64,000 bases of DNA, from NCBI RefSeq assembly GCF_001021165.1, contig NZ_AZAY01000002.1, positions 1-64,000 on the forward strand. The letters run 5' to 3'. The notes under the pieces were generated by a model. The model saw only the letters and a list, made by a program, of their open reading frames with translations. It did no database searches and was not told the origin of the DNA. Every line of letters starts with the position of its first letter. The first letter of the stretch is position 1. The stretch is from Marinitoga sp. 1197 (GTDB taxonomy: Bacteria > Thermotogota > Thermotogae > Petrotogales > Petrotogaceae). Position numbers and translations under genes: made by a program. This document shows positions 1 through 64,000 of this stretch, piece by piece.

Positions 1-1446
1 ACTATACATTATCGCTTTTATGTATTTTTCATCTAATCCCATGAATATTCTGTTGTCCATTTTGCTCAATAGGTTTTCTATTTCTTTGGCAAAGCTTTTT
101 ATTTCTCCATCTGATAGTATTTTTCTTACTGCTATTTCTATTGGCTCTGGGTCTATGTATTCTGTTAGTTTTTCTTCTATGTATTCTGTGAAGTATTCTG
201 AGAATATTTTTTTCATTGAGTAATTTGGTATTTTTAGATATGTTATTATTCCTTTTTTTTCAAATGTCATGAACCCAAGATAGAATAATAATGATTTTAT
301 ATCTTTTATTTCTATCCTTTTCCCTGGATTGAACATTGTTGTGAGTTCTGTTAATTCTGTTTTTCCTGTTAATAGTATTTCATTTAATAGTTGCCCTATT
401 ATTTTTTTTGATGTTGTTTTTTCTCTTTCTTCTTGGGTTTCTTCTTTGTCTATTTTTACTCCAAGCAATTCTCCTAAGCTAAATAGATTCTGTACTTTTT
501 TGTAATCACTCATTATGTTGTCATCTATTATTTTTTCTGGTGGTTTTTTTGTTCTTCCATATTGTATTATAAAATAAAATACCATGTCTGGGTTATATAC
601 TTTTGCTTTTACTTCTTTATTAAATCTATATCCATTATAATTTTCCTGCATTTCTTTTAATAATTTTTCTGAATATATGTCATAATATTCCAATAATTCT
701 TTTACTTCTTCTTCTTTGAATCCAAGCATTTCATTGAATTCTGGTGCTAATGTTATATTCATTGTTACGTTAAATCCACTGGTTAATGAGTCCAGCATTA
801 TTGGACTTACACCTGTCATGAATAGTCTTTCTATTATTGTTTCTGTTCCTTTTTTTATTTCTTCGTAGAATTTTCTTACAAATCCATGTTTTATTACGCT
901 ATCTTTGAATAAATCAAGGTTAAAACTCAATAGTTCATTTGCAAAGTGATCATATTCGTCTATTAATAAGTATATTGGTTTATTTAATTTTTCTTTAGCG
1001 TCTGTTAAAAATGCCCTTATTATATCTGCAGGTTCTGTGTATTCTTTTTCTATTTTTAGTTTTATTTCATATCTGGTGTTGAAGTCATCCAGTGAAGATA
1101 TTACATTATTTTTAAAACTACTTATTAATTTTTCTTTATTTTCTGTTTGTATTCCAGAAAAATTCATTTTTAAAATATAATAACTGTTTTTTAATGGTGT
1201 TGGATTTTTTCCTATGTATAAGTCTTTAAATAATTCTTCAAATTTCTCTGCATAATTGATATCATAATACTTTGAAAGTGTATCTAAAAACAATGTTTTT
1301 CCAAATTTTCTTGGCCTTAAAAACACTATATTTTTTTCATTTAATGATTCTAATTTTTCTATATATTGTGTTCTATCTATGTAATAATAATTCTGCATTA
1401 TTACTCTTTCAAAGTTTTGTTCTCCATATGGTATTTTTTTTCTCAT
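1..1446 (-). CDS. Predicted AAA-ATPase with PD-(D/E)XK-type C-terminus, 3' end cut by window
   Basis: The frame is open from an ATG at 1446 down to base 1 (482 codons) with no stop, so the C-terminus lies outside the window. An excellent ribosome binding site (GGAGGTGAGCC) precedes the ATG. A Walker A-like loop (RPRKFGKT, residues 44-51) and a Walker B strand (IYLLIDEYDH, about 158-167) match the predicted AAA-ATPase family PF09820, which is usually fused to a C-terminal PD-(D/E)XK nuclease-like domain. Such genes often occur in many copies in one genome; their function is poorly defined. It follows the HAD gene on the same strand after a 134 bp gap that holds two hairpins. The family call is firm; the role is unknown. 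Confidence 0.85.
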   Translation of the reverse strand, partial: MRKKIPYGEQNFERVIMQNYYYIDRTQYIEKLESLNEKNIVFLRPRKFGKTLFLDTLSKYYDINYAEKFEELFKDLYIGKNPTPLKNSYYILKMNFSGIQTENKEKLISSFKNNVISSLDDFNTRYEIKLKIEKEYTEPADIIRAFLTDAKEKLNKPIYLLIDEYDHFANELLSFNLDLFKDSVIKHGFVRKFYEEIKKGTETIIERLFMTGVSPIMLDSLTSGFNVTMNITLAPEFNEMLGFKEEEVKELLEYYDIYSEKLLKEMQENYNGYRFNKEVKAKVYNPDMVFYFIIQYGRTKKPPEKIIDDNIMSDYKKVQNLFSLGELLGVKIDKEETQEEREKTTSKKIIGQLLNEILLTGKTELTELTTMFNPGKRIEIKDIKSLLFYLGFMTFEKKGIITYLKIPNYSMKKIFSEYFTEYIEEKLTEYIDPEPIEIAVRKILSDGEIKSFAKEIENLLSKMDNRIFMGLDEKYIKAIMYS

Positions 1447-1518
1447 GGCTCACCTCCACATGACATACCTCCGGTAGGGCTTAGGATAAAATCATTTTAT
1501 TTTAAAAAATAAATTCTT

Positions 1519-1543
1519 AAAATATTTGCAAAGCAAATATTTT
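1519..1543. repeat. Perfect 11-bp-arm hairpin between HAD and AAA-ATPase genes
   Basis: AAAATATTTGC, loop AAA, GCAAATATTTT form a perfect stem. It lies between the HAD stop (1581) and the AAA-ATPase start (1446), both on the minus strand, so it could end or process the upstream transcript. There is no clean T-run directly after it on the minus strand, so I do not call it a terminator. Confidence 0.6.
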
Positions 1544-1554
1544 CGCCTACGGCG
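1544..1554 (-). repeat. Short GC-rich hairpin CGCC-TAC-GGCG (recurring motif)
   Basis: Read on the minus strand this is CCCGCCGTAGGCG preceded by TTATCCTATAA. The same arrangement occurs upstream of the Lon-like gene (53830-53840), and a variant with compensating bases lies upstream of the radical SAM gene (21278-21288). A degenerate copy (GCCCTACCGGAGG) lies at about 1465-1480, nearer the AAA-ATPase start. Confidence 0.5.
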
Positions 1555-1580
1555 GGTTATAGGATAAAGAATTAGGTATA

Positions 1581-2213
1581 TTATTTTAGATTATCAATAA
1601 TTGGAAGTATCTCTTTAATATTATGAACGATATAATCCGCATTTTTAACTTCTTCATCGCCAAAACCATAGGCACATCCTATAGAAATAAAACCATTCTC
1701 TTTTGCTGCTTCAATATCCTTGTGTCTATCACCAACCATTATAAAATTCTTATTACCATTTGAAATTAAGTTCAAAACATAATCTTTTTCTGCCCAATCA
1801 TACATTTCAGCACAATGAGGAGAATCGATATATTTATTCAACCCTTTTTCAAGTAGGGCTGTCATATATTTTATATTACAATTAGAAAGGATGAATAATT
1901 TATGATTATCTTTTTTTAATGTTTCCAGAACCCCGAAAACACCATCGAAAAAAATAGTCTCTATATTTTCCTTTTTAATTATATCAATTTCATATAAATC
2001 GAGTAATTTAATGGCTTTATTTATAATATTTTTATCTTTAGTTTTTAAAAGTCCTTCAAAAATATCATCAATTGTATAACCAATATATTTTAATATTTCT
2101 TTTTTATTTATCTTATAGTTATAACCTAAATCTTTTAATACGTTTCTAATGGCAGGTAAGGCAATATTTTCAGTTTTTACGAGTGTTCCATCAAGATCAA
2201 AAACTATATTCAT
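1581..2213 (-). CDS. HAD-family hydrolase (phosphoglycolate phosphatase-like)
   Basis: A 210-residue HAD phosphatase. Motif I (DLDGT) puts the nucleophile and acid at D6 and D8; motif II is ILSNCN and motif IV is VGDRHKDIEAA, as in Gph/PGP-like small-molecule phosphatases. The helical insert between motifs I and II is a cap domain. I start it at ATG 2213 because AAGGAGGAGAAT precedes it and an upstream in-frame ATG (2252) would run into the preceding gene. It is the last gene of the mreB-PBP2 run, 10 bp after the preceding gene. The substrate cannot be read from sequence. Confidence 0.88.
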   Translation of the reverse strand: MNIVFDLDGTLVKTENIALPAIRNVLKDLGYNYKINKKEILKYIGYTIDDIFEGLLKTKDKNIINKAIKLLDLYEIDIIKKENIETIFFDGVFGVLETLKKDNHKLFILSNCNIKYMTALLEKGLNKYIDSPHCAEMYDWAEKDYVLNLISNGNKNFIMVGDRHKDIEAAKENGFISIGCAYGFGDEEVKNADYIVHNIKEILPIIDNLK

Positions 2214-2223
2214 ATTCTCCTCC

Positions 2224-3426
2224 TTATTTTTTGCTTCTGATAGTAATTTCAATTATTTGATTTCCCTGAATATAAATTGAAAGTCTATCTGAGTTTAGTG
2301 TTTTTTTAATTATATTTCCCGAAATTTTAATTATATTTAAAGATTGACCTGTTATATTTATTTTAGTTTTTTTATCTGAATTTATAGTTATCCTAAAAGT
2401 TCTTTCAGTGTATTTTTTGTTTCTAATGTCATTTAATATTTCAAGAGAAGCAGTTGAATTCCATGATTGTCCCAAATTTATATCAACATATTCATTTTCT
2501 TTAGTTTTTGGAAATTTTGAAGATTTATATATGTATTCATTATTATTTTTTTTGGTATATAAATAAACATTTCCCTGAATTAAAGGAATACCTAGGCCAT
2601 TTTCCTTTGAGTTTTTAAATTCTCTGACGATATCAATATATCTGGATTCAAAAGAAGAAGAATAAAAATTCAGGTTTAAGTAATTAATATCTTCATAATT
2701 TTTTATAGTTCCTAATCTTTTGACTTTCGAAAAAACGCCGTCAAAAGAATTTATTTTTCCCAGATTAATAATTGCACTTTCACTTATTATTTCCGGAATA
2801 TAACTTGAGGATTCAAGAGACAGAGATTTATACACTCTATTTTGTTGTTGCTGGGTGTTAAATTTATCATCGATTAAAAAAACATTATAATCATTTTCTA
2901 AAGTTTTTAAAGATCCATTTATATTATATGTAACAAATAAATCACCATTGGATTTAAGACTATAAGATAAATTCCAACTTAATGGCCTGGAAATTAAAAC
3001 GGAACCTTTAATATTTTTAGCATATAATTCTTTATTATTTAATAGTAAGCTCAAGTTATCTTTATCCGTTTTGCACCACAGGTTAATATATTCATTGAAA
3101 AAATATATAAAACTAGGATTTAAAGCATCTTTTAAAATTAATGGTTTGGTATTAAGAATGGAAACTCTACTTCCAATAGAATTTTTTAGATCTTCATTTG
3201 TTCCTATAATTTTAAATTTAATATTTTCAATATTTAAAGGTACTATTTTATAAAATTCTGCATTTTCAACAAATATTACATTTTCTTTATCCTCTAAAGG
3301 TATGGTTAATTCATCAGTCCATGGATATTCAAGATGCATTATACCAATATTTCTGAAAATATAGAAATTTTGAGAGAAACTCATAATAAATAATATCATA
3401 AAAACAACAATAAAAAATTTTTTCAT
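2224..3426 (-). CDS. Secreted protein of unknown function
   Basis: A 400-residue protein with a clear N-terminal signal sequence (MKKFFIVVFMILFIMSFSQ) and no other membrane segment; the rest is beta-rich with many Asn, Ser and Ile residues. I recognise no domain. It starts 21 bp after the PBP2 gene with a TGGAGGGATGGT ribosome binding site and precedes the HAD gene, so it is probably co-transcribed with the cell-shape genes and may act at the envelope (inference only). A polysaccharide- or peptidoglycan-associated beta-sandwich protein is possible. Confidence 0.75.
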   Translation of the reverse strand: MKKFFIVVFMILFIMSFSQNFYIFRNIGIMHLEYPWTDELTIPLEDKENVIFVENAEFYKIVPLNIENIKFKIIGTNEDLKNSIGSRVSILNTKPLILKDALNPSFIYFFNEYINLWCKTDKDNLSLLLNNKELYAKNIKGSVLISRPLSWNLSYSLKSNGDLFVTYNINGSLKTLENDYNVFLIDDKFNTQQQQNRVYKSLSLESSSYIPEIISESAIINLGKINSFDGVFSKVKRLGTIKNYEDINYLNLNFYSSSFESRYIDIVREFKNSKENGLGIPLIQGNVYLYTKKNNNEYIYKSSKFPKTKENEYVDINLGQSWNSTASLEILNDIRNKKYTERTFRITINSDKKTKINITGQSLNIIKISGNIIKKTLNSDRLSIYIQGNQIIEITIRSKK

Positions 3427-3447
3427 ACCATCCCTCCAGTTTTTATG

Positions 3448-5178
3448 TTATTTCTTAGAAGGTTTATTTTTTTCTCCTAAATCTTTTTCAAACAAATATC
3501 TTTCAAGAGCTTTTCTTGCAATTGGTGCAGCAACCTCAGAACCATAACCGCCATTTTCAACAAAAGCAACAATGGATACTTCAGGATTATTTGCCGGCAT
3601 AAATCCTGCAAACCATGAATGGGGAGATTTTCCACCAGTAACCTCTGCAGTTCCAGTTTTTCCTGCCACCAATCCTTTAAAATCCTTAAAAACATGGTAT
3701 GCAGTTCCACCGTTCGAGCTATTGCCAGGAAATGTAGTAACTTCAATAAGTCCTTTTAAAATATTAAAATAATAAACAGGATTAATATTGTACGTAAAAT
3801 TTAGTTTTTTTTCATAAACAACAGGTTTTTCATATATATTTTTTACATATTTATTTAGAACATGAAATTTATAATATTTTCCTTTAGTTGAAAGAATATT
3901 GTATAAACGCAAAATTCCAATAGGTGTGAATTGCATATATCCCTGTCCAATTGAAGTTAAAACTGTCTCACCTATAAACCAATCCTTTCCAAATGTCTCT
4001 TTTTTCCATATTCTATCTGGAAAAACAGAATTAATTTCTCCAGTTAAATCTATTCCAGTTTTATCATTTAATCTGAATAGTTTAGCATAAGAACTCATTG
4101 TATCTATTCCGAGATTTAGTCCAAGGTTATAATAATATAAATTACACGAAACTCTTAATGATTTTACAAGATCAGTAACACCATGACCAAAAATATTCCA
4201 ATCGTAATACTCAGCAATAACATTACCTTGAGAATTTTTCAATTCAAATTTACCATCACAAACAATAGTTGCCTCTGGAGAAATACCTTCCTCAAGTCCA
4301 ATTAAAGCAAAAAATGGTTTTATTACAGATCCAGGCGCATATACAGAAGAAATAGCTCTATTAATCAATGGTTGTTTTGTATCATAAATGATTTTTTTCC
4401 AATCCTGAATTGATAAACCACTTGAAAACAAATTTGGTTCAACAGATGGATAACTAACAAGAGCTAAAATACTTCCATCATTTGGATTTGACATTATAAC
4501 GGCTCCAGGTTTTTTATACTTTTCCATTTCATCGTATATATATTTTTGTAAATTATAGTCAATAGTAAGATATAAATCCTTTCCTTTTATTGGATCAACC
4601 GTTTCTAAAATTTTATCTATTCTTCCACCTGGGGTAATTTTTACAATTTGATATCCAGGTTTTCCTTCAAGTATATTATTATAAAGTTTTTCAACACCAT
4701 ATAAAGGGACACCTTCCGAATTAACATATCCGATTATAGGATATATTGTATTATCTTTATACTTTCTTATATATTTTTCAGAAACTCTTATTCCTTTAAT
4801 ATTAGAAATTTGTTTTATATTAGCTGGAGTTAGTTTTATATTTAATTTTTTTTGAAATATTAATTTATCAATATATGTTTCTGGCGAATCTGTAATAGTT
4901 GAAAAAACGTTTTTTAATAATTGTAGGTCTTTTTCAGAAAAAGATTCATTAAAATTTTCAATAACATATATTTTTTCATTCCAGGCCAATAAAATACCAT
5001 TTTTATCATATATATTACCTCTAATAGGATTCAAAGTTATAATTTTTGTACTTAGTTCTTCAACCTCTTTTTTATATTTTGAATTATGAAAAATTTGTAT
5101 ATACATAGCTCTTGAAATCAAAATAAAAAAAGATAAAAATATTATAGTAATAAATAATTTAAAGCGTGATTCGTTCAT
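3448..5178 (-). CDS. mrdA: Penicillin-binding protein 2 (peptidoglycan transpeptidase of elongation)
   Basis: A class B penicillin-binding protein that crosslinks peptidoglycan in the elongation complex. One N-terminal membrane anchor (about residues 6-25) is followed by the dimerisation/pedestal region (motif RGNIYD) and the transpeptidase domain. That domain has SVIK with nucleophile at about Ser284, SCN, and KTGT near the C-terminus. The start is placed at ATG 5178 (GGATGGGAGAAA upstream), giving 576 residues and a 20-nt overlap with mreD; an earlier in-frame start at 5205 has no ribosome binding site. The mreB-mreC-mreD-PBP2 order is the classical arrangement; no rodA lies in the window. 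Confidence 0.95.
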   Translation of the reverse strand: MNESRFKLFITIIFLSFFILISRAMYIQIFHNSKYKKEVEELSTKIITLNPIRGNIYDKNGILLAWNEKIYVIENFNESFSEKDLQLLKNVFSTITDSPETYIDKLIFQKKLNIKLTPANIKQISNIKGIRVSEKYIRKYKDNTIYPIIGYVNSEGVPLYGVEKLYNNILEGKPGYQIVKITPGGRIDKILETVDPIKGKDLYLTIDYNLQKYIYDEMEKYKKPGAVIMSNPNDGSILALVSYPSVEPNLFSSGLSIQDWKKIIYDTKQPLINRAISSVYAPGSVIKPFFALIGLEEGISPEATIVCDGKFELKNSQGNVIAEYYDWNIFGHGVTDLVKSLRVSCNLYYYNLGLNLGIDTMSSYAKLFRLNDKTGIDLTGEINSVFPDRIWKKETFGKDWFIGETVLTSIGQGYMQFTPIGILRLYNILSTKGKYYKFHVLNKYVKNIYEKPVVYEKKLNFTYNINPVYYFNILKGLIEVTTFPGNSSNGGTAYHVFKDFKGLVAGKTGTAEVTGGKSPHSWFAGFMPANNPEVSIVAFVENGGYGSEVAAPIARKALERYLFEKDLGEKNKPSKK

Positions 5179-5569
5179 TTTCTCCCATCCTTCCAACAAT
5201 AACAAAATGGGTAATAGAAAGAAGAATATATGATATTAACAAAACATAATAATTCTTATTAATAAAAACTAAAAAAAATAGTGGAATAAAAGTGCTGAAA
5301 AGACTTCTTAGATAGCTCTTTTCTAAAAACTCAAATATATGAAAAGAAAAAATTGTTAGAATAAAAAATACAATTGTCATTAATCCAATATCATATTTCG
5401 ATGAAAAATATAAAATAGAATATAATAGAGCAAAAAAATACATTTTTTCTTTAAGTAAATATTGAACTACAAGAAAAACAACAGGAAAAACAAAAAATAA
5501 GATATCCCCCATCCATCTATCCCATGATGATGCAATTAAAGTCATAATGATAATATAAATATAATTCAT
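5159..5569 (-). CDS. mreD: Rod shape-determining protein MreD
   Basis: A small (136 residue), almost wholly hydrophobic protein with about five membrane helices. Sequence alone is weak, as usual for MreD, but its place between mreC and PBP2 is decisive. Its first base is shared with the last base of mreC and its 3' end overlaps the PBP2 gene by 20 nt, so translation is probably coupled. MreD is an inner-membrane part of the elongation complex with MreC and PBP2. It is shorter than the usual 160 or so residues. Confidence 0.85.
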   Translation of the reverse strand: MNYIYIIIMTLIASSWDRWMGDILFFVFPVVFLVVQYLLKEKMYFFALLYSILYFSSKYDIGLMTIVFFILTIFSFHIFEFLEKSYLRSLFSTFIPLFFLVFINKNYYVLLISYILLSITHFVIVGRMGENERITL

Positions 5570-6249
5570 TATTTCACCCCAAATTCGCTGAAAAATACGA
5601 CAATAGAATTAATTTTATCGGGCTTTAAATAGTAAATAGTGTCGGATTTTTTATATACAACGCCTTTTAAAATCAAATTTTTATTAAACCAATTTGAATC
5701 GGAAATTAAAATAGAAACATTCTCTTTATTTTTAAATAATTCCAACCCTTCGGGAATATTAATTATAATATTTCCATTTCCGCTTTCTTTTATTAATAAT
5801 TCTGTATTTTTATAAACTCCAAAAATTTCATGATTTCCCCAACCAAATTTTTGTATAATTTTCTCTTTTTTAAATGTATCATAAACAAATCCAAGAAGAA
5901 TACCATCCTTTGTAAAGGATATCTCGCCCTTTTTGACTTTTTCATCGCTTTTTATATAATAATATTTTTCATCTTCATTTATGAAAATTCCAGGAATTAA
6001 TTCAATGGATACTTCAAACTCCATATTTTTTATATATATAGATTTACTGTTTTTTGAAATAGCATTTTCCAGAGTTTTTAAATAATTTGCATTTTTTGTT
6101 AATAATAAATAATTATTTCTAATTTCAAAAAAAACAATATCCAGAGGATAGTTTGCTCTGGATATAATGTGATTAATATCAGGATAAAGCGTAGAAATTA
6201 TAGAAATGAATAAAAGTATAATAGTATAAGATATAAATTTTCTAAACAT
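5569..6249 (-). CDS. mreC: Rod shape-determining protein MreC
   Basis: A 226-residue bitopic membrane protein: N-terminal anchor (about residues 6-23), a short helical linker, then a beta-rich extracytoplasmic domain with alternating strands and glycines (GILLGFVYD, GNGNIIINIPEG) as in MreC. It begins one base after the mreB stop and has no Shine-Dalgarno of its own, which points to coupling to mreB. MreC links MreB filaments to PBP2 outside the membrane. It is at the short end of the family range. Confidence 0.88.
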   Translation of the reverse strand: MFRKFISYTIILLFISIISTLYPDINHIISRANYPLDIVFFEIRNNYLLLTKNANYLKTLENAISKNSKSIYIKNMEFEVSIELIPGIFINEDEKYYYIKSDEKVKKGEISFTKDGILLGFVYDTFKKEKIIQKFGWGNHEIFGVYKNTELLIKESGNGNIIINIPEGLELFKNKENVSILISDSNWFNKNLILKGVVYKKSDTIYYLKPDKINSIVVFFSEFGVK

Positions 6250-6250
6250 A

Positions 6251-7261
6251 TTATTTTTGTAATTTCGATAAATTTTCCAGTATTTTTACTTTGTCTAATA
6301 CCATACCAGCACCTCTAGCAACAGCTGTTAAAGGGTCTTCTGCAACAATAACCTTGATTTTTGTTTCATATTCAATTAATTCTTTTAACCCTCTTAATAA
6401 AGCACCTCCACCGGACAAATAAATTCCTTTCATCACAATATCTGTTAATAATTCTGGGGGAGTTTCTTCAACTGTTAATTTAATTTGTTCGACAATCTTA
6501 AAAACAGGATTATCAATTGCTTCTCTTATTTCATATCCTTTTAATGTAATATTTCTTGGAAGACCAGATAAAATATCTCGACCTATAATTTCAATTTCTT
6601 CATTATCATATTCTTCATTTGGCCAGGTATTTCCGATTCTTTTTTTAATTCTTTCAGCAGTTCTTTCGCCAATTAAAAGGCCAGTTTTATCCTTTACATA
6701 ACTTATTATAGCTTCATCAAGTTCATCGCCTGCAATTCTAATTGATTTTGAAAGAACAATATTCCCCAGAGAAATTACGGCAATTTCTGTTGTACCGCCA
6801 CCAATATCTACAACCATACTTCCTGAAGGTTCTTCAACATTCAATCCAACTCCAATAGCCGTTGCCATGGATTCTTCAATTAAAAATGCTTTTCCAGCTC
6901 CGGCATCTAAAGTAGCTTTATGTAAAGCATTTCTTTCAACTTCAGTAGCATCAGTTGGAACGCCTACAACAACGGTTGGTTTAAGAAAAGTAAAAGAGCC
7001 AACAGAAGAGCTTATAAAATATTTCAACATAGCTAAAGCTGTATTATAATCAGCAATAACACCATCTTTTAAAGGTCTTACAGCTATAATATTTGCAGGA
7101 GTTTTTCCTATCATTCTTTTAGCTTCTTTACCAACTGTTAAAATTTCTTTTGTATCTTTTTCAATGGCAATAACAGATGGCTCATTAACAACAATGCCTT
7201 TTCCTTTTACATATACCAAAGTATTAGCAGTTCCTAAATCTATTCCTATATTTGATCTCAT
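6251..7261 (-). CDS. mreB: Rod shape-determining protein MreB (bacterial actin)
   Basis: A full-length (336 residue) MreB. The actin-fold phosphate-1 loop is GIDLGTANT at the N-terminus, the second is [13 protein letters not shown], and the adenosine motif is GGGALLRGL. MreB filaments on the inner face of the membrane direct lateral wall synthesis. A strong ribosome binding site (AGGAGGATTTAAAG) precedes the ATG. The gene has its own promoter in the 74-bp gap after ruvC and heads the mreBCD-PBP2 operon. Confidence 0.97.
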
Positions 7262-7294
7262 CTTTAAATCCTCCTGAAAAATTTTGTTTTAAAA

Positions 7295-7323
7295 ATTATA
7301 TCACATAATGTTTAATAAACAAA
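7295..7323 (-). promoter_or_regulatory. Promoter for mreB operon
   Basis: On the minus strand: TTTGTT (7318-7323), 17-bp spacer, then TATAAT (7295-7300) preceded by TGA, i.e. an extended -10. It lies about 30 bp before the mreB start codon. Confidence 0.65.
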
Positions 7324-7335
7324 GAATATAAGATA

Positions 7336-7812
7336 TTATTTTATGATTCTATAATTACCATGGCAAAAAGCAATAGCAAGTGCATCAGCTGCATCATCGG
7401 GAGTGGGATTTTTCTTCAAATTAAAAACAACCTTTAACATTCTTTGAATTTGTCCTTTTTCTGCACGACCATATCCGGTAATAGCCTGTTTTACTTGATA
7501 CGGAGTATATTCAAAAATAGGTATATTATTTTTTTGTAAAGTGAGTAAGATTACTCCCCGAGCCTCCCCAACCTGAATAGCTGTTTTTACATTTTTGAAA
7601 AAAAACAGACTTTCAACAGCTGATTCGTCCGGACTGTATTTTGATATTAGATCATTTATTCCATCAAATATTTCCAACAATCTGGAATTTAAATCGGATT
7701 TTTTATTTGTTTCAATTACCCCAAAATCAACTAATTTAAAATTATTTCCATCTTTATCGATAATCCCAAATCCGATCCGTCCATATCCAGGGTCTATTCC
7801 TAAAATTCTCAT
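7336..7812 (-). CDS. ruvC: Crossover junction endodeoxyribonuclease RuvC
   Basis: RuvC is a dimeric, RNase H-fold Holliday junction resolvase. This 158-residue protein is of normal length and begins with ILGIDPGYGRIGFG, which carries catalytic D7. The second acid is E67 (AVESLFF) and the last pair is in PDDAADALAIAFCH. A GAGGTGAAAT ribosome binding site sits just before the ATG. It lies 74 bp upstream of mreB on the same strand and faces away from the lipoprotein operon. Confidence 0.95.
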   Translation of the reverse strand: MRILGIDPGYGRIGFGIIDKDGNNFKLVDFGVIETNKKSDLNSRLLEIFDGINDLISKYSPDESAVESLFFFKNVKTAIQVGEARGVILLTLQKNNIPIFEYTPYQVKQAITGYGRAEKGQIQRMLKVVFNLKKNPTPDDAADALAIAFCHGNYRIIK

Positions 7813-7844
7813 ATTTCACCTCTTGTTTTTTTATTTCTATTAGA

Positions 7845-7853
7845 ATTATATCA
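7845..7853 (-). promoter_or_regulatory. Extended -10 promoter for ruvC
   Basis: The minus strand reads TGATATAAT (TATAAT at 7845-7850), about 33 bp upstream of the ruvC start. No good -35 is visible. It is half of a divergent promoter region (7813-7974). Confidence 0.5.
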
Positions 7854-7922
7854 TGAAATAAAAAAACAACTAAATTTTTTCAGTAATTTTTTTTCGGATA
7901 TATAATCCAAAAGCAACTTTTG

Positions 7923-7931
7923 TGTTATAAT
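7923..7931 (+). promoter_or_regulatory. Extended -10 promoter for the sensory operon
   Basis: TGTTATAAT lies 43 bp before the lipoprotein ATG and has a weak -35. It is divergent from the ruvC promoter; the region between them is AT-rich without an obvious operator. Confidence 0.5.
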
Positions 7932-7974
7932 TAATTTAACAATGATTTTATTAAAAATTCAGGGGGAAAAGAGT

Positions 7975-9063
7975 ATGAAAAAGAAATTGATTATGTTTTT
8001 CTTTGTGTTTTTTATAATAGTATTAATTATTTCATGTAATAAAGAACCTATAAAAGTAGGAGTTATTACAGCACTTTCAGGAAAATCATCATCGTCTGGA
8101 AAATCATTGATTAATGCATTAAATCTTTTTATAAAAGAAAATAATCTAAGAAATGAATTGGAGATAATTCCTTCTGATGATAGTTGGGATAATAATAATA
8201 TGGAAAAAGCATATACATTTTTAAAAAATAAAAAGATTAAGTATATAATATTTGGAACAACATCAACATCTTTTAATAAAGTATATAGAAAACTAAAGGA
8301 AGATAATATTTTAGGTTTAGTTATATCTGCAACAGCACCAAAATTTAAGAATGAAAATGATAGAGTAATAAGAACCATTCAAGATACAGAAAAAGAGCAA
8401 AAATCCATTGCTGAATTTCTAAATAGTAGAAAAATAGACGATTTATATATAATATTAGACGTATCTAATCCAGAATATACAAAAATAGCTTTACAATATT
8501 TTTCCACTTATTTTAAAGGGAAAATTAATGTACTTTCAGTGAATTTTAAAGAAGAGAATTATCTCGATATAATAAAAAATAATTATAATCAAAAATATCA
8601 AAATGTATATATTATAGCCGGGTTAATAGGCGAAACAGGGTTAACAATACAGCAATTAAAAACTATAAATAAAAACGTTAATATTATTCTTGTTCCATGG
8701 ACGAGAAGTAAAGGTCTTGAAATATCTACAGGAACCTATTTGAATAATGTGATTTTACCATCTCATTATCCGTTTAATTATTCTAATAATTTTAAAGATT
8801 TTTATGATAAATACTATAAAGAGTATCATGAAGATCCAGCATTGCATTCATATCTTGGATATGAAATTATACAAATATTTTATGAGGCATATAAAAAATC
8901 AAACAAATCACCAGAAAAAATAGAAAAATTTATTACAAATAACACATTTAAAACCATATTTGGAACAATAAAATTTGATAAATATGGAGAGACAGACAAA
9001 CATATGTATTTTGGAATATATAAAAACAATAAATGGATAGATATAACCAATATTTTAAGGTGA
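7975..9063 (+). CDS. ABC-type substrate-binding lipoprotein (branched-chain amino acid receptor family)
   Basis: A 362-residue lipoprotein: signal peptide with lipobox LIIS-C21, followed by a type I periplasmic-binding fold (KVGVITALSGKSSSSGKS, then a second lobe with PSHYPFNYSN). This matches the Leu/Ile/Val-receptor-like family (Peripla_BP_6). An in-frame ATG at 7942 exists, but AGGGGGAAAAGAGT before ATG 7975 and the signal peptide decide the start. No permease or ATPase gene is adjacent; instead a hybrid kinase follows after 5 bp. So it may be the ligand sensor of a signalling system rather than a transporter part (inference). Confidence 0.85.
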   Translation: MKKKLIMFFFVFFIIVLIISCNKEPIKVGVITALSGKSSSSGKSLINALNLFIKENNLRNELEIIPSDDSWDNNNMEKAYTFLKNKKIKYIIFGTTSTSFNKVYRKLKEDNILGLVISATAPKFKNENDRVIRTIQDTEKEQKSIAEFLNSRKIDDLYIILDVSNPEYTKIALQYFSTYFKGKINVLSVNFKEENYLDIIKNNYNQKYQNVYIIAGLIGETGLTIQQLKTINKNVNIILVPWTRSKGLEISTGTYLNNVILPSHYPFNYSNNFKDFYDKYYKEYHEDPALHSYLGYEIIQIFYEAYKKSNKSPEKIEKFITNNTFKTIFGTIKFDKYGETDKHMYFGIYKNNKWIDITNILR

Positions 9064-9068
9064 TTGTT

Positions 9069-11144
9069 ATGAAAAATATAAAATTTAGCACATTTTTTGA
9101 TATTTTCTTGATAATTGTATTTTTTATATTTCTTACAATAAGTAGTATATCTTCAAAAATATCTCTGAACATTTTAATAAATAATGAAATAAAAAAAGGA
9201 GAAAAATTAATGGAATTAACAGAGATAAGCGTTAAAGATTTAATTAATAGATGGATAGATATATTCGCAATAGATCTATATACAACACCGGAATTTTTAA
9301 ATCTGAAATTGCAAAAGGCTGATGCAGTAAAAAGCGCTTATGTTTTTGATAATAATTTTATTATAACCGAAATAATAAAACAAGACGAAAAGTATTTGAA
9401 AAAAGGTTTTTCCGTAAATTATTTAAAAGATATATGTCAAAATATGTTAGTGAATGAATATAAAATATTACCATTTACATTTTCTGTTTTTTCCTTTTCT
9501 CCGGCAATAGCTATTGTTCTAAAATATAGCAATGATAGTTATTATATCTGGATTTTAAATGATGAATTTATAAAAAAAGAAATATTAAAATTTGTTCCAG
9601 AAAAAACCTATGTGCTTTTTTCAATAAAAGATACAGTTTTTTTAAATACAACACCTATAGATTTTTCCATGATAAATAATGAACAGGATATAAAAAAAAT
9701 TTTGGGAAATCAATATATTATAACCAATAGATATTTTAAAATATTTGATGCAAACATTTATTATATAACATCATTAAAATATATAAAAGATAAATTAGGT
9801 TTATTAAATAAATATATACGTTATATAACACTGTTTTTATTAATATCATTTGTATTGATTTTTTTATTAAAAAGAGAGTTTATATCTGAAATGTCAGCCG
9901 TTTTAAATTGGGGAAGTAAGTGGAAACCAGAAAATGATATAAAAATATCAAAAAAAACTTTTTATGAAAATATCCAAATTTCAGAATCTTTTAAAAATTT
10001 GATGAGTAGAGTTAATGAAACGATAAAAGAATTAAAAGAAACACAGGAAGAATTAATACAAAGTCAGAAATTGGAAACAATAGGTATTATGGCAGGTGGT
10101 TTTGCACACGATTTTAATAATATACTCGCAGTATTAAAAACTGAAGTCGAGATGATGAAAGAATCCCAAGATTTTGATGAAATTAATGAGTCTATTCAAA
10201 ATATAGAACTTGCAATAAAGAGAGCTAAAAATATAATTAAACAGATGCTTGTTTTTTCCAAGAAAGGAAAAACAAAGTATGAATATTTTAATTTTAAAGA
10301 ATTTATTAATTCTACATTTAAACTGATAAAAAAGGGAGTTCCTCTAAACATAAATTTAGTGTTAAATAACTCAATTAATGAAGATATAAGTATTTACGGT
10401 AATTCCAATCAATTAATGCAGGTATTATTAAATATAATAACAAATGCTCGTGATGCTGTAAAATCGGTGGAAAAACCTAAAATTGAAATAAATACTTCTA
10501 TAATAAAAAATAATGAAGACGCATTTTTACAAATTGAAATAAAAGATAATGGAGCGGGAATACCAGATGAAATAAGAGATAAAATATTTGATCCATTTTT
10601 TACTACAAAAGGAAAAGGTGGGACAGGACTTGGTCTTACGATAGTTTCAAAAATAATAAAAGATCATAATGGCAATATTAAAATATTTTCAAAATTCAAT
10701 GAAGGAACTAATTTTGTTATTACACTACCTATTCAGTATAAGGATAAACCATTAAAAAATACTAAAGAAAAGTTGAAAAAAAGCAAGATTCAAAGTTTTA
10801 AAGTATTAATAGTTGACGATGAAAAAAGATTGAGAAAAAATATAAAAAAGTATCTTAATAAAAAAAAGTTTAAAATTATTGAAGCATCTTCTGTAGATGA
10901 GGCTATAGAAATAATAAAAAAAGATAATGAGATAGATTATATAATAACAGATTATATGATGCCAGAGAAAACAGGTGATTATTTAGTAAATTTTATAAAT
11001 CAATACAATAAAGATATAAAAATAACAGTAATTACAGGATATTTATCAGATGAAGTAGAAAAGAAATTAAAAAAATATAATGTAAAAATAATATTAAAAC
11101 CTTTTGAGTTTGAAGAACTATTATCAATATTCGATGAATATTAG
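9069..11144 (+). CDS. Hybrid sensor histidine kinase with C-terminal receiver
   Basis: A 691-residue protein. It has a membrane helix (about residues 10-35), an extracytoplasmic sensor region to about residue 245 and a second helix (about 250-270). The kinase follows: phosphoacceptor H347 in [11 protein letters not shown] box NARDAV, G1 [10 protein letters not shown] box [11 protein letters not shown] and G2 TGLGL. A receiver follows with VDDE, phosphoacceptor near D628 ([10 protein letters not shown]) and Lys in LKPFEF. Start ATG 9069 follows AAGGTGATTGTT and clears the upstream stop. Phosphate presumably passes from His to the attached receiver. Its neighbours suggest the lipoprotein as ligand sensor and the HD-GYP protein as output. 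Confidence 0.92.
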
Positions 11145-11214
11145 TCATCGTATTTAATCTTTATCTGCATTAGCAATGTCTATATACTATAAGCTGGCTC
11201 TTGGGGGTGGTTTA

Positions 11215-12246
11215 ATGTCTAAGTTAAAAGTATTAGTTGCAGATGATGAGGAGAGCGTAAGAAATAGTTTAGTTAGATTACTTAAAAGATGGGGTTATGA
11301 TGTAATTCAAGCATCTGATGGAAGAGAAGTTCTTGATCTGATAATACATGGAGATTCATTTTTTTCTTTGGAAAATAATAATATTCCTAATTTTATTATA
11401 TTAGATTTAAAAATGCCGGGAATAGATGGTTTTTCTGTTCTTGAGAAGATATCGAAAAGTTTTATTGAAAGAAAACCTTATATTATTGTATTGAGTGGTA
11501 TTGAAGATACCGATAGCATTGTAAAAGCTCTGAATCTTGGTGCAGATGATTATATGACAAAGCCATTTGAAATACACGAATTGAAAGCCAGATTGAAAGC
11601 TGCTGAAAGGCATCATGTTCTTGAAATAAAAGATTCATTTATATTAATGCTTACAAAGATAACTGAATTTAAATCTTTCGAAACAGGAAAACATATAGAA
11701 AGAGTTCAAAAATTTACAGTATTATTGGCAAAAGAATATTTTAAAATAAAAAATATGGGAAATAATATTTCATTTTTATATGAATTATATCATGCATCTC
11801 CATTACATGATATAGGAAAATTATTGATAACAGATAAAATATTGTCCAAGCCCGGCCCTTTATCCTATGAAGAATTTGAAATAATGAAAAAGCACACAAT
11901 ATATGGAGCAAAAATGATAGAAGATGCAATGAAGAAAAGCTTTGATTTTGCACATTTTAAAATTATATATGAAGTGGTAAAATTTCATCATGAAAGATGG
12001 GATGGGAAAGGTTATCCTGATGGTTTAATTAAAGAAGAAATTCCATTATCTGCAAGATTAGTTTCATTATGTGATACATATGATGCGATTACTTCAGATA
12101 GAGTATACAAAAAAGCTCAAAGTCATGAATTTGCAATAAGCGAAATAAGAAAAGGAAAAGGAACACAATTTGATCCTGATGTTGTAGATGCTTTTTTAAA
12201 TATAGAATCAAATTTTTTGAAATTAAAAAATTTGATTAATGGTTAA
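11215..12246 (+). CDS. Response regulator with HD-GYP domain (cyclic-di-GMP phosphodiesterase-type)
   Basis: A 343-residue two-domain protein. The N-terminal receiver has VADDEES, phosphoacceptor D64 (LDLKMPGIDG) and Lys in TKPFEIHE. The C-terminal HD-GYP domain has HDIGK (H198-D199), a later His cluster KFHHERWDGKGYPDG with the GYP signature, and LCDTYDAITSDR. HD-GYP proteins hydrolyse cyclic di-GMP using a di-iron or similar metal site; the motif set here is complete. ATG 11215 follows GGGGGTGGTTTA; an in-frame ATG at 11176 lacks such a site. It lies 70 bp after the hybrid kinase, probably its partner. Confidence 0.93.
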   Translation: MSKLKVLVADDEESVRNSLVRLLKRWGYDVIQASDGREVLDLIIHGDSFFSLENNNIPNFIILDLKMPGIDGFSVLEKISKSFIERKPYIIVLSGIEDTDSIVKALNLGADDYMTKPFEIHELKARLKAAERHHVLEIKDSFILMLTKITEFKSFETGKHIERVQKFTVLLAKEYFKIKNMGNNISFLYELYHASPLHDIGKLLITDKILSKPGPLSYEEFEIMKKHTIYGAKMIEDAMKKSFDFAHFKIIYEVVKFHHERWDGKGYPDGLIKEEIPLSARLVSLCDTYDAITSDRVYKKAQSHEFAISEIRKGKGTQFDPDVVDAFLNIESNFLKLKNLING

Positions 12247-12263
12247 AATATTTGGAGGTTAAA

Positions 12264-13640
12264 ATGAAAAAAATAATAGAGATATTTTTATTAATAATAT
12301 TTATATCTTTAATATCCACAGCATTTTCTAATATAATATGGGAAATAAGTCCATACAACTTTGAAGTAATAGACTATAATAAAAATTTGACCTTATCGTG
12401 GAGTTTAGATAAAAAAGCGAACTATTATAGCATATATTTTGGAGAGAATAAAAAAAACTTAAAATTAATATATAATGGTGAGAAAACTGAATATACAATA
12501 AAAGAATTAAAACCCAATAAAAATTATTATTGGAAAATAAAAGTTTATACAGATAATGAAATTATAGAATCAGAAATATTTAAATTTTATCTTCAATTAA
12601 AAAAACCAGAAATAAAAGATGTATTTCCAAATTTTCAATACAATATAGATTCAAAAAATGTAAAATTTAGTTGGAAAATAGATTATTCTATAAAATATAA
12701 TATTGAATTTATTTTATACAAAAACGATATCAAAGTTATTGATAAGCAGATAAATACAAATACATATATTATGAATCTATCTCCAGGTACAAAATATAAG
12801 TGGTATTTGAAACTAAAGGATAAATTTAATAACAAATATATATTTGGACCATATATATTTTCAACAAAGCCACATGAATTCATTATGAGTATTAAAAACA
12901 GAATCTATAAAATAAAAACATATGGAGATTATATAGAAAAAACTTTATTATATAATTCTGAATATAAAATTGAAAAAATTCAAAAATATGAAAATTTTAT
13001 TATATTAAAAACAAAAAATGGTATAGATATTATACATAAAACAGGAAGAGTTACTTCTAAAATTGACATTAAAAATATATTGGATTTTTTCGTAGAAAAA
13101 AAAGATAAAGAATTATTATTATACATAGTAGATGGAGAATCTCTTAGAGTTTTTGATATAACAAATCCATATTATCCATTCTTAAAAAAGCGTATTATAG
13201 GAAAGTTTGCATCAATTTCAGCAAATGAAAATTCAATAATATTATTGATGAAAAGTAAGATACTATTAATGAATAAAAAATTCAAAATATATTATCAAAA
13301 AAATCTGGAAAAACCAAAAAAAATAATATATAATGATAATAAAACACTTATTATCTTATCCGCAGATAAACTAATAAAATTTAATTATAAAAATAATATA
13401 TTATATTTTGATAGAGAATTGAATTTTTCTGGAATAATTGATTACAGCGTATATAAAAAGAAAATAGCTTTTTTGACTATAAATAATGAAATATATATAT
13501 ATGATACAGACTTTCACTTGATTAATTATAGATATTTTACAGAAAAAATAGAAAAAATAAAACTTTATACAGATTATATTTATAAAATATCCGAAGAATT
13601 AAAAATTATAGATATAGTGTGTCTAAAAAGTTTCAAATGA
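12264..13640 (+). CDS. Secreted Fn3-like protein of unknown function, 3' end altered by a repeat element
   Basis: A 458-residue protein with an N-terminal signal sequence ending near AFS and two fibronectin-III-like modules (about residues 25-115 and 115-210; motifs LSWSLD, NYYWKIKVY, KYKWYLKL). A beta-propeller-like repetitive region follows. No enzyme motif is seen. ATG 12264 follows TTGGAGGTTAAA. The last codons (VCLKSFK) come from the mobile repeat at 13616. Joining the flanks across the repeat gives an original ending IIDMKE-stop, so the insertion swapped the last three residues for eight. It is the last gene of the sensory operon. Confidence 0.78.
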   Translation: MKKIIEIFLLIIFISLISTAFSNIIWEISPYNFEVIDYNKNLTLSWSLDKKANYYSIYFGENKKNLKLIYNGEKTEYTIKELKPNKNYYWKIKVYTDNEIIESEIFKFYLQLKKPEIKDVFPNFQYNIDSKNVKFSWKIDYSIKYNIEFILYKNDIKVIDKQINTNTYIMNLSPGTKYKWYLKLKDKFNNKYIFGPYIFSTKPHEFIMSIKNRIYKIKTYGDYIEKTLLYNSEYKIEKIQKYENFIILKTKNGIDIIHKTGRVTSKIDIKNILDFFVEKKDKELLLYIVDGESLRVFDITNPYYPFLKKRIIGKFASISANENSIILLMKSKILLMNKKFKIYYQKNLEKPKKIIYNDNKTLIILSADKLIKFNYKNNILYFDRELNFSGIIDYSVYKKKIAFLTINNEIYIYDTDFHLINYRYFTEKIEKIKLYTDYIYKISEELKIIDIVCLKSFK

Positions 13641-13813
13641 AACGAAGACTCGAAGATTGCCCTTAAAATTATGAATGAAAGCCGTCAAAATTACATGGAT
13701 GTAATTTTGAGCGAAACAATACACGATGTATTGTTTGAGCGACGGCTGAGAATGAATAATTTTAAGGATTAGCAATCGAGCTGTCTGAGTGAATTTGGCT
13801 TTTTGGACGTCCT
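13616..13813 (+). mobile_element. Cloverleaf repeat, copy A (198 bp), with 12-bp target duplication
   Basis: Ends TGTCTAAAAAGT and CTTTTTGGAC are near-inverted. The direct repeat AATTATAGATAT flanks it at 13604-13615 and 13814-13825. The interior pairs in steps (CGA...ATTGC, CTTAAAATTA/TAATTTTAAG, GCCGTC/GACGGC). Two apical hairpins follow, one with arms AAAATTACAT/ATGTAATTTT and one with AAACAATACA/TGTATTGTTT. No coding capacity. It provides the stop codon of the upstream gene. Confidence 0.9.
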
Positions 13814-13840
13814 AATTATAGATATGAAGGAGTGATTAAT

Positions 13841-15265
13841 TTGATTGCTGTAATAGGAGGGGGAATTGTAGGCACGCTTATAGCCAGAGAATTGAATAAA
13901 TATGTAGAAGACGTATGGCTTTTCGAGGCAAAAACGAATTTTGGAATGGGTGTAACAAAATCCAATTCTGCAATATTACATGGAGGATATGATGATCCAC
14001 CAGGAAGCTTGAGAGCTCAATTATGTTACAAAGGAAATCAATTATATACTCAATTACAGAAAGATTTGAATTTTGATTTGAAAAGAGTAGGTTCTCATGT
14101 TGTTGCCATTGAAGATGAAGAAACAAAATATATATACAACCTCCTTAAAAAGGCGGAAAAAAATGGTGTAAAAGAGATTCGAATTATTGAGAAATTGGAA
14201 TTACTAGAAATGGAAAAAAACATAAATCCTAAAGCAAAAAGATCGTTGTTTTGTGAAATAGCAGGTATTTTTGATCCATGGATAGTAGCAATACAAGCAG
14301 CTAAATCTGTAAGGGTTAATGGTGGAAGAACTTTAATAAAAAAAAGATTGGTAGAAGTTGAAAAGAAAAATGGTAAGTTTTTATTGAAATTTCAGGATAA
14401 ATCAGAATATTTTGCAGATTTAGTTATAAATGCAGCAGGATTATATGCCGATGAAATAGCTAAAATGTTTGGTGATGAAGTTCCTGAAATATTTCCAGTA
14501 AAAGGTGAATACTTTTTACTATCAAAAGACTATCAATATGTTAATTCTGTAATATTTCCTGTACCAACTGGAATTTCAAAAGGATGTCTTGTATTGCCAA
14601 CAGTTGATGGAGGATATTTGGTAGGTCCTAATGCAAATAGAGTAGTATCGAAAAACGATACCGCTACAACGAAAGATGGATTAAATGAAATAAGAGAAAA
14701 AGGAATGAAATTAGTACCCAATCTTAATTTTAGGAGACATCTTGTAAAAACATTTGCAGGATTAAGACCTGAAACAGATAAAAAAGATTTTTATATTAAC
14801 GTTGGAAAAAGTGGAGCTATACATGTTTCAGGAATAAGATCGCCGGGTTTGACTGCTGCTCCCGCAATAGCTGAATATGTAGTTGAATATTTAATACAGG
14901 AAAAAATAGGCTTGAATCTGTATAAAAGGGAAAATTATATATCAAAAATTGAAAGAACACCGCATTTGGTTCATATTGAAAGGGAAAAATGGAATGAGAT
15001 AATACAACAAAATCCTGATGCAGGAGAAATGGTGTGTCATTGTAATAAGGTTACAAAAAAAGAAATAATAGATGCCATTAATAATGGAGCAAAAACGTTA
15101 GATGATATTAAGTTTATGACAAGAGCATCTTTTGGGGAATGCCAAGGAGGTTTTTGTACAGCAAAGATTTTAAAGATACTGGCAGAATATACCAACAGAG
15201 ATCCAAGAGAAATAACTCAAAATGAAGATGGAACATGGATTGTGAATGCGAAGGTGAGAATATGA
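13841..15265 (+). CDS. GlpA-like FAD-dependent glycerol-3-phosphate dehydrogenase with BFD-type [2Fe-2S] domain
   Basis: A 474-residue flavoprotein. Residues 1-30 hold the Rossmann motif IAVIGGGIVGTLIAREL; the DAO-type body follows (SNSAILHGGYDDPPGSL, GLRPETD). The C-terminus has a BFD-like iron-sulfur domain with four cysteines (CHC near residue 399, then CQGGFC). This layout matches the anaerobic glycerol-3-phosphate dehydrogenase A-like family (T. maritima TM1432 type, from memory). The start is TTG 13841 because AAGGAG at 13827-13832 is correctly spaced for it, while the GTG at 13832 lies inside that site. It begins 28 bp after repeat copy A and overlaps the next flavoprotein by 4 nt. Confidence 0.88.
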   Translation: MIAVIGGGIVGTLIARELNKYVEDVWLFEAKTNFGMGVTKSNSAILHGGYDDPPGSLRAQLCYKGNQLYTQLQKDLNFDLKRVGSHVVAIEDEETKYIYNLLKKAEKNGVKEIRIIEKLELLEMEKNINPKAKRSLFCEIAGIFDPWIVAIQAAKSVRVNGGRTLIKKRLVEVEKKNGKFLLKFQDKSEYFADLVINAAGLYADEIAKMFGDEVPEIFPVKGEYFLLSKDYQYVNSVIFPVPTGISKGCLVLPTVDGGYLVGPNANRVVSKNDTATTKDGLNEIREKGMKLVPNLNFRRHLVKTFAGLRPETDKKDFYINVGKSGAIHVSGIRSPGLTAAPAIAEYVVEYLIQEKIGLNLYKRENYISKIERTPHLVHIEREKWNEIIQQNPDAGEMVCHCNKVTKKEIIDAINNGAKTLDDIKFMTRASFGECQGGFCTAKILKILAEYTNRDPREITQNEDGTWIVNAKVRI

Positions 15266-16482
15266 AATATAAAACAGATGTAGTTGTAATTGGTGGTGGT
15301 GCTGCTGGAATGGCAGCGGCATATAGAGCTAAAAAAGAGGGAGTAAACGTTATATTATTGGAAAGAGATGAAGACACCGGTGGTGTTTTAAATCAGTGTA
15401 TACACAACGGTTTTGGTCTTCAATATTTTAAACGTGATTTAACAGGTCCTGAATTCAAAGAACTTGCAAAAGAAAAGCTTGAAGATATAGAAATATTATA
15501 TGGTACTTATGTATTGGAAGTAAAAAAAGACAAAAAAATAATTTTTGTGGATAGAAGGGGAATACATGAAATTGAAATGAAAGCTTTGGTTATGGCAACT
15601 GGAGCAAGAGAAAGACATTTTAATTCATTACCTGTTCCTGGAAAAAGAATAACTGGTGTATTTACAGCAGGACTTGCACAGCGATTTATAAATCTTGAAA
15701 ACTTAAAACCAGGTAGTAAAGCTGTAATTCTAGGTTCTGGAGATATAGGATTGATAATGGCAAGAAGATTAACCTTAGAAGGTATAAAAGTAGAAGCTGT
15801 TCTAGAAATTATGCCATATCCAGGTGGATTAGAGAGAAATATTCAACAATGTTTGACTGATTTCAACATACCATTATATTTATCTCATACTGTAACAGCT
15901 ATTGAAGGAGATAGAAGACTGGAAAAAGTAATAGCTGCACAAGTTGATTATAAATGGGATCCAATACCAGGTACAGAAAAAGAGTTTGAAGTTGATACAT
16001 TAATAACATCTGTAGGACTTATTCCACAAACAAAACCTGTAGATTTTGTTGAAGCTGATCCAGGATTTCTTGTTTCAAATACAAATCAAACAAGTGAAGA
16101 ATGGATATTTGCAGCTGGTAATTGTACTGTAATATTTGACCTGGTTGATTATGTTGCAAAAGAAGGAGAAAAAGCTGGGAAATATGCAGCATTATATGCA
16201 AAGGGAGAATATAAAAAGGGGAAAAAAGTTAAAGTAAGAAAAGGTGAAAATATAGGAATTATTCATCCGTTATATATTGATCCAACCCAGGAATCAACTT
16301 TATATATAAGAGTATCAAAGGTTTTTGATAGAGCCAGTATAAAGGTAGAGCCGCTTGGGATAGAAGTAATAGAAAATGAAGCAAGACCTCCCGAAATGGT
16401 TGTAATAAAGATAAAACCTTTTGATGAAAATATAAATGAAATAGAGGTGATGGCAGATGAGCTCATCTCAAAACTTGGTTAA
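15262..16482 (+). CDS. FAD/NAD-dependent oxidoreductase (partner of GlpA-like protein)
   Basis: A 406-residue pyridine-nucleotide-disulfide-type flavoprotein. FAD site VVVIGGGAAGMAAAYRAK is at the N-terminus, the NAD(P) site AVILGSGDIGLIMARRL near residue 155, and the ATGARER and IFAAGNC motifs are present. Two cysteines near the N-terminus of the flavin domain (LNQCIHNGFG) match the TM1433-like family rather than a classical disulfide reductase. The start ATG overlaps the upstream stop (ATGA). Together with the DUF1667 protein it likely forms an enzyme that oxidises glycerol-3-phosphate and passes electrons on. Substrate is inferred from context. Confidence 0.87.
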   Translation: MKYKTDVVVIGGGAAGMAAAYRAKKEGVNVILLERDEDTGGVLNQCIHNGFGLQYFKRDLTGPEFKELAKEKLEDIEILYGTYVLEVKKDKKIIFVDRRGIHEIEMKALVMATGARERHFNSLPVPGKRITGVFTAGLAQRFINLENLKPGSKAVILGSGDIGLIMARRLTLEGIKVEAVLEIMPYPGGLERNIQQCLTDFNIPLYLSHTVTAIEGDRRLEKVIAAQVDYKWDPIPGTEKEFEVDTLITSVGLIPQTKPVDFVEADPGFLVSNTNQTSEEWIFAAGNCTVIFDLVDYVAKEGEKAGKYAALYAKGEYKKGKKVKVRKGENIGIIHPLYIDPTQESTLYIRVSKVFDRASIKVEPLGIEVIENEARPPEMVVIKIKPFDENINEIEVMADELISKLG

Positions 16483-16840
16483 AGAACTTACATGTGTAAG
16501 ATGTCCCTTAGGTTGTAAAGTTAAAATCGAATACACAAAAGAACTAAAAATATTGGAAGTTTCTGGAAACAAATGCCCCAGAGGTAGAGAGTATGCTATT
16601 CAAGAAATAAGTGACCCACATAGAATTTTAGTAACAAGTGTAAAAGTAAAAAATGGGAAATATTTGCTGGCCTCTGTAAAAACATCTGAAGCTATACCAT
16701 TGAGATTATTTGATGAAGCTATGAAAATAATAGAAAAATTAGAAGTTGAAGCTCCTGTTAAAAAAGGCGATGTTATAATGAATAATTTTCTAAATACTAA
16801 GGCTAACCTTATTATTACCCGAAGTGTTGAAAGGTTGTGA
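16457..16840 (+). CDS. DUF1667 cysteine-motif protein
   Basis: A 127-residue protein with CVRCPLGC near residue 13 and a further CPRGREYA near residue 39: four cysteines positioned to bind a metal or Fe-S cluster. This is the DUF1667 family, a constant companion of the two flavoproteins just upstream (T. maritima TM1434 type, from memory). It probably carries electrons or docks a partner, but the biochemical role is not established. It starts inside the upstream gene (26-nt overlap), with GAGGTGA six bases before the ATG. Confidence 0.88.
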   Translation: MSSSQNLVKELTCVRCPLGCKVKIEYTKELKILEVSGNKCPRGREYAIQEISDPHRILVTSVKVKNGKYLLASVKTSEAIPLRLFDEAMKIIEKLEVEAPVKKGDVIMNNFLNTKANLIITRSVERL

Positions 16841-16843
16841 AAA

Positions 16844-18325
16844 ATGGCATCAAAAGATATAATACCCAAAAATATGGTGATTGAAACATATTCCAAAATT
16901 TCCGACCTTGTAATGGAATTAAGTTCTTTAAACAATTTATCTCAGCTTGAAAAGTCTATACATTCTATAGTGAATAGAGTTGTACCAATAAATGAAGAAT
17001 TTTTTTTAAAACCGCATAATAGTGATTATATTGAGATTAATGAAAAGGAAATATCAGATGAAATCAAAGATTTAGCTGTTTGGGCAGCTAAATCTTTAAA
17101 AATTTCTATTTTCACATTAGAAAATGGAGAAAATGCATTGATATTACCTTTTTCAAAATCTCAAAAGTTGTTGTTATTATATATATGTAAAACAGATGTT
17201 GAAGAAATATCAAATGAAATAATGCTCTTTTTAAATATTATGAGTTTTTTAACAGCAACAATTATTGAAAATCTTGAATTATATGAAGAAATTTTAAAAA
17301 CAAATGAAGAAGTGGAAAAGAATAGAGATTTTTTAAATCAGATTTTAAATTCTATGATTAGTGGATTAGCAGTATTTAATCATGAATATAAAAAGATTTT
17401 TACCAACTCAAATTTTGATAATTTTGAAAAAGAATACGGTGAAGAATTAATAAAATTTATAAAAAATGAATTGATAAATTTAGAAATTGCAGGAGAAAAA
17501 ATCACGAAAGAATTTGAATTTAAAGAGCATTTTTTATCACTTGATTTTTTAAAAACTAATAATGAAAATTATCTGGTCATTATCTCTGATATTACTGGTA
17601 CAAAGGAATTAGAACGATTAAAAAAATTAGATCAGATGAAAACAGAATTTTTATCAACTGTATCTCATGAATTGAGAACACCTCTTGCTGCAATAAAAGC
17701 TTATTCTGAATCAATTGTTGATAGTCTTGAAATACTTGATATGGAAACGCTTAAAGATTTTATGGAGACAATATTAAATGAAGCAAACCATCTTCAAAAT
17801 TTACTTGATGAGATACTTGATTTTTCAAGATTAGAAATGAAGACAATAAATATAAAAAAAGAAGAATTTTCCATAAATGATTTAATTGAAGAGATATATT
17901 TGTCGAATAAAAATAAAGCTGAAATAAATGGAGTAAAAATGTATAGAGTTTTACCAAAAGAAAAGATAATTGTAAACTTAGATAGAACAAGATTAAAACA
18001 AATTCTGTCTAATCTAATAGATAATGCGATAAAGTATTCTGATAAGAGAAAAGATATGAGATTTATAAAAATAACGGTAAAAGATGAAAAAGATAAAGTA
18101 TTGATATTAGTAGAAGATAATGGTATAGGTATAGCTAAAGAGCATCATGAAAAAATATTTGAAAAATTCTATAGAGTTGATTCATCATTAACCTATGAAA
18201 TTTCTGGAACAGGAATAGGCTTATCTGTTGTTAAAGAATTAGTTGAAATTCAGGGCGGAAAAATATGGTTGAAAAGTGTTGAAGGTAAAGGAACAAGGTT
18301 TTATATAGAGTTTAAAAAAGGATAG
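16844..18325 (+). CDS. Soluble sensor histidine kinase, HK853-like kinase core
   Basis: A 493-residue kinase with no membrane segment. Residues 1-140 look GAF-like, and about 165-255 form a PAS-like domain. The DHp helix follows with phosphoacceptor H275 (VSHELRTPLAAIKAY), then N box NLIDNAIKYS, G1 EDNGIGIA, F box FEKFYRVDSS and G2 GTGIGL. The core closely resembles T. maritima HK853, a well-studied EnvZ-family kinase (comparison from memory). No response regulator gene is adjacent. It starts 3 bp after the DUF1667 stop, so it is likely co-transcribed with the redox genes and could sense redox or metabolic state (inference). Confidence 0.9.
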   Translation: MASKDIIPKNMVIETYSKISDLVMELSSLNNLSQLEKSIHSIVNRVVPINEEFFLKPHNSDYIEINEKEISDEIKDLAVWAAKSLKISIFTLENGENALILPFSKSQKLLLLYICKTDVEEISNEIMLFLNIMSFLTATIIENLELYEEILKTNEEVEKNRDFLNQILNSMISGLAVFNHEYKKIFTNSNFDNFEKEYGEELIKFIKNELINLEIAGEKITKEFEFKEHFLSLDFLKTNNENYLVIISDITGTKELERLKKLDQMKTEFLSTVSHELRTPLAAIKAYSESIVDSLEILDMETLKDFMETILNEANHLQNLLDEILDFSRLEMKTINIKKEEFSINDLIEEIYLSNKNKAEINGVKMYRVLPKEKIIVNLDRTRLKQILSNLIDNAIKYSDKRKDMRFIKITVKDEKDKVLILVEDNGIGIAKEHHEKIFEKFYRVDSSLTYEISGTGIGLSVVKELVEIQGGKIWLKSVEGKGTRFYIEFKKG

Positions 18326-18333
18326 TGATAATT

Positions 18334-19239
18334 ATGGCACCATCAATGAAAGAAATAATAAAAAAAATCTCTGAATTACCAACACCAGATTTTATATTAA
18401 AACGAATAATGGATATAGCTTCAAATCCTTCATCAAATACTAAAGAACTTGAGGGGGCAGTTTTACAATCTCCACCATTGGTAGCAAAAATATTGAAATT
18501 AAGTAATTCAGCATATTATGCATTACCAAGAAAAATAACAAAAGTATCACAGGCAATAAATATATTGGGTTTTAAAACGGTCAGAAATTTGGCTTTAGGA
18601 ATATTTGTTGCAGATTCTTTTTTTAGAAGAGAATTTGATTTTCTCGACTCAAAAAAATTCTGGCAACATAGTATAGCTGTTGCCATAGCATCGGAACAGC
18701 TTGCACAGATAATTAATTATCCAGATAAAGAAGAGATTTTTTTAAGCGGGATGTTACATGATCTTGGTAAAATGGTAATGGGTATAATAACTCCTGAAAC
18801 AGTAGAGATGATATTAAATGTTGCAGAGTATAAGAAAGTTTCATTTTCAAAAGCAGAAGATATGTTAAATGTAATGACACATCAAACACTTGGCAAAATA
18901 TTATTTGAAAATTGGAATTTGGCTGAAAATGTAATATATACAGCAGAATTTCATGATACACCTGAAAAACTCCAGATAGATTCATTTTCAATGAATGTAT
19001 ATATAGTACATCTTGCAAATATGGCTATAAATTCCATATATTATGGATATTCTGGATGTTATGATATCCCTGTCCCATCAGATGTTGTATGGAACAAATT
19101 TGATATGACCTCAAAGAAATTTTTGAATTATTTAAATAATTTAGAAAAAAAATTAAGCGAATCAAATGACTTTATAAATCTTGATGCATTTATAGAAGGT
19201 TCAGAAGAAGATTCAGAGGAGGAGAATAAGGATGGCTAA
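18334..19239 (+). CDS. HDOD-domain signalling protein
   Basis: A 301-residue protein of the HDOD family, a catalytically doubtful relative of HD domains. The N-terminal half holds LSNSAYYALPRKITKVSQAINILGF-like helices (best recognised by NSAYY and the QAINILG motif). The core keeps HDLGKMVMG and later EFHDTPEK. HDOD proteins act as adaptors in bacterial signalling. The start is ATG 18334, 11 bp from GGAT; a GTG at 18325 is too close to that site. The C-terminus is acidic. It is coupled to the kinase upstream and overlaps rbfA by 8 nt. Confidence 0.88.
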   Translation: MAPSMKEIIKKISELPTPDFILKRIMDIASNPSSNTKELEGAVLQSPPLVAKILKLSNSAYYALPRKITKVSQAINILGFKTVRNLALGIFVADSFFRREFDFLDSKKFWQHSIAVAIASEQLAQIINYPDKEEIFLSGMLHDLGKMVMGIITPETVEMILNVAEYKKVSFSKAEDMLNVMTHQTLGKILFENWNLAENVIYTAEFHDTPEKLQIDSFSMNVYIVHLANMAINSIYYGYSGCYDIPVPSDVVWNKFDMTSKKFLNYLNNLEKKLSESNDFINLDAFIEGSEEDSEEENKDG

Positions 19240-19600
19240 AGAATTTAGAAAAGAAATGATTGAATCAGAGATATTAAAATTAATAAACATGAATATAAAT
19301 AATTTGAGAGATCCAAAGCTACAGGGTAAAATAATATCAATAACAAGGGTAGAATTGTCACGCGATAAATCATTTGCAGACATATATGTTTCAGTGTTAA
19401 ATGAAGAAATTGATGAAATAATAAATGTATTAACAAAAGCAAAAGGTTTTTTCAGAAATCTAATAGCTAAAAATATAAGAATGTATAAAGTTCCAGAAAT
19501 AAGATTTCATAAAGATAAAGGATTGGAGGAAAGTATAAAAATACATAAGCTTTTAAATGAAATATCGAAAAAAACGGATAAAGGTGAAAATAATGAATGA
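19232..19600 (+). CDS. rbfA: Ribosome-binding factor A
   Basis: RbfA binds the 30S subunit and assists late 16S rRNA maturation, notably at low temperature. This 122-residue protein has the KH-like fold of the family: an N-terminal helix, ISITRVELSRD, ADIYVSVL, and the C-terminal PEIRFHKDKGLEES motif. GAGGAGGAGAATAAGG precedes the ATG. The gene overlaps the HDOD gene by 8 nt and truB by 8 nt; rbfA-truB adjacency is widespread in bacteria. Confidence 0.95.
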   Translation: MAKEFRKEMIESEILKLINMNINNLRDPKLQGKIISITRVELSRDKSFADIYVSVLNEEIDEIINVLTKAKGFFRNLIAKNIRMYKVPEIRFHKDKGLEESIKIHKLLNEISKKTDKGENNE

Positions 19601-20555
19601 TGGTTTTTTATTGGTAGATAAACCTGCAGGTATTACCTCGCATGATGTTGTAGATATAATAAGAAAACGTTTCTCTACAAAAAAAGTAGGACATTCAGGA
19701 ACACTTGATCCTTTCGCCACAGGGTTGTTGATTTTGGGAATTAATAAAGGAACAAAATTATTGGAATACCTTCAGCATCAAAACAAAAAGTATTATGTAA
19801 AAGCAAAATTAGGAATAATCACTGATACATATGATATAACAGGTGAAATAAAAGAAAAATATAATCCTGAAAAAATACATATAGAAAAGTTAAAAGAAAT
19901 TATATTATCCTTTAAAGGAAAGTATATGCAGGTTCCACCTATGTATTCAGCAAGGAAATACAATGGAAAAAAATTATATGAACTTGCACGTGAAGGGAAA
20001 ATAATCAAGATGCCACCAAAAGAAGTGGAAATTTACAGTATAGAAAACATCAAAATTTCTGAAAATGGGACATTTGAATTTGAATGTGAGGTATCATCTG
20101 GAACATATATAAGGTCATTAATAATGGATATAGGTTATAAATCTGGAATAGGCGCTGTAACTATGGAGCTGAGAAGATTAAAAATAGGTAAATTCAAAAT
20201 AGAAGATAGCGTAAAACTTGATGATATTTCAGATATAATTCCTCTTTTTGAAATGCTTTCATTTCCATCTGTATTATTAAATGAAAAGGGAATTCAAAGG
20301 GCATTAAACGGTAATCATATATTTTTAGAACATGTTGAAAAATATGAAGAATTTAAAAAAGGAGAATTTATTTCGCTGATAGATAAAGAAAAAAATTTAA
20401 TAGCAGTAGCAATTGCTGAAAGAAATTCAAAATTTTTAAATACTCTGGAAAAACATGGCAAAAATGAGCGTGTGTTTAAAATAAAAAAAGTATTATATCA
20501 TATAGAATGTCTAAAAAGTCAAATTCACTCAGGCAGCTCGATTGCTAATCCTTAA
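19593..20555 (+). CDS. truB: tRNA pseudouridine(55) synthase TruB, C-terminus replaced by repeat-encoded residues
   Basis: TruB makes pseudouridine 55 in the T-loop of tRNA. The 320-residue protein has FLLVDKPAGITSHDVV, the catalytic Asp near D39 in HSGTLDPFATGLL, and MYSARKYNGKKLYELAREG. ATG 19593 (GGTGAAAATA upstream) overlaps rbfA. The last 15 or so residues (from ECLKSQ to SSIANP) are encoded by repeat copy B. Removing the repeat and one target duplication restores KKVLYHI followed by TAA, so the original protein ended there. The catalytic domain is intact and the added tail may be tolerated. Confidence 0.94.
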   Translation: MNDGFLLVDKPAGITSHDVVDIIRKRFSTKKVGHSGTLDPFATGLLILGINKGTKLLEYLQHQNKKYYVKAKLGIITDTYDITGEIKEKYNPEKIHIEKLKEIILSFKGKYMQVPPMYSARKYNGKKLYELAREGKIIKMPPKEVEIYSIENIKISENGTFEFECEVSSGTYIRSLIMDIGYKSGIGAVTMELRRLKIGKFKIEDSVKLDDISDIIPLFEMLSFPSVLLNEKGIQRALNGNHIFLEHVEKYEEFKKGEFISLIDKEKNLIAVAIAERNSKFLNTLEKHGKNERVFKIKKVLYHIECLKSQIHSGSSIANP

Positions 20556-20702
20556 AATTATTCATTCTCAGCCGTCGCATCGATTTTTCATCCATGAAAA
20601 AGCTTCACTCAAAAAAACGTCCTGTTTTTTTGACGGCTTCCATTCATAATTTTAAGGGCAATCTTCGAGCCTTCATTTCATTTTAGACTTTTTAGACAGC
20701 CT
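20504..20702 (-). mobile_element. Cloverleaf repeat, copy B (199 bp), with near-perfect 9-bp target duplication
   Basis: In orientation opposite to copy A. Ends are TGTCTAAAAAGTC and GACTTTTTAGACA. The flanks ATATCATAT (20495-20503) and ATATAATAT (20703-20711) differ at one base. The outer stem matches copies A, C and E, but the two apical hairpins are different sequences (TTTTTCAT/ATGAAAAA and CAAAAAAAC/GTTTTTTTG). It reads into the truB frame and supplies a new stop. Confidence 0.9.
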
Positions 20703-20730
20703 ATATAATATTTAAAAAGCGGGTGATAAG

Positions 20731-21249
20731 ATGGAGGGTAATCATCCTTATGTGAAATGGGCGATAGAGTGTATAGAAAATTTTGTTAAACATGGACAAA
20801 AAATAGAATTAAAAGAAGATTTACCAGAAGAATTGCTTACAAGAAAAGCTGCGTGTTTTGTTACATTGCATAAATTAAATGGAGAATTACGTGGTTGTAT
20901 AGGAACAATAGAACCGGTATATGAAAACCTGGCGATAGAAATAAGAGAAAATGGAATAGCTGCAGCTACACGGGATTATAGATTTTCACCTGTAACAGTG
21001 GAGGAATTAAATAGTCTCATGATAAATGTCGATGTATTAAGTGAGCCAGAATATGTGGAATCAATAGATGAATTAGATCCAGAAATTTACGGAATAATTG
21101 TTGTTAGTGGTTGGAAGAAAGGAGTATTACTTCCGGCTATAGATGGTGTTGATACTGTTGAAGAACAATTAAGAATAGCAAAATTAAAAGCTGGAATATA
21201 CTCAGAACCATATGACATATATAAATTTACAGTAGAAAGATACTTTTAG
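20731..21249 (+). CDS. amrA: AmmeMemoRadiSam system protein A (AMMECR1 domain)
   Basis: A 172-residue AMMECR1-domain protein: KAACFVTLHKLNGELRGCIG with the conserved LRGCIGT motif, AAATRDYRFSPVT, and IYGIIVVSGWKKGVLLPA-type strands. The AmmeMemoRadiSam set comprises this protein, a Memo-like protein B and a radical SAM enzyme, and its chemistry is still poorly understood. Here A and the radical SAM gene are adjacent, and the Memo gene lies about 20 kb away at 41857. GCGGGTGATAAG precedes the ATG. A cysteine in the RGC motif may be functional. Confidence 0.92.
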   Translation: MEGNHPYVKWAIECIENFVKHGQKIELKEDLPEELLTRKAACFVTLHKLNGELRGCIGTIEPVYENLAIEIRENGIAAATRDYRFSPVTVEELNSLMINVDVLSEPEYVESIDELDPEIYGIIVVSGWKKGVLLPAIDGVDTVEEQLRIAKLKAGIYSEPYDIYKFTVERYF

Positions 21250-21308
21250 CAGGTAGCGCAGAGCGAAAGCGCGAGCCCACCGCAGGTGTGTAATACTCGG
21301 GTGAAAGT
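21250..21308 (+). other. GC-rich spacer with hairpin CACC-GCA-GGTG before the radical SAM gene
   Basis: A sharply GC-rich 59-bp gap in an AT-rich genome. GCGCAGAGCGAAAGCGC can pair (GCGC/GCGC), followed by CACCGCAGGTG at 21278-21288. The second hairpin resembles CGCC-GCA-GGCG upstream of the Lon-like gene, with pairing kept by compensating changes. It ends at the GGGTGAAAGT ribosome binding site. Confidence 0.5.
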
Positions 21309-22316
21309 ATGAAAAAAAATCCTATTAAAAAAGCTCAGTTTTATGAAAAATATAAAAATAATATAGTAAAATGTTCGTTATGTCCTCATAATTGTATAAT
21401 AAAAGAAAATTCTACAGGCATTTGTGGAGTGAGAAAAAATATTGTTGGAGTTTTATATACATTAAATTATGGAGAAATAACAGCTTTAAATATTGATCCA
21501 ATAGAAAAAAAGCCATTATTTCATTATTATCCAGGAAAAAAAGTATTTTCCATAGGTACATGGGGTTGTAACTTTAAATGTGCATTCTGTCAAAATTTTG
21601 AAATTTCACAAATACATCCATATAGTATATATAAAATATCCCCTGAAGAATTGGTAGATATAGTTGTGAAAAAAAATATGGATATGGTTGCATTTACATA
21701 TTCAGAGCCCATTGTATGGTATGAGTATGTATATGATACAGCTAAAAAATTAAAAGAAAATAATATCAAAACAATTCTCATAACAAATGGATATATAAAC
21801 AGAGAACCTTTATTAAAATTATTGCCTTATATAGATGCAGTAAATATAGATTTGAAAGGTTTTAATGATGAATTTTATAAAAAAATAATTGGTGGAAAAA
21901 AAGAGCCGGTAATGGAAAATATAAAAATACTCATAAAAAACAAAATACATACAGAAGTGACAACATTAGTTGTAACTGAAGGTAATGATAATAAAATGGA
22001 ATTGGAAGATTTATTTAAATGGTTAGGTGAAATCTCAAAAGATATACCACTACATTTAAGCAGATATTATCCTATATACAAATATAATAAACCTTCCACT
22101 GATATTCTTTTTTTAAAGGAATTATATCAAATAGCAAGAAAACACCTGAATTATGTTTATTTAGGTAATGTTTGGGATAAAAGCTACGAATCCACATATT
22201 GTCCAAAATGCGGAAACTTAATAATAAAAAGAGAAGGATATAATATAAAAATACAGAATATAGATGACAAAGGAAGGTGCAAACATTGCTTAAAAGAAAT
22301 ACCGATATTTTTTTAA
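21309..22316 (+). CDS. amrS: AmmeMemoRadiSam system radical SAM enzyme
   Basis: A 335-residue radical SAM protein. The cluster-binding motif CxxxCxxC is at C87-C91-C94 (GCNFKCAFCQN). An N-terminal zinc-finger-like pair (CSLCPHNC near residue 19) and a C-terminal pair (CPKCG, CKHC) add further cysteines, as in the AmrS/PflA-like family. The partner substrates are AMMECR1 (just upstream) and Memo. It starts after the GC-rich spacer. The next gene, apbE, starts inside its 3' end. Confidence 0.93.
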   Translation: MKKNPIKKAQFYEKYKNNIVKCSLCPHNCIIKENSTGICGVRKNIVGVLYTLNYGEITALNIDPIEKKPLFHYYPGKKVFSIGTWGCNFKCAFCQNFEISQIHPYSIYKISPEELVDIVVKKNMDMVAFTYSEPIVWYEYVYDTAKKLKENNIKTILITNGYINREPLLKLLPYIDAVNIDLKGFNDEFYKKIIGGKKEPVMENIKILIKNKIHTEVTTLVVTEGNDNKMELEDLFKWLGEISKDIPLHLSRYYPIYKYNKPSTDILFLKELYQIARKHLNYVYLGNVWDKSYESTYCPKCGNLIIKREGYNIKIQNIDDKGRCKHCLKEIPIFF

Positions 22317-23326
22317 AAAACAAAAGCATATTATACTTTTCAATATTGATTATAGCTATAGTATTAACCATATTTTTAATATTTCATAAACCTTTGCCAA
22401 AGTATTACGAAAAAAAGGATTTTGCATTAGGGACATGGGTTAATGTTGTAGTTGCAAGCAGTAAAATAGATTCCGAAAGATTAGCAGATATAGCTTTTGA
22501 TGAGATGAAGCGAATAGAAAGGAAATTCAGCAAAAATATTGAAGGTAGTGTAATTTTCAAATTAAATAAAGAAAGAAGTATTATTGCAGATAAAGAGACA
22601 TTGTTTTTAATTAAAGCTGCGATAAATTATGCGGATTTAACAGGAAGTGCTTTTGATCCGACAGTTGGTGCAATAATAAAATTATGGGGATTTGATGATA
22701 TAAATAAAGAAAAAAGGGTTCCTACACAGGATGAAATAAATAATGTTCTTGATGGAGTGAGCTATAAATTTATTAAAATAGATGGAAACAAAATAACTTT
22801 ATTAAATGGAAAAACTCAAATCGATTTAGGCGGTATTGCTAAAGGATATGCAGTTGATATGGCAATTAGAAAAATCAAAGATCTTGATAAAAATGCAACA
22901 GGGTTTATAGATGCCGGTGGAGATATAGGAATAATTGGTCCTAAATTTGGAAGATTTGCGTGGTCTATAGGAATAAGGGACCCAGATAAAGGACCTTATG
23001 ATATAAAAGAAAAGGTATATTTAAAAGAAGGGGCTATAGTAACTTCTGGAAATTATGAAAGGTTTTTTATAAAAGATGGAGTAAGATATCATCATTTAAT
23101 AGACCCAAAGACAGGGTATCCTGTTAACTATTATAAAAGTGTTACTATAATCTCTGATAACGCAATGAAAGCTGATGCAATGGCAACAGCTATATTTATA
23201 CTTGGTGACAAACTAATAGGACTAAATTCAATGACCAGGTATGGAATACAAATTTACGGCATAACATCTGATGATAAAATCATTAAAACAACAGGATTTG
23301 ACTATTATCTAAAAGAAGAAAAATAA
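22286..23326 (+). CDS. apbE: FAD:protein FMN transferase (ApbE family), membrane anchored
   Basis: ApbE attaches FMN covalently to Ser/Thr of electron-transport proteins such as Rnf/Nqr subunits, outside the membrane. This protein has one N-terminal anchor (about residues 13-33) and no lipobox. The ALGTWVNV strand, GSAFDPTVGAIIKLWGF, IDLGGIAKGYAVD and FIDAGGDIG motifs follow, then HHLIDPKTGYPV. TTG 22286 is preferred because AGGAAGGTG lies 6 bp before it; a GTG at 22277 overlaps that site. The gene overlaps amrS by 31 nt and precedes the NusG-II and Gx genes, a grouping linked to Rnf-type redox chemistry. Confidence 0.92.
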   Translation: MLKRNTDIFLKNKSILYFSILIIAIVLTIFLIFHKPLPKYYEKKDFALGTWVNVVVASSKIDSERLADIAFDEMKRIERKFSKNIEGSVIFKLNKERSIIADKETLFLIKAAINYADLTGSAFDPTVGAIIKLWGFDDINKEKRVPTQDEINNVLDGVSYKFIKIDGNKITLLNGKTQIDLGGIAKGYAVDMAIRKIKDLDKNATGFIDAGGDIGIIGPKFGRFAWSIGIRDPDKGPYDIKEKVYLKEGAIVTSGNYERFFIKDGVRYHHLIDPKTGYPVNYYKSVTIISDNAMKADAMATAIFILGDKLIGLNSMTRYGIQIYGITSDDKIIKTTGFDYYLKEEK

Positions 23327-23342
23327 AATTGGAGAGAAAAAA

Positions 23343-23705
23343 ATGAAAAAGGATATAATATTTGTTTTAATTATATTAATAATAGTTTCTGGAATTATGA
23401 TCTTGCAAAATATGTTAAAAAATGATTTGAAAGGTGTAGAAGTTTATTTAGAAGGAAAAGAATTATTTAAAATAACAAAACCAGGAACATATGCTGTTTA
23501 TGATAATAAAGGTGATTATAAATTGAAAGTAGTTTATAACGGTGAGAAAGTAAGGGTTATAGAATCAGATTGTTCATTAAAACTTTGCGAACATACTGGT
23601 TGGGTGGATAATGCATCGCAGGAAATTATATGTCTTCCTAACAAAGTTGTTGTAAAACCAATCGGAAAAGAAAAAGATACAGGAGTTGATATAATTTCAT
23701 GGTAA
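23343..23705 (+). CDS. NusG domain II-containing protein
   Basis: A 120-residue protein: N-terminal membrane anchor (residues 4-22), then a small beta domain of the NusG_II family with GTYAVYDNKG, the cysteine pair in SDCSLKLCEHTGWV, and IICLPNKVVV. The family lies beside Gx transporters and ApbE in many anaerobes; the domain is extracytoplasmic and its role is unproven. GGAGAGAAAA precedes the ATG. It overlaps the Gx gene by 7 nt. Confidence 0.9.
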   Translation: MKKDIIFVLIILIIVSGIMILQNMLKNDLKGVEVYLEGKELFKITKPGTYAVYDNKGDYKLKVVYNGEKVRVIESDCSLKLCEHTGWVDNASQEIICLPNKVVVKPIGKEKDTGVDIISW

Positions 23706-24196
23706 AAAACAACCTTCCAAGATTAGCAATATTAACCGCATTATCTTCAGCAGTTTATTATATAGAAACTCTTGTTCCTTTTCCGATACCTTTACCAGGA
23801 GCACGATGGGGATTTTCGAATTTTGCAATATTATATTCTTTGAATTATGATGGAATATTGATAAATGGCCTTTATATAGCTATTTTTAAAAATATTTTGG
23901 GATCATTACTCTCAGGTAAATTCTTAAGTCCAACATTTTTTATGGGAATATCCGGAAGTTTGGTTGCAACATTAATTATGTATGTTGCAATAAAAACGAA
24001 AATATTTGGTATAATAGGAATTAGTGAATCAGGAGCGATATTCAATAATTTAACCCAGGTTATAATAGGCTGGTTATTCATTGTAAAATCAGTGGGGATA
24101 TTTTGGTATCTTCCTCAAATGGTATTATTTGGAACATTTTCTGCAATGGCAAATGCTTTTGTAGTAAAATCAGCATTTAGGAGTGTAAACAAATGA
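23699..24196 (+). CDS. Gx transporter family protein (formerly heptaprenyl diphosphate synthase component I)
   Basis: A 165-residue membrane protein with about five helices. The signature LPRLAILTALSSAVYYIETL, PLPGARWGFSNFAIL and KNILGSLLSGKF match family PF07456 (Gx transporter). These proteins are often annotated as part of heptaprenyl diphosphate synthase, but the sequence is that of a small S-component-like transporter. The substrate is unknown. It overlaps the neighbouring genes on both sides (7 nt and 4 nt). Confidence 0.88.
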   Translation: MVKNNLPRLAILTALSSAVYYIETLVPFPIPLPGARWGFSNFAILYSLNYDGILINGLYIAIFKNILGSLLSGKFLSPTFFMGISGSLVATLIMYVAIKTKIFGIIGISESGAIFNNLTQVIIGWLFIVKSVGIFWYLPQMVLFGTFSAMANAFVVKSAFRSVNK

Positions 24197-24771
24197 AAAT
24201 AATATTGGGTTCATCATCACCAAGAAGAAAAGAAATATTGTCAAAATTGGGATTATCATTTGAAATAAGAGTGTCAAATATAGAAGAATACAGTGAAAAA
24301 GATAATCCAATTGAATATGTTAAAGAATTAAGCCTTAAAAAATCGAAAGATATAAAAATATATGAAAATGAACTATTGATAACCGCAGATACAATTGTGG
24401 CTTTTAAAAATAAAATATTGGGAAAACCTGGAAATAAAAAGGATGCATATAATATTTTGAATATGCTTTCAGGACAAAAACATGAAGTAATAACAGGAAT
24501 AACCTTTCGAACATTATCAGAAATACATACAACATATGATATAACAGAGGTTTTTTTTCATAAATTACCAGAAGAAATGATAAAATATTATATAGATAAT
24601 TATTTACCATTGGATAAAGCAGGAAGTTATGGAATTCAGGATTTTGGTGGAGTCTTTGTAGAAAAAATAAATGGAGATTATTATAATGTTATGGGGTTAC
24701 CATTAAATAAAATATTTTGGTATTTATATGAAAAACATCTATATAAAAAAGGAGTTTTTAATGAATACTGA
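24193..24771 (+). CDS. maf: Maf-family nucleotide pyrophosphatase
   Basis: Maf proteins hydrolyse modified or canonical (d)NTPs to the monophosphate and have been tied to septum inhibition. This 192-residue protein has the N-terminal SSSPRRKEIL loop, the catalytic region ITADTIV, LGKPGNKKDAY, HEVITGI and the GSYGIQDFGGVFVEKINGD strand. Its ATG overlaps the upstream stop (ATGA). It overlaps radC by 11 nt; maf-radC adjacency is common. Confidence 0.93.
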   Translation: MKIILGSSSPRRKEILSKLGLSFEIRVSNIEEYSEKDNPIEYVKELSLKKSKDIKIYENELLITADTIVAFKNKILGKPGNKKDAYNILNMLSGQKHEVITGITFRTLSEIHTTYDITEVFFHKLPEEMIKYYIDNYLPLDKAGSYGIQDFGGVFVEKINGDYYNVMGLPLNKIFWYLYEKHLYKKGVFNEY

Positions 24772-25429
24772 ATTACCAAGAGAAAAGTTATTAAAATATG
24801 GTCCAAAAAATTTGACTATTGATGAATTATTAGCTATAATAATAAGAAAGGGAACAAAAGAGAAAAATGTATTTGAAATTTCAAAAGAGATTTCAAATGA
24901 ATATTCTCTAAAAGACCTGTTTTTTATGAATATAGAAGATTTATGCAAAATAAATGGTGTTGGTGAGGTTACAGCAATAACGTTAAAAGCGGTTTTTGAA
25001 CTTGGAATAAGATTTCACAAAAAAGCATTGGAAAAAGAAAATTTAAAATTAGATTCTCCGGATAAAGTATATGAATTATTATATGATGAAATGATTTTTT
25101 TCGATAAAGAAGTAGTAAAATGCATATCATTAAACAGCAAGCTAAACCCTATCTCTATAGACACAATTAGTATTGGCACGGTAAATAGTTCTATTTTACA
25201 TCCAAGGGATATTTTCAAAACAGCAATAAAAAACAATGCAGTATCAATTTTGATAGTTCATAATCATCCATCTGGAGATAGTGAGCCAAGCATTATGGAT
25301 TATGAAATAACGAATAAACTCGAAAAAAGTGGAGAATTGCTTGGAATAAAATTATCAGATCATGTTATAATTGGAAAGTCAGAATATTACAGTTTTAAAA
25401 TGGGAAGAAAGGTGATTAGAAATGGATAA
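24761..25429 (+). CDS. radC: RadC-family JAB/MPN-domain protein
   Basis: A 222-residue RadC protein: N-terminal helix-hairpin-helix region (LPREKLLKYGPKNLT, INGVGEVTAITLKA) and a JAB1/MPN metalloprotease-like domain with HNHPSGDSEPSIMD, the metal-binding JAMM motif. The historical link to DNA repair is not supported by later work and the function is unclear. ATG 24761 follows AAGGAGTTTTTA; an in-frame ATG at 24728 has none. It is followed with an 8-nt overlap by a TPR-like gene. Confidence 0.92.
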   Translation: MNTELPREKLLKYGPKNLTIDELLAIIIRKGTKEKNVFEISKEISNEYSLKDLFFMNIEDLCKINGVGEVTAITLKAVFELGIRFHKKALEKENLKLDSPDKVYELLYDEMIFFDKEVVKCISLNSKLNPISIDTISIGTVNSSILHPRDIFKTAIKNNAVSILIVHNHPSGDSEPSIMDYEITNKLEKSGELLGIKLSDHVIIGKSEYYSFKMGRKVIRNG

Positions 25430-26636
25430 TATGCCTGACAACTTAAAAGCTTTAATGAAATTAAAAAAGAAATTTGAAAAGGATTTAAGAAAAAAAGGAA
25501 TTAATATTGAAAAGAAAAAACAGAAAACTGTAGAGCGGGCAAAAATAGAAATAAAATACATATCTGTGCCTATTGATGATGTTCAGACAATATTTGATCT
25601 AAATCTTTACGATTTCAAAAACAACAATTTAGAACTGGCACGGCATATAGAAAAATTACTTGCAAATAAACCAAAAAGCTCTTATGTAAATCAGGTTGCA
25701 GTGGTGCATTTATTAAGAGAAGAATTTGATGAGGTTAAAGAACTAATAGATAATCCATCATTTCCTGAGGATTATTTTAATCTTGGTATGGCCAAATTCT
25801 TTCTTAAAGAAAAGGATGCATATGATTTTGCAGAAACGGCAGTAAAGAGATTTCCCAACAACAAATACACAAATTTATTGCTTGCAATGAATGCTGTGTA
25901 TAATGGTCATTATATTAAAGCGTATAAAGCAATTGAAGAAGCAGCAAGAAGCTCAAACGATCCGTTGCTTTATTTCGTAATCCATTTATACAATAAAGAT
26001 TATGTAAAAGCAAAAGAATATTTAAGTAAAGTATTTTTACAAGGTAAAGTAAAATACGTCGCTTCTATATATCAAGGATATCTTCACTATTTATCCCAGG
26101 AAGGCGATAAGCTCTATCAAATGAGAAAAAATTTTGAAAACAATATTCCATGTGCCAATTGTTTATTAAGATACTCGAAAATGAAAGCAAATGTACCTCC
26201 AGATTATTGTAAATACTGGAAGGTGTTGGAAGCTTTTGAATATGAAACATCTGGAAGATTTGAAACAGAAATGAAATTACCAGAACAATCCATAATTAGT
26301 TTCTTAGGTTTTTATAATTATAATAATGAAGAAATGGCAAATAAAAGTTTTGAAGAAATTTCAGAAATGTTTGGTGAGGTTAGAATAGTATTTTTCCCAA
26401 ATGATTCTCATGTAAAAGGATTAAAAACATTTACAATGGAACCAATAAAAAATGGAAAAGTAGCAAAATTATATGGGCCGGGTGTTTTCCAGAAACTAAA
26501 AAATATAATTCAAAGATTAGAGTCAAAAGAAGGAGTACGATATGATTTTGCAATAGATTTACCATTTTATGAAGGTATAAAAATGCTATTTGGATGGAGG
26601 ACCTGTCAGTTATATTATGGAGGGAATGAGGAATGA
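25422..26636 (+). CDS. TPR-like protein of unknown function
   Basis: A 404-residue soluble protein. Residues 1-45 are highly basic and probably helical. Residues about 70-230 look like degenerate tetratricopeptide helices (paired helices such as FNLGMAKFFLKEKDAYDFAE). A four-cysteine stretch follows (CANC, then a Cys in PDYCKYW). The C-terminal 120 residues are alpha/beta and I do not recognise them. It starts 8 nt inside radC with AAAGGTGATT upstream and overlaps the HD gene by 4 nt, so it belongs to this operon. No function can be assigned. Confidence 0.8.
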   Translation: MDNMPDNLKALMKLKKKFEKDLRKKGINIEKKKQKTVERAKIEIKYISVPIDDVQTIFDLNLYDFKNNNLELARHIEKLLANKPKSSYVNQVAVVHLLREEFDEVKELIDNPSFPEDYFNLGMAKFFLKEKDAYDFAETAVKRFPNNKYTNLLLAMNAVYNGHYIKAYKAIEEAARSSNDPLLYFVIHLYNKDYVKAKEYLSKVFLQGKVKYVASIYQGYLHYLSQEGDKLYQMRKNFENNIPCANCLLRYSKMKANVPPDYCKYWKVLEAFEYETSGRFETEMKLPEQSIISFLGFYNYNNEEMANKSFEEISEMFGEVRIVFFPNDSHVKGLKTFTMEPIKNGKVAKLYGPGVFQKLKNIIQRLESKEGVRYDFAIDLPFYEGIKMLFGWRTCQLYYGGNEE

Positions 26637-27175
26637 CAAGAGATGATGCTATAAAATTATTAAAAAAACATGTAAAAAATGATAATTTAATTAAACATTG
26701 TATAGCGGTTGGTGCTATAATGAAAGGTCTTGCAACTGAATTGGGTGAAAACAGTGAGAGATGGGAAATAATAGGTATATTGCATGATTTGGATTATGAA
26801 TATACAAAAGACAATCCAGAAAAGCATGCTAAAAAAACAGTGGAACTTTTAGAAAATGAATTAAGTGAAGAAGAAAAAAATGCAATACTGGCACATAACG
26901 AACACGCAGAACTTAATTCGAAATTAGATTATTCATTATATTCAGCAGATCCGATATCTGGTCTTATAATAGCAGCAGTATTGGTAAGACCTGAAAAAAA
27001 GATAGAAGGATTAAAAGTAAAATCATTAAAAAAGAAATTCAAAGATAAATCATTTGCAGCTGGTGCAAATAGAGAAAACATAAGAAAAATAGAAGAAATA
27101 GGAATAGAATTAAATAGATTTTTTGAAATATCTATAGAATCGATGAAGCAAATTGCTGATGAACTTGGATTATAA
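26633..27175 (+). CDS. HD-domain protein (HDIG type)
   Basis: A 180-residue HD-superfamily protein with a metal-binding set: HCIAVGAIM (first His), ILHDLDYEYT (HD pair), HNEHAE and YSADPISGLI (final Asp). The short single-domain form resembles the HDIG phosphohydrolases predicted to act on nucleotides or tRNA ends. Its ATG overlaps the upstream stop. Its TAA stop lies within the left TATAATAT repeat around a solo repeat end (27179-27192). Confidence 0.87.
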   Translation: MTRDDAIKLLKKHVKNDNLIKHCIAVGAIMKGLATELGENSERWEIIGILHDLDYEYTKDNPEKHAKKTVELLENELSEEEKNAILAHNEHAELNSKLDYSLYSADPISGLIIAAVLVRPEKKIEGLKVKSLKKKFKDKSFAAGANRENIRKIEEIGIELNRFFEISIESMKQIADELGL

Positions 27176-27178
27176 TAT

Positions 27179-27192
27179 GACTTTTTAGACAA
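27179..27192. repeat. Solo terminal repeat (GACTTTTTAGACAA) between direct repeats
   Basis: Exactly one end of the cloverleaf element flanked by TATAATAT at 27171-27178 and 27193-27200. This looks like a footprint left by loss of a full copy that had inserted at the stop codon of the HD gene. AT-rich 8-mers can repeat by chance, so the footprint reading is moderately supported. Confidence 0.6.
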
Positions 27193-27259
27193 TATAATAT
27201 TAAAAAAATTGTGTATATAGTCGATATATAATATGACATAACCTTAAGAAGGTGATAAT

Positions 27260-27475
27260 ATGATTAATCCTGTAAGTGGTGTTTCATATCAATATACACC
27301 TCAGGTAATTTCGAGGCAACCGAGAGCAGCGATATCATCATCAGTACAGCAAACATCAAAAGATTTCGAAAAACTTCTAAATGCAATAGTCTACAAACAG
27401 GATGGGTTAACTAGAAAATTAGTCAGAATTGTTGGGGAAATGTATAGTGGTCAAAAGCTTGATATTCTCGCTTAA
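27260..27475 (+). CDS. Small protein of unknown function (71 aa)
   Basis: A 71-residue protein preceded by AAGAAGGTGATAAT and followed directly by a hairpin, so it is very likely expressed as its own short gene. The N-terminal third is Gln/Pro/Ser-rich and probably disordered; the C-terminal part (DFEKLLNAIVYKQ, KLVRIVGEMYSGQKLD) should be helical. I do not recognise it. The layout (flexible start, short helical end) resembles small flagellar or secretion accessory proteins, but this is only an impression. Confidence 0.7.
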   Translation: MINPVSGVSYQYTPQVISRQPRAAISSSVQQTSKDFEKLLNAIVYKQDGLTRKLVRIVGEMYSGQKLDILA

Positions 27476-27498
27476 TGCGGGCAGTTTGCCCGCATTAA
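27472..27498 (+). terminator. Strong hairpin after the 71-aa gene
   Basis: TTAATGCGGGCA, loop GTT, TGCCCGCATTAA: a perfect 12-bp stem that includes the stop codon. The following sequence (ATTATTATA) is only weakly T-rich, so it could be an inefficient terminator or an mRNA-end stabiliser before the PHP gene. Confidence 0.75.
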
Positions 27499-27519
27499 AT
27501 TATTATAGGGAGGTTATTT

Positions 27520-28344
27520 ATGTTACTGGATTTACACTCGCACTCCACTTTTTCAGATGGGACATATACACCAGAAGAATTAATTTTAAAAGCTAAAGAA
27601 AAAAAATTAGAACTGTATTCTATAACAGATCATGATAATATTAATGCCCAGAAGGAAGCTATATTTTATGCAGAAAAACATAAAGTTAATTATATAACAG
27701 GACTTGAAATTAGCTGCAAATTTAAAAATATGTTTGATATATTGGGATATAGAATAGATTTAGATAATGACGCATTAAACAAAACATTGGAAAAGGTTCA
27801 GATATTCAGGAAAAACAGAAATAAATTGATGATTGAACGTTTAAACAGTCTTGGTTTTAATATCACATTAGAAGAAGTGGAAGAAGAAGCAAAAGGAGAC
27901 GTTATTGGAAGACCACATTTTGCCAGAGTATTACTAAAAAAAGGATATGTAAAAGATAGAGATGAAGCATTTGATAAATATCTGGGAGATGGAAAAATAG
28001 GGTATGTACCAAAAGAAAAAATAGATCCTAAAGAAGCTGTAAAATTGATAAAGAATGCTGGAGGTTTTCCTGTAATTGCTCATCCGAAATCTTTAAAATT
28101 ATCTTATACTGAATTAAAAAAAGTTATTTTAGAATTAAAAAAATATGGATTATGGGGAATAGAAGTATATTATTCAAATCATACAGTTTCAGAAATAAAA
28201 ATGTTCAGGGAAATAGCTGTTGAAACAGGATTATACATAACAGCTGGAAGTGACTTTCATGGTTTAAATAAACCAGATACAGATTTAGGAATAAAAGTTG
28301 AAGATAAATTGCTGAAAAAATCCATTAATATACTGCTCACATAG
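27520..28344 (+). CDS. PHP-domain phosphoesterase
   Basis: A 274-residue PHP protein with metal-binding motifs in order: DLHSHSTFSDGTYTPEE, ITDHDN, GLEISC, IGRPHFARVL, VIAHPKS and AGSDFHG. This matches the YciV/RNase AM-like family (3',5'-nucleoside bisphosphate phosphatase or 5'-3' RNA trimming). GGGAGGTTATTT precedes the ATG. It heads the PHP-CDF-racemase run with short gaps. The exact substrate is uncertain. Confidence 0.9.
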   Translation: MLLDLHSHSTFSDGTYTPEELILKAKEKKLELYSITDHDNINAQKEAIFYAEKHKVNYITGLEISCKFKNMFDILGYRIDLDNDALNKTLEKVQIFRKNRNKLMIERLNSLGFNITLEEVEEEAKGDVIGRPHFARVLLKKGYVKDRDEAFDKYLGDGKIGYVPKEKIDPKEAVKLIKNAGGFPVIAHPKSLKLSYTELKKVILELKKYGLWGIEVYYSNHTVSEIKMFREIAVETGLYITAGSDFHGLNKPDTDLGIKVEDKLLKKSINILLT

Positions 28345-28354
28345 GAGTGAAAAT

Positions 28355-29296
28355 ATGGATTATATAAAAAGAGAAAAATTATCTACCAAATCATCGTTGA
28401 TTTCGATAATTACAAATGCATTGCTGGCAATATTAAAAATATTAATAGGATTTTTTACTAATAGTATGGCAATTCTGGCAGATGGATTTGACACAGCAAC
28501 AGATATTTTAACTTCATTTATGACATTAATTGCCGGTAAGATTTCAAATCGTCCTCCAGACATTGAACATCCATATGGTCACGAAAGAGCAGAAACTATT
28601 GCAACAAAAGTTGTTTCGCTTGTTATTATATATGCAGGATTTGAAGTTTTTATAAATTCACTAAAAAGACTAATAAACAAGGAAATCATCATAGAAAATA
28701 TAATTTATGTTGTTATAGTGGCATTTATCTCTGTAATTACAAAATATATTTTATACAAATATAGATTATCAATTGGAAAAAAAATAAATAGTAATGCTAT
28801 TATTGCTGATGCATTAAATATGAGAAATGATATATTGACCTCATCATCTGTTTTAATTGGAATAGGAATATTATATTTTACAAAAATATGGTGGTTGGAT
28901 CCACTAATTGCAATAGGCGTTTCATTTATGATATTCAAAACAGGTTTTGAACAATTTATGGAATCATCCAATGAATTTATGGAAAGCTCACAAGAATTAA
29001 AAAAAATATATAATGATGTTATAATTGAAGCAGAAAAATTAAAATGTGCCAGAAACCCTCATAAAGTACGTGCAAGAAAGTTTGGGCATAAAATTTTTGT
29101 AGATATGCATTTAGAACTTCCACCAGATATGACAGTAAAAAAAGCCAATGAAATATGTGCAAAACTTGAAAAAAACATAAAGAATAGAAATAATGATATT
29201 AGAGATATAGTAATACATATAGAACCATATGGAAATGCAGAAAAAGAATGTTTTGGTCTTTCGGCAGAAAATATAAAAGATTTAAAGGGGGAATGA
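28355..29296 (+). CDS. Cation diffusion facilitator family metal transporter
   Basis: A 313-residue CDF protein: six membrane helices in about residues 12-205 with the paired metal-binding motifs DGFDTATD and DALNMRND, followed by a cytosolic ferredoxin-like domain (residues 215-300, HKVRARKFGHKIFVDMHLEL). CDF proteins export Zn, Fe, Mn or Cd using the proton gradient. DxxxD motifs in both helices fit a FieF/MntE-like rather than a strictly zinc-specific type, though specificity cannot be fixed by eye. It ends next to the racemase gene. Confidence 0.92.
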   Translation: MDYIKREKLSTKSSLISIITNALLAILKILIGFFTNSMAILADGFDTATDILTSFMTLIAGKISNRPPDIEHPYGHERAETIATKVVSLVIIYAGFEVFINSLKRLINKEIIIENIIYVVIVAFISVITKYILYKYRLSIGKKINSNAIIADALNMRNDILTSSSVLIGIGILYFTKIWWLDPLIAIGVSFMIFKTGFEQFMESSNEFMESSQELKKIYNDVIIEAEKLKCARNPHKVRARKFGHKIFVDMHLELPPDMTVKKANEICAKLEKNIKNRNNDIRDIVIHIEPYGNAEKECFGLSAENIKDLKGE

Positions 29297-29298
29297 TC

Positions 29299-30366
29299 TT
29301 GTATCCTGTACTTCATATCTATCCTGACAGAATAGAACATAATGCAAAAAATTTAAAGAAACTTTGTGATAGTGGAAAAATTAAAATTACAGGAGTTACA
29401 AAAGTAGTTTCTGGAAATATTGAAGTAGCTCAAGCAATGCTAAAAGCAGGAATAACCTCAATAGGTGATTCAAGAATTCAAAACATAATACATATGAAAA
29501 AAAATGGGATTAATGCTGAATTTATAATGCTGAGGATCCCCATGAAATCTGAATTGGAATTGGTTGTTGAAAATGTAGATATTACACTTGTATCTGAATT
29601 AAAAACGGTGGAGTGGCTAAATGAAATTGCAAAAGAAAAAAACAAAATTCAAGATATAGTATATATGGTTGATGTAGGGGATTTGAGAGAAGGAGTATGG
29701 TATGAAAATGCGGTAAGTGAAATAGTTTCAGCTCAAAAATTTAGCAACATATGCTTAAAAGGAATTGGTACAAACCTTGGATGTTTTGGAGGAGTATTGC
29801 CGAGTATTGAAAATATGAATATATTATTGGAAATTAAAAATGAAATAGAAGAAATATTAAACAGAAAACTGGAAATAATTTCTGGTGGAAATAGTGCAGC
29901 ATTACCATTAATAGAAAGTGGGAAATTACCAGAAGGAATTAATCATTTTAGATTGGGAGAATCTATAATTTGTGGAACTGATGTGACAAATAATAGAAAC
30001 GTACCCGGAAACAGGCAGGATACAGTTATATTAGAAGCACAAATAATTGAACTAAAAGAAAAACCATCGGTACCGGTGGGAGAAATAGGGTTTGATGCAT
30101 TTGGAAGAAAACCTGTTTTTGAAGATAAAGGAAAAAGATTAAAAGCCATACTGGCTATAGGAGAACAAGACATATCGCCAGATGGATTAATACCTCTTGA
30201 TGAAAAAATTGAGGTGCTTCATTCAAGCAGCGATCATACCATTGTAGATTTAACTGAATCGGATAATCAATATAAACTTGGGGATACAATAAAATTTAAA
30301 ATGAGCTACGGAAGTTTATTAAAAGCAATTACAAGCAAATATGTTGAAAAGAAAATTGAAAAATAA
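29299..30366 (+). CDS. PLP-dependent alanine/ornithine racemase family protein
   Basis: A 355-residue protein with the fold type III (alanine racemase N-terminal barrel) signature: VLHIYPDRIEHNAKNL, the PLP lysine in GVTKVVSG, GDSRIQNI, MVDVGDLREG and SGGNSAALP. The C-terminal domain (residues about 230-350) resembles ornithine racemase-type enzymes rather than classical Alr. The start is taken as TTG 29299, 7 bp after AAAGGGGG; an ATG at 29293 lies almost on that site. It could supply D-amino acids for the wall (inference). It ends at a bidirectional terminator. Confidence 0.86.
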   Translation: MYPVLHIYPDRIEHNAKNLKKLCDSGKIKITGVTKVVSGNIEVAQAMLKAGITSIGDSRIQNIIHMKKNGINAEFIMLRIPMKSELELVVENVDITLVSELKTVEWLNEIAKEKNKIQDIVYMVDVGDLREGVWYENAVSEIVSAQKFSNICLKGIGTNLGCFGGVLPSIENMNILLEIKNEIEEILNRKLEIISGGNSAALPLIESGKLPEGINHFRLGESIICGTDVTNNRNVPGNRQDTVILEAQIIELKEKPSVPVGEIGFDAFGRKPVFEDKGKRLKAILAIGEQDISPDGLIPLDEKIEVLHSSSDHTIVDLTESDNQYKLGDTIKFKMSYGSLLKAITSKYVEKKIEK

Positions 30367-30387
30367 AAAAGCCCCATTTCGGGGCTT
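30365..30387. terminator. Bidirectional terminator between racemase and csp
   Basis: AAGCCCC, loop GAAAT, GGGGCTT, with a T-run on the minus strand (A-run 30365-30370 on plus). It ends the first cold-shock gene and probably also the racemase operon from the other side. Confidence 0.85.
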
Positions 30388-30396
30388 ATTGGTTTA

Positions 30397-30594
30397 TTAG
30401 ATAGCTTTAACGTTTTTAGCCTGTAATCCTTTTTCGTTTTCTTCAATTTCGTATTCTACATCCTGACCTTCTTCTAAAGTCTTAAATCCGTCCATAGCAA
30501 TTGCTGTGAAATGAACGAATACGTCCTGTCCGTCTTCACCAGAAATGAAACCATAACCTTTTTTTGCATCAAACCATTTAACTTTACCTTTCAT
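30397..30594 (-). CDS. Cold-shock protein (CspA family), copy 1
   Basis: A 65-residue single CSD domain with the two RNA-binding motifs KGYGFI and DVFVHF. It binds single-stranded RNA or DNA and melts secondary structure. The start is ATG 30594 after GGAGGAAAGT; an in-frame ATG at 30606 lies upstream of that site. It differs from the second copy at only a handful of positions (for example IAMDGF/LAMDGF). It has its own strong promoter, a conserved leader hairpin and a GCCCC/GGGGC terminator. Confidence 0.96.
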
Positions 30595-30613
30595 ACTTTC
30601 CTCCATGTTCCTA

Positions 30614-30637
30614 CCGAGTTACCCATTGCAACTACGG
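30614..30637 (-). promoter_or_regulatory. Leader hairpin of csp copy 1
   Basis: The RNA can pair GUUGC with GUAAC (one G-U pair) around loop AAUGG, extended by CCG/CGG, about 20 nt before the start codon. Copy 2 has the same hairpin with GUUAC/GUAAC. Conservation with a compensating change points to leader control, as is known for cold-shock mRNAs. Confidence 0.6.
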
Positions 30638-30668
30638 ATGTGATTCTTTTCCCTTAAGGGACACATTA

Positions 30669-30697
30669 ATTATATACCTTTTTTTTATAAATGTCAA
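30669..30697 (-). promoter_or_regulatory. Consensus promoter of csp copy 1
   Basis: Minus strand: TTGACA (30692-30697), 17-bp spacer, TATAAT (30669-30674). It is the best sigma-70-type promoter in the window and gives a leader of roughly 65 nt. Confidence 0.88.
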
Positions 30698-30706
30698 CCA
30701 TAAATT

Positions 30707-30727
30707 AAAAGCCCCATTTCGGGGCTT
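30707..30727 (-). terminator. Terminator of csp copy 2
   Basis: AAGCCCC, GAAAT, GGGGCTTTT on the minus strand, nearly identical to the terminator of copy 1, which shows the duplication covered the whole transcription unit. Confidence 0.85.
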
Positions 30728-30738
30728 GATTGGTTTTA

Positions 30739-30936
30739 TTAGAGAGTAGTTACATTAACTGCCTGTAACCCTTTATCGTTTTCTTGAATATCATATTCTA
30801 CATCCTGACCTTCTTCTAAAGTCTTAAATCCGTCCATAGCTAAAGCTGTAAAATGAACAAATACGTCATTTCCATCTTCACCAGAAATAAAACCATAACC
30901 TTTTTTTGCGTCAAACCATTTAACTTTTCCTCTCAT
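30739..30936 (-). CDS. Cold-shock protein (CspA family), copy 2
   Basis: A 65-residue cold-shock domain protein with the RNP motifs KGYGFI and DVFVHF and the same GGAGG-based start (ATG 30936). It is a tandem duplicate of the gene at 30397-30594, in the same orientation and with matching leader and terminator. The C-terminal residues have diverged most (QAVNVTTL versus QAKNVKAI). The pair may be expressed at different temperatures, since the -10 differs. Confidence 0.96.
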
Positions 30937-30956
30937 GTTTTCCTCCATGTTTCTCC

Positions 30957-30976
30957 GTGTTACCCTTTGTAACTAC
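30957..30976 (-). promoter_or_regulatory. Leader hairpin of csp copy 2
   Basis: CGU-(A)-GUUAC, loop AAAGG, GUAAC-ACG can form an 8-bp stem with one bulge in the mRNA leader, in the same position as in copy 1. Confidence 0.6.
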
Positions 30977-30992
30977 GTGTGATTTCTCTTAT

Positions 30993-31020
30993 AGTATATA
31001 CCTTTATTATTACAAACAAA
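30993..31020 (-). promoter_or_regulatory. Promoter of csp copy 2
   Basis: Minus strand TTTGTT, about 16 bp, TATACT. It shares AAAGGTATATA with the copy 1 promoter but is weaker on consensus. The rest of 31021-31083 shows nothing further. Confidence 0.55.
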
Positions 31021-31083
31021 CACTTTAATTATTACAGTCTGACAACAAAAGATTTTTAACAAAATATTTATAATAAATCGCCA

Positions 31084-31116
31084 AAAAAATAACCCCTTCT
31101 GTTTTTAGAAGGGGTT
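31084..31116 (-). terminator. Terminator of the 5'-nucleotidase gene
   Basis: AACCCCTTCT, loop, AGAAGGGGTT, then ATTTTTTT on the minus strand, 8 bp after the stop codon. Classic intrinsic terminator. Confidence 0.9.
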
Positions 31117-31123
31117 ATAATTA

Positions 31124-32674
31124 CTATTTCTCAACAACAACTCTCTTTGTATTATCGTAATTTTCAATAGTTCCTAAACTCTGAATATATTCTTTAACAA
31201 CATCGGCTAATACAAAACCTGTATCGTATCCTTTTAGTCCTTTTAACATTTTATAACCGTCTCCACCACCGGCAATATAATTATTTGCAGCAACTCTATA
31301 TTTTGCATTTAAATCAATAGGTTTGCCATTTACCATTACATCAACAGGTTTTTTATCTTTAATCTTATAAGTTACACCTGCAACGTGTAACCATGCACCT
31401 TTACCTGCAGGAATTGTTGCGGCATATTCTAATACTTTCATTAAATCAGCACCAGTCATTTCAAAAACATATGTTGTATTTCCAAATGGTAAAACTGTTA
31501 ATATATCTCTATATGTAATTTTTCCTGGTTGAATAGAAGCTCTGATTCCGCCACCGTTTTGTAAAGCAATATCAGCACCTGTTTTCCAGATTAATGCATC
31601 TGTAATTAAGTGACCAAGATTTGTATCTCCGCTTCTTACATGTGCTCTTTCACCATCTAATAATATTTTTGTTTCTCCAATAACCTTATTCAATTCTTCT
31701 GAACCTAAAGAATAATAATAATCAGCAATCATTTTTATAAATGGATCTTCAGGAATAGGTTCTGTTACATACGCATATTTTGCTTTTCCGTTTTCATCTT
31801 TTCCGAGATATTTTTTCATGTTTATAGGAATTGGAGCCCATTCATAATCTACGATTTTACCATTTTCAACCCATAAATCCAATCTTCCTAAGTATTTTCC
31901 CCATTCTCCAGCCTGGACAACTATAGTTTTATTTATATATGCAGCTTTATCCATTAATGTATGAGAATGACCATCAATAATAACATCTATACCTTTTACA
32001 TCTTTAGCTAATTGGTCAGAAGTTGTATATTCAACGCCTAATGGTTGGTATTCACCATCATAACCCAAATGACCGAGAACAACAATAATATCAGCTTTCT
32101 TTTTTAATTCTGGCAAGTATTTTTTAACTGTTTCTTCAACATTTAAAAATTTACCACCATTTAAATGAATAGGTTCTAATACCTGTGTTTGTTCAGTTGT
32201 AACCCCGAGGATAGCAACCTTAATTCCACCAACATTTTTTATAATATATGGTTTAAATAACTGTCTTCCATCTTTTGTAACGAAATTAGCTGATAAAAAT
32301 GGAAAACCTGCATATCTTTGTTGCATAAATGTTGTTTCAAGTGGATTATCGAATTCGTGATTACCTAAAGCCATAGCATCAACACCCATGTAATGTAAAG
32401 TTACAAAATCTGGAACAGCATCAAGTTGATCTGATTCAGGAACACCAGTGTTAACATCTCCAGCATGTAAAAACAATACATTTGAATTTACTTCTCTTTC
32501 TCTATTAACCAATGTTGCAATTCTTGCAAATCCCCCAATATCAGGATTGTGATACTCGCTATAAGGCCATACATGACCATGTGTGTCATTCATGTGAAAA
32601 ATAACAATGTGTGTTGGAGCTGCAAAAATAGCTACCGTCAAAAGAGTTAATAAAACTACCAAAAACTTCTTCAT
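31124..32674 (-). CDS. Secreted 5'-nucleotidase / 2',3'-cyclic phosphodiesterase (UshA family)
   Basis: A 516-residue secreted metallophosphatase. The signal peptide ([20 protein letters not shown]) is followed by the calcineurin-like domain: [39 protein letters not shown] and [10 protein letters not shown], which hold the two-metal site. The C-terminal substrate domain (from about residue 330) has [20 protein letters not shown] and GGGDGYKML. It releases nucleosides and phosphate from extracellular nucleotides. The second of two adjacent ATGs is preferred for spacing to AAAGGGGG. It lies 29 bp after the DUF89 gene. Confidence 0.94.
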
Positions 32675-32702
32675 CATCTTACCCCCTTTAAATAAATATA
32701 TA

Positions 32703-33590
32703 CTATTTTACAAACAATCTTTTCCTTGAAAAGATTAAATCTCCGATGTTAACCCCTAAATCTCTCGAAACAACCGGACATTTAGCCATCAAAACAAAGT
32801 AAATATTTTCATTTTCTTCGCTTAATCCTTCAAAATTCCCCTGACCTTTAGAAATTATTATATCTGCTTGCTTATAAGCAATCATAAATTCCTGATTTAC
32901 ATTGCTTAAAAGCGTTCCTGGTATCTTGCTTCCAGAAGAAATTATTTCAGAAGAAACTTCATCTAAGCCTATCTCTTTCGCATCTTCAAGTGTAACATCA
33001 TTTATTATGGGTGCTCCTCTAACAACAGAAACTACGTGTAAATCAGGAAATTCTTCTTTAATTAACTTAATAAATAATTTATCCAGAACAATCTCACCAG
33101 CATTATCGTGTATATAAAGTAAGATTTTTGAATTTTCTAATGATTCATAAAAACTCTCAAAATCATCTAAAGCAAATTTTTTTATTTTCAAAATATTTTC
33201 CAATTCCCATTCCAACTCACCAAAAGAATTTTTAACACCATAATCTATAACATTTCCCAGAGCTGATAATTTTGCGGCATTTTTAAGTGGATTATCTGAA
33301 TCTTTCAAAAAAAGATACATTTCATCAAAAACATCCAGAAAAGTTTCGTTTGATTGTTTTTTTTCTTCTTTAAAATAATCTGTAGTACCCGTATATTCGC
33401 TTAACTTATCGTATATTATTCTTGCCATTTCAATGGGTTTTTTTCCATAATCCGAATATTTTAACATATCAAGCGATATATTTTTCATAATTTCAAATTT
33501 TTCTCTTTCAGTATAATTCTTAAAATCTTTATTAATTATACTTTTTATTTGATCTATGATACATACAATACATTCATATTTAGCATACAT
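32703..33590 (-). CDS. DUF89 damage-control phosphatase family protein (ARMT1-like)
   Basis: A 295-residue DUF89 protein: an N-terminal CxxC ([10 protein letters not shown]), an all-helical region, then the metal-binding core with [24 protein letters not shown] and [11 protein letters not shown], and a terminal CPVVSRDLG. Family members are metal-dependent phosphatases proposed to remove damaged sugar phosphates. The CxxC-bearing form is typical of prokaryotes. It may share a transcript with the 5'-nucleotidase downstream, which would put it in nucleotide or sugar-phosphate salvage (inference). A perfect 16-bp-arm palindrome lies just upstream. Confidence 0.9.
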
Positions 33591-33605
33591 ATATATTACC
33601 CCCGT

Positions 33606-33640
33606 GTTTTATTTCTATAATTAAATTATAGAAATAAAAC
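33606..33640. repeat. Perfect 16-bp-arm palindrome upstream of DUF89 gene
   Basis: GTTTTATTTCTATAAT, loop TAA, ATTATAGAAATAAAAC. It sits 16 bp before the DUF89 start, covering the expected promoter/leader region, and 46 bp after the dead rtcB gene. It could be an operator, a leader hairpin or the old terminator of rtcB; there is no G+C stem core, so terminator is less likely. Confidence 0.6.
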
Positions 33641-33685
33641 TTTACAGTTTTAAATATTTAACTTGAATATACCTTTTAGATTTTA

Positions 33686-34119
33686 TTAACCCTTTACAAC
33701 AGCAACAGGAATTAATTCCACAACTTTTCTTGATATTTTTGTACTTTCTATAATATTTATAACATCTTCAATGCTCTTATAAACTTCGGAGGCTTCTTCG
33801 AAAATAGTACTTTTTTTCGACCAGCATCATGAGCAGATGAACAAAACGCTATATTCATTTCAGTTCCAGATAGAATAAAAGAAGCTAATCCCATATTTCT
33901 AGGGATAATTACAGGTTGATTATTAAAATCCGTGTATATAATTTTACCGCTATCTTCAATATTATTCAAATCTTCTGGTATTCCATAATCATTATTAATA
34001 GCCCAATAAGCCCCTTTTTCTATAATATTCTTCATTTCTTTTACAGAAAATTTAAATAAAGTTCTCGTTTTTAATTTTTAAATTCTTCAGACATAAGAAC
34101 TTTCTTTAATTATTTTCAT
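33686..34119 (-). pseudogene. rtcB: Degraded rtcB (RNA ligase) with internal deletions and frameshift
   Basis: Three pieces of RtcB survive in order. A 10-codon start (ATG 34119, GAGGTGACTTTT upstream) ends in TGA. A middle piece has GAYWAINNDYGIPEDLNNIE. The C-terminal part runs from QPVIIPRNMGLASFILSGTE through SSAHDAGR to the end KVVELIPVAVVKG, with a frame change after AHDAGR. RtcB is normally 380-480 residues; most of the catalytic core is missing. The CHGAGR active-site motif has decayed to AHDAGR. The promoter (TGTTATAAT at 34138-34146) and ribosome binding site are still intact, so the loss looks recent. Confidence 0.85.
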
Positions 34120-34182
34120 AAAAGTCACCTCAAATAAATTATAACATATTTAAAGCAAAATAGGCATCATTATAATAAAAAA

Positions 34183-34269
34183 AGTGGCTTACGCCATATC
34201 AGTTTGTCGACAAAAAATTTTTATACTTAAAAATAACTTTGCCTACAAACTGAGTAGCGCTTGCCACAC
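34183..34269. repeat. Imperfect long stem-loop
   Basis: GTGGCTTACGCC...CAGTTTGT pairs with ACAAACTG...GCGCTTGCCAC across about 85 bp. It lies between the rtcB remains and the fragmentary repeat end at 34274. The pairing is clear at GTGGC/GCCAC and CAGTTTGT/ACAAACTG. It is not the cloverleaf family sequence and may be a different small palindromic repeat. Confidence 0.5.
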
Positions 34270-34273
34270 TATA

Positions 34274-34313
34274 TGATGTCTAAAAAGTCAAACAAGCAAA
34301 AACTCAAATATCA
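34274..34313 (+). repeat. Cloverleaf-family left-end fragment (copy J)
   Basis: TGTCTAAAAAGTC followed by AAACAAGCAAAAACTC, which resembles the start of copy F (GCAAGCGAAAACTC). Only the end is present; the sequence then runs straight into the 3' end of the permease gene. Confidence 0.65.
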
Positions 34314-34327
34314 AAATTTCTGTTTTT

Positions 34328-34900
34328 TTATAATGGCAAAACTGTTTTACCTAATTTTTCATTCAACACTTCACCCATAGCAGTATAAATTGCAGATGCT
34401 CCACAAAAAATACCTTCCCATCCAGCTATAACTTTAATTAAAGCATTTCCTGTAAAATCTCCAATTGCAAGTAAGAAAAAAAGTACCGTTAAACTACCAA
34501 AAACAACTTGAAGAGATTTGTTTCCGTTTAATGTTCCAAAAAACATAAATAAAGTAAATATACCCCACATCAAAAGATAAAAAGCTACAGCTGTTGAAGA
34601 GGCTGCATTACCCAGTCCCATTTTCGGTAATGTCCATATACCAACCAAAGACATCCAGAATAAACCATAAGATGTAAACGCCGTTGCTCCAAAAGTATTA
34701 TTTTTCTTCATTTCAAAAATACCTGCAATAACCTGTGCAATTCCACCATAAAATATTCCCATAGCCATAATCATAACGTTTAATTCAAAAATACCGGCAT
34801 TATGCAGATTCAGCAAAACAGTTGTCATTCCAAACCCCATCAATCCAAGAGGTGCGGGATTCGCTAATTTCTCAGAAACACTAACGTTTTTTATTTCCAT
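34328..34900 (-). CDS. Acetate/succinate-type permease (GPR1/FUN34/SatP family)
   Basis: A 190-residue membrane protein with six helices and the family signature [21 protein letters not shown]. Members (E. coli SatP, yeast Ady2) move acetate or succinate with protons or form channels. A fermenting anaerobe could use it for acetate release or uptake (inference). GGAGGAGAATAT precedes the ATG. The gene is bracketed by inverted fragments of the cloverleaf repeat (34274-34313 and 35070-35099). Confidence 0.92.
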
Positions 34901-35069
34901 ATATTCTCCTCCTATAAAAAAATTTTAAAATCTAAAAACCCTCGCTATTCTAATAAATAAATATTAATTTTAAGTGAAACATATCTTACAAAAAACCGGG
35001 ATATCTATGTAAGGTTCTATACTTTTTCCAATTCTTCTCTTTTTACCAGTATTTTTAATGCTAAATTTG

Positions 35070-35099
35070 CGTTTGAGCGACTTTACTTTTTGGACATCG
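35070..35099 (+). repeat. Cloverleaf-family right-end fragment (copy I)
   Basis: GTTTGAGCGACTTTACTTTTTGGACATCG, which matches the right end of copy F almost base for base. It lies upstream of the deoC promoter. With fragment J it flanks the permease gene in inverted orientation. Confidence 0.7.
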
Positions 35100-35116
35100 T
35101 AATATCATTAAATTTT

Positions 35117-35144
35117 TTGACACTTAATATAAATATGATATAAT
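35117..35144 (+). promoter_or_regulatory. Promoter of deoC, upstream of inserted repeat C
   Basis: TTGACA (35117-35122), 16-bp spacer, TATAAT (35139-35144) with TGA before it. The predicted start of transcription (about 35151) lies upstream of repeat copy C, so the mRNA leader would contain the entire 199-nt element. Confidence 0.75.
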
Positions 35145-35179
35145 ATGTTCGTTATAAAAATATATCTCAAATAACATTA

Positions 35180-35378
35180 AGACTGTCTAAAAAGTCAAAT
35201 TCACTCAGGCAGCTCGATTGCTTATCCTTAAAATTATTCATTCTCAGCCGTCGCTCAAACAATACATCGTGTATTGTTTCGCTCAAAATCACATCCATGT
35301 AATTTTGACGGCTTCCATTCATAATTTTAAGGGCAATCTTCGAGCCTTCGTTTCATTTGAGACTTTTTGGACACCCTT
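35180..35378 (-). mobile_element. Cloverleaf repeat, copy C (199 bp), with 9-bp target duplication
   Basis: ATAACATTA flanks it at 35171-35179 and 35379-35387. The body is nearly identical to copies A and E in reverse orientation, with apical arms AAACAATACA/TGTATTGTTT and AAAATCACAT/ATGTAATTTT. It separates the deoC promoter from the deoC start codon. Confidence 0.9.
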
Positions 35379-35412
35379 ATAACATTATCAAAATAAAAAG
35401 AGGTGATTTTAT

Positions 35413-36162
35413 ATGGAATTAAGAGATTTAATTCAAGCGGAAATAGAAAGATACAACAAAGATTTTAAAATTATAGAAAAAGATATAGTTTTAAAACCAC
35501 AAGATGTTGCTCGATATATAGACCATACCATTTTAAAAGCAACGACAACACCAGAAGATATCAAAAGAATATGTAAAGAAGCTAAAGAATATAAATTCTT
35601 TTCTGTTTGTGTAAATCCAGCTTATGTTCCACTTGCAAAAGAGGAATTAAAAGATTCTGATGTAAAAGTTGCTACAGTTATAGGATTTCCTTTGGGTGCA
35701 AATGCCATTGATGTAAAAGCTTATGAAACAGATATAGCTTTAAATGATGGTGCAGATGAATTTGATATGGTTATAAACGTTGGAATGTTAAAAAGTAAAG
35801 AATACAAATATGTTTATGATGAAATAAAAGCAGTTGTTGAAGCTGCTCAGGGAAAAACCGTAAAGGTTATTATAGAAACATGTTATCTAACAACTGAAGA
35901 AAAAATTGCAGCATGTGTTATATCAAAAGAAGCTGGCGCTCATTTTGTTAAAACATCTACAGGTTTTGGTACAGGTGGAGCAACAGTTGAAGATGTAGCT
36001 TTAATGAAATTTGTTGTTGGAAATAAATTAAAAGTTAAAGCTTCTGGTGGAGTTAGAAGTTTTGAAGATGCTGAAAAGATGATAAAAGCTGGTGCAGAAA
36101 GAATTGGAGCCAGTTCAGGAGTTAAAATCGTAAGTGGTGAAAAATCAGAATCTGATTATTAA
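35413..36162 (+). CDS. deoC: Deoxyribose-phosphate aldolase
   Basis: DeoC cleaves 2-deoxyribose-5-phosphate to glyceraldehyde-3-phosphate and acetaldehyde in deoxynucleoside breakdown. The 249-residue protein has [31 protein letters not shown], the Schiff-base Lys near K180 in [14 protein letters not shown], and [21 protein letters not shown] precedes the ATG. The gene stands alone: its promoter lies on the far side of repeat C and an intrinsic terminator follows at once. Confidence 0.96.
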
Positions 36163-36190
36163 AAAAAACCGGATTTATCCGGTTTTTTTT
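36161..36190 (+). terminator. Terminator of deoC
   Basis: AACCGGAT, loop TT, ATCCGGTT followed by TTTTTT: an intrinsic terminator directly after the deoC stop codon. Confidence 0.92.
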
Positions 36191-36203
36191 AATATTTTTT
36201 AAT

Positions 36204-36232
36204 TTGTAAGAACTCAAAATTTATGATAAAAT
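36204..36232 (+). promoter_or_regulatory. Promoter of the secretion/pilus operon
   Basis: TTGTAA (36204-36209), 17-bp spacer, TAAAAT (36227-36232) with TGA before it, about 30 bp upstream of the GspF/PilC-like start codon. Confidence 0.65.
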
Positions 36233-36262
36233 ATAAATAAATTGTTTAAAAAAGGTGATAAA

Positions 36263-37384
36263 ATGAAACTTTTTTATTTCCAAGGTAAAAATTTTAGTAT
36301 ATCAATAAATGGTTATATAGTAGGTAAAAATGATATAGATGCGCTTAAAAATATAGATAAATCCATAGAAATAGAAAAGTTTGAATACGTAAAAAAAATA
36401 AATTTCAGAAAATTAAATACAAAAGAACATTTTAAACTAATAAAAATGCTGAAGGCGTTTATATCATCTGGACTGCAATTTTTTGATGCAATATTGTTTA
36501 TAAGGGAAAATCAGGAAGTTTCACAAAAAATAAAAATAGCCTTGGACTTATTGATAAACAACATAAAAATTGGCATGCCATACAAAAATGCTATGGATTC
36601 TAACACCTATTTTGATTATGAATTTAGAAAATCATTGTCAAAAGCATCTGATAATAATGAAATGTTAAAAATATTGAAAAGACTTGAAAATGTATATGAA
36701 AATAGAATAAAAAACACACAGGAGATAAAAAATTTATTATCTTATCCTATTCTGCTCTTTTCAGGGGTAATCAGTTTGTTATTATTTTTACAATTTATGA
36801 TTATTCCAATATTTAAAAGTACATTCAATACCAGTTTTAATTTTAACATATCATGGTTTCTGGTAGGTGTTATATCAAGCATAACAGCAACATTAATATT
36901 ATTATTAAAAAACAAAAGAAAATTTGATAGTATATTGTATAAAATTCCAATAATAAAAAAAATATACAGAAAATATGCTTTACTGGAATTTGTTGAAACA
37001 ACATTAATATTCGTTGAAAGTGGGTATACAACTTATGAGGCATTTGAAAAGAGTTCAGAAATTTTGTCATCAAAGAAAATAAAAGAAGATATAATACACA
37101 TCTTAAACAAACTTGAAGAAGGGAATGATATCATAGATATTCTCCAGAAAACCAATTTAAATGAATTGCTTTTTAGCATTTCACTATCAAGGGATTTAAG
37201 CGATTTAAAACAACCCTTTAAAATATTAGAAACAGAATTAAATTTTGAAATAAATCAAATAATACACCGAATAAAAAAGCTTTTAGAGCCAGTGTTGATA
37301 ATGGTTATATCTTTAATAATATTAGAGGTGGCATATGGGTTTTATGGTGGAATATTCAATACAATAAATAATATAGGGCTATGA
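36263..37384 (+). CDS. Type II secretion / type IV pilus inner-membrane platform protein (GspF/PilC family)
   Basis: A 373-residue platform protein. Two GspF cytosolic helical domains (about residues 45-160 and 240-330) are each followed by membrane helices (SYPILLFSGVISLLLFLQFM, a second helix near 195-215, and PVLIMVISLIILEVAYGFYGG at the end). The platform protein couples the assembly ATPase to pilin extraction from the membrane. ATG 36263 follows AAAAAAGGTGATAAA; an in-frame start at 36242 has no such site. It is the first gene of a six-gene overlapping operon. Confidence 0.9.
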   Translation: MKLFYFQGKNFSISINGYIVGKNDIDALKNIDKSIEIEKFEYVKKINFRKLNTKEHFKLIKMLKAFISSGLQFFDAILFIRENQEVSQKIKIALDLLINNIKIGMPYKNAMDSNTYFDYEFRKSLSKASDNNEMLKILKRLENVYENRIKNTQEIKNLLSYPILLFSGVISLLLFLQFMIIPIFKSTFNTSFNFNISWFLVGVISSITATLILLLKNKRKFDSILYKIPIIKKIYRKYALLEFVETTLIFVESGYTTYEAFEKSSEILSSKKIKEDIIHILNKLEEGNDIIDILQKTNLNELLFSISLSRDLSDLKQPFKILETELNFEINQIIHRIKKLLEPVLIMVISLIILEVAYGFYGGIFNTINNIGL

Positions 37385-37773
37385 AAAAGGGATTTATATT
37401 ATATGAAATGTTAATATTAATATTAATCGAAAGCATTATGTTCATCAGTTTTGCCATAGTTATAAAAACCTCTTTTTTTGATGATATAAAAAAGAGAATA
37501 GACTTTATTGAAATGATGAATTATTTTGTGCAGATAAAATATCATTCAATAAATTTTGAAGATCAAAGCACAAAAATAGTAATATCAAATAAAAGTTATT
37601 TTGATGGAATAATATATAAAGAAATACCGTATAAAACACAGGATTATACAAAAATTTTCAACTTTTACAATCTCATATTAAAAAGTCCAGGAAATACATT
37701 AAGAATAAAAGATGCAAATTTAGTAATCCTTCCTATAACCTCGTCATTTAGATGGAGTGGTATAGAATGGTGA
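37381..37773 (+). CDS. Prepilin-like protein (minor pseudopilin)
   Basis: A 130-residue protein with a class III signal: KKG-FILYEMLILILIESIM, where cleavage after Gly would leave Phe1 and Glu5, the residue needed for pilin assembly. The globular part is beta-rich (residues 45-130) and I do not recognise its subfamily (GspH/I/J or PilV-like). The ATG overlaps the upstream stop. It presumably joins the pseudopilus tip or primes assembly (inference). Confidence 0.82.
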   Translation: MKKGFILYEMLILILIESIMFISFAIVIKTSFFDDIKKRIDFIEMMNYFVQIKYHSINFEDQSTKIVISNKSYFDGIIYKEIPYKTQDYTKIFNFYNLILKSPGNTLRIKDANLVILPITSSFRWSGIEW

Positions 37774-38267
37774 CAAAAATCTACTATAACAAAAAATTTA
37801 TTCATAAATACAAAAACAGTAAGTTTAAAAACATAAAAATAAATATAGTTGATTATTATGGAATAATAAAAGAATTCACCGGGAAAAAAGAATTGGATAA
37901 ATATATAATAAAAAATTCCAGAGATAATAACATCTCAACTCAAAAAGTGAAATACATAAAATTAAAAGAAAACATATATTATCTTTATATAACCAAATTC
38001 ACGAATAAATATAGATATTCGCTGTTATTTGACTATACAATCCCATTAAATTATTTATTATGGAGTACATTAAAAAATAACACAGATGAATTTATAACCT
38101 TTAGTGGAAATCAAAATAATATAGTATTTCAAAAATCATCATCGAGTTACATATATGGAATATATATAGACGAACCAATTGGAGAAAAAATAAATCTGGA
38201 AACCTTTTTTGAAAAAGAATCCATAACAAATACAATAAAAGGATTAGAAAGGGAATTAAAATGGTAG
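37767..38267 (+). CDS. Unknown protein in the PilM/GspL position
   Basis: A 167-residue protein with no membrane helix or signal peptide, rich in Lys, Asn, Tyr and Ile. It occupies the slot where PilM or the cytosolic half of GspL is usual, directly before a PilN-like gene, so it may do the same job: a cytosolic partner of the PilN-like protein. I see no actin-fold phosphate motif and it is half the length of PilM, so homology is not claimed. ATG 37767 follows GGAGTGGTATAGA. Confidence 0.65.
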   Translation: MVTKIYYNKKFIHKYKNSKFKNIKINIVDYYGIIKEFTGKKELDKYIIKNSRDNNISTQKVKYIKLKENIYYLYITKFTNKYRYSLLFDYTIPLNYLLWSTLKNNTDEFITFSGNQNNIVFQKSSSSYIYGIYIDEPIGEKINLETFFEKESITNTIKGLERELKW

Positions 38268-38671
38268 TATTCAAATCAAATGTCAGATATATACTAAATA
38301 TAATTTCATATATACTGTTGATATTTTCCATAATAATACTAACAATATCATATTTTAAATACCAGAATAGAATATATTTAAAAAAAATTGAACAAATAAA
38401 AATAAATCAAAATATAATAGCCACCTATAAAACAAAAATTGACACGGCAAAAAGAGCAAATGAGAAAATATATAAATTTTTGGATTTTTTAGAACAGATA
38501 AAAGCACCGGTATATATACAATCCATAGAATACACCCCTTCAACACTAAGTGCAACAATACTAATAGAAATAATAGATGGACTAAAAATAGTCTCGCCAT
38601 ATCAGATAAAAGAAATAGGAACCCTTGATTTATTATACAAACAATATAAAATACTGGAGCTAAAAAAATGA
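38261..38671 (+). CDS. PilN/GspL-like bitopic membrane protein
   Basis: A 136-residue protein: short cytosolic tail, one membrane helix (about residues 12-31), a coiled-coil stretch (about 35-70), then a small alpha/beta domain (PVYIQSIEYTPSTLSATILIEI). This is the layout of PilN and of the periplasmic part of GspL. The family assignment rests on layout and position rather than sequence identity. AAAGGGAATTAAA precedes the ATG; both ends overlap neighbours. Confidence 0.72.
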   Translation: MVVFKSNVRYILNIISYILLIFSIIILTISYFKYQNRIYLKKIEQIKINQNIIATYKTKIDTAKRANEKIYKFLDFLEQIKAPVYIQSIEYTPSTLSATILIEIIDGLKIVSPYQIKEIGTLDLLYKQYKILELKK

Positions 38672-39246
38672 TATACAGATATGCAATATCAATAATATTA
38701 ATAATTCTCTCAATAATAATCTTAACTCAAAAACCCGAAAATAAAAAAGAGAATATAATTCCATATTTTTCAGTTTCAGATATAAAAGAAGAATATATAA
38801 ATCCAGAAATAAAATCAGAAGAAATAAATGAAATATTATCAAAATTAAAAGCGGAAAAAGGTGTGATTATAGAAAAGATTAAAATAGATTCTAATTATAA
38901 CTTTGATTCAAATACATATTATTCAATATACATAAAAAGGAATATACCCACAAATACTAAAATAATAAAAAATTATGAGTTAAAAAAATACAAAATATTT
39001 GATTTTTTAAAAATAGATCTGGAAAAATTATGGCAAAATGCATCAGATGCACCAAGTCCGGAATTTTTTCAATTTTCTGGTGTAATAACAAAAGAAAATC
39101 AAAAAAAAGCATATATATATTTTAATGGAGTTTTAAAAGAAATAAATGAAAACATGCAGCTGGGAAATTACAGTGTATTAAAAATATTCAACAATGGTGT
39201 ATTATTATTTGATAGAAATAAAAAACAATTTGAGGTGCTCAGATGA
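38668..39246 (+). CDS. PilP/GspC-like protein
   Basis: A 192-residue protein with an N-terminal membrane helix (about residues 4-21), a linker, a middle region, and a C-terminal beta domain. That domain (from about residue 130, FQFSGVITKENQKKAYIYF, then GNYSVLKIFNNGVLLF) follows the homology-region pattern of GspC and PilP, which connects the inner-membrane platform to the secretin. Position directly before the secretin supports this. The ATG overlaps the upstream stop. Confidence 0.74.
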   Translation: MIYRYAISIILIILSIIILTQKPENKKENIIPYFSVSDIKEEYINPEIKSEEINEILSKLKAEKGVIIEKIKIDSNYNFDSNTYYSIYIKRNIPTNTKIIKNYELKKYKIFDFLKIDLEKLWQNASDAPSPEFFQFSGVITKENQKKAYIYFNGVLKEINENMQLGNYSVLKIFNNGVLLFDRNKKQFEVLR

Positions 39247-41855
39247 AAAAAATAACCTTAATAATATTTATACTATATTCCTTGGTAATTTTTTCATATC
39301 AAATAAAAATAGATTATATAGACAACAAAAATATTATAGAAGTTACAGGAGTTTCAACAGATACAAGAGTTTTTCAAAACAATACAAAAACAGATTATAA
39401 AATACAATTTAAAAATGTCAAATTTGAAGAAAAAGAGTATATATTACCAAAAGGTCCGATAAAACTAATAAAACAATATGATAATATAATAGAAATTATA
39501 ATGCTATTTCCAACGCAACTAAACATTGACAAAACAAATATTGATAAAACAAATATTAAAACATCAAATAAAATAAAAATAAAAATAACAGCAGAAGGGA
39601 AAAAACGATTAAATGATGAAATATTTCAGTTTAAAAAAATAAAAGCGAAAGATTTGCTTGAAATACTACTAAAAGAACTTGGGTTTAATCAATATTATTT
39701 AACCGAAATGCCTGATAAAGATATATCTTTAAATATAAAAAACTTTTATCCTGAAGATTTATTCAGATTAATTATAGATTCTACAGGCATATATTATAAT
39801 TATATAGGTAAAAATAATATATACATATCGAAAAACCCATTATATAAAAACAATTATCCAATTATAAATTCAAAATACGAAAATAATGAAGATTTATATG
39901 AAGTAATACAGACTGATATAAATATATCCAGTCTTGTGAAACTTATAGATATACAATATACCAGAATATATGAAGGGTTATATATTCTAAAAGGCGATAA
40001 AAATAAAATAGAAATGATAAAAAAAATAATAGCAAAAATACCAATAAAAAAAACCATGTCAGAAGAAACAAAAAAGGTAACTGTAGAAAAAGAGAAAGTA
40101 TATAAAGTATTTGAATATAAAATCCCTCAAAAAAACATAATAAAATTATTCAATATAGAATATACTGAGATATCTGATAATATAATATTATTAAAAGGTT
40201 TTAAAGAAGATATAAAACTTTTTGAAGAATATTACTTTCAGGCATATACACTTTATGAAAAACAAAAAATAGGAAAGTCAAATAAAACAGATATTAAACA
40301 AATGAATTTACAACAAATAGAATCGCAGGCCACAATTACAGTAGTGAAAACAAAACTACCAATAGAAAAATTATCGAATATTTTAAGTTTAGAAATAAGC
40401 AAGTTAACAGACGAAATATATATTATAAAAGGAAAAAATAATAATATAGATATACTGAGTAATATAATATCAAAAATTCCTCAACCACAGGTAAATAAAA
40501 TTAATAAAAAAGATAACATAAAAAACATAGAAACAGATGAAAAAATTGAAATAATAGAATCAAATTTAGATTTATATCCATTTAATAAAATTTTTAAAAA
40601 TATTATAATCCAAAAGATAGAAAAAAATTATATAATAAAAGGAACACCACAGGCAATAAATACAATAAAAGAATTTAATAAAAAATACAATGTTACTCTA
40701 ACAAATGATGCCACCAAAAATGGCATTACCAATAAAATAATAACTGATAGTGCAACGGTGACCAATGACTATTACATTGCAATAAAAAATGATGAAATTG
40801 AATATTTTGAAAAAATATCAAAAAGTATAAATATAACCTATAAAATAATATATGAAAACGAAACAGGAAAGATTATAAAAATCACAGCAAACGAAAAGCA
40901 AAATGAAAAGTTTAAAAAAATATGGACATTAAAAGAAAAAATAAAAGAAGAAAAAACAATAAAAAAACCAGAAACCATCGATAAAAACAATATTAATAGT
41001 AACAATAAAAACAAAATTGAAGAATATGAAACGCTATATAAATTGGTTGAAAATTATGCTCTGAAAAACAATATATCGTTAATCAATAATGAAAAGTTAA
41101 AAGATATAAAAATATACAATAATAAAGTTCAAAACATAGAAGACTTATTATTAAAAAATGGATATTATATTGAAAAAGGAAAAGATATTATAATAGTAAA
41201 AGAAAAAATTCCAGAAATAATTTCCATAGAAATTGCAATAGTGGATTCATCAGTATTAGAAGAAACGATAAAAAATATAGAATCAAAAATATCATCAAAA
41301 AGTATAATAGATTCAATAAATCAGGGAATAATAAATCCTCAATTATATAAAGAAATACTGGATACCGCAATAAAAAGTAAAAATATTGATTCAAAAGCAA
41401 ATACCAAACTGGTATCAAAGCCGAGAGTTATATTAAAATCTGGAACAAAAGCGATTTTTAAATCAGTATACAGAATTCCTGTAATACAGGAAAATTCCAT
41501 AAAATATATAGAGAGTGGATTAAATCTGGAAATATCTGGAAAATATATAGAAAACAAAGACCTCATAGATTTAAATATAAGTCTAAAAGTAGGCGAACCA
41601 GAAAAATCATCGGTATCAAATTATAATGCGGAAAATTCAAGAGAAATAAATACAAAAATGATATTGAAAAACAATTATGTTAGTATAATAGGCGGTTTAA
41701 AAATAATGAAAGAAGAGAAATTGAATTCCGGTATTCCACTGTTAAAAGATTTGCCCATAATAGGCTTTTTATTCAAAACAAATGAACAAAGAAATAGAGA
41801 ATATGATTTGAATCTGTTTATATGGCCCAAAACAGTAAATTATGGGGGCGATTAA
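39243..41855 (+). CDS. Secretin (GspD/PilQ family) with multiple tandem N1-like domains
   Basis: An 870-residue outer-membrane (toga) secretin with an N-terminal signal peptide (MKKITLIIFILYSLVIFS). About five ring-building domains of 45-50 residues follow, near 220-266, 285-335, 365-411, 435-482 and 509-560, each with a hydrophobic pattern ending in an ILKG-type turn. The C-terminal secretin barrel domain runs from about 720 with the signature SGIPLLKDLPIIGFLFK near 840. Linkers between the domains are rich in Lys, Asn and Glu. GAGGTGCTCAG precedes the ATG. It would form the exit channel for the pilus or substrates of this system. Confidence 0.9.
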   Translation: MKKITLIIFILYSLVIFSYQIKIDYIDNKNIIEVTGVSTDTRVFQNNTKTDYKIQFKNVKFEEKEYILPKGPIKLIKQYDNIIEIIMLFPTQLNIDKTNIDKTNIKTSNKIKIKITAEGKKRLNDEIFQFKKIKAKDLLEILLKELGFNQYYLTEMPDKDISLNIKNFYPEDLFRLIIDSTGIYYNYIGKNNIYISKNPLYKNNYPIINSKYENNEDLYEVIQTDINISSLVKLIDIQYTRIYEGLYILKGDKNKIEMIKKIIAKIPIKKTMSEETKKVTVEKEKVYKVFEYKIPQKNIIKLFNIEYTEISDNIILLKGFKEDIKLFEEYYFQAYTLYEKQKIGKSNKTDIKQMNLQQIESQATITVVKTKLPIEKLSNILSLEISKLTDEIYIIKGKNNNIDILSNIISKIPQPQVNKINKKDNIKNIETDEKIEIIESNLDLYPFNKIFKNIIIQKIEKNYIIKGTPQAINTIKEFNKKYNVTLTNDATKNGITNKIITDSATVTNDYYIAIKNDEIEYFEKISKSINITYKIIYENETGKIIKITANEKQNEKFKKIWTLKEKIKEEKTIKKPETIDKNNINSNNKNKIEEYETLYKLVENYALKNNISLINNEKLKDIKIYNNKVQNIEDLLLKNGYYIEKGKDIIIVKEKIPEIISIEIAIVDSSVLEETIKNIESKISSKSIIDSINQGIINPQLYKEILDTAIKSKNIDSKANTKLVSKPRVILKSGTKAIFKSVYRIPVIQENSIKYIESGLNLEISGKYIENKDLIDLNISLKVGEPEKSSVSNYNAENSREINTKMILKNNYVSIIGGLKIMKEEKLNSGIPLLKDLPIIGFLFKTNEQRNREYDLNLFIWPKTVNYGGD

Positions 41856-41856
41856 T

Positions 41857-42672
41857 ATGAAAAGATACCCTGTTGTGGCAGGGACGTTTTATCCAGAGAA
41901 TAAAAAAGAATTACTTGAAATGATAAGTGGATATTTTCCAGATAATAATAATCTGGATGATAATAAAGAAAAAAATTATATTAAACCAATGGGATTAATA
42001 TCACCACATGCTGGATATATATTTTCTGGAAAAACAGCTTCATATGGATATTATGAAATCTTCAAAAAAGGTAAAATAAAATCTGTTATAATAATTGGAC
42101 CTAATCATACAGGTATAGGTCCAAATATTTCTGTCTATCCAGAAGGGACATGGATTACACCACTTGGAGAGCTAAAAGTAGATAAAATGGCGAAGACAAT
42201 AGTAGAAAAATTAGAAATATCAGGAGATTATTCCGCACATCAATATGAGCATTCAATAGAAGTACAACTGCCTTTTTTACAATATTTGTATGGAAATACA
42301 TTTAAAATAGTACCCATTATTCTTGGTGATCAAAGCTTATACACATCTAAAAAATTAGCAGAGGTATTAAACGAATTAATGGAAGATGGTATATTAATAA
42401 TAGCATCAAGTGATCTGAATCATTATGAAAATCATGAAATAACCATGAAAAAAGGAGAAATGCTAATAAATGCGATACAGAGAAAAAATCCACAATTATT
42501 ATACGAAAAAGTAAAACAATATAGTATTACTGCATGTGGATACGGATGCATAAATACATTACTATACATGAATTTTGAAAAAGTAAAAATACTAAATCAT
42601 ACAACAAGCGCTACTGCTTTTGGTGATTATGACAGAACCGTTGGATATTTATCTGCATTATTGGAAAAATAA
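41857..42672 (+). CDS. amrB: AmmeMemoRadiSam system protein B (Memo family)
   Basis: A 271-residue Memo-like protein: RYPVVAGTFYP at the start, ISPHAGYIFSGKTA (metal-ligand His), IIGPNHTGIG, the EHSIEVQLPFL motif and ASSDLNHYE. Memo resembles class III extradiol dioxygenases and is one of the three AmmeMemoRadiSam parts; the other two lie at 20731-22316. Here it is placed directly after the secretin, one base after its stop, with GGGGGCGATTAAT upstream. It is probably an independent passenger of the operon. Confidence 0.93.
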   Translation: MKRYPVVAGTFYPENKKELLEMISGYFPDNNNLDDNKEKNYIKPMGLISPHAGYIFSGKTASYGYYEIFKKGKIKSVIIIGPNHTGIGPNISVYPEGTWITPLGELKVDKMAKTIVEKLEISGDYSAHQYEHSIEVQLPFLQYLYGNTFKIVPIILGDQSLYTSKKLAEVLNELMEDGILIIASSDLNHYENHEITMKKGEMLINAIQRKNPQLLYEKVKQYSITACGYGCINTLLYMNFEKVKILNHTTSATAFGDYDRTVGYLSALLEK

Positions 42673-42688
42673 AATTGGAGGTGTAATC

Positions 42689-43030
42689 ATGATAGTTGAA
42701 ACTGAACTTGGAAAGGTAACCATAAAACCAGAAGTATTTAATGAAATAGTGTATAGAGCAGCATTAGAATCATATGGTACAGTTGATATAGGTAAAGGTG
42801 GATTTCTAAATAAATTAACCTCAATGCTTCAAAAACCACAAGAAAAAGGTGTTGAAGTAATAGAAGAAAATAACAGAGTTATAATAAACCTATATATTTA
42901 TATGGAATATGGATTGCCTTTAAAAAGAGTTGCATCAAATGCACAGGAAAATGTATATCATAGAATAAAGGAAGCCTTGGGGGATGTCGATGTAGTTGTA
43001 AATGTAAAAGTCGTGGGAATAAAATCATAA
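42689..43030 (+). CDS. Asp23/Gls24 family protein
   Basis: A 113-residue Gls24/Asp23 (YloU-like) protein: TELGKVTIKPEVFNEIVYRAALESYG, followed by VIEENNRVIINLYIYMEYGLPL and the conserved NVYHRIKEALG stretch. YloU-type proteins regularly precede a DAK2 protein (YloV/FakA), as here, and are tied to envelope or lipid homeostasis. ATG 42689 follows TTGGAGGTGTAATC; an in-frame upstream start at 42620 lies in the Memo gene. Confidence 0.92.
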   Translation: MIVETELGKVTIKPEVFNEIVYRAALESYGTVDIGKGGFLNKLTSMLQKPQEKGVEVIEENNRVIINLYIYMEYGLPLKRVASNAQENVYHRIKEALGDVDVVVNVKVVGIKS

Positions 43031-43043
43031 AGAGGTGAATACA

Positions 43044-44696
43044 ATGACAGAATTAAATGCAAAAGACTTTTATGTGGCATTCAAAAAGGCGGCCGAAACA
43101 TTATTGGTAAACAAAGATGAAATAAATGCATTAAATGTATTTCCTGTTCCTGATGGAGATACAGGTTCAAATATGTCCTCAGGAATGCTTGAAGCATGTG
43201 AATGGCTTGACAAAGTTAAAAATAAGGACAAATTAAAGGATATAATGAAAAATATGAGAGACGGATTATTAATGGGAGCAAGAGGAAATTCCGGAGTTAT
43301 ACTTTCTCAAATATTCAGAGGTTTTACTGAAACACTTGAAGATAAAGAAACAGTAACAACAAAAGATTTTATAGAAGCATTAAAAAACGCAAAAGAAGTT
43401 GCATACCATGCTGTAATAAAACCAGTAGAAGGAACAATGCTCACATTAATAAGAAAAGTTGCTGAAAGAGCAGAAAATGAATTATCTGAAATAAAAGATT
43501 TTGAAGAATTTCTGGACAAATTATATGAAATTTCCGAAGAAGTGGTTGAAGAAACACCAAAATATCTAAAAAAATTAAGAGATGCTAATGTTGTAGATGC
43601 TGGAGCAAAAGGTGTTAGCTATATAATAAAAGGATTCAGAGACGCAATAAAAGGCGATACAACAATAAATCTAAAAGAAATAGAAGGTGCATCAGCAGAG
43701 CAGATAAAAGAAATAGCATATGAAGAAATAAAATTTCAATATTGTACAGAATGTGTATTAAAATTAAATAACTCAGAAATATCAAAAGAAGAAATAGACA
43801 AAATAAGGGCATTCTTAGAAGAACTCGGTGATTCAATCGTATTAGTTCATCAGGGAGAATTTCTGAAAACACATGTTCATACCAATAGACCAGGTAAGGT
43901 ATTCGAAGAATTCATAAATTATGGCGAATTATATAAAGTAAAAGTAGACAATATGAAAGTTCAACACGAACACGTTGTAGAAACAGCTAACGCAGTAACC
44001 TCATCAGAAGAAGAGCCAATTTACGAAACAAATAATGAAAATTGGGGCATAATAACAGTATCGCCTGGTGAAGGAATAACAAAAATATTTAAAAGTCTTG
44101 GTGTAGATAAGGTTATTTTTGGTGGACAAACAATGAATCCGAGCGTAAAGGATTTTATGGAGGCTATAGAAACATTGCCTCAAAAAAAGATATTAATATT
44201 GCCAAATAATCCTAATATTATATTAACAGCAGAAAAAGTTGCAGATATGGTAAAAGACAAAGAAATACTTGTAATAAAAACAAAATATATACAGGAAGGA
44301 ATTTCAGCTTTATTAGCTTTTGATGATAATATGACCTATGAAGAATTAAAAGAGGCAATAGAATCAGAAATATCTTCAATAGTGCCAATACAGGTAACCT
44401 ATGCTATAAGAGATTCGGAAATTGCTGAAGAGAAAATAAAAAAAGATGAATACCTTGTATTTGTCGGCAAAGAATTAAAAGCGCATAGTTTTGATTTAAC
44501 AGAGGCTGTAATAAAAGTGTTAAAAGAAAAAATCAATGATGGATATGAAATAATGACCATATTCTATGGTCAAGATATAGAATTAAAAACAGTGGAATTA
44601 ATTGCAAATGAATTAATGGAAGATTTTCCGGACCTTGAAGTGGAAATTCACAATGGGTCACAACCACATTATCCATTATTAATTTCACTCGAATAG
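43044..44696 (+). CDS. FakA/YloV-like DAK2-domain kinase
   Basis: A 550-residue protein. The N-terminal DAK2/DhaL domain has NVFPVPDGDTGSNMSSG (Mg-ATP binding) and GARGNSGVILSQIFRG. A middle linker domain and a C-terminal DegV-like region follow (GQTMNPSVKDF, LPNNPNIILTAEK). FakA phosphorylates fatty acids carried by a FakB (DegV) partner for phospholipid synthesis. No fakB gene lies in the window. ATG 43044 is preferred because the AGAGGTG site precedes it; an upstream GTG at 43035 lies in that site. Confidence 0.92.
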   Translation: MTELNAKDFYVAFKKAAETLLVNKDEINALNVFPVPDGDTGSNMSSGMLEACEWLDKVKNKDKLKDIMKNMRDGLLMGARGNSGVILSQIFRGFTETLEDKETVTTKDFIEALKNAKEVAYHAVIKPVEGTMLTLIRKVAERAENELSEIKDFEEFLDKLYEISEEVVEETPKYLKKLRDANVVDAGAKGVSYIIKGFRDAIKGDTTINLKEIEGASAEQIKEIAYEEIKFQYCTECVLKLNNSEISKEEIDKIRAFLEELGDSIVLVHQGEFLKTHVHTNRPGKVFEEFINYGELYKVKVDNMKVQHEHVVETANAVTSSEEEPIYETNNENWGIITVSPGEGITKIFKSLGVDKVIFGGQTMNPSVKDFMEAIETLPQKKILILPNNPNIILTAEKVADMVKDKEILVIKTKYIQEGISALLAFDDNMTYEELKEAIESEISSIVPIQVTYAIRDSEIAEEKIKKDEYLVFVGKELKAHSFDLTEAVIKVLKEKINDGYEIMTIFYGQDIELKTVELIANELMEDFPDLEVEIHNGSQPHYPLLISLE

Positions 44697-44708
44697 GGAG
44701 GAATTGAC

Positions 44709-45566
44709 TTGTATATACAGGATTTAATATTAAAATTAGATAAATTTTGGTCAGAATATGGTTGCGTAATAGACCAACCATACGACATGGAAATGGGTGC
44801 AGGCACATATCACCCATCGACATTTTTTAAAACACTCGGTAAAGAACCATATAACATAGCCTTTGTTCAACCAAGCAGAAGACCTACAGATGGAAGATAT
44901 GGTGAAAATCCTAACAGAATGCAGAGATTCCACCAATATCAGGTAATATTAAAACCATCTCCCAAAAACTCTCAGGAAATATATTTAGAATCATTAAAAG
45001 CGATAGGGATTGATCCTTTAGAACATGATATAAGATTTATAGAAGATAATTGGGAATCACCAACATTAGGTGCTTGGGGAATAGGATGGGAAGTATGGCT
45101 TGACGGAATGGAAATAACTCAATTTACGTATTTTCAACAAATGGGAGGAATTTCATTAAAACCTATATCACTTGAAATAACATATGGAATAGAAAGGCTT
45201 GCGATGTATTTGCAGGGAAAAGATAATGTATATGAAACCATGTGGAATAAAGATGTACCATATGGCAAATTATTTAAAGAAAACGAAAGGCAATTTTCCA
45301 TATTCAATTTTGAAAAAGCAAATATAAAGACATTATATAACTTGTTTGAAACATACAAAAATGAGTTTGAATCACTAATAAAAGAAAAATTATATTTACC
45401 GGCATACGATTATCTTGTAAAAGCGGCACATGCATTTAATCTGCTTGATGCAAGAAATGCCATAAGTGTAAATGAACGTCAAAAATACATATTAATCATA
45501 AGAGACATGGCGAGAAAAACTGCCCGCACATATTTAGAAGAGATTGGGGGCGAAGGCAATGAATAA
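44709..45566 (+). CDS. glyQ: Glycine--tRNA ligase alpha subunit
   Basis: The catalytic subunit of the bacterial alpha2beta2 glycyl-tRNA synthetase. The 285-residue protein has [43 protein letters not shown] and [18 protein letters not shown], all typical. It uses a TTG start (44709) with GGGAGGAA seven bases upstream, and overlaps glyS by 8 nt. The alpha/beta form, rather than the single-chain form, fits a deep-branching bacterium. Confidence 0.97.
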
Positions 45567-47592
45567 ATCATTACTAGAAATAGGAGTTGAAGAATTACCA
45601 TCAAGTGAATATGAAAATATAATAAAACAATTATATACATATACAGAAGAAGAATTAAAATCAAGAAACATATCCTATTCCAAATTACAGGTGTTCATAG
45701 CGCCAAGAAGATTTGGAATATTATTAGAGGGACTGCCTGAAAAAGAACCGGATAGAACAATAGAAAGAAAAGGTCCCGCAAAAAAAGTTGCTTTTGATGA
45801 AAATGGTAATCCAGCCAGACCATACCAAGGATTTTTAAACTCATTAAAAGGTGAAAATTATGAAATAAAAGAAAAAGAAATAAAAGGCAATATATATATG
45901 TTTGCAAAAATAAAAAAAGAAGGTAAAAAAATATCTGAAACTCTATCGGAGATATATCCATCAATAATAAAAAAATTAAGATTTAAAAAACCAATGAGAT
46001 GGGGTAATGGTGATTATGAATTTATAAGGCCAGTACACTGGGTAGTGGCATTGTTGAATTATGATATAGTAGACTTCGAATTGTTTGGAATAAACACATC
46101 GAGAAAAACATTTGGACACAGATTCCTTGGAAAAGGTGAAATATCCATAAACCATCCGGAAAATTATTTTAATGAATTAAGAGAAAACTTTGTAATAGCA
46201 GATTATACAGAAAGAAAAGAAAGAGTAGAAAAAGAAATAGAAGCAATTTCAACAAATAACGAACTAAAAATCGAAAAAGATGAGGAATTAATAAATGAAA
46301 TAACACAACTAACCGAATATCCAACAGCAGTATTGGGATCATTTAATGAAGAATATCTGGATTTGCCAGAAGAAGTAATAAAAATTACAGTAAAACATCA
46401 TCAAAGAAGTTTCGTAGCAAAAAAAGAAAATAAAATAACAAATTATTACGTTGCATTTCAAGACGGATTAAGCGAAGAAAAAAACGTTACAAATGGATAT
46501 TCAAGAGTTATAAATGCAAGGCTTGATGATGCAAAATTCTATTATAAAGAAGACCTGAATACAGATGAAGAAACATATCTATCCAAATTAAATGAAATAA
46601 CCTATCAAGCAGGTCTTGGAACATATTTAGACAAAGTGAAAGCGTTAAAAGAAATATCAAAAATAATAGCAGAAAAACTCAACTACAAAAACCAAAATCT
46701 ATTAAAAGCAGCAGAACTCTCTAAAATAGATATTCCCACACATATAGTATATGAATTTCCTGAACTTCAAGGAACAATGGGAAGAATATATCTAAAGCAC
46801 AAAGGTTATAAAGAAGATATATACATGGTTCCAGAAGAACATTATAGACCAATTGAAGAAAATGATGAATTGCCATCAGATTTGAACTCATTAATAATAT
46901 CATTATCAGACAAATTATATGATATAATTGGTTTCTTTGGAATCAAAAAAATACCAACTGGTTCAAAAGACCCATTTGCACTTAGAAGAAAAGCATATGG
47001 GGTTTTAAGGATAATAATAGAAAACAATTGGGATATAGACCTAAATGAAATAATGAAAGAAATTGCAAAAATTATAAATATTGAATATCTCGAAAAAGAA
47101 ATCGCAGATTTCTTTAAAGGTAGATTTGAAACATATCTATCTAAAAAAGGAATATCAACCGATGTAATAAATACAGTAACAATAAACTGGAATAAACCAC
47201 TACGCGCATTAATATCAGCTCAAGCTTTAAATAAAGTAGTATACTCTGAAAACTTTAAAACATTCATAAAAACATTTCAAAGAGTACAGAATATATCCAG
47301 AAAACACGACTCTTTAAAATATGAAGGAAGATTATTTAAAGAAGAAGCAGAAAAACAATTATTCGATGAATACCTCACAGTAAAAAGCAAGATGGAAGAA
47401 AAAATAGAACATCTGGATTATGAAAGTGCAATAGAAGAATTATTAAAATTAAAAAGTGCAATAGACAATTACTTTGATAATGTTTTTGTTATGGATAAAG
47501 ACGAAAGTATAAGAATAAACAGATTGGGATTTTTAAAAAACATAGCCAATTTATTCCTTGAATTTGGTGATATTGAAAAGTTGTATAGTTAA
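45559..47592 (+). CDS. glyS: Glycine--tRNA ligase beta subunit
   Basis: The tRNA-binding beta subunit (677 residues from ATG 45559). Typical stretches are [62 protein letters not shown] and [15 protein letters not shown]. The C-terminal anticodon-binding region is complete. It follows glyQ with an 8-nt overlap. Repeat copy D begins 54 bp after the stop codon, in what would be the 3' end of the transcript. Confidence 0.97.
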
Positions 47593-47646
47593 TGATTTTG
47601 AAAATAAAAGTAATTATTGATTTTTAATTATTAATTTTTAATTATA

Positions 47647-47843
47647 CGATGTCTAAAAAGTCAAATTCACTCAGGCAGCTCGATTGCTTATCCTTAAAAT
47701 TATTCATTCTCAGCCGTCGCTCAGATTTTTCATCCATGAAAAAGCTTCACTCAAAAAAACATCCTGTTTTTTTGACGGCTTCCATTCATAATTTTAAGGG
47801 CAATCTTCGAGCCTTCATTTCATTTGAGACTTTTTAGACACCT
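47647..47843 (-). mobile_element. Cloverleaf repeat, copy D (197 bp)
   Basis: Same ends as copies B and C (TGTCTAAAAAGTC ... GACTTTTTAGACA) and the same apical hairpins as copy B (TTTTTCAT/ATGAAAAA and CAAAAAAAC/GTTTTTTTG). No clean target duplication is seen; the flanks are low-complexity AT. A small open frame across it is a by-product of the repeat. Confidence 0.88.
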
Positions 47844-47897
47844 ATTTAAATTTAATTACTATTATAAATTATTGATTTTTAAATTATATTCAAATTA

Positions 47898-47910
47898 GAC
47901 TTTTTAGACA
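47898..47910. repeat. Solo terminal repeat (GACTTTTTAGACA)
   Basis: One isolated 13-bp end of the cloverleaf family 55 bp beyond copy D. No matching direct repeats are seen around it. It may be the remains of an older copy. Confidence 0.6.
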
Positions 47911-47976
47911 TTCCATTATGTTCACGTAAATTGATAATTTCAGAAAATAATACTCTCACGTTATTTTTTTGAGATT

Positions 47977-48174
47977 ATTAGATTTTTTTAATTTTATATG
48001 TAGCGAAGGCTTGAAAATTCCCGAATGGAAGGATTACGTGAGCCGTCAAAATCACAAGGATGTGATTTTGAGCGCAGCCGAGCACGGATGCGAGTCTAAG
48101 CGACGGCGGCAAGTAATCCTGTAATGAGGAAAAGAATTTTCCGCCTGAGTGAATATAAAATAAAAAAATCTAAT
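47977..48174 (+). mobile_element. Cloverleaf repeat, divergent copy G (about 198 bp)
   Basis: Its outer arms are unrelated to copies A-E but pair with each other (ATTAGATTTTTTT near 47977, AAAAAAATCTAAT near 48162). Inner steps AAAATTC/GAATTTT, AGGATTAC/GTAATCCT and GCCGTC/GACGGC follow. The apex has AAAATCAC/GTGATTTT and a second arm with GAGCACGGATGCGAG. Structure is conserved while most paired sequence is not. Confidence 0.75.
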
Positions 48175-48223
48175 ATAAAAAATATAAAAATTAAAAACGC
48201 AGATAGAAGCGGAGCTGGAATTT

Positions 48224-49345
48224 ATGAAAATGGATTTATTAAATTACAGAAACATAAAAAAGTGCAAACATTTTGTTCCAATTTACAAAAGACCAACAAA
48301 ATACTTCGAAATTAACTATGAAGGAATAACAATAGTAGCCAGCTATGATGAATACGACAATAGAAGAAAAACAGCAAAGATATCCAGAGAATCAAGAAAA
48401 TTAAAATTAAACCATATATATCATATAATAGCTGTATATCTATACTTTCGAAAAAATGGAAAAGATGTCAGGGGAATAGAAGTAACCCTTGAAAATAAAG
48501 TCCATTATTTTTCTGAAAGATGGATAGAAAGAAAAATGCCATTATTAAAAAAAGAAATAGAATATTTTAAAACACCTCAGGAAAAAACACCAGGAAATCA
48601 CTGTAAATTCTGTAAAATAAAGGTTCAATGTCACAGAGAATTACTAAAAAAAGGGGACATATCCATAGTTCCTGGCATATCAACAAGCTATCTGAAATTA
48701 TTAAAAGATATAAATATCAACCCTATAAAAGCAGTAGAAGCAAATAAAATAGAACAGGTACCACCACAATTCAGAAAACCATTATATAATCTTAAATCAT
48801 TACTTGAAAACAAACCAATAATAATAAACAAATTTGACATACCAAAAAAATACATAGTATATGATGTTGAAACATATAGAGACCTTGATTTCCTACACGG
48901 AATATTAATAAAAAACAAATATAAAGCATTTTTAAATTTGGAAAATATAGATGATAACCTTGAGAGATTTTTAAAATTCATAGATTCAACAAAAGATATA
49001 ATAGTTCATTATGATGTTTATGACATAAAAAGACTTCAAATGATAACAAAAAACATATCACATCTATATAAATATCTCTACAAAATCGAAGACAGGTCAT
49101 ATGACTTATACGAAAAAATACAGAAAAATATAGCGATTCCAGTAACATCATATTCATTAAAAGACATAAGCAAATATTTTGGCTACAAATGGAGAACAGA
49201 TTTAAACGGATATGCCATATTTATAGAGTACAAAAATTACTTAAAAGGACATAAAGAAAGTCTGGAAAAAATAATAAAATACAACGAAGATGATTGCAGG
49301 GCAACAGCAATGATAATGGAAAAATTAAGGGAGTTGATGAAATGA
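48224..49345 (+). CDS. TM0106-type RecB-like nuclease with RNase H-like exonuclease domain
   Basis: A 373-residue protein. The N-terminal region is a shortened RecB/Cas4-like PD-(D/E)XK domain with a Fe-S cysteine set: one Cys near residue 14 (KKCKHF) and three in HCKFCKIKVQCHREL near 128. The C-terminal domain is an RNase H-like exonuclease (YprB type) with YDVETYRD, VHYDVYDIKRLQ and YNEDDCRATAMIMEKL carrying the acidic residues. This matches the TM0106 RecB-like family (name from memory), which is usually 100 or so residues longer at the N-terminus. It overlaps era by 4 nt. Repeat G ends 50 bp before the start, so its 5' end may have been trimmed. Confidence 0.8.
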   Translation: MKMDLLNYRNIKKCKHFVPIYKRPTKYFEINYEGITIVASYDEYDNRRKTAKISRESRKLKLNHIYHIIAVYLYFRKNGKDVRGIEVTLENKVHYFSERWIERKMPLLKKEIEYFKTPQEKTPGNHCKFCKIKVQCHRELLKKGDISIVPGISTSYLKLLKDININPIKAVEANKIEQVPPQFRKPLYNLKSLLENKPIIINKFDIPKKYIVYDVETYRDLDFLHGILIKNKYKAFLNLENIDDNLERFLKFIDSTKDIIVHYDVYDIKRLQMITKNISHLYKYLYKIEDRSYDLYEKIQKNIAIPVTSYSLKDISKYFGYKWRTDLNGYAIFIEYKNYLKGHKESLEKIIKYNEDDCRATAMIMEKLRELMK

Positions 49346-50244
49346 AAAGTGGATTTGTAGCAGTAGCAGGAAAACCAAATGTTGGGAAATCCACATTAAT
49401 AAATGCGATAATGAAAAGAAAAGTGGTTATAGTGTCAGATAAACCACAAACCACAAGAAATAGGGTAAATTGCATATTGAATACACCAGATGCACAGATA
49501 GTATTGGTGGATACACCGGGGATACATAAACCATTACATAAATTTGGAGAATATATGGTAAAAATAGCAATAAACGCATTAAAAGGGCAGGATTTAATAC
49601 TCTTTTTAATAGATCCAATAGATATGGTTAGAGAATCAGACCTGAACATAGCCAGAATAATAAAAGAATCCGGTATCCCCACAATACTGATAATAAACAA
49701 AGTAGATGCAGCAACACAAAATCAAATAGAAGAAGCAGAAAAAAGAATAAAAACAGTACTTGACGAAAAATCAAATGTCATAGCAGAATTCAAAATTTCA
49801 GCATTAACAGGTAAAAACATATCAGAATTACTTGAAAAAATAATAGAAGTATTACCAGAAGGGCCACAATATTTTCCTGAAGACATGACAACAGACAGGC
49901 CGTTAGCATTTATGATATCAGAATTAATAAGGGAAAAAATATTCCATTTAACCTCAGAAGAAATACCGCATTCTACAGCAGTAGTGGTGGAAGAAATAAC
50001 AAATAAAGAAAACCTTATATATATCAGAGCAGAAATATATATTGAAAGACAATCGCAAAAAGGTATAATCATAGGGCAAAAAGGAAGAATGATAAAAAAA
50101 ATAGGAATGCTCGCAAGAAAGGATATAGAAATGCTACTTGATGACAGAGTTTATCTTGATTTATATGTAAAAGTAAAAGACAAATGGAGACAAAAAGATT
50201 CGATAATATTAAATACAATAGGACTGAAAAACGACCTGGAATAA
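49342..50244 (+). CDS. era: GTPase Era
   Basis: Era binds the 3' end of 16S rRNA and helps 30S assembly. The 300-residue protein has the G1 loop GKPNVGKSTL, G2/G3 region SDKPQTTRNRVNCI and DTPGIHKP, G4 NKVD, and a C-terminal KH domain (ERQSQKGIIIGQKGRMIKKIG). The ATG at 49342 follows AAGGGAGTTGATGAA and overlaps the upstream stop; an in-frame ATG further upstream (49294) lies inside the nuclease gene. Repeat H follows 58 bp after the stop. Confidence 0.97.
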   Translation: MKSGFVAVAGKPNVGKSTLINAIMKRKVVIVSDKPQTTRNRVNCILNTPDAQIVLVDTPGIHKPLHKFGEYMVKIAINALKGQDLILFLIDPIDMVRESDLNIARIIKESGIPTILIINKVDAATQNQIEEAEKRIKTVLDEKSNVIAEFKISALTGKNISELLEKIIEVLPEGPQYFPEDMTTDRPLAFMISELIREKIFHLTSEEIPHSTAVVVEEITNKENLIYIRAEIYIERQSQKGIIIGQKGRMIKKIGMLARKDIEMLLDDRVYLDLYVKVKDKWRQKDSIILNTIGLKNDLE

Positions 50245-50302
50245 AAAAAGAATTTTTTGGATCGTGTATAATTAAAATAAAAAATATAATAAATATATAA
50301 TC

Positions 50303-50498
50303 TAAATATTTCAAAAAATAATATGAGAGAAAGCTTGAAATTTCCTGAAAAATTTTGAATGAAGTCGGTCAAAATCACATGGATGTGATTTTGAGTGAAA
50401 CCGAGCACGGATGCGAGTTTGAACGACCGGCGGGAATGAAAAATTTTGAAGATTAGAAATTTCACCGCTTGATCGAATATTATTTTGAGAAATATTTA
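50303..50498 (+). mobile_element. Cloverleaf repeat, divergent copy H (about 196 bp)
   Basis: Outer arms TAAATATTTC near 50303 and GAAATATTTA near 50489, then GAAATTTC/GAAATTTC and AAAATTTT/AAAATTTT steps, CGGTC/GACCG, and apical arms AAAATCACAT/ATGTGATTTT plus a second arm with GAGCACGGATGCGAG. It shares the unpaired GAATGAAG and GGGAATGA motifs with other copies. It occupies most of the gap between era and the convergent recombinase gene. Confidence 0.78.
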
Positions 50499-50528
50499 AT
50501 AGTAAAAAAATAACTATACTATTTCTAT

Positions 50529-51458
50529 TTATTCATTAAAATCAATAAGTTCATCCGCTTCAAGTGCAACAGAAGTTGCTTCATGATAATAAATCTGTGT
50601 TGTAGAAATATTCTTATGTCCTGCAATCTGTTTCGCAGCTTCTATGCCATGGTTTAAAGCTATTTTTGTAATAACAGTATGTCTGAATGAATGTGCAGAC
50701 AACTTTTTTCCGCCTCTAAAATCCTTCAAACCCAACTCATTAAAATATTTATCAATAATCATCTGAATAGCTCTTTCCGTTAAAGCATTTCCATATGAAT
50801 TCTTTGAAAGTGAAATAAATAAAGGATCATTTGGTTTAACCTTTTTTATCTTATTCCTTTCTTTTAAATAATCATTTATCGCTTCATATACATCCTTATG
50901 AAGTGAAATTATAGAATCCTTTCCAACATGACCTTTGGATTTATAATGCAGTAAAACCTTATTATTTCTTTTTACAATATCTCTTATTTTTATCCTCGTT
51001 AAAGAATATGTTCTTATACCTGTATATGCGAGCAATTTTATTATTGCCATATTTCTTTTTCCAGACAAATTTGACGTATCAATAGTTTGAAAAATCTCTC
51101 TTATCTCATCGTCTGTTAATATATCCTTTTGATGTCCAAAAGGTCTTTTGGCTCCTTTTACATTCCTTGCAATATTTGCATATAATCCTCTGTCTTCTAA
51201 AAAAGCAAAAAAACGCCTTATACCTGATAGGTATAAATTTACAGTATATGGACTTTTTTCCTTTAATAAAAAGGTTTTCCACATTTTAACTGTTTTTGGT
51301 GTTGGCTTTGATACATTGCGTTTTCTCAAATAATTTAAAAAATATTTTATAGACTTTGTATATTGTTTTTTTGTCTCATCAGTCACATCATCGAGTTCTT
51401 CAAGAAATTCAATGAGAATCTCATCAAATTTATTTATCTCTTTTCTTTCTATTTCCAC
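50529..51458 (-). CDS. Tyrosine recombinase (XerC/D-like)
   Basis: A 309-residue site-specific recombinase: N-terminal SAM-like core-binding domain (residues 10-100) and a catalytic domain with TGIRTYSLTR (first Arg), KSKGHVGKD (Lys), SAHSFRHT (His-x-x-Arg), AGHKNISTTQIYYH (second His and the Tyr nucleophile). The set is complete. GTG 51458 is favoured because AGAGGT lies seven bases upstream; a TTG at 51464 is only one base from it. It overlaps the Lon-like gene by 10 nt. It could be the chromosome-dimer resolvase or an element integrase; no phage or island genes surround it, favouring the former. Confidence 0.9.
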   Translation of the reverse strand: MEIERKEINKFDEILIEFLEELDDVTDETKKQYTKSIKYFLNYLRKRNVSKPTPKTVKMWKTFLLKEKSPYTVNLYLSGIRRFFAFLEDRGLYANIARNVKGAKRPFGHQKDILTDDEIREIFQTIDTSNLSGKRNMAIIKLLAYTGIRTYSLTRIKIRDIVKRNNKVLLHYKSKGHVGKDSIISLHKDVYEAINDYLKERNKIKKVKPNDPLFISLSKNSYGNALTERAIQMIIDKYFNELGLKDFRGGKKLSAHSFRHTVITKIALNHGIEAAKQIAGHKNISTTQIYYHEATSVALEADELIDFNE

Positions 51459-53815
51459 AGCCAAAACCTCTTTTTAGTGGGATGTAATTTCTTTAAATAC
51501 CTTATTCCTTCCAATACCCTATAATTTACCGTATCCTTTTCATAATTCCCAAATTCATCTGTTTTCCCAGCTTTTTTATCCATCATTATATCTATCGCAT
51601 CATCTACATTTTTTACAACATATATATGAAATTTATTATTTTTAATAGCTTCTTCAATTTCATGATTCAACACAATATTTTTAACATTTTGATATGGAAT
51701 TACTACGCCATGTTTCGAGTTTAATCCCTTAATTTTACATACATTATAAAAACCTTCTATCTTTTCTATTATTCCACCAACAGGCTGTATATTCCCATTC
51801 TGATCAATAGAACCTGTTACAGCAAAATTTTGCTTTATTGGAACAGCTGATATTGCAGATATCAACGCCAAAACCTCTGCAAGAGATGCACTGTCTCCTT
51901 CGAGTATAGAATACACTTGTTCAAAACTTATTGAGGCAGAAAATACCATGTTTTCATCAAGATGATACTTTGAATAAAAATAATTTTCTATAATATACGT
52001 TGATTTCCTGTGTATTTTTCCGCTCATATCAGAATCCCTTTGAATATCGAGCAATCCCGCCTGCTTTGCCGAGAAAACTTTAGCTGTTATCTTTACAGGC
52101 ACTCCAAAGGATAACGTATCTACCTCCATAACCGTTAAACCATTTATCTGACCGATTTTCATACCATCTGTCTCCAAAATCAATTGCCCATCTTTTATTG
52201 AATCCATTATTTTATCCCTGTATAAAGAGAACATGTTTTCATGTTTTTTAATAGCTTCTTTTACAGCATTGCCATCAACATATGGTATAGTATCACTATA
52301 TCTATCAGAAATATAATTTGATTCAAGTATAATGTTCTTTAATAATCCAAATTTTGCAGAAAGCTTATCATTTCTTCCATTAATTCGACATGAATACTTT
52401 ATCAATTCTTCTATTGCCTTTTTCGTAAAATCTCTTAAATTATTTTCCTTTATTATATTTTTTACAAACTGTGCAAAATAATCAGCATTTTCCTTATTTA
52501 AATCGATTTCCGTATCAAAAGGTACCTTTATATTAAATAATTTTTTAAAATCGGGATCATAAGCATATAACATTTCATACATCCACTCTTCTCCTATTAA
52601 AATTACCTTTATATCAAGTGGAATAGGGTCTGGCTCCAGAGTATGAACAACACTTAATCCCATTTTCCCCTCTAAATTCTCTATCTTCACTTCCCTATTC
52701 ATCAAAGCATTTTTTAACGCTTCCCATACATATGGATTTCTCATAACCTTTTCAGCATCAAGAATTAAATATCCACCATTAGCCTTATGTAGCATCCCTG
52801 GCTTTATCATCATAAAATCTGTTTTTAATACACCCATTTGCGAAATATACTCAATCTTCCCTATTAATGAAGAATAAGTTGGATCCGTTGCTTCTATTAC
52901 AGGAGCTCCACTTATTGATGAATTGTCGATTATAATATTTACAGAATATTTCTTTCTATAATATTTTAATATATTTTCATCGGATAAAATTTCTGGAAAG
53001 TTTTCTGACAGGTCGTTTTTTATATCATTTAAATATTCAACCACATCAGAATTTCCATTATACTTTTTTATAAGATTCTCAAATATTCCAGATATTGTAA
53101 ATAAAGCCCAATATTTTTCAAGATTTCTCAATTGTTCACGATAACTTTTATCAGTTTCTGTTATTTTTATCATAGCTTTTTCCATCAATTGCCTTAAAAT
53201 AGGAGTTTTTTCTTCATACTTACTTTTTATATCTTCTGGTAATTTTTCATACTCCTCATCCGTTAGCTCTTTACCTTCATATACTGGTATAGTTACAGCA
53301 CCGTCGGATGTAAATTGTAGCTTAAAACTCAAACTTTCCACTTGTTTTTTCAAATCTTCCCATATTTTTTTTCTTTCATTTAAATATTCCTGCTCTAATT
53401 GTGTCCTTTTTTGTGAAAAGTCCTCACCTTCAAGTCCTTTTTTTATAGCATTAAAAGCCATTTCTATGGTTTCTTCAAGCTCGTTTTTAAAAATTTTAGC
53501 CTCTCCAGATTTCAATGAAATGGCTTTTGGCCTCATCGAATTCTTAAAATTATAAACATAAATATAATCCTTTGGTGTTTTTTTATTTGTTGAATATTGT
53601 GCCAAAATATTTTTAGCAAAAGTCCTCCTGCCTGTATTTACTGGACCTGTTATAAAAATATTATGTGTTTTCTGTTCTATTTCAAGGCCCATTAAAATAG
53701 ATTCGTATGCTCTTTTCTGACCAAAATATTGTGTTATTGGCTTTAAACTCTCTGTAGTTTCAAAATTCAATTGTGGCATATTAATCTTAAAATCTTCTAA
53801 TTTTAATTTCAACAT
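51449..53815 (-). CDS. Lon-like ATP-dependent protease (AAA_32/LonC-type)
   Basis: A 788-residue protein. Residues 40-60 hold a Walker A-like loop GPVNTGRRTFAKN, lacking the usual GKT, and a coiled region spans about 120-260. A second AAA-type region has GGYLILDAEKVMRNPYVWE, and a C-terminal S16 protease domain has the catalytic dyad S642 (EGDSASLAE) and K685 (GGIIEKIEGF), spaced 43 residues as in Lon. The altered P-loop points to the AAA_32 Lon family, whose members may lack ATPase activity. It would degrade unfolded proteins in the cytosol. ATG 53815 follows GGAGGTGAA and a short GC hairpin. Confidence 0.9.
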   Translation of the reverse strand: MLKLKLEDFKINMPQLNFETTESLKPITQYFGQKRAYESILMGLEIEQKTHNIFITGPVNTGRRTFAKNILAQYSTNKKTPKDYIYVYNFKNSMRPKAISLKSGEAKIFKNELEETIEMAFNAIKKGLEGEDFSQKRTQLEQEYLNERKKIWEDLKKQVESLSFKLQFTSDGAVTIPVYEGKELTDEEYEKLPEDIKSKYEEKTPILRQLMEKAMIKITETDKSYREQLRNLEKYWALFTISGIFENLIKKYNGNSDVVEYLNDIKNDLSENFPEILSDENILKYYRKKYSVNIIIDNSSISGAPVIEATDPTYSSLIGKIEYISQMGVLKTDFMMIKPGMLHKANGGYLILDAEKVMRNPYVWEALKNALMNREVKIENLEGKMGLSVVHTLEPDPIPLDIKVILIGEEWMYEMLYAYDPDFKKLFNIKVPFDTEIDLNKENADYFAQFVKNIIKENNLRDFTKKAIEELIKYSCRINGRNDKLSAKFGLLKNIILESNYISDRYSDTIPYVDGNAVKEAIKKHENMFSLYRDKIMDSIKDGQLILETDGMKIGQINGLTVMEVDTLSFGVPVKITAKVFSAKQAGLLDIQRDSDMSGKIHRKSTYIIENYFYSKYHLDENMVFSASISFEQVYSILEGDSASLAEVLALISAISAVPIKQNFAVTGSIDQNGNIQPVGGIIEKIEGFYNVCKIKGLNSKHGVVIPYQNVKNIVLNHEIEEAIKNNKFHIYVVKNVDDAIDIMMDKKAGKTDEFGNYEKDTVNYRVLEGIRYLKKLHPTKKRFWLWK

Positions 53816-53829
53816 TTCACCTCCGTACT

Positions 53830-53840
53830 CGCCTGCGGCG
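53830..53840 (-). repeat. Short GC-rich hairpin before the Lon-like gene
   Basis: CGCC-GCA-GGCG on the minus strand, ending 7 bp before the GGAGGTG ribosome binding site, and preceded by TTATCCAATAACC. See the matching sites at 1544-1554 and 21278-21288. Confidence 0.5.
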
Positions 53841-53880
53841 GGTTATTGGATAAAAAACATTATAAAACCATTATGCTAAA

Positions 53881-53889
53881 ATTATATCA
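53881..53889 (-). promoter_or_regulatory. Extended -10 promoter of the Lon-like gene
   Basis: TGATATAAT on the minus strand (TATAAT 53881-53886), 65 bp before the start codon. Repeat F ends just upstream and supplies the -35 region. Confidence 0.55.
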
Positions 53890-53906
53890 CACAATAGTAA
53901 TGAAAT

Positions 53907-54100
53907 AGTGTGTCCAATTAGTAAAGCAAGCGAAAACTCGCGGATTGTCCGAAAAAATAGCGAATGAAACCGGTCAATTTTGCATGGATGCAAAATTGAG
54001 TGAAGCCGAACATGGATGTGAGTCTGATACGACCGGCGAGAATGAGCTATTTTTGAGGATTAACAATCAAGGTTTGAGCGACTTTACTTTTTGGACATCG
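53907..54100 (+). mobile_element. Cloverleaf repeat, divergent copy F (194 bp)
   Basis: Ends TGTCCAATTAG / CTTTTTGGACA, i.e. a degraded left end and a family-type right end. Inner steps ATTG/CAAT, AAAATAGC/GCTATTTT and CCGGTC/GACCGG; apical arms AATTTTGCAT/ATGCAAAATT. It keeps GAATGAAA and GAGAATGA at the same places as other copies. No clear target duplication. It lies between the pilin terminator and the Lon promoter. Confidence 0.82.
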
Positions 54101-54148
54101 TATAATAATAAAAGGATATAGCAAATCACTATATCCTTTATTATTATT
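54101..54148 (-). terminator. Terminator of the pilin gene
   Basis: A 19-bp stem made of ATAATAATAAAGGATATAG and its complement around loop TGATTTG, 20 bp after the pilin stop on the minus strand. Long but AT-rich and without a T-run after it, so it may also protect the mRNA end. Confidence 0.7.
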
Positions 54149-54167
54149 GGCATATGTTTTTATAATA

Positions 54168-54602
54168 TTAAAAAATAACCTTTAAAACTGGATATTTTTT
54201 AGTATCAGAAGGTGTATCATCAAGTGAAGAAAAATCTGTATTAGAACCACTCCATTTTAAAGTAGCATCCAAATTTTCAAGAGAATCAGCCTTATCGAAT
54301 TCATTGGTATAAAACACATAAACAACATTGCTGTTAACACTAAAATCAATACCGTCAACAGAGTTCTCAAGATAATTTCCAGCAATTAAAGCGTTGATAT
54401 CGGTTGGCAAAGAATCCTCATTGTAATAATACTGAATAACAGAATTTTCCAGAACCTTCATATCGTTTATAATCTTTGTCATCTTCGCCTTCATTACAAC
54501 ATTATTTACCATAGGAACAGCAAATGCTCCCAGAATAGCAATAACCGCCAGTACAATAAGCACTTCATACAAAGAAAATCCAGCTTTATTTTTCAAAGCC
54601 AT
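54168..54602 (-). CDS. Type IV pilin / major pseudopilin
   Basis: A 144-residue prepilin. The class III signal KNKAG is followed by FSLYEVLIVLAVIAILGAF with Glu5, and the long N-terminal helix continues to about residue 55. The C-terminal part is Asp/Ser/Asn-rich and looks like a GspG-type beta-sheet domain with an acidic loop that could bind calcium. The second of two nearby ATGs (54602) is favoured because AAGGGGGT lies seven bases upstream. It stands alone, has its own promoter and terminator, and lies between repeats E and F. It is the likely major subunit of the machine encoded at 36263-41855. Confidence 0.92.
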   Translation of the reverse strand: MALKNKAGFSLYEVLIVLAVIAILGAFAVPMVNNVVMKAKMTKIINDMKVLENSVIQYYYNEDSLPTDINALIAGNYLENSVDGIDFSVNSNVVYVFYTNEFDKADSLENLDATLKWSGSNTDFSSLDDTPSDTKKYPVLKVIF

Positions 54603-54630
54603 CCCCATACCCCCTTATATTAAATTTTTA

Positions 54631-54826
54631 AGACGTCTAAAAAGTCTCAAATGAAACGAAGACTCGAAGATTGCCCTTAAAATTATGAATGAAAGCCGTC
54701 AAAATTACATGGAAGTAATTTTGAGCGAAACAATACACGATGTATTGTTTGAGCGACGGCAGAGAAAGAATAATTTTAAGGATTAGCAATCAAGCTGTCT
54801 GAGTGAATTTGACTTTTTAGACATCG
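54631..54826 (+). mobile_element. Cloverleaf repeat, copy E (196 bp), with 13-bp target duplication
   Basis: TATTAAATTTTTA flanks it at 54618-54630 and 54827-54839, the longest duplication seen. The body nearly matches copy A; one apical arm reads ATTACATGGAAGTAAT. It lies between the pilin promoter and the pilin start codon, so it is in the mRNA leader. Confidence 0.92.
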
Positions 54827-54851
54827 TATTAAATTTTTATAAAACAATAAT

Positions 54852-54880
54852 ATTATATCATGAAACGAGAAAAATGACAA
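54852..54880 (-). promoter_or_regulatory. Promoter of the pilin gene, upstream of inserted repeat E
   Basis: Minus strand TTGTCA (54875-54880), 17-bp spacer, TATAAT (54852-54857) with TGA before it. Transcription would begin near 54845 and run through repeat E before reaching the pilin ribosome binding site at about 54612. Confidence 0.8.
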
Positions 54881-54930
54881 TGAAAAATCTAAATAATTTA
54901 ATTTTTTATATATTAAAGTAAATAATGTTA

Positions 54931-54939
54931 TGTTATAAT
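54931..54939 (+). promoter_or_regulatory. Extended -10 promoter of galE
   Basis: TGTTATAAT, 72 bp before the galE start codon. No good -35. It is divergent from the pilin promoter about 50 bp away. Confidence 0.55.
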
Positions 54940-55010
54940 ATATTTTATCTAAAAAGTATTATATTACAATAATTTAAGAATAGAAAAAGAAAAATGACGG
55001 AGGTGGAATT

Positions 55011-56021
55011 GTGGCGATATTAATAACAGGTGGAGCAGGGTATATAGGTTCTCATGCATGTATAGAATTTTTAAATGCAGGATATAAAATTGTAGTTTTA
55101 GATAATTTTTCAAATAGCAAACCAGAGGTTTTAAATAGAATAAAAGAAATAACAGGAAAAGATTTCAAATTCTATGAAATAGATTTATTAAACAAAAAAG
55201 ATGTAGAAAAAATATTTGATGAAAATCAAATAGATGCAGTAATACATTTTGCAGGTTTAAAGGCTGTTGGCGAATCTGTAGCAATACCTTTGAAATATTA
55301 TCATAACAACATAACTGGAACTTTAAATCTATTGGAAATAATGAAGGAAAAAAATGTAAAAAAAATAGTTTTCAGTTCATCAGCAACAGTATATGGTAAT
55401 CCTGAAAAAGTTCCAATAACAGAAGATGCACCATTATCAGCAACAAACCCATATGGAAGAACAAAGTTATTCATAGAAGAAATATTAAAAGATTTATACA
55501 TATCAGATAATGAATGGAGCATAGCATTATTAAGATACTTTAATCCAATAGGAGCACATGAATCAGGAAAAATTGGCGAAGATCCAAATGGTATACCAAA
55601 CAATTTAATGCCATACATTACGCAGGTAGCAGTTGGGAAAAGAGAAAAATTATATGTATTTGGGAACGATTATAATACTCATGATGGAACAGGAGTGAGA
55701 GATTATATACATGTTGTGGATTTAGTAATTGGACATATAAAAGCATTGGAAAAAATAATGAATGAAGAAGGTGTAAAAGTATATAATCTTGGAACCGGCG
55801 TAGGATATAGCGTTTTAGATGTAGTAAAAGCATTTGAAAAAGCAAATAACATAAAAATACCTTATGAAATAACAAATAGAAGACCTGGTGATGTAGATCA
55901 AATATATGCAGATCCAACAAAGGCTTTAAAAGAATTAGGATGGAAAGCAGAAAGAAATTTAGTCGATATGTGCAGAGATTCATGGAACTGGCAAAAGAAT
56001 AATCCTAATGGTTATGATTAA
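55011..56021 (+). CDS. galE: UDP-glucose 4-epimerase
   Basis: GalE interconverts UDP-glucose and UDP-galactose (some also act on the N-acetyl forms). The 336-residue SDR protein has the NAD motif [28 protein letters not shown], the catalytic SSSATVYG and NPYGRTK (Tyr and Lys), [12 protein letters not shown] and [14 protein letters not shown] start at 55011 follows GGAGGTGGAATT. It precedes the exopolysaccharide genes but is separated from them by a terminator and a new promoter. Confidence 0.95.
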
Positions 56022-56022
56022 T

Positions 56023-56048
56023 GAGAACCAACTGGTTCTCGTTTTTTT
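56023..56048 (+). terminator. Terminator of galE
   Basis: GAGAACCA, loop AC, TGGTTCTC then GTTTTTTT, directly after the galE stop codon. Confidence 0.92.
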
Positions 56049-56099
56049 GCTAAATTTAACAATTTCTTATTTTACTATAAAAACAAAATGTGAAATTTG

Positions 56100-56108
56100 T
56101 GCTATAAT
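56100..56108 (+). promoter_or_regulatory. Extended -10 promoter of the exopolysaccharide operon
   Basis: TGCTATAAT at 56100-56108, 34 bp before the sugar transferase ATG. The -35 is not recognisable. Confidence 0.6.
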
Positions 56109-56142
56109 TAGATTTGAAAGAAAATACAGTTGGAGGCATGAA

Positions 56143-57396
56143 ATGAAAATAAATTCAAATTTTTTAAAATTAATTGATTATATATTTTTAATGGTTTTTA
56201 ATTTATATATAACTCAAAACATATATATATCATTTATATTTTCAACATTAATATATCTTGGAATTTACGCATTTAGAACATATGATTTTGAAAATATAGA
56301 GAGCTGGAATGATACAATAATTAGAGTTTTTGCTGGTATGATGTTGGGATTTATAGTTATTTTATCCTTTTATGCGATATTTGATAAATATATTTCGAAA
56401 GAATATTTTCTTGATAATTTTTTGTTTAATATAATTGTGCTTCCTTTGGTACATAAAATTAGTTATTATATGTTAATAAAAAATATAACACCAAAAAAAT
56501 ATATAGTGATAGGCAAAAAAGAAGAATGGTATAAATTAATGAATGAAATAGAGAAAAAAAGTCTTGGGAAATTGCAATTTGTTGAATATATAAATCCCTC
56601 GCCAGTCAAATTAAAAAAATTAATTAAAGTATATGATGGTGTATTAGTAGCAGATCCTAAATTAGAAAAATTAGTAATTGATGAAATAAATGAATTTAAA
56701 GAGAATGGCATAAAAGTTGAGTATTTACCAGTGATTGTAGAGAGATTTTTAAAGAGGATACCTATACAGGTTGCTGAAAAATTTAAATCACACTATGAAG
56801 TGGCTTTTAGCGAAATAAAAGAATCACCAGCAAAAAGAATTGTTGATATATTTATATCGTTAATAGCATTAATTATATTATCTCCAGTTTTTTTGTTAAT
56901 TAGTATAGCAATATTTATTGAAAATGGCAAACCTATAATATTCAAGCAAAAAAGAATTGGCAAAGATGAAAAAGAGTTTGTGTTGATAAAATTTAGAAGT
57001 ATGTATAATAATAAAAATAAAGCAGAAAAATTTGCTGATAAAGAAAGAAATAGAATAATGAAATCTGGTAAAATAATTAGGCCAATAAGACTTGATGAAA
57101 TACCCCAGTTTATTAATATTTTGAAAGGTGAAATGTCGTTTGTTGGTCCAAGACCAGAACAACCAGGATTTGTAAAACAATTTAATGAGTTAATTCCTTT
57201 TTATGAATTTAGACATAAAGTGAAGCCCGGATTAACAGGCTGGGCTCAAATTAATTATAAATACCCAACCACATTAGAAGAAACAAAAATAAAAACAAGT
57301 TATGATTTATATTATGTAAAAAATAGAACAACGCTTTTAGATTTAAAAATAATAATGCAAACAATAGAAGCAATATTTTGGAAGAAAGGAATATAA
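56143..57396 (+). CDS. Polyprenyl-phosphate sugar-1-phosphate transferase (WbaP/WcaJ-like)
   Basis: A 417-residue initiating transferase of exopolysaccharide synthesis. N-terminal membrane helices (four within about residues 1-120) lead to a Rossmann-like cytosolic region. The catalytic domain starts near residue 230: a re-entrant helix with KRIVDIFISLIALIILSPVF, then KQKRIGKDEKEFVLIKFRSM, IRPIRLDEIPQFINILKGEMS and PGLTGWAQINY. It loads the first sugar phosphate on undecaprenyl phosphate. ATG 56143 follows TTGGAGGCATGAA. First gene of the locus. Confidence 0.93.
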   Translation: MKINSNFLKLIDYIFLMVFNLYITQNIYISFIFSTLIYLGIYAFRTYDFENIESWNDTIIRVFAGMMLGFIVILSFYAIFDKYISKEYFLDNFLFNIIVLPLVHKISYYMLIKNITPKKYIVIGKKEEWYKLMNEIEKKSLGKLQFVEYINPSPVKLKKLIKVYDGVLVADPKLEKLVIDEINEFKENGIKVEYLPVIVERFLKRIPIQVAEKFKSHYEVAFSEIKESPAKRIVDIFISLIALIILSPVFLLISIAIFIENGKPIIFKQKRIGKDEKEFVLIKFRSMYNNKNKAEKFADKERNRIMKSGKIIRPIRLDEIPQFINILKGEMSFVGPRPEQPGFVKQFNELIPFYEFRHKVKPGLTGWAQINYKYPTTLEETKIKTSYDLYYVKNRTTLLDLKIIMQTIEAIFWKKGI

Positions 57397-57400
57397 TTGT

Positions 57401-58510
57401 ATGCTATTAAATGTTGTAAAGATGTTCCCGCCAGAAATGGGTGGTGTTGAAGTAGTAGCAAAAGAAATTTCAAAAATAGGGAAGCAATATTTTAAAGAGT
57501 CATTTGTAATAACTTTCAATAATGAAAATAAATTTATTATTGAAAATATTGATGGAGTAAAAGTTTATAGGTTAAAGACGATTTTAAGAAAAGACCCAGT
57601 AAGAATATCTTTTCAATATAATAGCTATTTAAAAAAAATTTCCAAAGAGGTAAGAAAAATAATTTTTCATTTTCCAGCATTTCAGCCAGAAATGTTTTTT
57701 CTATTTAAAGATATAAAGAATGTAGAAAAAATTTCATTTTATCATGCTGATATTACTGGGAGAGGAAAATTGGGGAAGCTATATAACAATTACATAGTTT
57801 TTAATTATTTAAAAAAGATGGATAAAATAATTGTGACTTCTCCAAATATCATAAAAACCTCTCCTGTTTTATCGAAATTTACAAATAAAATAGAGATAAT
57901 TCCTTTATTTGTAAATACAAATCACTTTTTTTATAGACCTAATAATATGAAAAAGAATATATTAGATAAATTATCAATAATGAAAAAAGATGCGAAAATA
58001 GTTATGTATATTGGAAGATTAGGAAGATATAAGGGATTAGAATATTTGATAGAAGCAACAAAAAAATTACCAAAAAATTATTTTACAGTTATTATTGGTA
58101 ATGGACCAAAGAAAAAAAAATTGGAGAAAATGGTAAAATCAGAAAAAATAAATAATAAAGTAATTTTTATTAACCATATTCCTTATAATAAAATGCCAGA
58201 GTATTATTCTGCAGCAGACGTTTTTGTATTACCCTCAATAGATAGAGGTGAAGCATTTGGGTTAGTAGCAATTGAAGCAATGGCGTGTGGAGTTCCTGTA
58301 ATAACCACAGAGTTAGGGACAGGAACATCTTTTCATAATATAAATGGAATAACGGGGAAGATTGTTCCTCCAAAAAATTCTGAAGCATTGAAAAATGCAA
58401 TTTTAGAAGTTATAAATGGAAATTTTAAAAAAGAAGAAATAATAAAAAGAGCTAAAAACTTTTCTCTGGATATATTTAAAAATAACATTATAAAAGTCTT
58501 GGGAGGATAA
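57401..58510 (+). CDS. Glycosyltransferase family 4 protein
   Basis: A 369-residue GT-B fold transferase. The N-terminal acceptor domain begins with VVKMFPPEMGGVEVVAKE (glycine loop). The C-terminal donor domain has YIGRLGRYKGLEYLIEA, VIIGNGPKKKKL and the LPSIDRGEAFGLVAIEAMA stretch with the EX7E motif, then GVPVITTELGTG. It transfers a sugar from a nucleotide donor to the growing lipid-linked repeat unit. It starts 4 bp after the transferase and ends 2 bp before the Wzz-like gene. Confidence 0.93.
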   Translation: MLLNVVKMFPPEMGGVEVVAKEISKIGKQYFKESFVITFNNENKFIIENIDGVKVYRLKTILRKDPVRISFQYNSYLKKISKEVRKIIFHFPAFQPEMFFLFKDIKNVEKISFYHADITGRGKLGKLYNNYIVFNYLKKMDKIIVTSPNIIKTSPVLSKFTNKIEIIPLFVNTNHFFYRPNNMKKNILDKLSIMKKDAKIVMYIGRLGRYKGLEYLIEATKKLPKNYFTVIIGNGPKKKKLEKMVKSEKINNKVIFINHIPYNKMPEYYSAADVFVLPSIDRGEAFGLVAIEAMACGVPVITTELGTGTSFHNINGITGKIVPPKNSEALKNAILEVINGNFKKEEIIKRAKNFSLDIFKNNIIKVLGG

Positions 58511-58512
58511 AA

Positions 58513-60336
58513 ATGGATGATAAAAAAATAAATAATTCTATTAATAGCCTATTATATTCAATTAAAAAAAATAAAATTTTATTTTTCGTGATAATTTTAT
58601 TTATAATGTTTATTACAGTTTTTTATTTGAAATATATAGCAGTTAAATATTGGGAGGCAAAACAAGTTATTGAATATAATGAAAATGCATCTATCCAAAA
58701 TATATCGGAGCTAAATATTTTAGGAAATTTAGGAGGAAGCTCTAATTCAAGTGTTTCAATTGAATTAAATAGAATGATTTCTGATGATGTATTAGAAAAA
58801 GTGGTTGAAGATTTAAATATGGTAGATTTTTTAAATAGTAAACTAACCTTATATCAAAAACTTTTTAAAGTAAAGTATTCTAAAAGATCAGCAATAAGAT
58901 ATTTGAAAAATTCTATACATTTTTTTCCAAAAAAAGAAAATCCGAATATTGTGGAAATAAAAGTAAGAACTATAAATCCAACCTATGCTGCTTCAATCAT
59001 TTCTCTTATGTATAAATATTATAGTAGTTATACAAAGAGTATTGATATGAAAAAATCTGAAATTTTAATTAATCAAATAAAAGAAAAATTTGATCAAATT
59101 TCACAAGAATTAGATAATATAAATGAGAAAATAGTAAAATTTAAAGCTATAAATAAGATTACAGAAAATGAGACGAATGGTTATTTAATAGATTATTATA
59201 TTAAAACATATACTAACCTATTATCGATAGAAAATCAAAAAGCAGATTACGAATTAAGAAAGATTAATATTGAAAATAGTATAAATAATATAGACACAGA
59301 CTTAAAGAAATTATTAATATTTAATTCTAATAGTGAATTAAAGAATATAAAAAGTAAAATTATTAACTTAAAAATTGAATTAGAAACAACTAAGCTATTA
59401 TCTCCACAATCGCCAAAAGTTTTTGAACTTGAAACAACTATTAAAACTTTAAATGAAGAATATAATTCTCTTCTTCAAAATGAACTAAATAAGAATAAAT
59501 TAGCATTTTTAGCAAGTATAGACAAAGAACTTTATAAAGAATATACATCCATATTGTCCTCATTGGATAATATGGATTTATTAAAGAAAACATATGAAGG
59601 GATTTTAAATAAGATTGATAGAGAAATAAATAATAAAATAGGACCGACATATGAATATTTACAACTAAAGAAGAATCAAAAAATGCTCGAATTAAAATAT
59701 CAAATGTATTTAAACACATTAGAAAACGAGAAATTAAAAGTTTCGATGTTAAAAGATAAATTTATTGTTATAAATAAAGTATATATACCAGAGAGTTCTG
59801 CAGCACCAAATAAAAAATTAGGTTTAGCTATAGGATTTATATTTTCGATATTTTTATCAATGTTTGTTGTTAATTTAAAAGAAGCCTTTAATCAAAGGAT
59901 AGATAGTTTATATAAATTGCGAAATATATATGGAGGACCTGATTTTACCTTTAGTGAAATAAAAGATATTTCAAATATTGCAATATATTCGAAATTAAAT
60001 GGATATAAAAAGATAGGAATATTATTTTCTGAAGAATTAGAATATTTAAAAGAAGAAATTTTGGAAGCTTTTTTCTTATATGATTTTAAGATTATAATGG
60101 ATAATAATAATAATAATAATAAAGAAAAAATTATAGAAGAATTTAATGATTTTAAAAATAAAAATGATCAATTTATGTTAACTATGATTAATGGTATTAA
60201 TTCATTTAAGTATTCCTTATATAAAGATCATATAGATATATTTTATGTAATAGCAAATGAATTTTATATCCAGGATCTAATAGATATTTTGGATAAAAAT
60301 AAAAATGTAAAAATAATATATTTCCAAAAAGGATGA
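58513..60336 (+). CDS. Wzz-type polysaccharide co-polymerase with degenerate kinase-like tail
   Basis: A 607-residue protein with the co-polymerase layout. It has a membrane helix at about 23-42, a long extracytoplasmic coiled-coil region (about 180-410), the proline-containing PESSAAPNKKLGLAIGF motif near 427 and a second helix at 435-455. A tail of about 150 residues follows the second helix. In bacterial tyrosine kinases this place holds a kinase with a Walker A motif. Here strands such as KKIGILFSEE and FKIIMDNN suggest the fold, but no P-loop is present. An Asn tract in the tail is encoded by an AAT repeat. It likely sets polysaccharide chain length. Confidence 0.85.
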   Translation: MDDKKINNSINSLLYSIKKNKILFFVIILFIMFITVFYLKYIAVKYWEAKQVIEYNENASIQNISELNILGNLGGSSNSSVSIELNRMISDDVLEKVVEDLNMVDFLNSKLTLYQKLFKVKYSKRSAIRYLKNSIHFFPKKENPNIVEIKVRTINPTYAASIISLMYKYYSSYTKSIDMKKSEILINQIKEKFDQISQELDNINEKIVKFKAINKITENETNGYLIDYYIKTYTNLLSIENQKADYELRKINIENSINNIDTDLKKLLIFNSNSELKNIKSKIINLKIELETTKLLSPQSPKVFELETTIKTLNEEYNSLLQNELNKNKLAFLASIDKELYKEYTSILSSLDNMDLLKKTYEGILNKIDREINNKIGPTYEYLQLKKNQKMLELKYQMYLNTLENEKLKVSMLKDKFIVINKVYIPESSAAPNKKLGLAIGFIFSIFLSMFVVNLKEAFNQRIDSLYKLRNIYGGPDFTFSEIKDISNIAIYSKLNGYKKIGILFSEELEYLKEEILEAFFLYDFKIIMDNNNNNNKEKIIEEFNDFKNKNDQFMLTMINGINSFKYSLYKDHIDIFYVIANEFYIQDLIDILDKNKNVKIIYFQKG

Positions 60337-61325
60337 TAAAATTGAGAATTTTTCAATTGTTGGATAAATTTCGTTTTGGTGGCGGAGAAAATGTTGCTGT
60401 TAATTATGCAAAAGTTTTAAATAAGTTAAAAATAGAAAACTATATAGTTGCTGAATATTTTGATAATAAGTTTTTAGAAAACCTTGAAAAAAATAAAATA
60501 AAATATTTAAGTAAAAAAAATTTAAAAGAAAATGATAAGGATACTCTTTTTGTTCATACTAATAGAAATCTCTTGAAATTATTTTTAAAATACAAATTTA
60601 AAAATAAAAGACCTAAAATATATTATATACAGCATTTGAACTATTCTAAGAAAAAAATGAGTATACTTTCTAAAATGATTAATTCAATATGCGATGGATT
60701 CATACAAATAACACCTATTATAGAAAACAATATGAGTAAGTATATAAAAATAAAAAAATATTTTTTCCCTAATTTTTATATTAATAAGTATTCTATAAAT
60801 GAAAGAGATAGTATTAGAAACAAAATAAGAGAACAATTAAACTTTTTGCCTAAGGATTATGTAGTAACGTTTAGCGGAATGTTTAAAAAAGGTAAAAATG
60901 TATCACATATAATAAAATTAGCAAAAGAATTTAAAGAATATAATAATATTAAGTTTTTGATTTTAGGTGATGGACCAGAAAATGCAATAATAAAAAACAA
61001 TTTACAAAAAAATATAATATGGTTGGGGCTTGTAGATGATGTTGAAAAATATCTTTTAGCAACGGATCTTTATTTTTTTTCTTCAATAAATGAAATGATG
61101 CCGATGGCTTTAATTGAGGCAATAAATGCAAATTTGCCAATTGTTGCTTATAATACAGAAATAAATAAATATCTTTTAGAATATCAGTTTATAGTAGAAA
61201 ATATAGAAGAAGCAAAAGAAAGAATATTAGAGTTTTATAATTTAGATTTCAGAACTTATAATCATAAAAATAAATTTGATTTTGAATTTGGAATAAAAAA
61301 TTTGAAGAAAATACTTTGGAGCTGA
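60333..61325 (+). CDS. Glycosyltransferase (GT-B, family 4-like)
   Basis: A 330-residue transferase. The N-terminus has LLDKFRFGGGENVAVNYAKVL, the acceptor-domain glycine loop. The C-terminal domain has VTFSGMFKKGKNVSHIIKLAKEF, ILGDGPENAIIKNNL, and FFSSINEMMPMALIEAINANLPIVAYN-type donor-site residues (best seen as SINEMMPMALIEA). The start ATG overlaps the Wzz-like stop. The sugar is not predictable. It is shorter than the GT4 gene upstream and clearly distinct from it. Confidence 0.9.
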   Translation: MIKLRIFQLLDKFRFGGGENVAVNYAKVLNKLKIENYIVAEYFDNKFLENLEKNKIKYLSKKNLKENDKDTLFVHTNRNLLKLFLKYKFKNKRPKIYYIQHLNYSKKKMSILSKMINSICDGFIQITPIIENNMSKYIKIKKYFFPNFYINKYSINERDSIRNKIREQLNFLPKDYVVTFSGMFKKGKNVSHIIKLAKEFKEYNNIKFLILGDGPENAIIKNNLQKNIIWLGLVDDVEKYLLATDLYFFSSINEMMPMALIEAINANLPIVAYNTEINKYLLEYQFIVENIEEAKERILEFYNLDFRTYNHKNKFDFEFGIKNLKKILWS

Positions 61326-61332
61326 TTTATTA

Positions 61333-62475
61333 ATGATTGGAATATTGATTATTATATATGCTATTTATATTTCATATAAACAAAAAAGAGAATCTCATTT
61401 TTTAATATATAATCTTTTAATAATATCATTAATATTCTTATTTGGTATTCAAAATTATGAGGCAGTTTATCAGGTAGAGCCTAAACCTTCAGATACATAC
61501 CTATATTATACAGCATTTAAAACTTTCTTATCAGATATAAATCATTATTTATTTTATCAATATCCTCTTTTTTTAAGAATAATGATATATCCCCTTAAAA
61601 ATGCATATTTTGCATTATATATTCAGTCAAATATTGTATTTCTGTTAATAATGTTGATTTCTGAAAAGTTGAATAATTTATATTTTTTTATTTTATACAT
61701 GAATCATACTTTAATATATACCAATGTAAATTTTTTTAAAGATAATTACATAATAATTGTTGGTTTATTAGGAATTTATCTTTTACAAAAAATAAAAAAT
61801 AAAATATTTCAATCTGTAATAATATATATAAGTGTTTTTTTTATAGATTTAGTTCGACCGTTTTTTAAATTTTTCTATTTTTTGTTAATATTACCGTTTA
61901 TTAAAAATAAAAAATTAAAAGCTAAACATTTAATAGTTTTTTATATATCAATCTTTTTTTTTATATCAATAATTATATATATATATAGTGAAACTATATT
62001 TTCTGTGTTAGATGTGATGGAAAAATCTGGAGATAGTAGTCTTGGTTTTTCGCTGACTTCACCAATTAGAAGTTTTTTTGGACCGACACCGATAAGATTT
62101 TTATTTCATGAAAATTATTTTGAACAACCATTTTTGAAATCTCAGGGATATATATATTATTTTTTACATATTATTTTTTATTTCTTATTCCCTGTAGTAA
62201 TAATAATATTTATTATAGATATAAAAAAGTATTTTTATTTAAATAAAATAAAAACCGATTCTTTGTTTAGTTTTTCAATTTCTTTTTTAACTTTTTCTGT
62301 ATATCAAGTTGTATATGGTAGTGCGGATATAAGACAAAGAGCTATAATAATCTTGTTTTTCGTGTTTTTTGTTTTAAATGAAACAGATATAAAAGTAGAA
62401 AAATTAATAGATTATAAATTTATATATAGTATATTTTTAATAATGGAAGGATTGTTATCGTATTTTTCTCTTTGA
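61333..62475 (+). CDS. Polytopic membrane protein, probable Wzy/EpsG-like polysaccharide polymerase
   Basis: A 380-residue protein with about nine to eleven membrane helices and a larger extracytoplasmic loop (about residues 230-270 with SLTSPIRSFFGPTPIRFL). It sits in the middle of a polysaccharide locus between glycosyltransferases. Topology and context fit a Wzy or EpsG-like polymerase; these proteins share little sequence, so the call rests on layout. It is extremely AT-rich, Phe- and Ile-rich. No clear Shine-Dalgarno precedes the ATG. Confidence 0.72.
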   Translation: MIGILIIIYAIYISYKQKRESHFLIYNLLIISLIFLFGIQNYEAVYQVEPKPSDTYLYYTAFKTFLSDINHYLFYQYPLFLRIMIYPLKNAYFALYIQSNIVFLLIMLISEKLNNLYFFILYMNHTLIYTNVNFFKDNYIIIVGLLGIYLLQKIKNKIFQSVIIYISVFFIDLVRPFFKFFYFLLILPFIKNKKLKAKHLIVFYISIFFFISIIIYIYSETIFSVLDVMEKSGDSSLGFSLTSPIRSFFGPTPIRFLFHENYFEQPFLKSQGYIYYFLHIIFYFLFPVVIIIFIIDIKKYFYLNKIKTDSLFSFSISFLTFSVYQVVYGSADIRQRAIIILFFVFFVLNETDIKVEKLIDYKFIYSIFLIMEGLLSYFSL

Positions 62476-62485
62476 GGTGATTTAA

Positions 62486-63607
62486 TTGAATTTACTATAT
62501 TTTACTCATTATAATTTAGAAGATAAAAATTATTATGGTGTAAAAAAAAAGATATTTTCTCAATATAAAGTCTTTAATAATCATATAAAAACAGGACTTA
62601 TATATTTTAACAAATTTAATATGTGTTTTATTAACGAAAATGAAGATAGAAAAACAATAATAACTTTTAGAAATAAGATAGAAAAAAGAGTTTATATGTA
62701 TAAATATTTACATAAAATTGTAGAAGAGAATAATGTAAAAAATCTGTATATAAGATATCCATATACAGATTTTTATTTTGTAAGTATATTGAAAAAATTT
62801 AAATTGAAGAAAATAAAAATTTTTTTAGAAATACCAACGTATCCTTTCGAAAAAGAAGGAAAAACATCAAAAGATAGAATTCTAAATCTTATAGATATGA
62901 TATTCAACAACAAATTAAAAAAATATGTTGATTATGTTGTGACATTTTCTGAACATGAGGAAATTTTTGGTATAAAAACTATAAAAATTAATAATGGAAT
63001 AGATGTAAAAAATATACCTATTAGAAATTTCAAAAAACATGAAGGATTAAATTTAATGGGTGTTGCTAATGTTAGTAAATGGCATGGTTATGATAGAATT
63101 ATTAAAGGATTATATGAATATTATAATAATATACCCAATGAAGAAATTTATTTTAATATAGTAGGTGAAGGTGAAGAATTGGAAAATTTAAAAAGATTAA
63201 CGAAAAGTTTAAATCTTGAAAAGTTTGTTATTTTTCATGGGTTTAAAAAAGAAAAAGAATTGGATGAATTATTCAATATAGCTGATATAGGAATAGGTAG
63301 TTTGGGCAATCATAGAAAAGGTTTATTGAAAGAAAGTGCGTTGAAAAGTAGAGAATACTGTGCTCGAGGGCTACCTTTTGTGATATCTTCAGAAGATTCT
63401 GATTTTACTAACTTTAAATATGCTTTAAAAGTTAAAAATGATGATAGTCCTATAAATATCAATGAAATAATAAAATTTTTCAACTCAGTAAAAGGTAATG
63501 ATTATATCAATGAAATGCGAGTATATGCTGAAAAACATCTTTCATGGGATGTAAAAATGAAACCTGTAATTGAAAAAATTCTGGAGGAAAAGGATGAAAA
63601 TAATTAG
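62486..63607 (+). CDS. Glycosyltransferase (GT-B, family 4-like)
   Basis: A 373-residue transferase. The C-terminal donor domain is recognisable: MGVANVSKWHGYDRIIKGL, FNIVGEGEELENLKRL, FHGFKKEKELDELF, GIGSLGNHRKGLLKESALKSREY-type residues (core motif ALKSREYCARGLPFV). The N-terminal domain is less typical. It uses a TTG start at 62486 with GAGGTGATTTAA upstream. Its 3' end overlaps the deleted wecB start by 14 nt, so the original operon continued into wecB. Confidence 0.88.
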   Translation: MNLLYFTHYNLEDKNYYGVKKKIFSQYKVFNNHIKTGLIYFNKFNMCFINENEDRKTIITFRNKIEKRVYMYKYLHKIVEENNVKNLYIRYPYTDFYFVSILKKFKLKKIKIFLEIPTYPFEKEGKTSKDRILNLIDMIFNNKLKKYVDYVVTFSEHEEIFGIKTIKINNGIDVKNIPIRNFKKHEGLNLMGVANVSKWHGYDRIIKGLYEYYNNIPNEEIYFNIVGEGEELENLKRLTKSLNLEKFVIFHGFKKEKELDELFNIADIGIGSLGNHRKGLLKESALKSREYCARGLPFVISSEDSDFTNFKYALKVKNDDSPININEIIKFFNSVKGNDYINEMRVYAEKHLSWDVKMKPVIEKILEEKDENN

Positions 63608-63849
63608 TTTAATAGGAGCAAGGCCGCAGTTTACAAAAAGAAGCCTATTTTGCTCAAAAACAAGCAATAATAATAATGCCAGATACAGGATGGCGCGAAT
63701 TAATAAAATTTAAATGGAATAAACTTGCAAATGAAAATAATTTATATGATAAGGTATTTAATGGAGAAGAAGAATACTATCCAGAAAATATATATGGTGA
63801 TGGGAATGCTGGAATTAAAATTGTGGAGATATTACAAAGGATGGTATAA
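63594..63849 (+). pseudogene. wecB: Internally deleted wecB (UDP-N-acetylglucosamine 2-epimerase)
   Basis: The start is intact: GGAGGAAAAGG before ATG 63594 and KIISLIGARPQFTK, the WecB N-terminus. The reading then jumps in another frame to the C-terminal part: QKEAYFAQKQAIIIMPDTGW, KFKWNKLANENN, and YGDGNAGIKIVEIL, ending at TAA 63847. About 270 residues are missing at a junction near 63636, including the active site. The original frame stops after about 39 codons. WecB makes UDP-ManNAc for surface polysaccharides, so this locus has lost that step unless another copy exists. Confidence 0.88.
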
Positions 63850-64000
63850 ATGCATGTAAATTTAAATGAAAATAATATTAAAGATTATATAACCAACTAT
63901 TTCAATATTCAATTTAAAGATAAAATAAAAATTGAAATAGATAAAGGTTTTTATATAATTAATAATAAGATAAAATATCCAATATACAAATTTTGGGAGA
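63850..64000 (+). CDS. Start of an unidentified protein, cut by window end
   Basis: An open frame from ATG 63850 runs to the window end (50 codons), with AAAGGATGG upstream at the end of the wecB remnant. The visible part (for example KIKIEIDKGFYIINNKIKYP) is not enough to identify a family. Its place suggests another polysaccharide or cell-surface gene. Confidence 0.6.
   Translation, partial: MHVNLNENNIKDYITNYFNIQFKDKIKIEIDKGFYIINNKIKYPIYKFWE

Follow-up and report, generated by a model that had tools for sequence, protein, structure and literature searches.

Judged by covariance-model matches, the repeats in this stretch of DNA are members of the Rfam family RF01731 (TwoAYGGAY RNA), and the copies are MITE-like mobile elements. 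The data favour a fold that is under selection as RNA on the strand that carries GGA in its hairpin loops, and a mobile CsrA-binding RNA that titrates CsrA is, in our judgement, the best reading and a reasonably probable one. Direct support exists for the fold, its selection as RNA, the conservation of the GGA loops and the mobility of the copies, and the hosts do encode CsrA and FliW. TwoAYGGAY was first described in 2010 by Weinberg et al. from human gut samples, Gammaproteobacteria and Clostridiales, as a probable RNA that is probably not cis-regulatory (PMC2864571). In 2014, CsrA binding was proposed from motif matches alone, and the two tandem G.A motifs of the RNA were pointed out (PMC4333381). 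The RNA family and the CsrA idea are therefore already published; the mobility, covariation, strand test and co-occurrence described here are new. Our literature searches found no experimental follow-up on TwoAYGGAY, and nothing relevant on Marinitoga repeats or on MITEs together with CsrA.

The 64-kb window, i.e. the whole stretch of DNA analysed, contains eight copies of the element; the host genome was also analysed whole (2.27 Mb, 51 contigs). A single feature across 47977-54100 was rejected, as this interval represents three separate copies (G, E and F) with ordinary genes between them. Copy G (47960..48184, + strand) has a fold core at 48014-48144, GGA loops at 48058 and 48086, and private outer arms AGATTTTTTTAATTTTATA / TATAAAATAAAAAAATCT. 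Copy E, named H in the preliminary description (50301..50499, + strand), has its core at 50338-50466, GGA loops at 50381 and 50409, and terminal arms AAATATTTC/GAAATATTT. Copy F (53909..54106, + strand) has its core at 53942-54073, GGA loops at 53986 and 54014, and the terminal inverted repeat (TIR) GTCCAATTAGTAAAG / CTTTACTTTTTGGAC; a flanking direct repeat was looked for around this copy and none was found. Five further copies lie elsewhere in the window. Copy A (54633..54829, + strand; core 54668-54796) features a hairpin 1 GGA at 54711, a CGA loop in hairpin 2, the TIR GTCTAAAAAGTC and the direct repeat TATTAAATTTTTA on both flanks, while copy C (47641..47842, - strand; core 47677-47806) has two GGA loops with a spacing of 29 nt. 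Two more copies of subfamily A are found at 13617..13817 (+ strand), with the direct repeat AATTATAGATAT on either flank, and at 35181..35375 (- strand), with the direct repeat TAATGTTAT; a second subfamily C copy occupies 20502..20700 (- strand).

Membership of RF01731 was assessed against its covariance-model gathering score of 43 bits. This score is passed by the matches at 50322 (copy E, 50.4 bits), 13648 (the copy at 13617..13817, 45.6 bits) and 47673 (copy C, 45.6 bits), and copies G (34.8 bits) and F (34.2 bits) fall under it. The homology of the latter two to the family is supported by R1, a covariance model built from six E and F copies, which scores copy F, itself among the training copies, at 157.6 bits. 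Searched against genomes at E<=0.001, this model identified 70 copies in the host and 41, 29, 25, 5, 1 and 1 in six congeners. Two AYGGAY-type hairpin loops are present in subfamilies C, E, F, G and K. A BLAST search of phages and plasmids with copy E returned no match, and a loose motif pattern run on the host genome was uninformative.

The core comprises an outer helix, a middle helix and an inner helix, followed by two hairpins. The outer helix is GATTGC/GCAATC in A and C, GATTGT/ACAATC in F, and GAAAATTC/GAATTTTC in G; the inner helix reads GCCGTC, CCGGTC or GCTGTC, to which the relatives add GGTTTCC, GCCTGAC and others. The preliminary description had proposed that stems, the middle helix among them, are swapped between subfamilies and still pair, and indeed every stem it quoted is present in the sequence, with pairing beyond chance. 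Its constant unpaired stretches, taken there for recognised loops, are better explained otherwise. GAATGA can pair with a second GAATGA as GA-AT-GA, and GAGYGA with RCGA-type partners as GA-GY-GA (e.g. GAGTGA/GAACGA in E and GAGCGA/GAGCGA in A); both are probably tandem G.A helical steps. This reading agrees with the TwoAYGGAY literature. The recognised loops are more plausibly the two AYGGAY tips, whose GGA positions are the most invariant of all and which that description left unmentioned. RNA folding z-scores of the window copies range from -2.2 to -9.6, and the predicted folds agree with the core model. The DNA strands of the copies fold comparably to RNA relative to shuffles; as both molecules fold, folding energy cannot discriminate between them and was rejected for this purpose.

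Covariation was measured in an alignment (A3) to which the host and six congeners contributed 133 copies. Pairing is retained in 96.5% of cells; shuffling the 3' letters lowers this to 77.4%, and sliding the register to 34-48%. The covariation score of 0.486 likewise exceeds the values for shuffled (0.158) and slid (<=0.097) controls, and both-sided changes occur in 32 of 40 pairs. Since related copies inflate covariation counts, null alignments were generated along the tree of the elements by a simulation of our own, which keeps the number of substitutions in each column. Against this phylogeny-preserving null, and with all column pairs considered, E<0.05 is attained by 12 of the 40 structural pairs. 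The significant column pairs total 21, and most of the non-structural ones lie within the hairpin-1 stem. Because A3 was fitted to the structure, the test was repeated on a sequence-only MAFFT alignment, in which 9 of 39 structural pairs are significant. The enclosing stems thus covary, as expected of TwoAYGGAY, and covariation above phylogeny upholds the earlier claim of selection on a fold. Recombination among copies would break the tree assumption of the null, and hairpin 1 appears modular.

The changes within stems also report on the selected strand. A single transition converts a Watson-Crick pair to G.U or A.C on the strand that is read; RNA selection on the GGA strand tolerates only G.U, whereas DNA hairpins, or no selection, would yield no preference. 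Parsimony assigns 44 changes to G.U, 14 to A.C and 102 to double compensations (p=5e-5). The 44:14 count leaves out copies with replaced left ends and loop-closing pairs, a split that was chosen after the first count; the raw G.U:A.C count before refinement was 58:36, and the removed loop-closing pairs comprised A.C only (11). In unpaired columns the most frequent change is G to A, a bias opposite to the G.U excess. The predominance of G.U over A.C suggests that selection acts on the fold of the GGA-strand RNA rather than on DNA. Of the structured RNA or folded-DNA substrate originally offered as alternatives, the RNA therefore gains support from this asymmetry and from one-strand conservation of ANGGA, and the DNA is disfavoured.

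The elements are non-coding, about 190-225 bp in length, and resemble MITEs in possessing TIRs without a transposase ORF, target-site duplications, and insertion polymorphism between relatives. Copies of A, C and F feature TIRs of the type GTCYAAWWAGT, and most are flanked by direct repeats, often of 8-14 bp. Between the gene ending at 47592 and the gene starting at 48224, the host contains copies C and G; the same interval is 7-42 bp in five congeners, and a further congener (G005) has copy G alone at the same site. Copy C is absent from the corresponding site in all six relatives. These data suggest that G was already in place when C inserted, the latter event postdating the split from the sister species. 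The preliminary description had set selection on a fold against decay of an old transposon, a false contrast, as these are recent mobile TIR elements, with target duplications and with empty sites in relatives, whose payload is a selected RNA. In another congener (G004), many copies possess other, IS1182-type ends (CAGACTGTTGACAAA), and at most of these sites a whole terminator stem-loop is found on both sides of the element, forming direct repeats of 16-26 bp. In the host genome, near-identical ends adjoin terminators at four contig ends and lead into the N-terminus of an IS1182-family transposase; for the G004 type, this IS1182 N-terminus behind the same ends is a candidate for the autonomous partner. 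A search for an autonomous partner of the GTCTAAAAAG ends of A, C and F, in which some small contigs were masked, found none. The occurrence of the same core between GTCTAAAAAG, AAATATTTC and IS1182-type CAGACTGTTGACAAA ends suggests that one RNA rides different mobile ends.

Of 124 distinct copies, 123 keep the GGA of hairpin 1 and 99 that of hairpin 2; most of those without the latter belong to subfamily A, with its CGA loop. On the element tree, the hairpin-1 GGA has 0 changes on internal branches compared to 9.7 expected (P=6e-5), and likewise 0 on terminal branches compared to 6.9 expected (P=0.001), the latter suggesting constraint even among recent copies. Loops such as ACAUGGAUGU match the SELEX consensus RUACARGGAUGU, and the two GGAs are spaced 28-29 nt apart. 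A CsrA dimer bridges sites 10-63 nt apart, with an optimum above 18 (PMC7652899); at the level of sequence, the copies thus display the ANGGA in hairpin loops and the 10-63 nt spacing of a CsrA-binding RNA. Two features count against CsrA. The SELEX ligands of CsrA mostly have four or fewer contiguous pairs in their stem (PMC7652899), whereas the hairpin-1 stem here, of 9-11 bp, is longer than most of these ligands; and subfamily A has lost its second GGA, leaving one site.

The host encodes a single csrA, with the usual RNA-contact residues, which lies with a FliW gene in an operon-like cluster. Two congeneric species possess csrA and one element copy each, which again counts against CsrA. 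Among 61 relatives in the phylum, RF01731 is found only in this genus and CsrA in 41. Beyond the genus, a species-level genome collection was scanned with a DNA pattern of two CAYGGATG loops and an AGYGA linker, which matched 117 stretches (roughly a dozen expected by chance, by estimate) in Lachnospiraceae, Colwellia, Pseudoxanthomonas, Nevskia and others, often with several copies per genome. Many of these matches were confirmed as RF01731, and CsrA is encoded in 18 of 20 sampled host genomes picked by the pattern. In a sample of 200 genomes from the family around Lachnospiraceae NK4A179, CsrA is found in 32 of 33 genomes with RF01731 and 76 of 167 without (p=4e-9, for genomes that are not phylogenetically independent), and FliW in 30 of 33 and 75 of 167, respectively. 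CsrA travels with FliW and flagella, so the association may partly reflect motile lineages, and CsrA is not cleanly separable from motility. One genome (G223) has at least 13 RF01731 matches and CsrA, with no FliW match.

We propose that a MITE-like mobile element carries the TwoAYGGAY RNA as payload. Its GGA-strand transcript is predicted to form a rod of two nested helices with interspersed tandem G.A steps. The rod would lead to a junction bearing two projecting hairpins, each exposing an ANGGA loop, and the paired loops may together dock a single CsrA dimer. A transcribed copy would then bind CsrA and sequester it from mRNA targets, in a mode like that of CsrB or RsmZ, although each molecule would offer two sites and a genome can hold up to 70 copies. 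Given the clustering of csrA with a FliW gene, this RNA antagonist would act beside FliW. Transcription, CsrA binding, and titration rather than cis control are the steps that we infer. The copies quite probably bind CsrA, while titration in trans has about an even chance of being the main outcome. More speculatively, TwoAYGGAY might in general serve as a CsrA decoy that transposes, with non-autonomous elements of Thermotogota, Lachnospiraceae and Gammaproteobacteria placing unrelated ends around the same RNA. CsrA binding would then benefit the element, or the host could co-opt copy number to set CsrA dosage alongside FliW.

The genomic placement of the copies bears on whether they instead sit in mRNA leaders or trailers, where CsrA would control the flanking gene. 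Rfam types RF01731 as Cis-reg, the CsrA motif itself would suit this role, and 64 of 69 copies in the host lie outside predicted ORFs although the crude coding fraction of the genome is 90%. The copies are not oriented with genes, as would be expected of a cis element: by crude gene calls in the host genome, antisense copies outnumber sense copies 25 to 13 within tandem gene pairs (two-sided P=0.07), and in 45 of 66 cases the element and the gene on its 5' side lie on opposite strands. Such orientation is unlike that of an mRNA leader or trailer, and the discoverers had themselves marked the RNA as probably not cis-regulatory (PMC2864571), making this explanation unlikely. Similarly unlikely is a fold that acts as ssDNA or a cruciform, recognised by a transposase or at the replication fork, with pairing needed for transposition. 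Its appeal lies in the mobility of the copies and in either DNA strand folding about equally well relative to shuffles, but it is at odds with the strand asymmetry of stem changes, with the same RNA core between unrelated ends, and with the recurrence of the family in other phyla and its association with CsrA. We consider it rather improbable that these are ordinary MITEs whose hairpins serve as bidirectional terminators or RNA-end stabilisers with incidental GGA loops; A/T runs do flank the long stems, and the G004 copies lie within terminators, but generic terminators lack loop-sequence conservation, whereas GGA is the least variable part here, and CsrA co-occurrence would be left unexplained. 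Finally, a functionless fold, in which intrastrand template switching or gene conversion between copies maintains perfect palindromes, might account for hairpin-1 modules common to otherwise different subfamilies, which resemble module exchange, but was rejected as very improbable because helices with arms 70-130 nt apart also covary (columns 2/201, 4/199, 60/161 and 61/160), which are not swappable by one exchange, and because template switching does not predict G.U over A.C.

TwoAYGGAY has been without demonstrated function since 2010, and the 70 natural copies, RNA-strand signature and single csrA of this host make the CsrA hypothesis directly testable. According to a 2020 review, the joint action of FliW and sRNAs on CsrA is undetermined for any species (PMC7652899); this host possesses all three of FliW, CsrA and a candidate CsrA-binding RNA, as do about 30 of the genomes sampled from a Lachnospiraceae-centred family. 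An RNA antagonist acting beside FliW has not previously been described (PMC7652899). With so many genomic copies of an RNA bearing CsrA sites, bacteria could possess a mobile system that soaks up CsrA, and such a transposon-spread regulatory decoy would, if true, be a new route for evolving the dosage of a global regulator.

Among known systems, the elements share dispersed intergenic palindromes with REP/RAYT and IS200/IS605, but these lack TIRs and target duplications, both of which are present here, and a REP/IS200-type identity was rejected. They resemble the IS1182 family and its MITEs in that the G004 TwoAYGGAY elements have IS1182-type ends and lie inside terminators; the IS1182 relatives IS1272/TnSha1 insert at terminator hairpins (PMC4923244). 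IS1272 reportedly cuts bluntly and creates no duplication (PMC4923244), whereas at the G004 elements the whole stem-loop is duplicated, and the A, C and F ends of the window are of another kind. The two AYGGAY hairpins, nesting and tandem G.A steps are those of TwoAYGGAY (RF01731), but unlike the original description the RNA occurs here in 1-70 copies per genome, on terminal-repeat mobile elements, in a Thermotogota host whose phylum is not in the 2010 list, and subfamily A atypically lacks one GGA. The putative mode of action, GGA hairpins titrating CsrA/RsmA, would be that of the CsrB/CsrC/RsmX/Y/Z sRNAs, from which the elements differ in lacking homology by Rfam match, in having two sites rather than many, in being multi-copy and mobile, and in residing in hosts that also have FliW.

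TwoAYGGAY elements, the MITE-like carriers of a two-hairpin RNA (Rfam RF01731), mostly stand in divergent, head-to-head order (minus then plus) when they neighbor one another; 11 of the 16 pairs within 800 bp are arranged in this way, against an expectation of one-quarter (P=3e-4). The set of close pairs includes 47641-48184 of the window, C25:10109-10639 elsewhere in the same genome, and pairs from genome G002 and from Lachnospiraceae. At C14:42571-42835, two elements in opposite orientations are fused via their hairpins, forming a chimera.

In a structure-fitted alignment of 133 copies, the A-U pair that closes the loop (columns 74/107 and 132/140) changes exclusively to A.C, with 11 such events and 0 to G.U, and the products are GGACG loops. 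The gene neighboring csrA (L106:16862-17842, contig C25, minus strand) encodes a single 326-aa FliW-type protein with two FliW domains, visible as two PF02623 stretches (Pfam).

Approximately ten copies of subfamilies A, C, and F in the Marinitoga sp. 1197 genome have a left half that is broken or swapped for a module ending CTTAGATTTTTTA..TAAAAAATCTAAGCGT, e.g. C14:37179-37475, C23:65092-65436, C25:104400-104681, and C48:115183-115529. The junction falls at the identical point in every affected copy, and the module contains the reverse complement of a recurrent leader, CCCGCCGYAGGCG..CGGAGGTG, which lies immediately 5' of start codons at 53820-53846 of the window and at several multi-copy genes.

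In a congeneric genome (G004, loci L243-L262), TwoAYGGAY elements with CAGACTGTTGACAAA ends have a complete terminator stem-loop on both sides (e.g. L246:1037, L250:10781, and L254:1028), as if the entire terminator palindrome were a target duplication. IS1182-type ends also lie directly after terminator hairpins at four contig edges of the Marinitoga sp. 1197 assembly (C5 end, C13 end, C8 start, and C23 start), where the contig break falls within the IS.

Beyond Marinitoga, in Nevskia and other Gammaproteobacteria another dispersed palindrome, of the form GGTTACTTTCTT..AAGAAAGTAACTCGCGCGATAGCGCG, comes after the TwoAYGGAY copy (L269, L270, L313, L341, and related loci). A TwoAYGGAY-like double hairpin is also carried by a viral contig, IMGVR_UViG_2895495289_000001 (L383), and is similar to the Pseudoxanthomonas copies.
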